Positions 1 through 34,240 of a stretch of 34,240 nucleotides of DNA are shown here, one piece after another (within the stretch, counting starts at the first letter, position 1; each line of letters starts with the position of its first letter). The translations under genes were made by a program, and so were the position numbers. The notes under the pieces were generated by a model, which ran no database searches, had not been told where the DNA came from, and was given only the letters and a program-made list of their open reading frames with translations. This DNA comes from a virus: IMG/VR virus record IMGVR_UViG_3300023116_000157, positions 1-34,240 of that record, one strand, 5' to 3'.

Positions 1-55
1 TGAAGTCGCCTACGATCTCTATTTTGTCTTGTACTGTTTCTTCTGTTAGTGCCAT
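1..55 (-). CDS. Small fibre-region protein, N-terminal part (cut by window end)
   Basis: Eighteen codons of a minus-strand gene are visible, reading MALTEETVQDKIEIVGDF, before the window stops. The start is supported by CAGGAG about 8 nt upstream. This N-terminus matches my memory of a small phage protein family found among tail-fibre genes of marine and proteobacterial phages; its function is unknown to me. The C-terminal part of that family (an ...RHVVAPDADI... stretch) is exactly what is encoded at 34105-34240, so both pieces are probably one gene split by the circular map. The gene follows the fibre gene at 111-1079 with a 55-bp gap. Confidence 0.7.
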   Translation of the reverse strand, partial: MALTEETVQDKIEIVGDF

Positions 56-110
56 CGTTTATCTCCTGTGATGGTTGGACTGTCCGACCCAAAGCTATGC
101 AGTGGGTTAA

Positions 111-1079
111 TTATCCTCCGACATAATAAGTAACAAACCCACGGCAATCTGAACCGCTGCCAACTTTGTCAGTCACGTCAATAACAGTTGTGGTGTTGTT
201 TGTTCCTGTTTGTTTGTATAAAAATATAGAACTGGTATTATCTGGAACTACGACCATTATATAATCGCCATCAAGACCCGTAAATCCGTTCACACTAAAA
301 GAACCAACAGCGTCACCATTAAAGTTTGACATCCAATTTGCAGCAAAGGGCAGGCCGCTTATTTGTATAATTCCCGATCCCGCTGTTGTTGTGGCGATGT
401 TGGTAAGATTGCACCAAGCTGTAACCTGATCACCTATTTTTATATAGTGACCTTGTTGTTCTCCATAGGTGTAACTTCCCGCAGAGGTGCCGCCCCTAAA
501 CACTGGTGTCCATGTTCCGCTTTCATAGTCATCCAGCTTATTAGCCGACCCAGTGCCGCCAAGGTAGACACCGCCAGAGAGGTAGAGGTCTTTGAAGCGA
601 GAGTCAGAAGTTCCTAAGTCATTGACACCATCTGATGTTCCGTTAGCCATAGTTCTTGGCCTAACTGTACCAGTTTGAAATGAAAGGCCGCAGTTATTGG
701 AGCCAACAATAATGTTTGAACCATCTTTAGAAGCAATACTCCCCACAGTGGTGCCGTCTTTGCGGAATGTAGCAATAGCACCATCCGTAGATGTACGGTT
801 GAACATAGCAACACCACCATCTCTCGCAACTTGAAGCTCACCACTTATTACTCCAAAGCCAGTATCTGTACCTGTGTTGTTACTTAGGTTTGTGTCTGTA
901 GTCCCCACCAACACGTTACCGCTGCTGTCCAGCGTCATAGCTGTAGATGTTGCATTGTCGTCTATGCCGTTTGACGTGAATGAGCCTACTTTGACATTAT
1001 CCTTATCCTGATACGCCATCGTACCAAGGTCAGCATTTGTAGGCACCTGATCGGGGTTTGTTCCTGTAAGTTTAGCCAT
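111..1079 (-). CDS. Tail fibre / receptor-binding protein
   Basis: 322 residues. The N-terminal part (about 1-180) is low-complexity and beta-rich, with repeats of the GNVLVGTT and SDSRFKDLYLSGGVYLGG type, followed by the SANKLDDYESGTWTPVF segment that is very common in marine phage fibre proteins. The C-terminal 130 residues form a separate beta-rich domain (IKIGDQVTAWCNLTNI, SGIIQISGLPF) likely to be the exposed receptor-binding or collar-type head. It acts outside the cell on the virion tail. It starts at a TAATG overlap with the stop of the upstream 127-aa gene, with GGAGATGA as ribosome binding site, so it belongs to the same late operon. The fibre role is a family-level inference; no enzymatic motif is visible. 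Confidence 0.75.
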   Translation of the reverse strand: MAKLTGTNPDQVPTNADLGTMAYQDKDNVKVGSFTSNGIDDNATSTAMTLDSSGNVLVGTTDTNLSNNTGTDTGFGVISGELQVARDGGVAMFNRTSTDGAIATFRKDGTTVGSIASKDGSNIIVGSNNCGLSFQTGTVRPRTMANGTSDGVNDLGTSDSRFKDLYLSGGVYLGGTGSANKLDDYESGTWTPVFRGGTSAGSYTYGEQQGHYIKIGDQVTAWCNLTNIATTTAGSGIIQISGLPFAANWMSNFNGDAVGSFSVNGFTGLDGDYIMVVVPDNTSSIFLYKQTGTNNTTTVIDVTDKVGSGSDCRGFVTYYVGG

Positions 1080-1462
1080 TATTCATCTCCTGCCCATTTG
1101 CGATAGGGCGTTGCAGGTGCAGTCACAGTCGGTAGTTCCGCTTCCTGTGCATCCGTAAGGTCTTCACGAAGGTTTGCGTGGTAGCCATCAATCGCTTCCA
1201 TCTCAGGGTATTCCATGCCGTCCTCAGAGGTCAGCATAGTGCCTGTCTCACGATACATGGTGCCGATGATGTCTAGCATATTGCTTAGACTGCGCCATTC
1301 GTATGCACCGCTAGGGCCATCCCATTCTGTCTCTGGGTCTAAGTCGGCAGGGCGACTGTTCAGTGGGTCTTCTGGATCGTAATCCTTAACCGCCAGATCA
1401 GCCGCTTCTAGTGCAGTCCAGAGGGCTTGTTCGTCAGTGGCTTTGAGGTAATAGGTAGCCAT
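1079..1462 (-). CDS. Fibre-cluster protein of unknown function
   Basis: 127 residues, strongly acidic, beginning MATYYLKATDEQALWTALE and containing a central PEDPLNSRPADLDPETEWDGP stretch. No catalytic motif, signal peptide or membrane segment is visible. It lies between two fibre genes with 1-4 bp spacing and has a good ribosome site (GGAGGAATAAGAC), so it is translated with them. Proteins with this beginning are frequent next to fibre genes in marine phages, which suggests a fibre chaperone or small structural part, but I cannot assign a function. Confidence 0.6.
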   Translation of the reverse strand: MATYYLKATDEQALWTALEAADLAVKDYDPEDPLNSRPADLDPETEWDGPSGAYEWRSLSNMLDIIGTMYRETGTMLTSEDGMEYPEMEAIDGYHANLREDLTDAQEAELPTVTAPATPYRKWAGDE

Positions 1463-1465
1463 GTC

Positions 1466-3307
1466 TTATTCCTCCGTCATTGCAGTTAAAGTGTCATCAG
1501 AAAGACGTTCTGGGAAGAAGGTAAACTTCTTAAAATGTGCGTTAAGGAAACGGCTAGAACTGTTACCCGAACCCAAGAATATACCTTGCGTTTGGTCTAT
1601 TTCACTTACCCTCTTAGCGGAACTATTACCCGCTGTTGTTGTGCCGTTATATGACAGGCTTATCCCTTCGTAGTTTTTCCAAGAAGCGGCTAGTTTATAA
1701 TCACCGTAAGTAATGGTGCCGTTACCAGTGGAGTGATCTTGTAATGATGGACTGTCTTGAAAATACATTGATCCAACACTTGCACCAAAAGCCCATAGCC
1801 AATAACCACCTTGTGCTATTCGTGGGTAAGAGTTTGCTAGTTCGTGATCGAAGGAAATGTCAGCAAACATAGTTCCTTGGTCATTTCGCCAACCAACATC
1901 ACCATAATAGAAGTAAACGTCTTCCCTCGCCCTAGTCACAGTAGACCCAGAGGTGGGGATGTATGACGTTGGGAAGGAGCCGACTTCTATTTGTGCGCCC
2001 CAACACAATGTATAGTCATAACCATTACCCGCATAAAGTGAGGCTTCGCCAATATGAAATCTGAACAATAAACTTGGATTAGGTAGAGTTGCTGGTGTTG
2101 TGTATGTTGCTGATACTCTATACCAGCCATTGCCTACGTCCGTTATTGTGGCATCATCTATATCACTGGGCTGTGAAGTAATTGTACCATTATCTAAATC
2201 AAAAACAGTGCGTAAATCATAACTACCGTTTGCAAAAACACTCCGCAAGAAATGATATTGATAAGAACCTTTCTTTACAAACTGAGACATCGTATATGTG
2301 GTATTTGTACTAACAGAAACTGTTGTTGCATGAACATAATGATCTGCCGTATTAAAAGTAGTTGGAGTAGCTTGAATCGCAGTATTAGAGCCATCAGGTG
2401 CAATAGAAAAACCAGTCACCGTAGCATACTGAAATCCATAACTGGTAGAATCAGAATCAGGCATCAAATTCGTCCTAGCTTCCTCAATCAGCAAGCCCTT
2501 GCTTTCACCTGTCACTGGATCGTGGTCAAACCGTGCCTCACCTGATGCCGCTGTTTGCAGCACTGGCTGGTACTTCACGATGGGGCTAGAGGTGGTTGGG
2601 GTGTAGGCTGTGGCACTAGACCGTTGTTCTCTTTGGTATCCCCACAAATAAAAAGCGGCAGAACCCGATCCTACATAGACTTCTCCGTTACCTGTTGAAG
2701 AACTGTTGCCGCCAATAGGTGCTGAATCTTCTCCACTGGATGTCGCTGTATCGACTACAACACAGCGGTACCAACTGTTTCCAACAGATGTTATAGTAGC
2801 ACTTTCGGCAGAACTACTATCAGTGACCGTACCATTTTGTATGTCAAAGATAACCCTACACCCAAATCTAGTGCTAAGGTTCAATTGAATATATTGACGA
2901 CCTGCGTATTTGATATAAAAGCTGAAAGCATACGTTTTGCCTGAAACAACTGTTTCACCCGCATATATACGATGCGTTTCGTCGTTTGACGTTTCCGAAA
3001 GTAAAAACGCCGTGCTTGTACCATCAGGAGCCGACTGACTACCCGTAGGAGAAGTTAGACCCACTTTTGTCCAATAAGAGTTTCCGAAATCCTGAGAATA
3101 CTTGTACAAATTCTCCTCAGCCTTAGTCGTCGTCTTACCATCCCAGTAAGTCGCAGTGCTGCCACGGGTAAATGTGATGCGTGGATCAAGGGTCTTGCTG
3201 TTCGCAAAGTCTAGCAACAAGCTAGGGCGAATGTCGGGGAGGCTTTCGTTATTCAGGATGCGCTTGTCATCGCTGATAACCTCTGTGCCAGCAATCTTAA
3301 TAGCCAT
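1466..3307 (-). CDS. Tail fibre with two tandem carbohydrate-binding-like modules
   Basis: 613 residues. After a short N-terminal segment (MAIKIAGTEVISDDKRILNN) that resembles other fibre adaptors, two related modules follow. Module 1 (about 85-225) and module 2 (about 275-440) share the order APDG[TS], a jelly-roll-like strand set (KTYAFSFYIKYAG and TTYTMSQFVKKGS), [IL]x[ND]GT[IV]T, and a [SD]VGN[SG]WYR closing motif. This pattern is typical of carbohydrate-binding modules in phage fibres. The last third (about 455-613) looks like a third, lectin/concanavalin-like sandwich ending in FFPERLSDDTL. The expected role is host polysaccharide binding. AGGAG precedes the start. The modules are visible in the sequence; sugar binding is inferred. 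Confidence 0.75.
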   Translation of the reverse strand: MAIKIAGTEVISDDKRILNNESLPDIRPSLLLDFANSKTLDPRITFTRGSTATYWDGKTTTKAEENLYKYSQDFGNSYWTKVGLTSPTGSQSAPDGTSTAFLLSETSNDETHRIYAGETVVSGKTYAFSFYIKYAGRQYIQLNLSTRFGCRVIFDIQNGTVTDSSSAESATITSVGNSWYRCVVVDTATSSGEDSAPIGGNSSSTGNGEVYVGSGSAAFYLWGYQREQRSSATAYTPTTSSPIVKYQPVLQTAASGEARFDHDPVTGESKGLLIEEARTNLMPDSDSTSYGFQYATVTGFSIAPDGSNTAIQATPTTFNTADHYVHATTVSVSTNTTYTMSQFVKKGSYQYHFLRSVFANGSYDLRTVFDLDNGTITSQPSDIDDATITDVGNGWYRVSATYTTPATLPNPSLLFRFHIGEASLYAGNGYDYTLCWGAQIEVGSFPTSYIPTSGSTVTRAREDVYFYYGDVGWRNDQGTMFADISFDHELANSYPRIAQGGYWLWAFGASVGSMYFQDSPSLQDHSTGNGTITYGDYKLAASWKNYEGISLSYNGTTTAGNSSAKRVSEIDQTQGIFLGSGNSSSRFLNAHFKKFTFFPERLSDDTLTAMTEE

Positions 3308-3322
3308 CTTCGGATACTCCTA

Positions 3323-4633
3323 TTAGCTAATGGTTGCGTTTGCTTCGACGTTACCGACCACCTGAAGGTTGCCAGATGCGTCCAGTTTCATCTTGTTTGT
3401 GCCGCCTGTGGCGAAATAAAGGGAGCCGCCGCTTTCGGTTATTGTCCAGCCGTTGAGTTCTAGGGCAACGCCAGAGGCAAGCTGTAGTTCTTCATCAGAG
3501 GCTGACCACGTTAGTTTTTGCGTGGTGCCTGTGTCCTCGTAGAAGCTGATGTCGCCGTTTTCAGAGGCGTTAAATATGTTCCCTGTTCCACCACCATGAG
3601 TGATGCCAAAAGATGTGGCTCCTTGGTCATCGTCATTATCAATGTCAATCCGCAGACCCTGCTTTACGTTAATAAAATTATTACCCGTTGTGCCTGTGAA
3701 ATTAATGCTGGCGTTATTAGTTTCTAATGTCAGCCCATCGCTGGTCAAAGTACCCGTGATGTCTACGCCTGTGCTGGTGGTTTCTAGCTTTGTTCCGTTG
3801 TTGTGATAGAGACGAACATAAGAGCCAGACACACCACGAAAATAGTTTGCTCCAGAAGTGTCCTCTAAAACAATATCGGTTGCACCTTGAATTAACAAAT
3901 TGCCTGTGCCGTTATCTTTGATGACGCTATTGCTACCATCATGATATATCTCTAGGTCATTCCCAGCGCCGAAGATGGCTTTACCATTATCTGCAAAGTT
4001 TAGGCTTTCCGCACTAGCGTCCCATGTTAGTTTTGCCGTGGTGCCTGTGTCCTCGTAGAAGCTGATGTCGCCTGTGGATAGACCAACAGAAAACCTAGAA
4101 AGATTATCAGCGTCACGCTTAATATTAAAAACAGATGCGCCAACTTGCAGTCTTGCATCGTCTTGTGCCGCACCATCTATATCTTCTAGAACCAATTTTG
4201 GTGAATTGCTGCTTATTGTAGCATCACCATCCACAGTCAGCCCATCGCTGGTCAAAGTACCCGTGATGTCTACGCCTGTGCTGGTGGTGGCGAGTTTGAC
4301 TGCGTTGTTGTAGTAAAGATTTACTTCCTCTCGCCCTACGGCTTGCAGCATTACATCACCGTCAGAATTTACCAACTCAATCCTACCAGTTGTACCGCCA
4401 ACTAATTTTAATGGGCCTGCACCTGTGTCAGCTATTACAGATGCAATTTCACCGTAAGTAGATGAAGTGTCATGATATACCTCTAGGTCAGACCCTGCGC
4501 CGAAGATGGCTTTGTCGTTGTCGCCGAAGGATAAGTCATTTGAGATGGTTGCATTACCGTCGATCTTATCAATAGCGTCATTGATCTTGGTTCTGACCGA
4601 TGCAAGGCTTTCGCCATTGTTAAAAGTCGCCAT
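3323..4633 (-). CDS. Repetitive tail fibre protein
   Basis: 436 residues, built from short beta-rich units: KAIFGAG[SN]DLE[VI]YHD occurs twice, DISFYEDTGTTxKLTW twice and TSTGVDITGTLTSDGLT twice, interspersed with GNATIS and NKMKLDASGNLQVVGNVEANATIS. These units are widespread in marine phage fibres and probably form a trimeric beta-helical shaft. The N-terminus (LASVRTKINDAIDKIDG) is a short helical adaptor also known from other fibre proteins. There is no catalytic motif. The repeats are conserved at DNA level (see repeat entry), so recombination between units is possible. GAGGGG precedes the start. Confidence 0.75.
   Translation of the reverse strand: MATFNNGESLASVRTKINDAIDKIDGNATISNDLSFGDNDKAIFGAGSDLEVYHDTSSTYGEIASVIADTGAGPLKLVGGTTGRIELVNSDGDVMLQAVGREEVNLYYNNAVKLATTSTGVDITGTLTSDGLTVDGDATISSNSPKLVLEDIDGAAQDDARLQVGASVFNIKRDADNLSRFSVGLSTGDISFYEDTGTTAKLTWDASAESLNFADNGKAIFGAGNDLEIYHDGSNSVIKDNGTGNLLIQGATDIVLEDTSGANYFRGVSGSYVRLYHNNGTKLETTSTGVDITGTLTSDGLTLETNNASINFTGTTGNNFINVKQGLRIDIDNDDDQGATSFGITHGGGTGNIFNASENGDISFYEDTGTTQKLTWSASDEELQLASGVALELNGWTITESGGSLYFATGGTNKMKLDASGNLQVVGNVEANATIS
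3521..4287. repeat. Long exact direct repeats inside the fibre gene
   Basis: Two DNA segments recur in direct orientation. A 52-bp segment is identical at 3729-3780 and 4236-4287 (encoding the VDITGTLTSDGLT unit). A 36-bp segment is identical at 3521-3556 and 4037-4072 (encoding SFYEDTGTT). A third, imperfect pair lies at about 3943-3983 and 4475-4515. Perfect synonymous conservation suggests recent duplication or gene conversion rather than protein-level selection alone. Confidence 0.85.
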
Positions 4634-4653
4634 AATGCAACCCCTCTATATAT

Positions 4654-5091
4654 TTATGATACTTGAATAACGCCGTCTGTCGCTGAGAAGTCTAGCGTAA
4701 AGCTATCCCCATCGTTTAGCGTCAATGACAAGCCATAGTCATAATAACCAATCAGCGGATCGGCTGGCGTTGCCACAGTATCATTGTAGATGTAAACGTA
4801 GCGGAATGGCCCAACATCGCCGCCTGATGCAGTCAGCGTAATGTCAGTCAATACCAGCTTATATGTGCCGCTTGTTTGCGTGGATGATGATGTTGTTACG
4901 TTGCGTGTTGAGCAATTCGTGTAAGAAACTTCAGTCACGTTGCCCAAGATGCCGTTGCCGTCTGTCGTTGGGTCTGTGCCTTCAGCTGATGGGGCGGTGT
5001 TTGACAATGCCACAACGATCTGGTCACTTTCCAAATCCATGTTATGCACTGCGTTCACAACGAAATCGTTGATCTTGTTAAATGTTGCCAT
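4654..5091 (-). CDS. Small virion/fibre-associated beta-rich protein
   Basis: 145 residues, starting MATFNKINDFVVNAVHNMDLESDQIVVALSNTAP, with Thr/Ser-rich beta-type sequence afterwards and a hydrophobic/aromatic strand (FRYVYIYNDT). Similar small proteins sit downstream of the tail tip gene in many marine siphoviruses, usually as unnamed structural proteins. Its start shares MATFN with the following fibre gene, which may reflect a common adaptor start. The upstream 67 bp up to 5159 hold only A/T-rich spacer with a short GCGCATT repeat. Function unknown; structural role inferred from context. Confidence 0.6.
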   Translation of the reverse strand: MATFNKINDFVVNAVHNMDLESDQIVVALSNTAPSAEGTDPTTDGNGILGNVTEVSYTNCSTRNVTTSSSTQTSGTYKLVLTDITLTASGGDVGPFRYVYIYNDTVATPADPLIGYYDYGLSLTLNDGDSFTLDFSATDGVIQVS

Positions 5092-5158
5092 TTTGGAACT
5101 CCAGATATTTTAAGCATATGCAAGCGCATTCTAGCGCATTTTAAGGTGTTTGCAAAGG

Positions 5159-5512
5159 TTAGGTTGGTTTAGTTGGCCAAGTCGGGTTGCGCGGGTCTGT
5201 GGCGTTTGCTGGTAAGTCACGCAAGGCTTGGCGGTAAGTGGCCCATTCTTGCTTCTTTACATCAGATAATGGGCTATCTGGTGATTGTGTCCAATCAGTT
5301 TCCGTCAGTATTCTGTTTCTTTCGGTGCGTAGTAGTTCTTCGTAAGAAGGTACATTAGTATCAGCGACAGTAACATCCTCTGTTTGCTCAACTGATGCAA
5401 CTATAACACCATCAAAGTCCTGACCTACAAAATCTTGATTTGCAACACCCTCAAACTCATTGAGGACATTTCCATCAGCATCTTTTATAACCCATCTCTT
5501 TTCTACAGCCAT
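5159..5512 (-). CDS. Tail-fibre assembly (APC-type) protein
   Basis: 117 residues. The C-terminal half carries the pattern LRTERNRILTETDWTQ, LSDVKKQEWATYRQALRDLP and a Pro-rich NPTWPTKP end. This is the hallmark of the phage tail assembly chaperone family (Pfam Phage_tail_APC), found next to tip or fibre genes. I chose the ATG at 5512, which overlaps the stop of the tip gene as TAATG, rather than an ATG 15 nt upstream inside the tip gene. The protein probably helps fold or trim a fibre and may not be in the virion. The N-terminal half (WVIKDADGNVLNEFEGV) is less conserved. Confidence 0.8.
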   Translation of the reverse strand: MAVEKRWVIKDADGNVLNEFEGVANQDFVGQDFDGVIVASVEQTEDVTVADTNVPSYEELLRTERNRILTETDWTQSPDSPLSDVKKQEWATYRQALRDLPANATDPRNPTWPTKPT

Positions 5513-8500
5513 TATAGTTTGCTCCAATAGAGGACACCGTTACCGCCATTACCGCCTGATCGTGCTTGGTCGGATCGTGATCCACCGCCACCGCCGCCGT
5601 AGCCACCATTGCCGCCGTAGCCTTGGCCTTGAGACCTAATGTCACCACCGCCGCAAAATACACCACCATTACCTGCATAACTGGCGTATCCAGTCCCTAC
5701 ACTTAAACCACCATGACCCCCTTGTATGCCCCAAGCATCTGAGTTGTCAGTAGTACCGTTATACATGTAAGATATACCAGCAGGAAGTCCCATGATTGTT
5801 CTGACTTCATCGTTTGAGAAAACTGGACTACTACGGGTGATACCCCAAGGATTACCACCGCAATTTCCGCCAAAGGTAGAGCCTGTACCATCAGCATCGC
5901 CCGTCCCGAAGAAGTCTACACCACCACCAGAAGATTTTTGACCACCTGTTACAGAGGTATCTCCACCAGTGCGGGTGTAGTATCCTAAAAGGGTTACTAC
6001 ATTAGTGTAAACAGTAGCTGTACCCCCGTTTGCAGTACCTGATGAAGTCTGATAATGAATAGCACCATCACCACCCCTCGCAATAGCAAGAGTTGATCCA
6101 CCATAGCTAAATGTAGAGGACGTACCATCACCAGCGTTAAAACCGCCAGCCCCACCGTTACCACGGGAAAATACTAAAGAAGTAGAGCCATTCCATTCAA
6201 AGCTGAAAATAGCACAACCTGCCCCTGCCCCACCGCAACCTGTTTCATATTCGTCAGTGTCGGATGACGTTCCACCGCCACCACCACCGACCATAACAAA
6301 GACATACGCACCCGCACCATCTAATAGACTGTTGATAGTTGCGGAACTTGTAATTGCATGAAAAGGCCCACCAACTTCTGCCCGTAGGTGTGCATCTGTT
6401 GTGTTAATAATTTCACCTTGAACAGTAATATCACCACGGAAAAGGCCGTTGTTTACCTCAATGTCGCCTGTGTCACGTTCAAATCGGAAACCAGAACTAC
6501 CCGCAACAAAGTTGTCGCTTTCGATGTCATCAGTAAACTGAAATGCACCATCAGGTGTTGAAAATGTGATGGTTTCATTGTCATCAGCATCATATTCGAC
6601 TTTATACTTTGATGACCATTCCTTTACCGTTGTACTTGTCGCATCTACGCGCGGTTGCGTTTCAGCCCAACCAGAAGTCAACCCGCTAAAGCTAAGTGTC
6701 GTTTCGCTGAAGCTAGATGCACTAGGTGTGCTAGGCGACGATGCCTGTAGTGTCTGATAGTACACTTTACCAGTGTAAATTCGTGTATCTGCATCAACAC
6801 CGCTAACAGCAGCATCTGTTGTTACCGATCCAGATGCAACCGCCGTGCTTTCATTGCCTGTAAAGTCAACCGCTGTGACCCAGTAGTAGTATGTCGTACT
6901 TACACCTAAACCACCATCAACATACTTGTCTGATCCAGAAAACGCGATTGCTGTAGAGGGTTGGCTATTACTTGTGTTGCGGTAGATATTATAACCCTTC
7001 AAATCGTATAGGGTTGACGCATCACTATCTGTTGTTGGCGCAGTCCAATCAAGAGTAACAATTTTCGGCCCACCTGTAGCGGAAAGCCCCGTCACTGGCG
7101 AAGGCGCACTACTATCGCCGCCATGCGTGTAAGGTGAAGCCGCTACAAAAGTGCCACGAATGCCACTGACAGTCACGCCCCTTACGCGAACATTATACTG
7201 TGTGCCAGTTTCTAGCGGACCAATCGTTACAGATGTGTTGTCGGCTGATATTTGGGTACGCTGATAGACGGTTTCATCAACGTCCTTCCATTGCACTTCA
7301 TAATGCTCAAGAAACTTATTCGTTGCTGCCGTCCATGAAACCAAGGCTTGACCAACAAACGTACCGTCTTCCTGAATGTTACCTTTGTCAGTGACCGTAA
7401 CATTGCTTACTGACAGGTTTGCGGCAGGGTTTGTTAATGTTGTGTCATTACTTGTTATGTCGCTTTCTTCAGCCGTCCAGCTAAATGCTGCCGCTGATGT
7501 TTCGCGTAGGGTAAGCCCAACCCGTAGATCACCCGCATCACCATCATTGCGGAACTTCCAGCCAACTACCTCAAACTCTTTTGCCGACCAGCCATAACGG
7601 TCAATCGTCAAAGCGATAATGTCGCCACACTCAACTTCAAACGCTTCTAGTCCAAAATCAGCCGTGAAGGTCATCTGCTCCCGTGCGCGGAATAGCGTCA
7701 TCTTCGCTAGGCGTTGCGCTGTAGCCGCTGATGTTGTTAGTGGCAGTGCTAGGTCAAGCGCACTTTCTACGCCGTTGTCATCTGTAATGAATGACGATGA
7801 TCTTATTTCAGGATAATCTGCCCGAATGTAACCTTGGTCAGCATCGTTGAACGTACCGCGCACAATATTAAAGTTGTCACGGCGGCTATGCTTGGTGTCT
7901 AAATTAATCGGGCCGCGCAAATTGTCTAGCGTAAATGTCTTGATCGGTGACGTATATTCGCCAACCTTTACATGCCATTCTCCCTGACCCCAGAACAACG
8001 TGCCAGCGCAAGCCGTCATCATGTCGCCAAGGATGTCAGACGGGGTTTGGTCTAGGCTTATAACGCCGTTGATCTCATAGCGGTTTTCACCGCCGCTACC
8101 AGCCAAGGTGACGCTCTCATCACATGTATTAGCTGCCGTTTGGAAGTAGGCATCATTCACATCGCCTGAATTATCTAGGCCGTAGGTAGAAACAAGATAG
8201 TCACGAATGCATAACGCCGCATTTGCTGAATATGACGTTGTGGATGTGCGCGGATCGTAAACCTTCTTACCCTGCACCTTCGCAGTAAATAGCGGCACAC
8301 CTTCAGCGAAAACGTCCTGATCGTATTCCATCCGCACATAAATGTACGCAATACCTTCACCCTTAAAGTCAGATGTAACTGATGTTTCGCTAACTAGATC
8401 ATTGTCTGCCGTCTGGTTATCTGCGCCTAAATGCTTCTTTATGCGGATTTTACTGTTCCACTTAGCGTCAGTAACAAACCCGCTGCCGTCTAACGTGACA

Positions 8501-8916
8501 ACTTCATCGTTAATGTAAATGTCGCCAATGTCGTTCACTTCATGGCCAGCAAGCACAATAATCTGGTGCAAGTATTGGTTTGTATCGCCAGTGCTTTCGA
8601 TGAATGTAACCGTGCCGCCCTTACGGATCTCACCGTAAACGATCTGTTGTGGCGCAGTAGCTTCACGGGCGTTGACCAGTAGGCCACGCGATCCAGCCCC
8701 AAAATCTGGCTTTGGCGCAAGTGCGCGTAATGCCCATGATGTGACCGCTGTAATCGCGATGTAACCTACAACATAACCAAGGGTAACTGACCCAAAAAGC
8801 ACTGTAGAGCCTAATGCGCTGCCTAATATATAATTACCAATAGCCTGCGGCATACGCGGCACACGATCCCAATCGTTCCAGTGCTTAGTTGTGAAATCGC
8901 CTAGCCTATATTTCAT
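5512..8916 (-). CDS. J: Tail tip / central fibre protein, J-like, with Gly-rich C-terminus
   Basis: 1134 residues. A hydrophobic N-terminal segment (about 27-66) is followed by the conserved J-type core (QQIVYGEIRKGGTVTFIESTG near residue 90, GHEVNDIGDIYIND near 130). Then come two fibronectin type III-like domains (about 495-600 and 605-705, e.g. YEVQWKDVDE and YNIYRNTSN). A region with the SGFRFERDTGDIEVNN and FRGDITVQGEI motifs, typical of the J C-terminal half, is followed by about 250 residues extremely rich in glycine (GGGGGG, GYGGNGGYGGGGGG). The Gly-rich end resembles polyglycine adhesins that determine host range in other phages. It lies directly after the DUF6950-type gene, overlapping it by 4 bp, as expected for the tail-tip module. 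Confidence 0.9.
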   Translation of the reverse strand: MKYRLGDFTTKHWNDWDRVPRMPQAIGNYILGSALGSTVLFGSVTLGYVVGYIAITAVTSWALRALAPKPDFGAGSRGLLVNAREATAPQQIVYGEIRKGGTVTFIESTGDTNQYLHQIIVLAGHEVNDIGDIYINDEVVTLDGSGFVTDAKWNSKIRIKKHLGADNQTADNDLVSETSVTSDFKGEGIAYIYVRMEYDQDVFAEGVPLFTAKVQGKKVYDPRTSTTSYSANAALCIRDYLVSTYGLDNSGDVNDAYFQTAANTCDESVTLAGSGGENRYEINGVISLDQTPSDILGDMMTACAGTLFWGQGEWHVKVGEYTSPIKTFTLDNLRGPINLDTKHSRRDNFNIVRGTFNDADQGYIRADYPEIRSSSFITDDNGVESALDLALPLTTSAATAQRLAKMTLFRAREQMTFTADFGLEAFEVECGDIIALTIDRYGWSAKEFEVVGWKFRNDGDAGDLRVGLTLRETSAAAFSWTAEESDITSNDTTLTNPAANLSVSNVTVTDKGNIQEDGTFVGQALVSWTAATNKFLEHYEVQWKDVDETVYQRTQISADNTSVTIGPLETGTQYNVRVRGVTVSGIRGTFVAASPYTHGGDSSAPSPVTGLSATGGPKIVTLDWTAPTTDSDASTLYDLKGYNIYRNTSNSQPSTAIAFSGSDKYVDGGLGVSTTYYYWVTAVDFTGNESTAVASGSVTTDAAVSGVDADTRIYTGKVYYQTLQASSPSTPSASSFSETTLSFSGLTSGWAETQPRVDATSTTVKEWSSKYKVEYDADDNETITFSTPDGAFQFTDDIESDNFVAGSSGFRFERDTGDIEVNNGLFRGDITVQGEIINTTDAHLRAEVGGPFHAITSSATINSLLDGAGAYVFVMVGGGGGGTSSDTDEYETGCGGAGAGCAIFSFEWNGSTSLVFSRGNGGAGGFNAGDGTSSTFSYGGSTLAIARGGDGAIHYQTSSGTANGGTATVYTNVVTLLGYYTRTGGDTSVTGGQKSSGGGVDFFGTGDADGTGSTFGGNCGGNPWGITRSSPVFSNDEVRTIMGLPAGISYMYNGTTDNSDAWGIQGGHGGLSVGTGYASYAGNGGVFCGGGDIRSQGQGYGGNGGYGGGGGGSRSDQARSGGNGGNGVLYWSKL

Positions 8917-9332
8917 GCCTTAACCCATGCATTCGTGATGAAGTCTATCTGCGTAGAAACTACACCCTTTTCCCCTACAAAGATAGCCTTTGTGCCTATT
9001 GCTATGCCCATCGCTTCGCCTATCACCCATCTGCGCACTTTGTCAGTCGTGACCAACGCACCTTTCGGGGGAATATATTCGATACGCTTCATTTTGCGGT
9101 CAATCGCTTCTTCTAGTGTGTTGGCTTTGAATACCTTACGCAATTCATTTCGCTTTAGGTACAGCCCATTTTTGGTGTACTGCCCGATCCAATCATCTGC
9201 CCAACCTTCGCCATACATTGCGCGGAAAGCATTGTTGGTAAACATGAAGCAATCGTTGGTATGCCATTGGAACGGCACATTGCGTACTTTGCTGATGTAA
9301 TCGTTCAGCGCGTCTAAATCAGGCTTCACCAT
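8913..9332 (-). CDS. DUF6950-like tail-tip protein (NlpC/P60-like position)
   Basis: 139 residues. The N-terminal part (ALNDYISKVRNVPFQWHTNDCFMFTNNAFRAMYG, then WADDWIGQY) matches the pattern of DUF6950 proteins, where a W-x-x-x-DC motif places a cysteine (residue 28) like the catalytic Cys of NlpC/P60 peptidases. The later part has GxAxG/IGTKAIFVG strands. In lambda-like tails the gene at this position (K) is a cell-wall peptidase and assembly factor. A classic His of an NlpC site is not obvious, so peptidase activity is uncertain. The gene overlaps both neighbours by 4-14 bp. Confidence 0.7.
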   Translation of the reverse strand: MVKPDLDALNDYISKVRNVPFQWHTNDCFMFTNNAFRAMYGEGWADDWIGQYTKNGLYLKRNELRKVFKANTLEEAIDRKMKRIEYIPPKGALVTTDKVRRWVIGEAMGIAIGTKAIFVGEKGVVSTQIDFITNAWVKA

Positions 9333-9894
9333 TTTCTGTGGCCCTGCCCCATACGATTTGTTTGTCCTGTAACTTAGTCACCCAATCAAAGAATGTATCG
9401 CTGCCAGACAAACCTTTTGCGGTTCTTACGCCAGCGTGACTTTCCCGCGTATATCTGCGTACATTCGGACGCTCCAAGGCAATCAGACGGCTTTCCACAG
9501 TCAGACTGATTGTTGCACTTTCAGCCGCATCTTGGATCGTCATTTTATCCATGTAACCGCTGAACACTTCAACGGTTTCGCTGCCCACACCCCAATAGAT
9601 CGTCACCAATCGACCTTGGTATTCTTCTGCCAACGCATACGATATGATTGTACTATCTAACCCGTTTAGCGTTAGCGTGGTGCCACGCGCAGATAAATCG
9701 GACGCCTCCTCTAATCCGTCTATGGTAAGCAAATTGCCTGTGCCAGTGTAAGTTTGGCTATTTATGGTTTTATCACCGTAGCCCGTCCATAAGCGCATGT
9801 TGCCAGTGTCAAAGGCTAGATCGACCGCATAGAATACTTCAATCTGATCGCTATCAAGCGCAGTAAGTAAGGCGGCTGGAACTGTTCTACTCAT
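9319..9894 (-). CDS. Minor tail / baseplate hub protein (DUF2163-like N-terminal type)
   Basis: 191 residues, beginning MSRTVPAALLTALDSDQIEVFYAVDLAFD, with RLWTGYGD, GTGNLLTIDGLEEASDLSARGTTLTLNGLD and a final SRLIALERPNVRRYTRESH. This is the arrangement seen in siphoviral and gene-transfer-agent minor tail proteins near DUF2163 that link the tube to the tip. It sits between the distal-tail-like gene and the DUF6950-like gene, as in those modules, with 4- and 14-bp overlaps. No catalytic site is visible. A structural role is inferred. Confidence 0.7.
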   Translation of the reverse strand: MSRTVPAALLTALDSDQIEVFYAVDLAFDTGNMRLWTGYGDKTINSQTYTGTGNLLTIDGLEEASDLSARGTTLTLNGLDSTIISYALAEEYQGRLVTIYWGVGSETVEVFSGYMDKMTIQDAAESATISLTVESRLIALERPNVRRYTRESHAGVRTAKGLSGSDTFFDWVTKLQDKQIVWGRATENGEA

Positions 9895-10502
9895 ATCGCC
9901 TCAAACGCTCCAAATGTGATGCCGTAAATACTGGCCTCATTGACTGACCAGTTTTGCTGGTTGCTTGCCAAGCGGAACTTGCCAGTTGTGTTCAGGATGT
10001 TTACGCCCGCGCTAGACTTGCTTTCGCGCAAGGCGGGCCAGATTTCTACATCTTGCGCCGATCCTGTACCTGTCACATCTTCTAGCACCTTGTGCAATGT
10101 GCGGTTGGACGTAGTGCCGATCTGAATATAATCGCCAGCAAGCAAGGTTTCACCTGATGTAATTGTACAAGATATTGTACGACTGCCCGCACTACCTGTC
10201 GCAGCGTTTACATCACTGTTGGTCGATACCGTGCCGCGCGGTGATGTTGCGCTGGGATCGCCAAGGTAGAATGTGCCGTATTGGCCACGCAAGCTAATCA
10301 GGAAAGCAATCCATTGTTCCGCATCCGCACGTTTCATTGGCGGCAGTGTAATATCGGCTTGCCATGTTTCACCACTGTAAGCATGTGCCTGACCCGCAAA
10401 GGTAAACGGTGACTGACTGTAAGCCACGGCGTTGACTGCGCGTAATTCAATCTGCGCAATCCCCGTATGTGACGGCAGAGTTAAAGGGTAAGTGATAGCC
10501 AT
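9891..10502 (-). CDS. Distal tail / minor tail protein
   Basis: 203 residues. The sequence YPLTLPSHTGIAQIELRAVNAVAYSQSPFT, followed by LPPMKRADAEQWIAFLISLRGQYGTFYLGDP, then a GDYIQIG segment and a C-terminal WSVNEASIYGITFGAFEAI, matches a well-populated family placed directly after the tape measure in siphoviruses. By position it is the distal tail protein that joins the tube to the tip. It begins where the tape-measure gene stops (TAATG-type overlap) and ends in a 4-bp overlap with the next gene. Confidence 0.72.
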   Translation of the reverse strand: MAITYPLTLPSHTGIAQIELRAVNAVAYSQSPFTFAGQAHAYSGETWQADITLPPMKRADAEQWIAFLISLRGQYGTFYLGDPSATSPRGTVSTNSDVNAATGSAGSRTISCTITSGETLLAGDYIQIGTTSNRTLHKVLEDVTGTGSAQDVEIWPALRESKSSAGVNILNTTGKFRLASNQQNWSVNEASIYGITFGAFEAI

Positions 10503-11902
10503 TATGCAAACGCCCTTCCATATGAACCGCCACGCCGTTTCGCATCTGCGACTGCCGCTTTCGCGCTTTCCGCAATCTGTGGCATCAGTGACTTGATCTC
10601 TGTGCGCACGGTTTGTTGTACGCCTGTTGATACGTTGATGGTTTGGTTGACGACCACAGAACCGCCGCCGGCCATCTTGTCGTTAGGCACGATAGAACCG
10701 GTACGGGAAGGCACAAATAATTCTGGCCCACGTTCGCCTACTACATAAGGGTTTCCGCGCTGTACGGGGCCACCTATGGCCTTCATGGGTGTGCCGCCAA
10801 ATGAAGGGAATGCAGATGTGATAGCATCAGTGATAAAGCCGGTGATCTGTTTAACAACAAACACGCGGTAAAGTTCCTTGATAATATCAGCGGCCATTGC
10901 GCGGAATGCATCTTTGGCCTTCATAGTGCCATCAACCATAGACATGAATGCATCACCAAACTTGTCACCGATCATATCCGCAACGGTTCTAACTGCCGTG
11001 CCTGTTTTCTCAGCTTCATCTTTTACTCGCTTAAAGTAATCCCTTAAATCAATCAGTTTGATGTTGGCCAGCTTTTCTGAAAATGCATCTACAGGTGCGC
11101 CAGCTTTCTCCATTTGGTCTGCAACCAAGTCTGCTTGGTTCCTTGCAACCTTTGCCAAAAAACGCAAATTTTCTGCCGCCGTATGGCCTGTTTCTTCGTC
11201 CATAAAGCCCAAGAACCCTTCTTTCGGCCCAGACATAGAAAAGAAATCAAGCATATCTTGTATAGCTGCACGGGCATCATAAGCACCGGCAATGATGCTT
11301 TGTTTGAATATAAACCAGTGTCCCAATGCTGCATCAATAAATCGCCTAAAACTTTCTGGAATAGCGGAAAAAACAGCGACCATATACTGAAACGCATTGA
11401 TTATTAAATTAACGCCAGAAATCATCGCTTCCTTAACTAGATTAAATGTATATTTAATCCCTTCCCATGCCTTCTTGAATGGTTCAAGTGCTGGGCCGAT
11501 GTCTTGACCAAACCGCTTGAAGTCGAATGATAGCTTGGTTGTTTTATCGCCCATCATTGCGATAGCACCGCCAACCGCAATCAATGCACCCAAGATCATC
11601 CCTTTTGGCCCGAAGATGGACGCAAGTTGAGGTGCTTGCATGGTCATAATGCGCAGCGCATCAGTACCCATAGAAGCCTGAACCGCCATATCTTGGAACT
11701 GCAAGGATGCCATGCCCAAACTGCGGGTCATGTTTTTATTGGCCTTACCAACGCCCTGCATCCCGCGAACATGCCGGTTCATGTTGGCCGTTGACTTCAT
11801 CATGGTCTTATCAAGTGAACCAAGCTGCGCTTGTACCTTCTTCATTTCAGGTACAGCGTTGCCAACGGCGTTCATTTCAAACGTTAGCTTTTCATTCGCC
11901 AT
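10502..11902 (-). CDS. H: Tape measure protein
   Basis: 466 residues, short for this family. It is helical and coiled-coil rich at the N-terminus (about 1-80), has hydrophobic segments (about 98-117, 155-185) and ends with the typical GGPVQRGNPYVVGERGPELFVPSRTGSIVPN motif near residue 390, then a conserved VVVNQTINVSTG strand. Tape measures set tail length at roughly 1.5 angstrom per residue, which would give a tail near 70 nm. It lies directly after the tail chaperone frameshift region; its ATG is inside the last codons of the GT extension. Confidence 0.9.
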   Translation of the reverse strand: MANEKLTFEMNAVGNAVPEMKKVQAQLGSLDKTMMKSTANMNRHVRGMQGVGKANKNMTRSLGMASLQFQDMAVQASMGTDALRIMTMQAPQLASIFGPKGMILGALIAVGGAIAMMGDKTTKLSFDFKRFGQDIGPALEPFKKAWEGIKYTFNLVKEAMISGVNLIINAFQYMVAVFSAIPESFRRFIDAALGHWFIFKQSIIAGAYDARAAIQDMLDFFSMSGPKEGFLGFMDEETGHTAAENLRFLAKVARNQADLVADQMEKAGAPVDAFSEKLANIKLIDLRDYFKRVKDEAEKTGTAVRTVADMIGDKFGDAFMSMVDGTMKAKDAFRAMAADIIKELYRVFVVKQITGFITDAITSAFPSFGGTPMKAIGGPVQRGNPYVVGERGPELFVPSRTGSIVPNDKMAGGGSVVVNQTINVSTGVQQTVRTEIKSLMPQIAESAKAAVADAKRRGGSYGRAFA

Positions 11903-12385
11903 TGTCTTTTTGCTCCGACTTGATCTTAAAGTATGCGACCCATTCGTTATATTCTGAAAGGCTGATTTGCTCTATTTCACCTATGGTTTTGCCAAGCAAT
12001 TCAGCCAATGCAATCAGATTATATCTAAACGGATCGCTTCTTAGTTTTTTTCGTGTTCCTCTGTAGTCACACTTTCAAGAACCGCACCAAAGACCTTCGC
12101 AATCAAGTTGATTGGTTCGCCCATCAATATTGGCTTATCTTCAAGTGAAAATGCCTTTTCACCAGCATCGTCTTCACACTTGCGGATAATCATGTCAATC
12201 ATAGCCGACATAGTTGGGTTGTTGATGAAATCCTTGTGTTTACGTTGGATTTGCTCCATGTCACGCGCCGAAACCGTTGTGAAATATAGGCGAAGCGGTG
12301 TATCCCCTTCGCCCCATTCTTCCACATCCAGAAAACCCCGTTCTTGTTCCGCCCGTTTTGCTGCAATGCGTTTCGCTAGTGACAT
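11892..12385 (-). CDS. Tail assembly chaperone GT fusion (via -1 frameshift)
   Basis: Reading gene G up to its last sense codon and shifting -1 on the A-AAA-AAC heptamer (12050 to 12044) opens a second frame of 50 codons (LRSDPFRYNLIALAELLGKT ... SEQKDNGE) that ends at 11892, inside the start of the tape measure gene. The product would be 164 residues. The extension has the length, position and FxYNxxALAELLGKxxxEIE... character of T domains in lambda-like phages. The G protein and a minor amount of GT together hold the tape measure during tail tube assembly and are normally absent from the virion. Confidence 0.85.
12041..12385 (-). CDS. Tail assembly chaperone G
   Basis: 114 residues; MSLAKRIAAKRAEQERGFLDVEEWGEGDTPLRLYF at the N-terminus and an acidic, helical C-terminus ending TTEEHEKN. 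It sits between the tail tube and tape measure genes, as gene G does in lambda. Its stop codon lies immediately 3' of the slippery heptamer, so normal termination yields G and frameshifting yields GT. It starts 1 bp after the tail tube gene ends. Confidence 0.85.
   Translation of the reverse strand: MSLAKRIAAKRAEQERGFLDVEEWGEGDTPLRLYFTTVSARDMEQIQRKHKDFINNPTMSAMIDMIIRKCEDDAGEKAFSLEDKPILMGEPINLIAKVFGAVLESVTTEEHEKN
12044..12050 (-). promoter_or_regulatory. Programmed -1 frameshift site
   Basis: On the minus strand the sequence reads GAA AAA AAC TAA. The heptamer A AAA AAC is in the correct phase for simultaneous P- and A-site slippage, directly before the zero-frame stop codon. The -1 frame stays open for 50 codons and overlaps the next gene. 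I did not identify a clear stimulatory hairpin downstream. Confidence 0.85.
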
Positions 12386-12386
12386 A

Positions 12387-12791
12387 TTACGCTACCGTTG
12401 TTTCCGTTAGTGCGCCAGAACCTTGGATGGTCAATGATGCCTCAACCAAGCCATCGAATGATGAATTGATTGTGCGACCTGTTACGATGGCTGTACCGCC
12501 GTAATATGTGTCGCCTGATGTTGCACCTTCTGGGTAGAAGTTAAGTGTAACCTCTGCACCAACGGTCAACGCACCTTGGCCGCCTGTATCGCTTTCATCC
12601 CAATATACATCAACTGAACCAGTGAAGTTTTTCAGTGATGATGCATATGAACGGGATGTGTCGCCCATAGTTGTTGTTTCTAGTGTATCCGCTGTTTCTT
12701 CAATGCTGAAAGAACGGATTTCTGCAATTACAGTGTCAGAACCAGCCGTGCCGACTTTTACGGTTCCTTCACTTCCTGTATGTGTCGCCAT
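12387..12791 (-). CDS. Major tail tube protein
   Basis: 134 residues, rich in Ser, Thr and Gly and beta-type. SFSIEETADTLETTTMGDTSRSYASSLKNFTGSVDVYWDESD is the signature of the siphovirus tail tube fold, and VTLNFYPEGATSGDTYYGGTAIVTGRTINSSFDGLVEASLTIQGSG follows the strand pattern of the second half. It is the polymeric inner tube of the tail and should be among the most abundant virion proteins. The gene order (terminator U-like, tube, G/GT, tape measure) agrees. GGAG precedes the ATG. Confidence 0.88.
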   Translation of the reverse strand: MATHTGSEGTVKVGTAGSDTVIAEIRSFSIEETADTLETTTMGDTSRSYASSLKNFTGSVDVYWDESDTGGQGALTVGAEVTLNFYPEGATSGDTYYGGTAIVTGRTINSSFDGLVEASLTIQGSGALTETTVA

Positions 12792-12803
12792 TGGTGGAAC
12801 TCC

Positions 12804-13247
12804 TTACTTGGCTGTTTCTACATCATTGATAGCTGTAACATATCTGATTGAATAAGTCAGCTTGGCTATTCCTAAAATTTGGTCAGCTTCACCGTCAAAT
12901 TGTATCTCAGTTGATGTTAATACGTTGAACTTAGCAAGGCCATTTAATGTGAAATCGTTGGCTAATGCTTCCTCAACTTGGACGGCTATCGCATCCACAT
13001 CATCATCAAACTTACTCGTTTCACGAACATAAATGTCAATGTCTAGGGTAAGTTCTCTGAATAAGTCAGTCACACCAGCGTTAAGACGATCACTACTTTC
13101 TGATCCCGTATATACGCTGATGGCCGGTAAGTTTGTGTCGTTAAGTGGGTGAACTCGCGTTGTATATACGCGCTTTTTCACCAGACTTACGTTGGTCTTC
13201 AATATTGAGGCCACACGATCCCTGATTTGCTTGCGAACATGTGCCAT
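12804..13247 (-). CDS. Tail terminator-like minor tail protein (U-like)
   Basis: 147 residues, with MAHVRKQIRDRVASILK at the start, TRVHPLNDTNLPAISVYTGSES in the middle and a beta-strand plus helix pattern with ELTLDIDIYVRET and DAIAVQVEEAL. This fits the tail terminator family (gpU-like), which caps the tube and joins it to the head. It lies just before the tube gene. The ATG abuts the stop of the preceding connector gene (TAGATG). No enzymatic site is expected or seen. Confidence 0.75.
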   Translation of the reverse strand: MAHVRKQIRDRVASILKTNVSLVKKRVYTTRVHPLNDTNLPAISVYTGSESSDRLNAGVTDLFRELTLDIDIYVRETSKFDDDVDAIAVQVEEALANDFTLNGLAKFNVLTSTEIQFDGEADQILGIAKLTYSIRYVTAINDVETAK

Positions 13248-13562
13248 CTATTGTTTTTCCAACTGTATTGTTGTCACGCCGGTGCCGTCATGCAACCAAG
13301 CAACAACGCGATATTCAACGCTGCTAACGATTAGGTAATCATCTTCTGCGATATTGGGAACATCCGCTGTTCTGCATGTGAACCGTGGCTGTTCCTGATG
13401 AACCGCTGCAATGCCTCCAGCATCAACAGGAACGGTTTCGTTATCGAATATGCCAGTGATGGAACTGTCACCCAAGCCCAATTTGCGACGATAAGAAACA
13501 GTCGATGCAAACTCATCGATGTCAAATATTGCAGTCAAATCGTCAGCAAATGGAATAGCCAT
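13248..13562 (-). CDS. Head-tail joining protein (FII-like)
   Basis: 104 residues. FDIDEFASTVSYRRKLGLGDSSITGIFDNE, then GIAAVHQEQPRFTCRTADVPNIAEDDYLIVSSVEYRVVAWLHDGTGVTTIQLEK, matches the small beta-barrel head-tail attachment proteins typified by lambda FII. It builds the ring between connector and tail terminator. The start codon overlaps the preceding stop as TAATG, showing translational coupling. Confidence 0.78.
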   Translation of the reverse strand: MAIPFADDLTAIFDIDEFASTVSYRRKLGLGDSSITGIFDNETVPVDAGGIAAVHQEQPRFTCRTADVPNIAEDDYLIVSSVEYRVVAWLHDGTGVTTIQLEKQ

Positions 13563-13729
13563 TATTCGCTCTCTTGCTCTTCTTCTTTGCTCTCTTGAAC
13601 GAGCTCATTAATTTCAGCATAACCACGCGAAATTAGCTTTTTACCCACCCTTTCGGCAGTATCGACAGTTTCACCCAAATTATGTAAAACTCCGTCAATA
13701 ATTGTGTCTCTTACTAGCTTCACAATCAT
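13562..13729 (-). CDS. Small neck-region protein
   Basis: 55 residues, MIVKLVRDTIIDGVLHNLGE at the start, then TVDTAERVGKKLISRGYAEIN and a very acidic tail (ESKEEEQESE). It overlaps its upstream neighbour by ATGA and its downstream neighbour by TAATG, so the reading frame is well supported by coupling although the gene is tiny. The sequence does not let me assign a family; it could be a head-tail connector accessory or a small capsid-related protein. The preceding 64-aa protein has a basic tail and this one an acidic tail. Confidence 0.7.
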   Translation of the reverse strand: MIVKLVRDTIIDGVLHNLGETVDTAERVGKKLISRGYAEINELVQESKEEEQESE

Positions 13730-13920
13730 TTCTTAGCCCTTGTTGTTTTAGGTTTTGCCGCGCGGTCTGTAGAAGCCACAGTTGGTTTTGGTTCTGGTGC
13801 TACTGCAACCCGCCCGTAGGCCGTTAATGAAGCCGCTTCGTCTGCGCCTAATTCGACTATCTCGCCAGATTTACGGGCTGAACCCGCTGCAACACATGAT
13901 TTTAGAATGATGTACTTCAT
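13726..13920 (-). CDS. Small protein following the capsid gene
   Basis: 64 residues from the ATG at 13920, which has GAGGGG six bases upstream; an earlier in-frame ATG at 13971 would start inside the capsid stop region and across the hairpin, so I rejected it. MKYIILKSCVAAGSARKSGEIVELGADEAASLTAYGRV is a pattern seen in small proteins directly after phage capsid genes; the C-terminus is Lys/Arg-rich (RAAKPKTTRAKK). A head decoration or connector role is possible but not shown. Confidence 0.7.
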   Translation of the reverse strand: MKYIILKSCVAAGSARKSGEIVELGADEAASLTAYGRVAVAPEPKPTVASTDRAAKPKTTRAKK

Positions 13921-13939
13921 TTTTGACCCCTCGTTAGAG

Positions 13940-13961
13940 GGGGCGGCAAAGTTGCCGCCCC
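13940..13961 (-). terminator. Strong hairpin after the capsid gene
   Basis: Nine perfect base pairs (GGGGCGGCA with TGCCGCCCC) enclose a 4-nt loop, 9 bases after the capsid stop. There is no T-run behind it on the minus strand, and the neck and tail genes continue 20 bases on, so it is more likely a partial terminator or an RNA-stabilising 3' end for the abundant capsid message than a full stop. Confidence 0.65.
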
Positions 13962-13970
13962 AAGTTAGCA

Positions 13971-16430
13971 TTATGCACCGTCGTTGTTGTATGCGAAGCT
14001 AACTGCGTGACGTACTGCTACGTCAACAGTTTGCAATGCAACGATGCGAACTGTGCCAGATGTTGATGCGGTATATGGATCAACTGTGATGTCCAAGCCA
14101 CCGTACATACCAATCAAGCAGTCTGCGAAGTTACCGAAGTATAGATCGCCAGCTGTGACTTGGTTTGATACGATTGCAGTGCGACCGTTGATTGTACCAT
14201 TTGGCTCAACAACAAACTCACCCGAACCAGCATCTTTCTTAGCTGTTTTAAGTGCGCCGTACATGGAAGCTGGCAAGATATACGCTAGGTTGCCCATAAG
14301 CGCGTTATCTTCTGCAACCGCTGTTTCCATTGCAACAACTTCAGCAAATGTTGGAGTTGCCGCTGCGAAGTCTGTTGGTGCGTTGATGCCAGAAGTATTA
14401 GCAATACCTGTTGGCTGGCCAGATGAACCTGTACCTTGCAATGCACCGTTGTCGATTGCTAGTGCGATGCCTGTTGAAAGGTCATTACGAACTAGGTTTT
14501 CTATGTCTAGTGACGATTGCATCATCATCAAGCGTGTGATGTCAGTGAATGCACCAACTGTTTTTGGTGACATTGTGACCTGACCAAATGTTGGTTCGCT
14601 TTCAGTGGACGCGCCACCTTCAGTTGCGATCCATGCACCTGTTGATGCCGCTGTCTTTTTAGGGATTTTTACGTCACCTTGTAGACCTGTCAACATTGTC
14701 GCTCCAGCCTGCATCACAGATGATGCGTTGCGTAGAACGTCAATGAAGTCACCGCCGCGATACGCTTCTGCAACCATTGCGCTGTCGTCTGATGTGTTCA
14801 GATCACGCTGGTTCCATGAACGTAGAACGTCATGTGGCATGTATAGACCTTGTGGATCAATGCCAGCACGTTTTGCAGCTTCTTGTGACGCTTCGAATTC
14901 GAAACGTGCAGCTTCTTGTGCATTACGATCAGTTGGGTTCGCCATTGCACGGATTGCGTTCATCAAAGAGAAGTTACGAACTTCTTTCTTTGTTAGGCCA
15001 ATCTCTTGTGTGTCTAGTGGCGCGTTTCCGATTGCTTCCAACAATTCACCACGGAATTCCGCTAGTGAACGGCCATTTGCAACCGCTTCGTCTGCCATGT
15101 CGCGCTTGTTGTGCTTTGCTGCCAAGCGATACATTTCGGCTGTTTCTTTAGCTGCGGAACGTGCTGCATCTGCGCGAACCGCTTCTACGTCAACTTGAAC
15201 TTCTTCAGTCATTGTAGTTTCCTTTGTTTCAGATTGAATTTTAGGTTCTGCGGGTGGCTTCTCCGCTGCACGACCTACCCCGACTGTCCTGTCTGCGGGT
15301 ATGCTTACAACCGATACTTCCATTGGTAGCCAATTATCAACACGGTAGCTACCCGTGCCTTCCTCGACCATAGAGTTGACATGATAGCCAACACTGATAT
15401 TGCTTCTGATACCATCAACAACATCATCGAAAACCTCTTTAGCAAGTCCATTTTTACCGAAACGAACCGTCGCACGCAAACGACGTGCCGAGCTATCAAG
15501 GTTAACATCTTCAACCACACCAATTTGCTGGCGCGGATCGTGATCTAGCAATAAGGGCATACGACCTGACTTAGCAAAGCTAAGATCAATACTACGCTCA
15601 TTGTGATCTAAAATTTCGTCTCCGAAGCTACGCTCGACTGGTTCCTCACTTGAAACAGCAATACGAACAGTACGCTTATCTTCATCCACGACTTTACCAT
15701 CAAACATCATGCCACGAGTTTCCATATTCTCGCGAGCTAGACGTTCTTTGTCTTTGCCGTAGCCTTTTTTGTCTTTGTAACCGCGCTCATCGACCTTAGT
15801 CAAAGTAGAGAATTTATGACCGGCCGTGACACCAGAAGCTTCATAACCCTCATCACCTTCGCGATACACTTCAATTAATGCAGCAGGATCATCTTCTTCC
15901 GCATTAATTTCAAAGTCTGTTCCGGGGACAGCAATTTGCCCTTCCCTTGCTATTTCTTCAATACGACCATAAGCTTCACCGCCTGAACTATTCCAAGCAA
16001 CAAAATCGCCCACGCTTAGTTCATCAGCTTCTGCTCTTGTTTCATCTGTCATTGTATCATCCTCGAGATTTGAGGCAACCATATCAGATTTATCAATATC
16101 TTGCATATCGCGATCATCCTTATCTAATTGTGCTACGATTTTGCGGCTAAATGAGAAGCCCGCATCACCGCCCCACAAAGCCCAAGCAATACGGCCATTT
16201 GAAGGATAACCATCTTCACCTGGGCGAAATCCTTCGGCTTGCTTATCTACTTCATGTCTGCTAAAGTAAGAATACATGCGCTTCACGGTGTCTTTGCTTA
16301 AATTTTTGCCATTACTTATGTCTCGTGCTCGAGCAATGCCGACAGCAGTGCCGCCGCGACCAAATTCTCTTCGCCAAGAAAGACCACGCTCCGCCTCATT
16401 TACCATTTCACTCGTCGGCTTGTACGGCAT
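13971..16430 (-). CDS. Fused prohead protease - HK97-fold major capsid protein with N-terminal extra domains
   Basis: 819 residues from the ATG at 16430 (GGAGGG 6 bases upstream, overlapping the portal end by 23 bp). In order: an N-terminal domain (about 1-95) with ARARDISNGKNLSKDTVKRM, FSRHEVDKQAEGF and GYPSNGRIAWALWGGDAG; a tudor/DUF2945-like domain (about 138-213, VGDFVAWNSSGGEAYGRIEEI); a prohead protease (about 240-385) with LLLDHD giving the likely catalytic His297 and GIRSNISVGYHV giving Ser346; a coiled-coil delta-like segment (about 407-470); and the HK97-type capsid (about 490-819) with GGDFIDVLRNASSVMQAGA and VPKTVGAFTDITRL-like motifs. Two internal starts with ribosome sites could give shorter products. 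Confidence 0.9.
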   Translation of the reverse strand: MPYKPTSEMVNEAERGLSWRREFGRGGTAVGIARARDISNGKNLSKDTVKRMYSYFSRHEVDKQAEGFRPGEDGYPSNGRIAWALWGGDAGFSFSRKIVAQLDKDDRDMQDIDKSDMVASNLEDDTMTDETRAEADELSVGDFVAWNSSGGEAYGRIEEIAREGQIAVPGTDFEINAEEDDPAALIEVYREGDEGYEASGVTAGHKFSTLTKVDERGYKDKKGYGKDKERLARENMETRGMMFDGKVVDEDKRTVRIAVSSEEPVERSFGDEILDHNERSIDLSFAKSGRMPLLLDHDPRQQIGVVEDVNLDSSARRLRATVRFGKNGLAKEVFDDVVDGIRSNISVGYHVNSMVEEGTGSYRVDNWLPMEVSVVSIPADRTVGVGRAAEKPPAEPKIQSETKETTMTEEVQVDVEAVRADAARSAAKETAEMYRLAAKHNKRDMADEAVANGRSLAEFRGELLEAIGNAPLDTQEIGLTKKEVRNFSLMNAIRAMANPTDRNAQEAARFEFEASQEAAKRAGIDPQGLYMPHDVLRSWNQRDLNTSDDSAMVAEAYRGGDFIDVLRNASSVMQAGATMLTGLQGDVKIPKKTAASTGAWIATEGGASTESEPTFGQVTMSPKTVGAFTDITRLMMMQSSLDIENLVRNDLSTGIALAIDNGALQGTGSSGQPTGIANTSGINAPTDFAAATPTFAEVVAMETAVAEDNALMGNLAYILPASMYGALKTAKKDAGSGEFVVEPNGTINGRTAIVSNQVTAGDLYFGNFADCLIGMYGGLDITVDPYTASTSGTVRIVALQTVDVAVRHAVSFAYNNDGA
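15210..15225 (-). promoter_or_regulatory. Internal ribosome site before the capsid half
   Basis: Within the fused gene, AAAGGAAACTACA precedes an in-frame ATG (codon 407 of the fusion) starting MTEEVQVDVEAV. The spacing (7 nt) is ideal. It lies precisely at the protease/delta-capsid border, so translation here would produce an independent 413-residue capsid precursor in excess over the protease fusion. Confidence 0.6.
16050..16064 (-). promoter_or_regulatory. Internal ribosome site before the tudor-protease part
   Basis: GAGGATGATACA precedes an in-frame ATG (codon 127 of the fusion) starting MTDETRAEADELSVGDF. It sits exactly between the N-terminal domain and the tudor-like domain. It may be a working internal start or a relic of an ancestral separate gene; the spacing (8 nt) is acceptable. 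Confidence 0.45.
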
Positions 16431-17898
16431 CAGTACCCTCCGCTTGAACTGGTAATTTATCGCCAAATGGTTGATAAGACATGCTCAAATTATAAGAAGC
16501 AGCTGTGTCGATGTCGCGTTGAATTTGCGCAAAGGTGTCTTCAGCGTCCCTTCCATAATTAGCAGCAATATCAGAATGACTTATAATTCCATGCTGCAAG
16601 CCAACAACTGCAGCATTCATTTCCTTTAATGGATCAACCCATTGGAACCCTCTACCGCGCCAAGTCACATCAGCGCTAAACTTCTCAAACTTCTTATTTC
16701 CTGTAATAGGAATAAAGTTGTAATCTATAACATGCTCAAGCCACATGCGATAAAGTGGGTCTAAGAAATGATCGATCATAAATCGATGTAAGGTCTTGTA
16801 GAAATCACGCTCTTCCAAAGCACCTTGCCTAATTGAGGAATAACTTGTGCTTTCAAGATCATTTGCTAGAGACGTGTAACTCACACCCAAGCCGCCTGCA
16901 ATACCTCGCAAAATAGCCTTTTCAAAGTCCGCAAATGCGCTTGTCGGATGCGTAGGATCAAATGCTTTAAAATCTACACCCGCAGGAAGTTGGTGGAATG
17001 TACCAGCTTCAGCATCATAAATAGGCACTGTATTATCTTCATCGTCAAATGCATCAGCGGTAAAACCATCGCCTGCAGGAGAAGTGAAGAAACCCATTTT
17101 TGCAGCACCTGTACGCGCAGCAATTAACTCTGCCTCGCGATAACCATGCAGCATTTTTAATGAAGTAATAGCTGCAGCAGACCAGGGAACGCCTCGAGTT
17201 TGACCACCGCGCTCTACGCGATAAATGTGCATCATTTCTTCTGCGGGAATTACTTCATACTTACGTTCATTTTGCGGAAGCATATAATCGTAATCGCCCT
17301 TATGATATGTAAGCACGTGGTAAGCTACTGGTCTCTTTGTTTTATTATCAAGCTCAACTCCCATGCGGATCTGATTACCGTTTGGTGCGCGTTCATTCTT
17401 TTCTTCATCCACGCGATCTGGTTCAATAATTTGCAAAGCAATACCATGCTTCAAGTAATTACCTCGAATAATCTGCAAAAATACCTCGCCATCGCGAGCC
17501 ATACCTGTAATTACATGGTTGCACAAATCAATAAGAGAAAGGCGGCCGTCTACTGTAGGAAAACCAACTCTACTAAACTCACGCCATGATTTTTCAATAA
17601 TATTATTACCGCCGCGATCTAATGACCCATCAGGATTTCGCGCTTTTACCTGAATATTATAGCCATTTTCGCCTACTACATTTGTTCTCAAAAGCTGCAA
17701 GTAACGACGAAAATATTCATTATTTCGCTCTAGGTCCCTACTTCTATTGCGAATGTCACGAAGCGCCCACCTGATTTCGCTATCGGCACTTCTATTTGAA
17801 CCCACAAAGTCAGCAAATAGTCTACCTTTTGCCGCTGCTGCATAATTACGACGGCGAGGCTGCGACTTAGCTCGCTTAAACATATCCATTATGCCCAT
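16408..17898 (-). CDS. Portal protein (lambda B type)
   Basis: 496 residues. The N-terminal RRRNYAAAAKGRLFADFVGSNRSADSEIRWALRDIRNRSRDLERNNEYFRRYLQLLRTNVVG is the hallmark of lambda-family portals (Phage_portal_2). IIEPDRVDE, GVPWSAAAITSLKMLHGYREAELIAARTGAAKMGF and SYSSIRQGALEERDFYKTLHRFMIDHFLDPLYRMW are further conserved blocks. It forms the dodecameric channel of the procapsid. The start overlaps the stop of the gpW-like gene (TGATG) and its end overlaps the capsid fusion. Confidence 0.93.
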   Translation of the reverse strand: MGIMDMFKRAKSQPRRRNYAAAAKGRLFADFVGSNRSADSEIRWALRDIRNRSRDLERNNEYFRRYLQLLRTNVVGENGYNIQVKARNPDGSLDRGGNNIIEKSWREFSRVGFPTVDGRLSLIDLCNHVITGMARDGEVFLQIIRGNYLKHGIALQIIEPDRVDEEKNERAPNGNQIRMGVELDNKTKRPVAYHVLTYHKGDYDYMLPQNERKYEVIPAEEMMHIYRVERGGQTRGVPWSAAAITSLKMLHGYREAELIAARTGAAKMGFFTSPAGDGFTADAFDDEDNTVPIYDAEAGTFHQLPAGVDFKAFDPTHPTSAFADFEKAILRGIAGGLGVSYTSLANDLESTSYSSIRQGALEERDFYKTLHRFMIDHFLDPLYRMWLEHVIDYNFIPITGNKKFEKFSADVTWRGRGFQWVDPLKEMNAAVVGLQHGIISHSDIAANYGRDAEDTFAQIQRDIDTAASYNLSMSYQPFGDKLPVQAEGTDAVQADE

Positions 17899-18485
17899 CA
17901 GCTGAACCTCACTTTAATTGTATTTTGACTTGCTTTGCCGCGCTTAATTAGTTCTTGTCTTCTAAACTTATTTACCTCGGACTTATAATAATCGCGGGCG
18001 CTGATTAATTCATCAAAAGTAAGCTTATTTAGAGATCTACCTGCAATAGAATAACTACCGACATCACTATCAGCTTTACCCTCTAGCAAGCTTTCTATTT
18101 TTGCTAGCATAATTTCGGCATGTATACGCGGATCAGATTGATTTACATCCAAATCTGCTATTGCTTCAAACTCACCCCGATCAATTACTATTCTATTGCC
18201 GGAACTTGTCTGCGTAATTTCTAACTGCCAATGATAATATCCAACAGTAAATTCAGCAGATGTTGTGCTATCTACACTGAATAAATAATATCCATCCGTT
18301 TCGGTCGCTGCAAGCTTTATCTCAGAAGCTCCGCCACCTGTTATGCGCGCAACGTATTCAGCTGAATGCGTCGCAGGTGGATAGTCTTGAGCGATGTCTT
18401 TCCTAGTCCATTGAAGATAATCACCAACCACAATCTCTGTTGGTTCGCCCTCTGGGGCATTAGCAGCATCGAATAAATTAGCCAT
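17898..18485 (-). CDS. Ig-like domain plus gpW/DUF6148-like helix protein
   Basis: 195 residues with two parts. The N-terminal 115 residues are a beta-sandwich-like domain (GDYLQWTRKDIAQDYPPATHSAEYVARITGG, YYHWQLEITQTSSG). The C-terminal part (about 125-190) has GSYSIAGRSLNKLTFDELISARDYYKSEVNKFRRQE, the helical motif of small head-tail joining (gpW/DUF6148-like) proteins usually encoded alone between terminase and portal. The gene stands exactly at that position. A fusion of an Ig-like module with the joining protein is the simplest reading; the joining function is inferred from place and motif. Confidence 0.65.
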   Translation of the reverse strand: MANLFDAANAPEGEPTEIVVGDYLQWTRKDIAQDYPPATHSAEYVARITGGGASEIKLAATETDGYYLFSVDSTTSAEFTVGYYHWQLEITQTSSGNRIVIDRGEFEAIADLDVNQSDPRIHAEIMLAKIESLLEGKADSDVGSYSIAGRSLNKLTFDELISARDYYKSEVNKFRRQELIKRGKASQNTIKVRFS

Positions 18486-18490
18486 TATGT

Positions 18491-20338
18491 CTACCTATAG
18501 CCGTGCACAAAAGAGTTTTTCCTCGGCATTCCTGGCCGACGTACTGCGTGCTTCTTTTGCGATCCTACACTATTTTGCTGCTGTTTTACAACCGCCTCGA
18601 TATTTATGCCCATTACTTGTAATGCCGCCATCGCATAAACCCTACAGTCAAGAGCTTCGTTTCGCTGTCTCGTTTTGACCCACTCGCGTTTAGGTCTGCC
18701 TTTAAAATATCTCAATACCTTCTTTTCCGCAGTTAGCATACGGAAATACTCTTCTTCCCTATCAAGCGGGAAGTGACAATAACCAGGTCCAGGTTCATCT
18801 ATTTTTAATCTTGCAAATAATAATTCTTTTGCAGTATCGGTTCCAACAGGGAATAGATTAATTTTACCAATATTATTCTTACTAGGTCGACCAATAATTG
18901 GCTTGCCTTCACCACCAATACCTTTTATTGCAAATATACGACGACCTGTTCTTAACTTTACATAGTTATAGACTTGCTGCGTATAATGACCACCACTGTC
19001 GATGCATGTTGATCTAATTATCATGTCACCTTTTTCAGGATGTGTAAAGGTTTGAGATAATATAAAATCTAAGTCTTGCCACAATTGCGGCCCTGAAGGA
19101 TCGCCATAAATTTCTTCGTAATAGATCGACCAACTTTCCTCGCCTTTACCATAAGCGACGATTTCGCACGCCAAACGATCATCCTGGACGTCAACACCCG
19201 CCACCAACACAACAGCTCCAGCCGGTAACGTTTCACCAAAGTCTTCTTTGCGGTCAAATAACGAAAATTCATCTATACGCTCTCCATCTTCCTCAAATGT
19301 TTCACCCAATGTTGTATTAACCCAAGCTTTTAACCTCATGGGATCAGATTTAGACGCTAAGAAGTCACGAACAATATCTTCTAATGCAGTCCATGGAGAG
19401 TAAAGCGCAGAAATATGGAAACCCGCAGTTTTACCATCGCCCTCTGCAGTTGCTTGCCAGCGTCCGTATCTTATTGCTTGAAAGCGTTTAGCATCGCCCC
19501 AACAAGTTCCACAATGTTCGCAAATATATTCAGCTGTTGTAGGGTCGCCATTTTCCCATCTTACATTTGCCCACTTTAGCTCTTGCTCCTCACCGCAATC
19601 AGCGCACGGCACGTAATAACGCCTTTGATCGCTCTCATCATATGCAGCTTCAATGCGGGATGCACCTTTTTCAGTCGGAGTACTAACCAATATTATCTTT
19701 TTATTCCAAAAAGTAGTCGCACGCTTTTTAGCAAGGGCAATAGGATCGCCTTCAGTGCCTGCAGATAATGGGTATCTGTCGACTTCGTCGCATAAAATCA
19801 CGCGACACGGGCGAGAAGCAAGTGATGAAGGCGAATTTGCACCACATGCTGTAACATGTCCACCTGGAAACACTTTATGCAGTGTAGTATTGCCACTATC
19901 ACGCGAACGAGGATCTTTTATTTTAGCAGATAATGCTGGAGTATCCCGTATAGCAGGTGCTAATCTATCTTTCGACCATGTCTGCGCCATCTCAAGCGTA
20001 GGCTGCACAACCAACATTGGCGCTGGGTCTTGCGATATATGAAAACCGACAACATTATTAATGAGCTCTGTCTTGCCAATTTGCGCTGCAGTCATCAGCA
20101 CAACGGTTTCTATCTTTTTATCAGATACAGCATCCATCATGCCACGTTGATATTCAGCGCGTGATGTAGACCATCGCCCCGCTTCAGCAGAGCTTTCCGA
20201 TGATAATTGACGATACTCATCCGCCCACTCGCTAATAGAAAGCTTAGGCGGTGGCTTCATTGTTTCTTTTAACGCTTTATCAAGTGCTTTTTTTAATTTA
20301 GCCCTCTGCGCCTTTATTTCTGTAGCCGATAAGTTCAT
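18491..20338 (-). CDS. Terminase large subunit (GpA family)
   Basis: 615 residues. ATPase: adenine-side WADEYRQLSSESSAEAGRW, Walker A-like TAAQIGKT (83-90), Walker B VILCDE (180-185) and a coupling STP motif (219-221). A zinc-binding pair follows: CADCG (245-249) and CEHCG (273-277). The nuclease half carries GVDVQDDRLACEIVAYG with Asp383 and TCIDSGGH. This is the lambda gpA type that cuts at cos sites and drives packaging. It overlaps the small subunit gene by 41 bp, so its start relies on MNLSATEIK; a clear ribosome site is not visible and coupling is likely. Confidence 0.93.
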   Translation of the reverse strand: MNLSATEIKAQRAKLKKALDKALKETMKPPPKLSISEWADEYRQLSSESSAEAGRWSTSRAEYQRGMMDAVSDKKIETVVLMTAAQIGKTELINNVVGFHISQDPAPMLVVQPTLEMAQTWSKDRLAPAIRDTPALSAKIKDPRSRDSGNTTLHKVFPGGHVTACGANSPSSLASRPCRVILCDEVDRYPLSAGTEGDPIALAKKRATTFWNKKIILVSTPTEKGASRIEAAYDESDQRRYYVPCADCGEEQELKWANVRWENGDPTTAEYICEHCGTCWGDAKRFQAIRYGRWQATAEGDGKTAGFHISALYSPWTALEDIVRDFLASKSDPMRLKAWVNTTLGETFEEDGERIDEFSLFDRKEDFGETLPAGAVVLVAGVDVQDDRLACEIVAYGKGEESWSIYYEEIYGDPSGPQLWQDLDFILSQTFTHPEKGDMIIRSTCIDSGGHYTQQVYNYVKLRTGRRIFAIKGIGGEGKPIIGRPSKNNIGKINLFPVGTDTAKELLFARLKIDEPGPGYCHFPLDREEEYFRMLTAEKKVLRYFKGRPKREWVKTRQRNEALDCRVYAMAALQVMGINIEAVVKQQQNSVGSQKKHAVRRPGMPRKNSFVHGYR

Positions 20339-20756
20339 TAGTTGCTTCTTCTATTGCCTTATGCATTAAGTCTTGCACTTCCGTCACTGTAGCAGCTGCG
20401 TGTGCCTCCGCAGCAATCTTAGTAGGTACAGCAAAAAGCTTAGTTTTGCACTTCATAAGCTGCTCCTTAAATTCTTCAACAATCTCGCTTATATAAACAA
20501 GATCTCCGCGCTCAACTGCGTTCTCCATCTCTTTTGCATCTGCCTGCTCTTTAGCCAAGCGAGCTCTTTCTTTAGCGAGATCCAAGTTGTTTTGAGTACC
20601 TGCTCGATTACGCATATAAATAATATATTCTTTGCGCACTTCTTTTAAATCGTATTGCCCACGATCTTGCTTCGTAATGACGCCTTCTTTAATTAATTTA
20701 ATTACGTTTGAAGGCGCCATTTCAAGATGCGCCGCTATGTCCTGAACGCTAGACAT
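20298..20756 (-). CDS. Terminase small subunit (Nu1-like)
   Basis: 152 residues. An N-terminal winged-helix-type HTH (SVQDIAAHLEMAPSNVIKLIKEGVI, about 2-45) is followed by a charged helical region (LDLAKERARLAKEQADAKEME) and a C-terminal helical tail, the architecture of lambda Nu1-type DNA-recognition subunits. It binds the packaging site and presents it to the large subunit, whose gene overlaps. GAGGG lies 6 bases before the ATG. Confidence 0.85.
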   Translation of the reverse strand: MSSVQDIAAHLEMAPSNVIKLIKEGVITKQDRGQYDLKEVRKEYIIYMRNRAGTQNNLDLAKERARLAKEQADAKEMENAVERGDLVYISEIVEEFKEQLMKCKTKLFAVPTKIAAEAHAAATVTEVQDLMHKAIEEATNELIGYRNKGAEG

Positions 20757-20802
20757 GAATAACCCTCATGATTGTTCGCCTTAATATGAGTTCTATCGCT
20801 AG

Positions 20803-20830
20803 AAAAAAATTGCGGCTCGAATTACCCGCA
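20803..20830 (-). terminator. Weak terminator-like hairpin before the terminase genes
   Basis: On the minus strand TGCGG and CCGCA (5 bp) enclose a 10-nt loop and are followed by A and seven T. The stem is short, so termination would be partial. It separates the 240-aa gene from the terminase genes. The surrounding 99-bp gap is also where a cos-type packaging site would be expected, just upstream of the small subunit gene. Confidence 0.45.
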
Positions 20831-20855
20831 TTGCAGCATTGCCTAGAAGGAACCA

Positions 20856-21578
20856 TTAGCGCAGCCTCGCTGTGGCTAGGGCGAGGCGCATGCCTTCCTG
20901 CAATTTTTTCTTGAATATTGCGCGGCCATACATTTGCATACGCTCGCCAAAACGCAGGCGAGGGCGATAGCGCATCGATGTACTATGAAAGTTCAGCACC
21001 TTTTTAATGCGACCGCTCTTGTACTTCTGATAAACACCAGCCTGCTTGCCTGTAGTATTTGGCACGAAGAACTGTTTTTTACCTTTATTCGGTCTGCCAA
21101 ATGTTTTGCTACGCTGTTGCGGATCGCGCGCCACACGCATAGCCGATAACATCTGACTTCGAAACCCAGGCGACATATTGCCATTCTTATCTAATCGTGT
21201 GCCAGCTGTTGGCGTAATATGCTTAAGTATTCCTGCATAAGGCAAGTTAGCTTCAAATGCCTTCTCAAATCCTGACTGGGGTCTTACACCTCCATCTTCC
21301 TGCACCTCAAGGTAATGCTTACCTCTCTGCATATCTCTACGCCGAATAGTCACTCTGTTCTCGTATTTGCGTGCAGCTTTGAAATAAAAAGCCTTTAATG
21401 TGAAGTCTGCAGGTCTATCAAAGATCTTCCGCATGTCCCGCTTATTACGTGCAATTAAGTTCTTCGCCGTATTGTTTAAAGCTAGCTGCTGAGCATAAGG
21501 CATTTGCCTTGCCACCATATTGCTCATCTTCTCATTGACAAGCTTTGTATTAGCGTTGAACTTAAATGCTATGGGCAT
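20856..21578 (-). CDS. Basic phage protein, possibly virion morphogenesis
   Basis: 240 residues, very rich in Lys and Arg. The N-terminal RQMPYAQQLALNNTAKNLIARNKRDMRKIFDRPADFTLKAFYFKAA, then the central NMSPGFRSQMLSAMR and KKQFFVPNTTGKQAGVYQKY, and a final RPRLRFGERMQMYGRAIFKKKLQEGM follow a pattern I know from unnamed proteins near head genes in proteobacterial phages, some labelled minor tail Z-like. It is the first gene of the late leftward unit, directly behind the terminator/leader, and has a strong ribosome site (CGGAGGTG). No enzyme motif is seen; function unknown. Confidence 0.7.
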   Translation of the reverse strand: MPIAFKFNANTKLVNEKMSNMVARQMPYAQQLALNNTAKNLIARNKRDMRKIFDRPADFTLKAFYFKAARKYENRVTIRRRDMQRGKHYLEVQEDGGVRPQSGFEKAFEANLPYAGILKHITPTAGTRLDKNGNMSPGFRSQMLSAMRVARDPQQRSKTFGRPNKGKKQFFVPNTTGKQAGVYQKYKSGRIKKVLNFHSTSMRYRPRLRFGERMQMYGRAIFKKKLQEGMRLALATARLR

Positions 21579-21600
21579 AAAGCACCTCCGTATAATTTAA

Positions 21601-21609
21601 ATTATCACA
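21601..21609 (-). promoter_or_regulatory. Possible extended -10 promoter for late genes
   Basis: Between the terminator and the 240-aa gene the minus strand reads TGTGATAAT, an extended -10-like element (GATAAT at 21601-21606) without a good -35. It would start transcription only about 15-20 bases before the ribosome site. It is an alternative to read-through of the terminator. Confidence 0.3.
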
Positions 21610-21620
21610 CATGCCCTAAT

Positions 21621-21652
21621 AAAAAACCCCCACCGGTTTGCGCCGGCAGGGG
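21621..21652 (-). terminator. Rho-independent terminator
   Basis: Minus strand: CCCC, an unpaired TG, CCGG, loop CGCAAA, CCGG, T, GGGG, followed by further G and six T. It lies after the last early leftward gene (21760) and before the first late gene (21578), so it marks the border of early and late transcription. Confidence 0.85.
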
Positions 21653-21706
21653 AGGACATGAGGGCTAGGGATGGCCCTGCAGAGAGAGGAGTATGAAGCA
21701 ATATCC
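21621..21706 (-). ncRNA. Late-operon leader or small RNA ending at a terminator
   Basis: A transcript from the promoter at 21713-21741 would start near 21706 and end at the terminator, about 86 nt, with no reading frame of interest. It contains GCAGGG (21675-21680) able to pair with CCCTGC (21646-21651), which is part of the left arm of the terminator, so two mutually exclusive foldings are possible. Between them lies CCATCCCTAGCCC, complementary (one mismatch) to the structured RNA at 29181-29193. It may be a free small RNA or the attenuated leader of the late genes, as with lambda pR' and tR'. Confidence 0.5.
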
Positions 21707-21712
21707 ATGCTG

Positions 21713-21741
21713 TATATACTCTATCACAATATATATAGCAA
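21713..21741 (-). promoter_or_regulatory. Sigma-70-like promoter before the late leader
   Basis: Minus strand TTGCTA (21736-21741), 17-bp spacer, TATATA (21713-21718). The spacing is optimal and both hexamers are fair matches. It lies in the gap after the 53-aa gene and points at the terminator and the late genes. Confidence 0.55.
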
Positions 21742-21759
21742 CAAAACATAAAGTGCACG

Positions 21760-21921
21760 CTAGATCTTGCCTTGCTCCAACTCATACTTACGCTGCAAAA
21801 TCATAGCGCGTTCTTCATCTGTCCAGTCTGGTAAATCAACCTGCAAAACTTTACGCCGATTTGCAAAACCATATAGCTCCTCCAACGAAGTAATTGATTT
21901 TAATTTCTGCTCAAAGGTCAT
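21760..21921 (-). CDS. 53-aa protein, last gene of the early leftward operon
   Basis: MTFEQKLKSITSLEELYGFA at the start, then NRRKVLQVDLPDWTDEERAM and a helical end MILQRKYELEQGKI. The frame is supported by AGGAG eight bases before the ATG, by no alternative frame, and by amphipathic helical composition. No family recognised. It lies 97 bp after the primase-helicase gene, separated by the GGACA repeat cluster, and ends 19 bp before the -35 of the late promoter. It could be a small regulator, but nothing in the sequence proves that. Confidence 0.7.
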   Translation of the reverse strand: MTFEQKLKSITSLEELYGFANRRKVLQVDLPDWTDEERAMILQRKYELEQGKI

Positions 21922-21936
21922 AGACAAAACTCCTGC

Positions 21937-22032
21937 TTGGACATTTGGACAATCCTAGGGGATTTGTCCTGTCTGTCCAAAGTATGCAATTTAGGACAAG
22001 TCATGTCCAAACTGTGTCCTAACTTGTCCAAG
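21937..22032. repeat. Cluster of GGACA/TGTCC repeats (iteron-like)
   Basis: Within 96 bp there are eight copies of the GGACA core: TTGGACA (21937, 21945), TTTGTCC (21963), TGTCCAAA (21974), TTAGGACAAG (21991), TGTCCAAA (22004), GTGTCCTAA (22014) and CTTGTCCAAG (22023), in both orientations. Several pair as inverted repeats, e.g. 21991-21998 with 22004-22011. The cluster overlaps the 3' end of the primase-helicase gene and fills the gap behind it. It is a candidate replication origin or operator. Confidence 0.7.
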
Positions 22033-23791
22033 CTTTTGCTAACTTATTGTTATCTAATATAAATTCTTGGACATCTATCATTCGCTTAATGTCCCGGTCA
22101 ACTGTGCGTTCAGATTTACCTGTCTCTAGTGAGACATTCTTCTTTAGCGCTGTCCTAGACACATATTTTTCACCCTCCAAATCTACTATTTTATCATATT
22201 CTGACTTGATTACATCGCTTAATTTTTTGCTGCTTGACTTAGGCACATCCACTTGTTCCAACACAATTGAAGTCAACTCATCACCGTCTTGTGTCATCAT
22301 TGTCACAGGCACTTTCAAAAATGCCATTTGCTCTGGCTCTTCTGCATCCTTCATTTTAGTAAATGTGACGGTAGTTGTTGTGTCATTGAAGCGCTCAATT
22401 TTAAACTCACAATCCAATGCGCCAAGTAAAGCAGAAGATCCTCGAGCTCTTTCTTTAGTTGCAACTCCAGTGTGATGGGCAAGTAAAACAGTGCAGCCAT
22501 GTTCGTCTTTTATTTTATCTATTTGCTGCACAAATTCGTTCATGTCCTTGGTGCTATTTTCGTCACCGCCCATTGATCTTGCTACGGTATCGATGCAGAC
22601 AATGCTCGGTGAACCATATTGCGCTGATAGCTCTTTTATTGTTTGGTGCATTATATCAACGGCATGAGGATCATTCATGACGACTGCCTTATTGCTTTTG
22701 AAGAACGGCACTTTATTTAAATCAACATCGTGACTATTTGCCCAGGCAATGCACCTTCGCGCAAAACCGTTGTGACCTTCACCAGCAATGTAAAAGCATG
22801 TTCCCTGGTTCACAGAGTGACCGTGGTAATCAATACCTGACGCAACCGACAAGACCATATCAAGAAGCACAAATGTTTTACCTGCGGCAGGTGCCCCAAA
22901 TCCAGCTGCAAGTGCATTTTTCTCTAATATGCCGTCAATGTGCCACTCTGGTTTTTTCAGCTTTAGCTCACTAATATGGCTAAATAATGTTTTAGGATAT
23001 TGGAGGTTCTCTAATCCTTTCGCAACGACCTCTAAGCCTTCTTCTGCATGAACATCATTCCAGTCACGCTTTAAATAGCCAGAGGGCACTGCATATGCAA
23101 TGCCTGATGCCTCTGCTGCCTTTAAACCAGGTTCGTCATTATCTGCAGCAACTACTAATTGCATCTCAGGCTTAATCGCTTTAATCGCTTTTACAACCTT
23201 AGGCAAGTTGCTTGCATTTAATGCAAATATAGCAGGTCTGCCCGTAGCTTCACTCACTGATGCAGCTGTTGCCCAACCTTCGCAGACATAGCATAAGCCC
23301 TTCAGTGGTCCATTAACTAAGCTAAATGCAGCTTCCTGAACCATATCTTTGCTAAAGCGCTTAAAGCCATTGGGTTGTATAGTCTGAGTTCCTACCTGCT
23401 CACCCTTTGCGTTGATAATGCGTATGACAATATCTTGCCCATCGATGACTGCTCCATTGAGCTTTACGCCCTTCTTTTCGTGGTAAAGCCTTGCGGTTTC
23501 GTCTTTAAATGGCTTAGCTTCATATTCGCTAAAGTGTTCTCTTCGCTCATTATCAGGCCATAGACCTTGACGTCGTAGCTCATCTTTTATTTCTCTATGA
23601 TCGCAATTGTGGCGGCAGTTAACCTTAACCTCGCCTTCATATTCATTGATCCAAAAGCGATCGGTGCCTCCACATATAGGACAAGGTCCTTTCCACTCCC
23701 GACTATGTTTTTTCATATTGAAGTGCTGAATTATACTGTCAGACCATTCGCTCCAATATGCTTTTTTAAACCCTCTTTCCTGCTCCATCAT
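22019..23791 (-). CDS. Bifunctional primase-helicase (TOPRIM + RepA-type ATPase)
   Basis: 590 residues. Zinc-binding primase domain with CPIC (37-40) and C59/C63; TOPRIM domain with the CEGWATAAS motif (Glu171) and AADND (Asp217, Asp219); RepA/AAA_25-like helicase with Walker A GAPAAGKT (299-306), Walker B VCIDT (Asp401) and an AHHTG motif (438-442); C-terminal winged-helix-like tail (SRTALKKNVSLETGKSERTVDRDIKRM). It primes and unwinds DNA at the phage fork. The second ATG (23788) fits the AAAAGGAT ribosome site better than the first. No phage DNA polymerase is visible, so host polymerase is probably used. Confidence 0.92.
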   Translation of the reverse strand: MMEQERGFKKAYWSEWSDSIIQHFNMKKHSREWKGPCPICGGTDRFWINEYEGEVKVNCRHNCDHREIKDELRRQGLWPDNERREHFSEYEAKPFKDETARLYHEKKGVKLNGAVIDGQDIVIRIINAKGEQVGTQTIQPNGFKRFSKDMVQEAAFSLVNGPLKGLCYVCEGWATAASVSEATGRPAIFALNASNLPKVVKAIKAIKPEMQLVVAADNDEPGLKAAEASGIAYAVPSGYLKRDWNDVHAEEGLEVVAKGLENLQYPKTLFSHISELKLKKPEWHIDGILEKNALAAGFGAPAAGKTFVLLDMVLSVASGIDYHGHSVNQGTCFYIAGEGHNGFARRCIAWANSHDVDLNKVPFFKSNKAVVMNDPHAVDIMHQTIKELSAQYGSPSIVCIDTVARSMGGDENSTKDMNEFVQQIDKIKDEHGCTVLLAHHTGVATKERARGSSALLGALDCEFKIERFNDTTTTVTFTKMKDAEEPEQMAFLKVPVTMMTQDGDELTSIVLEQVDVPKSSSKKLSDVIKSEYDKIVDLEGEKYVSRTALKKNVSLETGKSERTVDRDIKRMIDVQEFILDNNKLAKAWTS

Positions 23792-23815
23792 ATCCTTTTC
23801 CCTATGTTTTATAAT

Positions 23816-23839
23816 GGCCCTGCACCCTAATACAGGGCC
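23816..23839 (-). other. Intercistronic hairpin between SSB and primase-helicase genes
   Basis: GGCCCTG and CAGGGCC form a perfect 7-bp stem around a 10-nt loop in the 56-bp gap. No T-run follows, so it is probably an RNA-processing or stabilising hairpin, or a weak attenuator, that lets SSB be made in excess over primase-helicase. Confidence 0.5.
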
Positions 23840-23847
23840 GTTGATTT

Positions 23848-24495
23848 TTAGAATGGAATTTCGTCGTCAAACTCCATTGCTTTTGTAGGCGCTCGCTTTG
23901 GTTCTTCTTCGCCGAATATCTCGTCAACCGCATTTTGCTTTACCGGTTGAACTGCTGCAAAGTCATTTGCAGTGAGATCTGTTAAACCTGAATAGCCGGC
24001 AACTTCTTCAAATGGGTTGCGTTCTTCTGGTTCGTTATAACGTAGCACTTGCACTGCTCGAAGCCTTAATGATACACCAGCTTCGCGCATATTATACGGT
24101 GTAAAAGTGATAGCTATATTGACCATTGAGCCTGTAGTAAGCATAAAGTCGTCAGGCAATGCTATGCCTTTAGCATCATATTGCTTTGGCTTTTTTGTAG
24201 GTTCACCGTTATAATTGCCTTTGAGCTTAGCTTTGCCAATATAAAAGCCCTCATCCTCTTTAAAGGGATTTGTAGGTTTGTCAGGCCAAGATGGATCTGC
24301 TTTTTCTTTATATGCCTTGCACATAGCATTCCATAGATCTTTAGCTTGCTCTTTAGTCATGCGGAAAGCCATATCAAATGCTGCAGCTGGATCTTTTGGA
24401 TCACAGGGCACAGATTTGCGCTCTCCACTGTCAAATTTGTATGTACGATTAATTCTCGGCCATAGTGCTTCTACATTTTCTATTTTATATTGCAT
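23848..24495 (-). CDS. Single-stranded DNA-binding protein
   Basis: 215 residues from the ATG at 24495, which has AGGAGG six bases upstream; an ATG 18 nt earlier contains that site itself and was rejected. The core (FKEDEGFYIGKAKLKGNYNG, ALPDDFMLTTGSMVNIAITFTPYN, GVSLRLRAVQVLRY) fits the OB-fold phage SSB group (DUF2815 / T7 gp2.5-like). The C-terminus MEFDDEIPF is the acidic tip that SSBs use to bind partner proteins. It coats ssDNA and may also help strand annealing after the RecE-like exonuclease encoded next to it. Confidence 0.85.
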   Translation of the reverse strand: MQYKIENVEALWPRINRTYKFDSGERKSVPCDPKDPAAAFDMAFRMTKEQAKDLWNAMCKAYKEKADPSWPDKPTNPFKEDEGFYIGKAKLKGNYNGEPTKKPKQYDAKGIALPDDFMLTTGSMVNIAITFTPYNMREAGVSLRLRAVQVLRYNEPEERNPFEEVAGYSGLTDLTANDFAAVQPVKQNAVDEIFGEEEPKRAPTKAMEFDDEIPF

Positions 24496-24496
24496 G

Positions 24497-25288
24497 TTAG
24501 TCCTCCTTTTCATGCTGCATCCACTCCGGCAAGTGGATCATGTTTAAATCAGGCCAATCTGTAGGATATTCGCCCTCTTTTTCTGCTCTGGCAATACGAT
24601 GAAGAATATTCATCATTTTACTATGAGCGTGCTCCATTACTTCGCGCGATAGAACATGGAGGCAGGTCGCATATGGACTTACCTTTTCAGTAGCGACAAA
24701 GCAGAAGTAATTGACAGGCAGATCTGCTAATGTGCAGCAGTAGGCATAAAATGCCGCCTGTATATCATATTTATATTTCCATAATTGTGAAGAAAACTCG
24801 CGCTCACCTGGTCCAGCATCTACGGTGCTCTTCAAGTCAATACATGTTCCTTTGCTTGGCACGTAGCAATCAGGCCGAGTTTTTAACTTTAGACCTGTCA
24901 CAGGGCAATCAACAAAAATGCTTGCTTCAATCATAGCATCTTCGGCATTTATGAGCGCATTTATACGCGGTTGCGCAAGTGCAGACTTGGCCATAGCTTT
25001 TGCATGATCGTAATCAGAACTTGTCAACAGCAATTTACCAGCAGCATCGGCTTCGGCTTTTGCTTCTTTCCATTTATTCCCTCTGCGATCCTCTGGGCCG
25101 CGCACGATTGTCTCTTTATGCGGTTCCAAGCATAATTCGTGATATGCTGTACCCAAATCAAAGATCGGACTGCTTTTACTTTCTGATCCCTTCCAGTGAG
25201 CTAGTGACTTAGCTGCAGCTTTCACATCGGAAGAACTGATTGCAGGATATTCTCTATATTCCGCATTTCTTAGATCATATTCTATCAT
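24497..25288 (-). CDS. RecE-like PD-(D/E)XK exonuclease
   Basis: 263 residues. Motifs: GTAYHELCLEP (His50), TRPDCYV (Asp140), CIDLKST (Asp151 and Lys153) and a C-terminal KYDIQAAFYAYC helix with Gln177. This is the layout of the RecE/exonuclease VIII-type nuclease domain (PDDEXK_1), which degrades one strand of double-stranded ends for recombination. The gene overlaps the upstream nuclease gene by ATGA and ends one base before the SSB start. No Bet/Erf/RecT annealase is adjacent. Confidence 0.85.
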   Translation of the reverse strand: MIEYDLRNAEYREYPAISSSDVKAAAKSLAHWKGSESKSSPIFDLGTAYHELCLEPHKETIVRGPEDRRGNKWKEAKAEADAAGKLLLTSSDYDHAKAMAKSALAQPRINALINAEDAMIEASIFVDCPVTGLKLKTRPDCYVPSKGTCIDLKSTVDAGPGEREFSSQLWKYKYDIQAAFYAYCCTLADLPVNYFCFVATEKVSPYATCLHVLSREVMEHAHSKMMNILHRIARAEKEGEYPTDWPDLNMIHLPEWMQHEKED

Positions 25289-25689
25289 TTATTCATCAAC
25301 TCCCTGCATATGTAGCAAAAACCCTCCAATGAAGTTTCGACTAAAAAGTCTTCACCGGCGCTTTCGCCAAAAATCTCGCTAATAGCATTAAAGCTCACAA
25401 CCGCGCGAGGTTTATAGTTGTTGTATTTATAAATTACTGCAGGCTCTTTATTGCATTGCTCTGCTGCCTTACTTGCCTGCACCCACCATTCATCTTTGCA
25501 GCCAACGCCTTTCGCATATGCCTTAGCTTCAATAGAAAATGGGAAGTTAGGGTTATCAGGTATAAGATCGCCTTCGGCTGCGCTACGATACTGCTCTAAG
25601 TTGCGTGAAAACTTTATGCCGAGTTCTAGCTCTAATATCTTGCCCAGCTTACGTTCCCAATCAGCTCCTTTTGTGCGACTATTTACCAT
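25285..25689 (-). CDS. PD-(D/E)XK nuclease, possible Holliday junction resolvase
   Basis: 134 residues. SRTKGADWERKLGKILE supplies Glu12, AAEGDLIPDNP supplies Asp41, and FSIEAKAYAKG supplies Glu54-x-Lys56; DEWWVQASKAAE is the following helix. This is the active-site order of compact Hjc-type or phage resolvase-like nucleases of the PD-(D/E)XK superfamily. With the RecE-like exonuclease it forms a recombination pair and may resolve branched DNA before packaging. Substrate is inferred. Confidence 0.75.
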   Translation of the reverse strand: MVNSRTKGADWERKLGKILELELGIKFSRNLEQYRSAAEGDLIPDNPNFPFSIEAKAYAKGVGCKDEWWVQASKAAEQCNKEPAVIYKYNNYKPRAVVSFNAISEIFGESAGEDFLVETSLEGFCYICRELMNK

Positions 25690-25690
25690 G

Positions 25691-25900
25691 TTACTCTTCC
25701 ATTACTTCCGTAATTACTGCCTCAAGATTTATCCATTCAGTCATGGCTATTAGTGTTTTTATGCGGTAATCTTTATCAACACCGCGTGCAAGAGCATAAA
25801 CAGTAGGATAGGAAATCCCTGTCGCTCTCTCCACCTCTTTTAAGTTTTTACCCGCAAGCCTCTCAGGCAGCTCGTCAGGTGCATAAAGTCTCAATCTCAT
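25691..25900 (-). CDS. Small HTH DNA-binding protein
   Basis: 69 residues. NLKEVERATGISYPTVYALARGVDKDYRIKTLIAMTEWI is a clean XRE/Cro-like helix-turn-helix with recognition helix around SYPTVYALARG. It has no oligomerisation domain beyond the short C-terminus, so it resembles Cro-type or phage ner-type regulators. Its ATG shares one base with the stop of dCMP deaminase, so it is co-translated with nucleotide enzymes. It may repress the divergent early promoters near 28000-28133; this is inferred. Confidence 0.78.
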   Translation of the reverse strand: MRLRLYAPDELPERLAGKNLKEVERATGISYPTVYALARGVDKDYRIKTLIAMTEWINLEAVITEVMEE

Positions 25901-26304
25901 TACATTGGCACCACTTCAACATTTAACTTTTCTAGTAACTTTATCCCCATTGGATCGCGATATTGTGTCTTGTAAAAAACGCGCTTTATACCTGCAGCAG
26001 CTATCATTTTTGCGCAACCAGGACAAGGCGACAATGACGTATAAAGATCGCAGCCTTCAGTTGTCAAACCATGGCGCGCGCAAAATACTATAGCATTTTC
26101 TTCTGCATGTAATACTTCAGCGCGTGTATTCCCATCGCAGTCTTCGCACTTGTTATCGTAACCAGGTGGAGTGCCATTATATCCTGTTGCTATAATTCTG
26201 CCATTCCTAGCTATTACAGCCCCCACCTTGCTACGCTCACAACGAGAAAGATCTGCCCATATTTCTGCAGTCTTTATCAGTGCGTAATCTTGTCTTTGCC
26301 TCAA
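25900..26304 (-). CDS. dCMP deaminase
   Basis: 134 residues from a TTG start at 26304 (GGAGG seven bases upstream, four-base overlap TTGA with the preceding stop); the longer frame from an upstream ATG lies inside the thymidylate synthase-like gene. Zinc and catalytic motifs are HAEENAI (His66, Glu68) and SPCPGCAKM (Cys94, Cys97). RCERSKVGAVIARNGRIIATGYNGTPPG is the classic N-terminal block. It turns dCMP into dUMP, substrate of thymidylate synthase, and stands next to a thymidylate synthase-like gene. Confidence 0.93.
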   Translation of the reverse strand: MRQRQDYALIKTAEIWADLSRCERSKVGAVIARNGRIIATGYNGTPPGYDNKCEDCDGNTRAEVLHAEENAIVFCARHGLTTEGCDLYTSLSPCPGCAKMIAAAGIKRVFYKTQYRDPMGIKLLEKLNVEVVPM

Positions 26305-26984
26305 GATAAATCCTCCAATAGATGAAAGTGACGAGGATAGACGTGCAAAGATCCCGCATGCCAAAATATGTCAGTCGTTTCTAAAGTATAGAATTTGCTC
26401 AACACATCGATGCACTTAGCATAAACAAATTTATGCCAAGCGTAGTCGTTATTGTAACCGTAGACGACGTCGTTAGATCTCATATTGACGTGATATTCTA
26501 GTTTATTTTGGCGGATCAATAGCTGCACTGTGTTAGTGCACATAAAGTCGCGCATGCCATCTTTTATTGCATCCTGGTGCATCGTAGGCCTTGTGTAGAT
26601 CATCACTGCCTGACGGCTATGCTTATCCTTTACTAGCTGCACAATGGCTTGCGCAAATTGATTGTGATTTTCTTTGCTATATATGCACCAACCATAATTG
26701 CTATTGATGAAGCCTTTTTTACTCGCAACCTCTTTCCATATCTTCGGTATATTAGGCGCAAGACCATCAATATTAAGGTTCTTTGATTTATACCAATTAA
26801 TTTCCTTATCAATATATTCAAGGTTTGGTTCGCCAAATATAGAAGGCTCATCTGCAATAAATGAAGCACCCGTTATCTCAACAGTGCCATTTATACAAAG
26901 CTCTTCTGCTTGATATTTGCGGACAAAAGCCTCTCTAATGTCCGCAACTGTATTTCTATGTATGTCAACCATTATTCTGCTCAT
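26301..26984 (-). CDS. Thymidylate synthase-like / dCMP-specific pyrimidine (hydroxy)methylase
   Basis: 227 residues. An ungapped match to the thymidylate synthase core is visible by eye: catalytic Cys149 (FMCTNTVQLLI), K-L, R169-S-x-D172, Gly176, then His214 and Tyr216 (GSLHVYPRH). The position of the base-recognising Asn (Asn177 in E. coli ThyA) is Asp180 (YGYNNDYAW); Asp here is known from T4 dCMP hydroxymethylase. It therefore may act on dCMP rather than dUMP. An alternative start is 26972 (M5), which has better ribosome-site spacing. It is translationally coupled to dCMP deaminase. Confidence 0.8.
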   Translation of the reverse strand: MSRIMVDIHRNTVADIREAFVRKYQAEELCINGTVEITGASFIADEPSIFGEPNLEYIDKEINWYKSKNLNIDGLAPNIPKIWKEVASKKGFINSNYGWCIYSKENHNQFAQAIVQLVKDKHSRQAVMIYTRPTMHQDAIKDGMRDFMCTNTVQLLIRQNKLEYHVNMRSNDVVYGYNNDYAWHKFVYAKCIDVLSKFYTLETTDIFWHAGSLHVYPRHFHLLEDLS

Positions 26985-27237
26985 TGATGAATTGCTCTAG
27001 CAATGTAGCGTAGCCAGCAATATCATGCGCATTATCTGCATACATTGGATCACCAATGACCATACGCGAGATTTTATGGAAGATCATATGCAGGCACTCA
27101 AGATGTACAGGGGATAAACCTGCATTGGCCTTAAGCAAAACGCAGTCCATTAAAGCTTGCGTTAATATTGCATTATCCTCCATTGAGCCATAGCGAGACC
27201 CTCGCTGCTCAACTGTATCTGCTACATTATTTGTCAT
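26965..27237 (-). CDS. DUF6378-like protein
   Basis: 90 residues from the ATG at 27237 (GGAG five bases before). ADTVEQRGSRYGSMEDNAILTQALMDC, then LECLHMIFHKISRMVIGDPMYADNAHDIAGYATLLE, matches the DUF6378 pattern (ERG.RYG, H.I.R...GDP.Y.DN..DIAGY), common in phages. Its biochemical role is not known to me. It lies in the nucleotide-metabolism cluster, overlapping both neighbours, so a nucleotide-related role is possible but not shown. Confidence 0.82.
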   Translation of the reverse strand: MTNNVADTVEQRGSRYGSMEDNAILTQALMDCVLLKANAGLSPVHLECLHMIFHKISRMVIGDPMYADNAHDIAGYATLLEQFINEQNNG

Positions 27238-27415
27238 CTTCACTCCGTCTAATTTCAGACAACGCAAAGGCTATAGCTATAGTTGCGCGCTCACATTGCT
27301 CGCGAGTAAGCTTTTCGCCCTTAGTTCGTCCAATATCACGAAATACTGACTTTGGTGACGTATTGCTTGTATCTTTACGGCCAAGCATATAATCAAGTGT
27401 TTCTTGGATACGCAT
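27227..27415 (-). CDS. Small unknown early protein (62 aa)
   Basis: MRIQETLDYMLGRKDTSNTSPKSVFRDIGRTKGEKLTREQCERATIAIAFALSEIRRSEDDK. I chose the ATG at 27415, six bases after AAGGAG; the ATG two codons earlier touches the ribosome site. Sequence suggests a small helical protein; no family recognised. It is 10 bp from the MazG-like gene and overlaps the DUF6378-like gene by 11 bp, so it belongs to the early leftward operon. Confidence 0.65.
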   Translation of the reverse strand: MRIQETLDYMLGRKDTSNTSPKSVFRDIGRTKGEKLTREQCERATIAIAFALSEIRRSEDDK

Positions 27416-27425
27416 TTTCATCTCC

Positions 27426-27803
27426 TTACCATCCAAATTCTGCTGCACTTACTAGGTCTTTTATATTTGCAGGCTTAAAGTCTTCGCCTTTAACAAGGTC
27501 AATCTGAAAAGATCCACGCTTGTTGTTCGCTCCTAATGTTTTAGTCATATTGGAGCCCATTACACGACCATAAGCTTGTTCAAATACATCTGCAAAGCCC
27601 ATGCGTTCTGCTGTGCCTAAGGCGAAGACTACAAGATCAACTAATGCGTCAAGCTCGTCTTCTTTAGTCTTAGCAGATGTAAACTCGCTTAATTCTTCTA
27701 GCATTGCTGCGATACGAAAGCGACGCTCTTCATCGCTGAAGTTAGGCAGCTCAGCATGTGATATGCCGAACTGATTATGCATCTTTTTTATTAGATCTAT
27801 CAT
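27426..27803 (-). CDS. MazG-like nucleotide pyrophosphohydrolase
   Basis: 125 residues from the ATG at 27803 (AAGGGA upstream). AAMLEELSEFTSAKTKEDELDALVDLVVFALGTAERMGF carries the EExxE (27-31 of the helix region) and DxxxD metal-binding motifs of all-alpha NTP pyrophosphohydrolases (MazG/PRA-PH). It probably hydrolyses dNTPs or (p)ppGpp-like nucleotides and keeps the cell in a replicating state, as proposed for phage MazG. A longer frame starts upstream in the 74-aa gene and was rejected, as the AAGGGA site favours 27803. Confidence 0.83.
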   Translation of the reverse strand: MIDLIKKMHNQFGISHAELPNFSDEERRFRIAAMLEELSEFTSAKTKEDELDALVDLVVFALGTAERMGFADVFEQAYGRVMGSNMTKTLGANNKRGSFQIDLVKGEDFKPANIKDLVSAAEFGW

Positions 27804-27999
27804 TTTGTTTCCCTTCATAGATATTGTTGACCAGGTTGTCCAAGTCAGTTTTGTTTTGTGCAGAGAATAAATAAAGCGGATTTCCGCCCGCTGGTCCATA
27901 TTCCTGCAATAAAGTGCAATCGCAATTGTAGCGTTGCGCAAAAGCCTTTACAGAAGTCTGATCCACTTCATGGCTAATGTCTAGTTCTTTATGGTACAT
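27775..27999 (-). CDS. First gene of the early leftward operon, unknown (74 aa)
   Basis: MYHKELDISHEVDQTSVKAFAQRYNCDCTLLQEYGPAGGNPLYLFSAQNKTDLDNLVNNIYE, then a basic tail. Good ribosome site (GAGGAG, eight bases before ATG). The Leu/Tyr strand pattern and NPLYLFSAQNKTDLDNLVNNIY helix suggest a small alpha-beta fold. It is the first gene after the divergent promoter region, a typical place for proteins acting early on the host. Function unknown. Confidence 0.65.
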   Translation of the reverse strand: MYHKELDISHEVDQTSVKAFAQRYNCDCTLLQEYGPAGGNPLYLFSAQNKTDLDNLVNNIYEGKQNDRSNKKDA

Positions 28000-28071
28000 A
28001 ACTTAACTCCTCGTTTTACCATAATTCGACTGCTATCAAAAATAATATGAACTGTAAATGCATTTTTTTGT

Positions 28072-28100
28072 TTGCAATGCTTTTATATTTAAAGTATAAA
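28072..28100 (+). promoter_or_regulatory. Rightward early promoter
   Basis: TTGCAA (28072-28077), 17-bp spacer, TATAAA (28095-28100) in the A/T-rich divergent region; transcription would start near 28107, 27 bases before the first rightward gene. GCATT (28060-28064) and AATGC (28076-28080) form an imperfect inverted repeat over the -35 and could be an operator. For the leftward side I see only a -10-like TATTAT at about 28038-28043 without a good -35. Confidence 0.6.
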
Positions 28101-28133
28101 GAATTATAAAGACTTTTAATGAGGAGCAAACCA

Positions 28134-28328
28134 ATGAAAACACTCGTAGTAAGATCATTCTCTACTTCAGAACACACATTAGAAGAAATCAAAGACATTA
28201 TGGAGCAAGAGAAAAGCGCAGCACTGGCGCGTCAATCCATCCAGCGCATTGATGAAATGATGAAGCAGTTGGATCAGGAAAAGCCACGTAAAATAAAAGT
28301 GCGCAATCAAGGCGGTCAACTTAGCTAA
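28134..28328 (+). CDS. Small early protein (64 aa)
   Basis: MKTLVVRSFSTSEHTLEEIKDIMEQEKSAALARQSIQRIDEMMKQLDQEKPRKIKVRNQGGQLS. Start chosen at 28134 with GAGGAGCAAACCA before it. A helical middle (about 15-50) and basic end suggest a helical, perhaps nucleic-acid or protein-binding, peptide. It is the first gene of the rightward early operon; no family recognised. Confidence 0.65.
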   Translation: MKTLVVRSFSTSEHTLEEIKDIMEQEKSAALARQSIQRIDEMMKQLDQEKPRKIKVRNQGGQLS

Positions 28329-28341
28329 TAGGAGCAAACCA

Positions 28342-28434
28342 ATGACTAAATCAGATTACGCGATCCTAATTATTTTCGGCGCTGTTATGATTGTAGCAGG
28401 TATGAATATCGACGCAATGATGGTGATGCAATGA
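28342..28434 (+). CDS. Tiny membrane peptide (30 aa)
   Basis: MTKSDYAILIIFGAVMIVAGMNIDAMMVMQ. The same AGGAGCAAACCAATGA start sequence as the upstream gene precedes it, and its TGA overlaps the next ATG (ATGA). Residues 6-23 form one membrane segment. The size is too small for gene finders, but the ribosome site and overlap support it as a real gene. Role unknown; it could be a membrane-acting early peptide. Confidence 0.55.
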   Translation: MTKSDYAILIIFGAVMIVAGMNIDAMMVMQ

Positions 28435-28649
28435 CATATAACGATTACGACGAGCGTATTATTAATAGCTACAGCCAATATAGCATAGAAGAACTTAATG
28501 ATAAACTTGATGAAGCAAAGGCTCGCATCCAGCAGGCTAATGCTGTATTTATGAAGTCTGGTTTAAATTCAGACAAAGATGCAATGGAAAGCGCATCAAT
28601 ACGTTTCTACAACTTGCAAATGGTCTTGAGACATAGAGGAGCAAAATGA
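28431..28649 (+). CDS. Small helical early protein (72 aa)
   Basis: MTYNDYDERIINSYSQYSIEELNDKLDEAKARIQQANAVFMKSGLNSDKDAMESASIRFYNLQMVLRHRGAK. Charged helical, coiled-coil-like (18-45). Overlaps both neighbours (ATGA at start; AAAATGA at end), so it is coupled in translation. Family not recognised. Confidence 0.62.
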   Translation: MTYNDYDERIINSYSQYSIEELNDKLDEAKARIQQANAVFMKSGLNSDKDAMESASIRFYNLQMVLRHRGAK

Positions 28650-28819
28650 CACAAAATCAGCTTAAGAAGTATATCGAATTAACAATAAGAGACTGCAAAG
28701 CAGCACGAGCAAATCAGACCGCAGCAATTACACATATTGACGCAATACATTCGCGCATGAAGCATGTGTTAGATAAGCTGGAGGAGCAAGATAAGGATGT
28801 AACAGGAGCACCCGTTTAA
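28646..28819 (+). CDS. Small helical early protein (57 aa)
   Basis: MTQNQLKKYIELTIRDCKAARANQTAAITHIDAIHSRMKHVLDKLEEQDKDVTGAPV. GAGGAG lies eight bases before the ATG. It overlaps both neighbours (TAATG with the 115-aa gene). Nearly all helix with heptad-like spacing, so a small coiled coil is likely. Function unknown. Confidence 0.6.
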   Translation: MTQNQLKKYIELTIRDCKAARANQTAAITHIDAIHSRMKHVLDKLEEQDKDVTGAPV

Positions 28820-29166
28820 TGGTTAATATGGTTGATACTTTGACGCGAGTATTAAAGCGTAAACCGACAGAAGCAGAATTAGGCAAATTTATGGAAATGA
28901 AGAGAGAGCAGGAGGGATATAAAAAGCAAAAGCTTTTTGCAAAAGAAGATCTTGCTAAAAACTTCACTAAACCACGAGAACCCAGGACGCCTAAAGCCGT
29001 AAAAGAATATCAATATAAATGGCCTAAGCGTGCATCGCAAAATGCATTGAGGATTAATCGCATGCTCCATCTAAAAATGACGATCGCAAATATATCATAT
29101 GTTTTAGATGTGGGTGAAAATATTGTGATTGCCGAAATAAAGAAGTGGCAATTGCCACAAAAATGA
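28819..29166 (+). CDS. Unknown early protein (115 aa)
   Basis: MVNMVDTLTRVLKRKPTEAELGKFMEMKREQEG, then a basic helical stretch (KKQKLFAKEDLAKNF) and a C-terminal part with MLHLKMTIANISYVLDVGENIVIAEIKKWQL, which looks like a degenerate HTH (MTIANISYVLDVGENIVIAEIKKW). It could bind DNA. The net charge is basic. It is followed by the structured RNA element, so it may end the first part of the operon. No certain family. Confidence 0.62.
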   Translation: MVNMVDTLTRVLKRKPTEAELGKFMEMKREQEGYKKQKLFAKEDLAKNFTKPREPRTPKAVKEYQYKWPKRASQNALRINRMLHLKMTIANISYVLDVGENIVIAEIKKWQLPQK

Positions 29167-29170
29167 GTTT

Positions 29171-29241
29171 CGTGTGGGTCGGGCTAGGGACGGAAAATAG
29201 GCTTAGCAAAGTGGCTGGGAGGAGCCACACCGACCCACGCG
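29171..29241 (+). ncRNA. Three-way-junction RNA element
   Basis: A 12-bp outer stem pairs 29171-29182 with 29230-29241 (CGTGTGGGTCGG with CCGACCCACGCG, one G-T wobble). Inside, helix P2 pairs 29183-29188 with 29202-29207 (GCTAGG with CTTAGC, one wobble) and helix P3 pairs 29211-29216 with 29223-29228 (GTGGCT with AGCCAC, loop GGGAGG). Single-stranded AAA and A join them. It fills the 106-bp gap between two small genes of a very compact operon. An ATATTTTTA stretch follows, so it could double as a terminator. Not a tRNA or hammerhead. Confidence 0.6.
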
Positions 29242-29272
29242 ATATTTTTAACGCATCCAGGAGCGTAATGAA

Positions 29273-29500
29273 ATGGAATATTTCTTCTTATTAGTTTTAG
29301 AATATGAGATAAATGGTGGGTGGATGCGCAGTAGGTTTATTTTACCAAATGCAGCAGCATGCCAACATGCTATTCGCGCAAATGAAGATTTAGCTACTTC
29401 TCTTAATGCAAATCTTTATTGTATTGAAACGGATGTGCCATCTACGATTATAGAACGTAATACATCACCGCGCCCAAGGTTACGCCCAACAGACTTTTAA
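29273..29500 (+). CDS. Small membrane-anchored or exported protein (75 aa)
   Basis: MEYFFLLVLEYEINGGWMRSRFILPNAAACQHAIRANEDLATSLNANLYCIETDVPSTIIERN, then basic Pro-rich end. The N-terminal YFFLLVL stretch is short and hydrophobic; Cys30 and Cys50 are spaced as in the 54-aa protein at 30996-31160. AGGAG lies upstream. Small proteins with this layout (hydrophobic start, two cysteines) are frequent in phages; function unknown. Confidence 0.62.
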   Translation: MEYFFLLVLEYEINGGWMRSRFILPNAAACQHAIRANEDLATSLNANLYCIETDVPSTIIERNTSPRPRLRPTDF

Positions 29501-29556
29501 CTCAGATAAAAATGAGGTATTCTTTCTTTGTGTAGCCAACACAAGAAGGAGCCTCT

Positions 29557-29910
29557 TTGCCTTATAAAGACAAAGAGAAAGCGAAAGCTTATCATAAATC
29601 TTATGGCGCGTCCTGGTATAAGCGCAATCGCGAAGTTAGTCTGCAAAGAAGCAGTAAGCGCAAGAAACAAGAAAGAGCAAAGTTTCAGAAGTTTAAAGCG
29701 GGCCTTGCCTGCTTTTTTTGTGACTTCTCGCATCCCGCGGTAATAGAATTCCACCACCCCGAGGCAGCTGGAGAAACAAAAGTTGGCAAATTAGTTTCTC
29801 AAGGTTCATTTAAAAAAGCTTATGCGGAAGCGGAGAAATGTATACCATTATGCGCGAATTGCCACCGAATATATCACTACCAGGAAAGGGAAGGCGCAAA
29901 GGAAGCCTAG
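29557..29910 (+). CDS. HNH endonuclease
   Basis: 117 residues from a TTG start (AAGGAG five bases before). Basic helical N-terminus (PYKDKEKAKAYHKSYGASWYKRNREVSLQRSSKRKKQERAKFQKFK), then zinc-type CFFC (52-55), EFHHPE (His pair) and PLCANCHRIYHY (second CxxC with HNH His). This is a compact HNH nuclease. Such enzymes nick or cut phage DNA, help packaging at cos sites, or are homing enzymes. Its stop shares CTAG with the opposing endolysin stop. Packaging help is inferred, not shown. Confidence 0.85.
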   Translation: MPYKDKEKAKAYHKSYGASWYKRNREVSLQRSSKRKKQERAKFQKFKAGLACFFCDFSHPAVIEFHHPEAAGETKVGKLVSQGSFKKAYAEAEKCIPLCANCHRIYHYQEREGAKEA

Positions 29911-30365
29911 ACCATCAACTCAAAATGCGGACCATCAATAAATGGTCTACGCCCTTGTGATCGGCGCAGATCGATATATGCATTCATAGCATCTTCTGCT
30001 GAACCTTCCCAAGAGCCAATGTCGTCTATTTGCCATGCAGCACCCCAGCGGATTTTGCAGCCTACAGCATTAGCCCCATCGGCCATAGCATCTGCAAGAT
30101 CGTCGTAAAGATTAAGTTCCCATGAGCCTCTGCCATTGATGTAAGCCATCAAGTCAACGGCAAGTCCGTCTAAATGCTTAGACTTCATCGTTTGACTTGC
30201 GCCTTTAGCAACTAATTCTTTCTGCTGCTCAATTGTACGTAAACCCTGAATAACTCCAAAGTCTGTCTTCGTTACGGTTATAGCATGCCGCACTACTGCA
30301 ACCATACGCTCATCTACACCTTGCAGCCTATCTAAGCTACGACGGCTAAGTTTGAATTGGCTCAT
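29907..30365 (-). CDS. Endolysin, M15 peptidase (L-alanyl-D-glutamate type)
   Basis: 152 residues from the ATG at 30365, which overlaps the preceding stop (ATGA). GVIQGLRTIEQQKELVAKGASQTMKSKHLDGLAVDLMAY gives Arg43, Ser62, His64 and Asp71; PFIDGPHFEL supplies His147. This is the zinc site (H-x6-D, later H) of VanY/M15-type peptidases. It cuts cell-wall peptide cross-bridges. It lies directly behind the holin-like genes, at the end of the late operon. Confidence 0.92.
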   Translation of the reverse strand: MSQFKLSRRSLDRLQGVDERMVAVVRHAITVTKTDFGVIQGLRTIEQQKELVAKGASQTMKSKHLDGLAVDLMAYINGRGSWELNLYDDLADAMADGANAVGCKIRWGAAWQIDDIGSWEGSAEDAMNAYIDLRRSQGRRPFIDGPHFELMV

Positions 30366-30706
30366 TTCTTTAAACCTCTCATAGTTCTTATTCCAAAGGA
30401 GGCAGCAATCGACGCATACATACCCCATTGTACCCAGAGGGGTGTCGTCTCAAGATTTGCAAATCCTCGTGCCATGCTATCCTGTAAAGGCGGAATAAAA
30501 TTAGCAAGCATAATGCCAACAAAAACAACCGTCCAAAGCTCATCTTTCCAGCTTTCTTTACTCGCCTCTATGGCACTTTGTTCCCAGTCTATTTCGCCCG
30601 TCAACTGTTTTTTCTTTATTTCAGCTTCGGTCAACTTGACTGCAGTCTTAGCATCGATGTAAGATTTAGCTAAACCACCTAAGCTGCCAATAATTTGCCC
30701 TATCAT
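30362..30706 (-). CDS. Holin-like protein, GTA 3-TM family
   Basis: 114 residues. Charged N-terminal helical part (AKSYIDAKTAVKLTEAEIKKKQLTG), then the WEQSAIEASKESWKDELWTVVFVGIMLANFIPPL membrane segment (about 58-77) and WVQWGMYASIAASFGIRTMRGLKK (about 91-107). The order fits the Holin_3TM family known from gene transfer agents. It is one of several membrane proteins in the lysis region. It overlaps endolysin and the 71-aa gene by 4 bp. Confidence 0.82.
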   Translation of the reverse strand: MIGQIIGSLGGLAKSYIDAKTAVKLTEAEIKKKQLTGEIDWEQSAIEASKESWKDELWTVVFVGIMLANFIPPLQDSMARGFANLETTPLWVQWGMYASIAASFGIRTMRGLKK

Positions 30707-30918
30707 AATGAACCCCGATCCGTCTTAGCCTCTTTATTCATCCAAATACCGAAACAACCAGTAAGCGCACCCATACAGACAGAAACCAGGCCTGCCTGAC
30801 CATTCGTCGGATCAGGCAATGACATATACCAATGCACAGATTGATAAGTCAGGATTGTGACGACTAGCATCATTAGGCGGGGGAAGATCTTATATTCGTC
30901 AATGACTGTTGCCGGCAT
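30703..30918 (-). CDS. Small two-helix membrane protein, holin candidate
   Basis: 71 residues. MPATVIDEYKIFPRLMMLVVTILTYQSVHWYMSLPDP contains a membrane segment (about 14-32) and GQAGLVSVCMGALTGCFGIWM is a second (about 40-60), then a charged end. This is a common layout in marine phage genomes next to the 3-TM holin. It could be a class II holin or pinholin partner. It overlaps the holin gene by 4 bp. Confidence 0.72.
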   Translation of the reverse strand: MPATVIDEYKIFPRLMMLVVTILTYQSVHWYMSLPDPTNGQAGLVSVCMGALTGCFGIWMNKEAKTDRGSL

Positions 30919-30950
30919 GATAGTGCTCCGCTATACGTTTATTGCTTGTG

Positions 30951-30959
30951 ATTATAACA
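30951..30959 (-). promoter_or_regulatory. Possible extended -10 promoter before the lysis genes
   Basis: Minus strand TGTTATAAT, with TATAAT at 30951-30956 and the TG two positions before it, 33 bases before the 71-aa gene. A -35 is not clear. ACAATAAAATTGT around it is a short inverted repeat. It could give timed expression of holins and endolysin. Confidence 0.45.
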
Positions 30960-30995
30960 ATTTTATTGTTTTTGTATACACACCAGACATTACGC

Positions 30996-31160
30996 CTAAT
31001 TTCGATCAACCGCAAAACAGACGACTGCTTGCCCGACATTTTTAACCATTACCTTTGCCCTTGCTTTTGCTTTATTGCAATGCGCTTCTGTCCCAAACGC
31101 TCCAAGCTGATAATGCTCGAATTTATTATCAATAAAACTAAGCCAAACTAAGATCCACAT
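30996..31160 (-). CDS. Small membrane-start protein with two cysteines (54 aa)
   Basis: MWILVWLSFIDNKFEHYQLGAFGTEAHCNKAKARAKVMVKNVGQAVVCFAVDRN. The ATG overlaps the stop of the 155-aa gene as TGATG. The hydrophobic start MWILVWLSFI is followed by Cys28 and Cys48, the same spacing as in the protein at 29273-29500. It lies in the lysis-associated membrane-protein group, so a role in the envelope (e.g. spanin-like or host membrane) is possible. Function unknown. Confidence 0.72.
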   Translation of the reverse strand: MWILVWLSFIDNKFEHYQLGAFGTEAHCNKAKARAKVMVKNVGQAVVCFAVDRN

Positions 31161-31627
31161 CACCAGCGCTCCAAATAAACGCCTAAGTAGTAAACCGAAA
31201 GCGCTAAAACAATAATTGCCATTAATATGCCCGCTGCAGTCGCTATGGCTTCATTACGCTCTTCGCGTGCCTTTTCTGCAGCCTTTTTCGCAGCTTGCCT
31301 TTGCTTTCTCGCTTCAGCTTGCCACTGCTGCCAGCGGTCCCAAGTTCCAGGCGGAGCGTAAAGCCTGCAATAGCTTTCTAGCTCTTTTCGCTTAGCACGT
31401 AAGTTTTCTAAATGCTGGAACTCTTCCCAGTCTCCCTCAGACCCACCAGTTATTGCGGTTAATGGACTATTTTTTTTGCGGTTAATAGCTTCTTTTACTT
31501 CTTCTTCTGCTGAAAGAAACTTACCGACCGAGCTAATAAGATTTGCGCTCTCTTTGCCATTACTAAGAGCTTGGCGGATAACCGAATAAGCGGCATTCGC
31601 AGCCATAATGCTCTCAAGTATAGCCAT
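31160..31627 (-). CDS. Membrane-anchored phage protein of unknown function (155 aa)
   Basis: Starts MAILESIMAANAAYSVIRQALSNGKES; middle has EELEFxHLENLRAKRKELE-like helix and YCRLYAPPGTWDRWQQWQAE, a stretch common in marine phage proteins; a charged helix (RKQRQAAKKAAEKAREERNEA) precedes one C-terminal membrane segment (about 130-150). It may link the envelope and lysis or be a tail-associated injection protein. It sits between the XhlA-like gene and the 54-aa gene. Family function unknown. Confidence 0.65.
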   Translation of the reverse strand: MAILESIMAANAAYSVIRQALSNGKESANLISSVGKFLSAEEEVKEAINRKKNSPLTAITGGSEGDWEEFQHLENLRAKRKELESYCRLYAPPGTWDRWQQWQAEARKQRQAAKKAAEKAREERNEAIATAAGILMAIIVLALSVYYLGVYLERW

Positions 31628-31631
31628 GTTA

Positions 31632-31904
31632 TCATCCCATATTGCTCACCACATAAGCTGTGATACCTGCAGTTGCAACTATCCAGAATATGCGTTCAAG
31701 GAAGCGCAAAGTTACACCGTCAGCACCCGAGATCTTTTCTATCTTAGAAACGCGCTCTGCTAACTTATCTTGTGCATCATCATAAGTATCCATGCGCTTA
31801 AACAAAGTAACCATGCGCTCTTCCATACGCGCCAACGAAACAATTGCCTTTGACATTTCGTCTAGCTTTTGCTCGATCCGTTCTAATCGCTTTTCGTCAG
31901 GCAT
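31632..31904 (-). CDS. Coiled-coil membrane protein, XhlA-like
   Basis: 90 residues. A long coiled coil (about 3-58, ERIEQKLDEMSKAIVSLARMEERMVTLF ... ERVSKIEKIS) is followed by a C-terminal membrane helix (RFLERIFWIVATAGITAYVVS, about 67-87). This is the layout of XhlA-type hemolysin/holin-associated proteins. It probably takes part in lysis or in anchoring. The gene ends 4 bp before the 155-aa gene. Confidence 0.75.
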   Translation of the reverse strand: MPDEKRLERIEQKLDEMSKAIVSLARMEERMVTLFKRMDTYDDAQDKLAERVSKIEKISGADGVTLRFLERIFWIVATAGITAYVVSNMG

Positions 31905-31911
31905 GTTAGAC

Positions 31912-32235
31912 CTATGTAATATCGTCGGTAATCTCTATCCGAATATACCCGTTATTCGGAAAAGTTTCTACAGATGTATCCGCAAAAGTAACCTCAAACT
32001 CAGCCTGATATGAACCCACAGTGGCCGTATCTGCCGCATCCCAAATGTACTGCACAATGCCGCTTTCTGCTGTTACTATGCTTGCGTCTGCGTCAACTAC
32101 AGCTGTTTCGCCACCAACGGTACGCATATGAAAGCGAATACTTGCGCCAGTTAGGTTTACTGGGTCTTCATCGCCGTCTTTTAGAATAGCCCGTAGATTA
32201 GGCGATGTGTCATTTTGCTTAATATAAAAGGCCAT
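31912..32235 (-). CDS. BppU-like Ig-fold protein
   Basis: 107 residues. MAFYIKQNDTSPNLRAILKDGDEDPVNLTGASIRFHMRT matches the start of BppU-type N-terminal domains of baseplate/fibre proteins; GIVQYIWDAADTATVGSYQAEFEVTFADTSVETFPNNGYIRIEI supplies the last strands. It would be a small virion adaptor near the 20-residue-repeat protein, whose stop overlaps its ATG. Confidence 0.78.
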   Translation of the reverse strand: MAFYIKQNDTSPNLRAILKDGDEDPVNLTGASIRFHMRTVGGETAVVDADASIVTAESGIVQYIWDAADTATVGSYQAEFEVTFADTSVETFPNNGYIRIEITDDIT

Positions 32236-34091
32236 TAGGTATACTCATTGTTTGTTTGCGTTAGCTCAACTAACGTATATTCGGTGTCTAACTCAACGTA
32301 GTTTGGCGTATTGATGCTAATTGTAGCAGAATTTGCAGCAGTTATAAACTCCACAATGTTTGGCTCCCCTGTCACTAGGGTTACAGTGGAAAGTTCGCCG
32401 TCAAAGGTGTAGCGCGGCTTGTACAGAAGCGCATCTTGATAGGCAAATGTGAAGGTGCCAACGTCAATGCGTTCAATCAGTGCTTCATTTACCGCTGGCC
32501 CTACCAGCGCAAACAAGCCAACGTCTAGGCGTTCACTGATAGCCTCTGTGATTGCTTGGCCTGTAACGCTAAACGTACCGTTTTCCGTACGCTCTGAGAC
32601 ACCTTTGTTGGCAGCAAAGCCAGAGTAGCTGAATGTGCCTACGTCAATGCGTTCCAGCAATGCTTCGTTGACAGGCTGACCGTCTAGCGCAAATGTGCCG
32701 ACTGCAATGCTTTCGCTGATATCTTCTGTGATTGGACGACCATTGAAAACAAAGGTTCCAAAGTCTGCCGCTTCGGTGAAGGCTTTGAACGCTGGCTGAC
32801 CCGCAATGCTAAAGCTGCCGAAGTCAGTGGCTTCACTGATGCCTTCGTTAATGTCCTGACCGCCAAGGGTAAAGAACTGACCCGCCGCTAATTCAGATAG
32901 TGCTTTGTCACCGTCTTGCCCTGCTAGGCTAAAGATACCCGCACCAAACGAATGAACGATACGCTTACGGGCAACCTGACCTGCGAGGCTGAACACACCC
33001 GCATCAGCGCGTTCAACAATGTCGATGTCAATTAGATCGCCGTCATACCAGACTTCATTGTCTAGCCATTCGCCACTGTCTAGCCATTCGTCGTTGCGCT
33101 GAATGCCACCATATGAGGCTTGGACAAAGTAACCAGTACCCGCTGGCACTGTAAGTGACTTCGGCACGCCAATGCCCACAAAGTCAAACAGGCCAACATC
33201 CGCGCGTTCAACGATGTCATAGTCAACCAGATCATCATCAAGCCAAAACTCATTGTCAGCCCAGTAGCCCGTATCAGGCCAAACGTCCAACCTCTGGATA
33301 TTCTCATAGTCTGCCAGAACAAACAGACCAGCTTCCGCAAGCATGGTATAGGCTGCACCCGCTGCTTGCCCTGCTACGCTGTATGATGTGGCTTCAGCGG
33401 GTTCTATGATGCCCCTGCCAGCGTCTTGGCCTGTTAGGGCAAAGCTGCCGCCGCCCAAACGTTCAGTGATGTGAACATTGGCATCCTGACCCGTAGTGGA
33501 AAATGAGCCATGCGCAAATATGTCTGTGATTAGCTTAGAGGCAATGCCACCAGAATAATTAAAGTTGGCTGGGTCAATATGCTCAAGCAATGCTTCATTG
33601 ACTGCATTGCCAGTTATAACAAATGTGCCAACATCTATGCGCTCACTGATGTCCTCAGTGATTGGCCGTCCGTTGAATACGAAATTGCCGTAAGCTATAT
33701 TGTCGGTAAGTGCCTTGTTTGCCGCTTGACCGCTGATGGTAAAGCTGCCGAAGTCGATAGCTTCCAGTAAGGCTTCGTTGATGTCTTGCCCACCAAGCGT
33801 ATAGAATTGCCCTGCGGCTAACTCTGTGATGCCTTTTAGTGCATCCTGACCTGTTAGGCTGAATGTGCCGCTGGTGATGCTTTCCAGTAAGTCTTCGGTA
33901 ACGCCCTGCCCAGCTAGGGCAAATGATCCAGCATTGGCGGCTTCTGCTACCGCCAAGGGAATTATGTTGTCTTCACCCCACGCACGGGCATCAGACCAAG
34001 CATAAGCATCATCCCAAGTTTCACCTTCAGGAAACCATGCAGTTGACCATGCAAAGCCACCTGTTTGTGCAGTTAGGGATGATGATGCCAT
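32235..34091 (-). CDS. 20-residue tandem repeat fibre-like protein
   Basis: 618 residues. After a Trp-rich start (WSTAWFPEGETWDDAYAWSDARAWGED), residues 50-250 hold ten repeats and 360-550 about ten more, each exactly 20 residues with consensus E.IDVG.F.L.GQ.(A/V)NEAL.. (e.g. ERIDVGTFVITGNAVNEALL). Between them lie two related inserts with WxDxxxWxDNExWxDxDLxD (about 268-294 and 332-358). A C-terminal non-repeat part follows. A beta-solenoid with one turn per repeat is likely. Such repeats are known in phages of Alphaproteobacteria; function probably fibre or appendage. Confidence 0.72.
   Translation of the reverse strand: MASSSLTAQTGGFAWSTAWFPEGETWDDAYAWSDARAWGEDNIIPLAVAEAANAGSFALAGQGVTEDLLESITSGTFSLTGQDALKGITELAAGQFYTLGGQDINEALLEAIDFGSFTISGQAANKALTDNIAYGNFVFNGRPITEDISERIDVGTFVITGNAVNEALLEHIDPANFNYSGGIASKLITDIFAHGSFSTTGQDANVHITERLGGGSFALTGQDAGRGIIEPAEATSYSVAGQAAGAAYTMLAEAGLFVLADYENIQRLDVWPDTGYWADNEFWLDDDLVDYDIVERADVGLFDFVGIGVPKSLTVPAGTGYFVQASYGGIQRNDEWLDSGEWLDNEVWYDGDLIDIDIVERADAGVFSLAGQVARKRIVHSFGAGIFSLAGQDGDKALSELAAGQFFTLGGQDINEGISEATDFGSFSIAGQPAFKAFTEAADFGTFVFNGRPITEDISESIAVGTFALDGQPVNEALLERIDVGTFSYSGFAANKGVSERTENGTFSVTGQAITEAISERLDVGLFALVGPAVNEALIERIDVGTFTFAYQDALLYKPRYTFDGELSTVTLVTGEPNIVEFITAANSATISINTPNYVELDTEYTLVELTQTNNEYT
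32442..33944 (-). repeat. Two arrays of 60-bp coding repeats
   Basis: The DNA is a set of imperfect 60-bp repeats (33345-33944 and 32442-33014), visible as recurring GCCAACGTCAATGCGTTC-like phrases. A block of five repeats is duplicated: residues 90-189 (33525-33824) and 400-499 (32595-32894) match in order, but with different synonymous codons, so the block duplication is old and protein-level order was kept. Confidence 0.8.
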
Positions 34092-34104
34092 GCTTCATGT
34101 CCTA

Positions 34105-34240
34105 CTATGCTTCTTGTGCTGCTAAGTGTGCGGCATAAGCATCCTTAACCGCTTGTGTGTGTACTGCGTTACAGATGGCTTGCACCTCTGTGCTTTCACC
34201 TGTGATGTCTGCATCTGGTGCGACGACATGGCGTGAGAAG
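34105..34240 (-). CDS. Small fibre-region protein, C-terminal part (cut by window end)
   Basis: The last 44 residues of a minus-strand gene: FSRHVVAPDADITGE, then STEVQAICNAVHTQAVKDAY and AAHLAAQEA, followed by TAG. It is the C-terminal part of the family whose N-terminus is at 1-55. It precedes the 618-aa repeat gene by 13 bp. Direct joining of the two ends would not keep the frame, so a short piece is missing between them (its length must be 1 modulo 3). Confidence 0.7.
   Translation of the reverse strand, partial: FSRHVVAPDADITGESTEVQAICNAVHTQAVKDAYAAHLAAQEA

Follow-up and report, generated by a model that had tools for sequence, protein, structure and literature searches.

What is the short promoter-terminator unit that lies at the boundary between the early and the late genes of this phage: a device that holds back the late operon, or the gene of an RNA with a role of its own? 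The window, by which we mean the whole stretch of DNA analysed, is a viral record of 34,240 bases whose minus strand carries most of the genes. The early minus-strand genes include SSB, exonuclease VIII, RusA, dCMP deaminase, thymidylate synthase and primase-helicase, followed by a gene for a 53-aa protein, and the structural genes (minor tail protein, small and large terminase, portal, capsid and tail) run from 21578 downwards. A promoter-like site, a short leader and a terminator sit between the 53-aa gene, whose product gave no match in a family search, and the first late gene. Among cultured phages, the relatives of the window belong to the CRP group of Roseobacter phages; their maps are circular, and the late genes likewise continue across the map ends. 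The approximately 26 kb of late genes that, according to an earlier note on this DNA, may be under the control of this site is correct if the map of the window is circular as well (21.5 kb to the window end plus 4.3 kb from the other end), and does not hold otherwise. The locus comprises the following features:

21760..21921, minus strand: conserved 53-aa gene at the end of the early operon, directly upstream of the RNA unit (49 loci found through its alignment)
21718..21726, minus strand: extended -10 of the RNA promoter, TGATAGAGT (TGnTAnnnT in the window and eight other lineages)
21621..21711, minus strand: candidate small RNA of about 86-91 nt, from a predicted 5' end to the U run
21693..21700, minus strand: conserved TGCTNCAT motif in the 5' part of the RNA (four clades, one variable position)
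21679..21691, minus strand: CU-rich stretch CTCCTCTCTCTGC, anti-Shine-Dalgarno-like and predicted to be unpaired
21661..21678, minus strand: hairpin 2, AGGGC-CATCCCTA-GCCCT, with UCCCUA exposed (stem covariation, loop kept)
21651..21656, minus strand: TCCTCC entering the terminator stem, mostly paired in the predicted fold
21621..21652, minus strand: rho-independent terminator, 10 bp and U6 (pattern scan and folding)
21599..21609, minus strand: candidate late promoter with extended -10 TGTGATAATTT between the terminator and the first late gene; no recognisable -35
20856..21578, minus strand: first late gene (minor tail protein, phrog_1924), ATG at 21578

The window contains further elements of note. 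A dense array of GGACA/TGTCC in direct and inverted order (21947-22030, minus strand), situated in the gap that separates the end of primase from the 53-aa gene and strongly conserved in L004-L010 and L013, is a possible operator, set of replication iterons or middle promoter, and a 69-aa helix-turn-helix protein with a weak PHROG regulator match is encoded in the early operon (25691-25900, minus strand) as a candidate regulator. An early gene on the plus strand is followed, right behind its stop codon, by a second structured element (29255-29170, either strand; L217, about 3640-3760); it has a long outer stem and an inner hairpin that shows CUCCUCCC when read on the minus strand and GGGAGGAG on the plus strand, and is kept in the L004 phage.

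The promoter that the earlier note had read as TTGCTA-17-TATATA is present on the minus strand (21741-21736, 17 nt, 21718-21713), but this pair of hexamers is weak on its own, with 8 of 12 matches, under the cut-off of a promoter scan that returned 45 sites at that cut-off against 39.6 expected by chance. A promoter before the leader is nevertheless well supported by sequence comparison, though perhaps with other hexamers than these, since the relatives keep an extended -10 there: 9 of 11 units have TGnTAnnnT at a distance of 9-15 nt ahead of the leader, against a background of 1-8% for each, while L005 lacks it and has TTTACA-18-AATAAT, and the promoter-like site of L126 reads TTGCAA-17-TACTAT. 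The terminator, CCCCTGCCGG-CGCAAA-CCGGTGGGGG followed by TTTTTT, with 8 G-C among its 10 bp, was earlier described as a good one, and no other terminator-like site in the scanned part comes near it in strength. The length of 86 nt given for the leader (21706-21621) is likewise accurate, but already contains the terminator that had been placed behind it.

To gather relatives we queried with three proteins (minor tail, primase and 53-aa) as well as with the terminator pattern. The unit is common to nine other phage lineages, eight of which carry TGnTAnnnT like the window and the ninth TTTACA-18-AATAAT, and in these a leader of 50-80 nt is followed by a terminator (unconfirmed in L150, which has a promoter-like site and CUCCC and no clear U run). 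Units at the same boundary were found in the window, L004, L005-L010, L013/L014, L153/L159, L160-L162, L178, L182 and CRP-406; no such unit stands directly 5' of the gene in L147-L149, L157 and L163-L165. The RNA is conserved in sequence in L004, L005-L010 and L013/L014, and the design alone is shared by L153, L160-L162, L178, L182 and CRP-406. The leaders outside the first four clades are not alignable by eye; a covariance model built from these clades detects the L160/L161 units (26 bits, E about 1e-3). No Rfam family scored above threshold for this RNA, blastn against sequenced phage isolates returned terminator-like scraps for the window and nothing for L005, and no prophage turned up in genomes carrying the minor tail gene. 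An origin of the RNA from the host was rejected, as the motif/terminator pattern gave 3 hits in 84,980 species genomes, none of them alphaproteobacterial. The pattern hits L215, L221/L223, L222 and L225 look like chance.

The most constant property of the leaders is a C-rich motif complementary to Shine-Dalgarno sequences. CUCCC is found in 10 of 10 leaders compared to 0-3.5% of equally long stretches taken from the same strand of the respective locus, fractions whose product is not a probability, the lineages being related. In the window the only CUCCC of the leader (21654-21650) overlaps TCCTCC, abuts the terminator and is mostly paired with the terminator arm, and the motifs exposed in the predicted fold are CUCCUC and AUCCCUA. 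CUCC/UCCC is predicted to be unpaired in the window, L004, L005, L013, CRP-406, L178, L182, L126 and L153 (some copies in L004 and L005 being paired) and about half paired in L160; L150 was left out of this folding. Moreover, the UCCC loop of hairpin 2 is kept across the four alignable clades while the stem letters change with compensation (22 of 24 pairs), a value reached by 0 of 200,000 shuffles for a hairpin that was picked after the sequences had been seen. Since the motif occurs in a hairpin loop, a single strand or a multibranch loop depending on the unit, a function in base pairing fits better than a protein-specific hairpin.

Similar units also exist away from the late operon. A homologue in L126, a phage unrelated to the window, stands alone next to an integrase gene with the flanking genes on the opposite strand; it scores 36 bits with the covariance model (E 4e-6), part of which reflects selection, L126 having been fetched via the terminator pattern. 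Its source contig of 47 kb carries integrase, ThyX-like and primase-like genes (named by eye from translations). Likewise, CRP-811, CRP-821, CRP-823 and CRP-831 contain, between SSB and primase and on the strand opposite to both, a unit of TTGACA...TATAAC, 96-102 nt and a terminator, with UUCCUCCCC exposed:

L019 6790-6900, L020 5700-5808, L021 5577-5685, L022 6260-6369: stand-alone RNA genes of the CRP-8xx roseophages, with a covarying stem

These RNAs are antisense to the primase leader and may control primase in this way, so that their C-rich motif could have another reason. A further hairpin-terminator in CRP-406 (L018, about 6533, minus strand), which carries UCUCCC in the loop and is preceded by CUCCC, lies on the strand opposite to the adjoining early genes.

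We favour the interpretation that the unit is the gene of a trans-acting phage small RNA of the anti-Shine-Dalgarno type, to which we assign a probability of roughly 55%, because the motif is the part retained, in structural contexts that differ, and because comparable units occur by themselves; a conserved leader motif together with RNAs outside late operons argues for a small RNA gene instead of a pure attenuator. What speaks against it is that nearly every lineage has the unit ahead of the late operon, a position for which a gene standing on its own would have no need. Host RNA polymerase would start from the extended -10 promoter near 21711-21706 and stop at 21621, yielding an RNA of 86-91 nt that has a hairpin or two in its 5' part, C-rich anti-Shine-Dalgarno motifs in exposed positions, and the terminator hairpin with a U tail. 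Through CUCC/UCCCUA this RNA would pair in trans with ribosome-binding sites of phage or host mRNAs and lower their translation, while its terminator would also part the early from the late operon; in the window's clade the late genes could start from the extended -10 of 21609-21599 and receive any read-through in addition. Sequence comparison shows that the layout, the motif and hairpin 2 are conserved and that similar units exist elsewhere; we infer the production, stability and timing of the RNA as well as its pairing with Shine-Dalgarno sequences.

As to the mRNAs concerned, the start of the primase gene is the best predicted target by combined rank in the window, L004 and L005 clades and a weak one in L013, and the TGCTNCAT motif is complementary to the primase start region in just three of the four clades. 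The prediction fails in L153, L160, L161, L178 and CRP-406, and primase mRNA was rejected as a conserved target; since it fails outside the window's clade, no target is claimed here. Masking in cis of the late gene's own Shine-Dalgarno sequence was rejected as well, L182 having no clear one.

The main rival to a small RNA is late read-through, and both may hold. As attenuation or antitermination of the late operon, resembling lambda pR'-tR'/Q or put, it would have late transcription start 5' of the terminator, past which the polymerase would be carried either by a phage factor or by the leader RNA itself, the short RNA being a mere aborted product. We regard this as unlikely, albeit to be taken seriously. 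Of the lambda-like control suggested earlier, the layout stands, as even very diverged relatives have a pR'-tR'-like arrangement at this gene boundary; the proposed fold is not supported. GCAGGG and CCCTGC, proposed to form a fold excluding the terminator, are indeed present in the window, but the best fold that keeps this pairing reaches -18.2 kcal/mol compared to -31.1 kcal/mol without constraint, a cost of about 13 kcal/mol. Conservation of the alternative stem had been named as a check, and in the three relatives comparable for it (L004, L005 and L013) no 5-nt complement of the terminator arm occurs upstream. A classical attenuator built on this alternative fold, whose pairing is confined to the window and 13 kcal/mol worse, was rejected, as was a general antiterminator formed by the C-rich motif and a G-rich terminator arm, which, judged by eye, misfits the terminators of CRP-406 and L178. 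No antitermination family of PHROG or Pfam was matched among the scanned early proteins, although one of an unrecognised type is possible.

The stretch behind the terminator differs between lineages. The weak extra -10 mentioned in the earlier note is real, for TGnTAnnnT is kept at the same offset, 13 nt past the U run, in the window, L004, L005 and L013, where 41-44 nt separate the terminator from the start codon; in this clade late transcripts probably start, at least in part, 3' of the terminator, which speaks against antitermination. In L153, L160, L178 and L182, on the other hand, only 15-16 nt lie between U run and start codon, too few for a promoter and without TGnTAnnnT, and the U runs of L160 and L153 are interrupted. 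These features favour antitermination, and the short gap makes it probable that this class relies on terminator read-through or antitermination. Antitermination leaves the conservation of the anti-Shine-Dalgarno motif and the stand-alone units unexplained.

A combination, in which the short RNA acts in trans and read-through, regulated or leaky, lets its promoter supply the late operon too, would account for motif conservation and the 15-16-nt class together, and has a precedent in IsrK of Gifsy-1 (PMC4825925). The window's clade, however, seems to own a separate late promoter, and we consider the combination distinctly improbable. Least probable is an ordinary terminator at the early operon boundary with a chance promoter-like sequence and a functionless RNA: terminators are common at operon ends, TTGCTA-17-TATATA is weak alone and the whole-leader fold has a z-score of only -1.6, but the conservation of the motif, the covariation of the stem and the conservation of the extended -10 speak against it.

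Returning to the small RNA, a bolder and at present doubtful proposal is that these units form an undescribed family of anti-Shine-Dalgarno RNAs in marine roseophages, serving as a translational early-to-late switch that masks the sites of ribosome binding on replication-gene or host mRNAs, with a promoter that also feeds the late operon by controlled read-through. To our knowledge no such phage RNA has been described, and a limited literature search, which is weak evidence, found none. Marine phages have few known small RNAs, and such a family, if real, would represent a new phage means of re-programming translation where replication genes give way to structural ones, in parallel to a well-studied class of host small RNAs. 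Cultured relatives with such units (CRP-406, CRP-811 and others on Roseobacter strains) make this testable at once.

Among known systems, phage lambda controls its late genes by pR'-tR' and protein Q. The present unit resembles it in having a promoter, a short RNA and a terminator 5' of the late genes, and differs in that no relative of Q was found, in its anti-Shine-Dalgarno motifs and, in the window's clade, in a conserved -10 after the terminator. StxS of Shiga phage arises from the late promoter region and is similar as a phage small RNA with the order promoter, RNA, terminator before late genes. A review table lists it as trans-acting (PMC12197685). IsrK of Gifsy-1 is a short RNA that ends at a terminator, read-through giving a longer mRNA, and has a role linked to antitermination (PMC4825925). 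It shares the short-RNA-plus-terminator layout or double role, whereas host group, sequence and position are different and no antQ-like gene was seen in the window phage. In the alphaproteobacterial RNAs ar14 (RF02344, NfeR1) and cuckoo/CcsR, CCUCCUCCC anti-Shine-Dalgarno motifs lie in unpaired regions and the stems are variable (PMC10746234; PMC3927594). The RNA described here is phage-encoded and has shorter motifs (CUCCC, AUCCCUA), CCUCCUCCC being found only in the L005 clade, which also has CCUCCC, and in L126; it is not a series of hairpins that all show CCUCCUCCC in their loops. The window RNA gave no match to RF02344 and L005 scored 17.0 bits against a gathering threshold of 58.8, so that the phage RNA is ar14-like and not a member. 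With variable stems round a conserved anti-Shine-Dalgarno motif and an intrinsic terminator, both of which are present here, ar14/cuckoo is the closest class.

Follow-up and report, generated by a model that had tools for sequence, protein, structure and literature searches.

The window is the whole stretch of DNA analysed here, a complete virus record of 34,240 nt. A structured element lies in it within a rightward operon of early type, a setting that had been proposed for the element beforehand and is supported. The features of the locus are as follows.

28819–29166, plus strand: upstream gene from the ORF list, encoding a 115-aa DNA-binding-like protein with an HTH-like C-terminal motif (HTH recognised by eye, not by domain search)
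29171–29182, plus strand: 5′ arm of the closing stem, CGUGUGGGUCGG (feature-table sequence CGTGTGGGTCGG), from predicted folds and conservation in six lineages as TCGTGYGGGNC
29183–29207, plus strand: inner hairpin 1, from predicted folds, with a sequence unconserved in other lineages
29211–29228, plus strand: inner hairpin 2, from predicted folds; the segment GGGAGGAG occurs again in contig L062
29230–29241, plus strand: 3′ arm of the closing stem, CCGACCCACGCG, from predicted folds and substitutions paired with the 5′ arm
29242–29252, plus strand: U-rich 3′ flank, ATATTTTTAAC, from the alignment, pattern scans and U-tract table
29273–29500, plus strand: downstream gene encoding a 75-aa ‘MEYFF’ protein, with homologues found and no match in the PHROG comparison
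29557–29910, plus strand: HNH endonuclease gene, the final gene of the operon (PHROG match, E 9.8e-21)

The element starts 4 nt past the stop codon of the upstream gene and ends 31 nt ahead of the MEYFF gene. Between the stop at 29166 and the start of the next gene at 29273 lie 106 nt. This gap had been described as the only sizeable one of the operon; it is the largest, but there is another of 56 nt at 29501–29556. This second gap, just ahead of the HNH gene, contains two short inverted repeats, CTCAGATAAAAATGAG and TTGTGTAGCCAACACAA. Convergent lysis genes come after the HNH gene. Homologues of the upstream gene occur in L062, in L008 and in Roseobacter phage CRP-406. MEYFF-type small proteins are recurrent in these phages (window 29273–29500, L026 1929–2147, L094 3176–3409) and have a conserved RP.LRP-like tail at the end, and the gene also occurs without the RNA element, for example in Roseobacter phage CRP-738. 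In L062 (reverse complement, 8188–8860) the element is followed by a truncated MEFF-type ORF and, about 0.4 kb further on, by a second, full-length copy, an apparent duplication with decay. Elsewhere in the window, the minus strand carries a strong hairpin at 21652–21627 that looks like an ordinary terminator and has six T after it.

The minimum free energy structure computed for 29160–29260 (−44.0 kcal/mol, z −6.1) is the same as that of the original prediction, a 12-bp stem enclosing two 6-bp helices with the junctions AAA and A. The closing stem has 12 pairs, including one U.G. Inner hairpin 1 is stacked directly onto it and consists of six pairs, one of them G.U (29183–29188 with 29202–29207, GCUAGG/CUUAGC), and a 13-nt loop. 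The junction AAA occupies 29208–29210 and the junction A is 29229. Inner hairpin 2 has six pairs (29211–29216 with 29223–29228, GUGGCU/AGCCAC) and the loop GGGAGG. The segment 29168–29245 folds at −42.5 kcal/mol on the plus strand (z = −7.0), and 0 of 200 shuffles were equally stable; its minus strand is likewise stable (−31.2 kcal/mol, z −5.4). A covariance-model search found a single copy of the element across the whole window. We considered a mobile hairpin as the main idea and rejected it, since the element keeps one niche type and one copy.

Relatives of the element were placed in two subfamilies. The window's own subfamily comprises six independent lineages. Several alignments are of poor quality in the interior, and the E-values of the models are approximate. 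L002 and L003 are near-identical to the window, and L004 has ~93% identity over the region with zero changes from the upstream stop codon, via the element, into the MEYFF gene. The subfamily beyond near-identical contigs consists of L062, L008, L096, L063 and L139/L144/L145. L062, whose exonuclease is 90% identical, carries a more diverged copy in the gap after the homologous upstream gene. L008, found in a search with the MEYFF protein, has the arms TCGTGTGGG.CG and CG.CCCAC as in the window, at an unchanged position. L096 and L063 were recovered by an exonuclease-alignment scan of viral contigs together with a MEYFF profile, and L139, L144 and L145 by scanning with the 3′ arm and flank. These elements follow a gene of the early operon, in most cases one that by eye ends in an HTH-like motif, and precede a small MEYFF-type gene; the ORF upstream of the L096 element looks by eye like a membrane peptide. 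The 5′ arm starts 0–5 nt past the stop codon, and a U-rich 3′ flank was found in all six lineages. Besides the basal stem, members of the subfamily have kept AATCG as 5′ flank (TTTCG in the window) and U-rich sequence on the 3′ side.

The alignments indicate that the element is real, with a basal stem conserved through compensating mutations in distant relatives. Three of 13 closing-stem pairs were altered on both sides, in 6 cells, and none of 500 shuffles reached this number of cells or the covariation score. Slid controls all remained below the paired-change values of the closing stem. Among relatives the innermost pair is C-G, G-C, U-A or A-U, the third-innermost counted pair is U-A, A-U or C-G, and another is G-C or A-U. 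Seven pairs are invariant and therefore uninformative for covariation, and mismatches are also present, chiefly C.A at three positions. The original prediction had asked for paired substitutions in all three helices; the closing stem has them. The sequence of inner hairpin 1 is unconserved in other lineages. Closing-stem cells pair in 68 of 78 cases on the early strand and in 72 of 78 on the opposite strand, and folding energies across members are mixed between strands. The RNA strand is therefore ambiguous. Inverted half-sites in DNA would give the same paired changes, so DNA half-sites are still compatible with the covariation test.

The interior of the element behaves differently from its basal stem. 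It is 47 nt long in the window and about 47–85 nt among relatives, and its sequence has little in common outside the L008/L096/L139 group. The L062 interior forms one nested arm and not a three-way junction, and a junction is unconvincing in L139 as well, where the fold is no more stable than shuffles (z −0.5/−1.2). The alignments therefore do not bear out the proposal that the three-way junction is the functional design, the interior varying in length, sequence and shape; they indicate that the conserved design of the first subfamily is the basal stem. A striking junction in a single genome may be incidental, and here the conserved basal stem was revealed only through comparison.

The second subfamily includes 12 contigs (L076, L087, L105, L108, L112, L114, L117, L122, L129, L132, L133 and L134) whose arms are GAGGGGCGC/GCGCCCCTC or variants of these. 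In the early-strand alignment the element is a clean three-way junction; both partners have changed at 6 of its 28 pairs, and the inner helices covary. One inner hairpin, with the motif GACTGCGCYACGGC, a bulged A and a 5-nt loop, is retained in the divergent L132 and L087. On the late strand the inner motif reads AGCCGTAGCGCAGTCTGAT and resembles a tRNA D-arm (L134 4026–4107, L133 2765–2864, L105 2728–2827 and others); the same region on the early strand is the hairpin with the bulged A. The tRNA resemblance was rejected after a search found no tRNA. A covariance model built from the first subfamily only (R2) was used to search 856 kb; up to E 5 its only matches were its own members and elements of the second subfamily, the best of the latter being L134 (E 0.00045). 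The two subfamilies are therefore likely homologous members of one family; homology is graded as likely and not as proven because the reverse model (R1) did not recover the window. R2 matched the second subfamily on both strands, and the flank similarity suggests that the element has been turned around with respect to its neighbouring gene from one subfamily to the other.

No catalogued counterpart emerged. The original prediction knew of no named phage RNA of this kind, and in agreement with this no Rfam 15 family matched at the gathering score; at a relaxed E-value the best chance match had E 0.69. ARAGORN found no tRNA or tmRNA, and no description of the element was found among the papers searched. 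Two-arm pattern scans of viral contigs gave mostly chance matches in coding sequence, with real ones only in the window's group and L008, and when 85k bacterial and archaeal genomes were scanned with the 3′ arm, 21 matches resulted, none with a convincing 5′ arm. BLAST of the locus or element against phage and plasmid collections returned nothing, or a single match in a gut phage that was attributed to chance. The cultured Roseobacter phages CRP-821, CRP-823, CRP-831 and CRP-811 have another gene at that place, and the structure of a 250-nt gap in CRP-406 is no better than chance (z −0.6). A generic stem scan across all relatives returned about 950 stems, mostly in coding DNA.

We tentatively read the element as a transcript-boundary hairpin that acts in cis in this phage group, a partial terminator and/or 3′-end barrier, with a probability of roughly 45%. 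This reading is based on its strand-symmetric stability, its constant position at a boundary directly after an early-operon gene, a conserved stem with a disposable interior, and the U-rich flanks. The long G+C-rich basal stem is predicted to form once transcription of the early operon passes the upstream gene. It might then act as a barrier by partial termination aided by the weak U-rich flank, and/or it might block 3′–5′ exonucleases and so set the 3′ end of the early mRNA. In either case the MEYFF and HNH genes downstream would be expressed less. A processing site, one of the roles listed in the original prediction, or another 3′-end role is still plausible. Since the stem folds on both strands, it might also insulate against leftward late transcription, as at convergent operons. 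In L133 and L134 the element fills the space where late and early genes converge, and in the relative L094 this late/early gap is occupied by a terminator-like hairpin of the ordinary kind, which has a T-run. A 3′-end barrier after Rho-dependent or readthrough transcription does not need a U-tract and fits both arrangements. In the first subfamily the inner hairpins would be mostly spacer, whereas the retained hairpin of the second may carry an extra role. Because the 5′ arm of first-subfamily elements begins only 0–5 nt past the stop codon, one might also speculate that a terminating ribosome masks this arm and couples readthrough to translation. Three findings count against a boundary hairpin: several second-subfamily members lack the U-tract that a simple terminator would be expected to keep, the second-subfamily motif GACTGCGCYACGGC is conserved beyond the needs of such a hairpin, and the flanks imply opposite orientations for the two subfamilies with respect to the neighbouring gene. 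The element is a new sequence family, probably with an ordinary function, and an added regulatory role is possible, above all in the second subfamily.

Such a role would be central if the element were a protein-binding RNA, in which the arms and the bulged second-subfamily hairpin bind the adjacent HTH-type product or a transcription/antitermination factor and control the early operon. The constant HTH-type neighbour in most members fits this, as do the persistence of the hairpin even in L132 and L087 and the double-sided changes at 6 of 28 second-subfamily pairs. However, the interior is unconserved within the window's own subfamily and L096 has no HTH gene directly upstream, as judged by eye, and we regard protein binding as unlikely. 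It is likewise unlikely that the conserved stem, exchangeable hairpins and adjacent HTH protein make up a new phage regulatory RNA family, limited to one Roseobacter-phage-related group, that jointly switches the end of the early operon.

The element shares the GC-rich stem of intrinsic terminators and lacks their short loop. A run of 5 T starts 3 nt beyond the stem in the window, T-runs in the first subfamily are 3–5 long, and in L076, L105, L117, L132 and L087 the longest T-run within 12 nt is ≤2 on either strand. A plain intrinsic terminator is not supported, because the U-tract is offset in the window, has a length of only three in L008 and is lacking from several members of the second subfamily; the simple-terminator option of the original prediction is disfavoured by this poor U-tract. 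A strict intrinsic attenuator, in which the stem plus AUAUUUUU ends a fraction of transcripts ahead of the MEYFF gene, is doubtful as well. The GC-rich stem followed by ATATTTTTAA with its 5-T run suits it in the window, but the 47-nt interior, the 3-nt offset and the mere AACATTTGTAA of L008 do not, and a simple terminator scan omitted the element yet reported the strong ordinary site at 21652–21627.

A DNA site seems improbable. A palindrome resembling an origin, or a pair of inverted half-sites for a phage protein (the adjacent HTH product, for example), would agree with the folding of both strands and the ambiguous RNA strand (68/78 against 72/78 cells), and paired changes in half-sites would mimic stem covariation. 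Yet the two arms are anywhere from 47 to about 85 nt apart, and half-sites leave the covarying inner helices of the second subfamily unexplained. A trans-acting small RNA, derived from the 3′-UTR or made from its own promoter, is still more improbable: the fold is compact, highly stable and located at the 3′ end of a gene, but first-subfamily members have no conserved unpaired seed and a convincing promoter of its own was not found. An antiterminator of the HK022 put type, which the original prediction had listed, is very improbable on position and architecture, since put RNAs are two stem-loops near early promoters (PMC9378689) and the element, although ~70 nt, structured and in a phage early operon, is a closed junction at 29171, ~1 kb from the operon's first ORF (28119) and near the operon's end.

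The structured element is uncatalogued; about 20 copies of it are known, a covariance model for it works, and its place in the genome is well defined. The phages that carry it are related to cultured Roseobacter phages, and its effect on early and late gene expression is therefore testable. Among known systems, the HK022 putL/putR RNA is also structured, about 70 nt long and part of a phage early transcript; it comprises two stem-loops by the early promoter, whereas the element has a single closing stem far downstream. The put RNAs act through the zinc-binding domain of the RNAP beta′ subunit to suppress termination further downstream. Prohead RNA of the phi29 type is likewise a three-way junction encoded by a phage, but the terminase genes of this phage look ordinary by eye (18491–20756) and the junction of the element is unconserved. 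Intrinsic or bidirectional terminators at convergent operons share with it a GC-rich palindromic stem, a position at an operon boundary and, in the window's subfamily, a U-rich flank; unlike them, the element has a branched or nested interior of 47–85 nt and a weak, displaced U-tract, which is absent in several second-subfamily members. REP-like or puf-type mRNA stabilisers are intercistronic or 3′-end stabilising stem-loops. The element differs from these in being single-copy, phage-group-specific and branched, but by predicted structure it resembles them as a stable stem between genes of the same operon, just past a stop codon, with no need for a U-tract.
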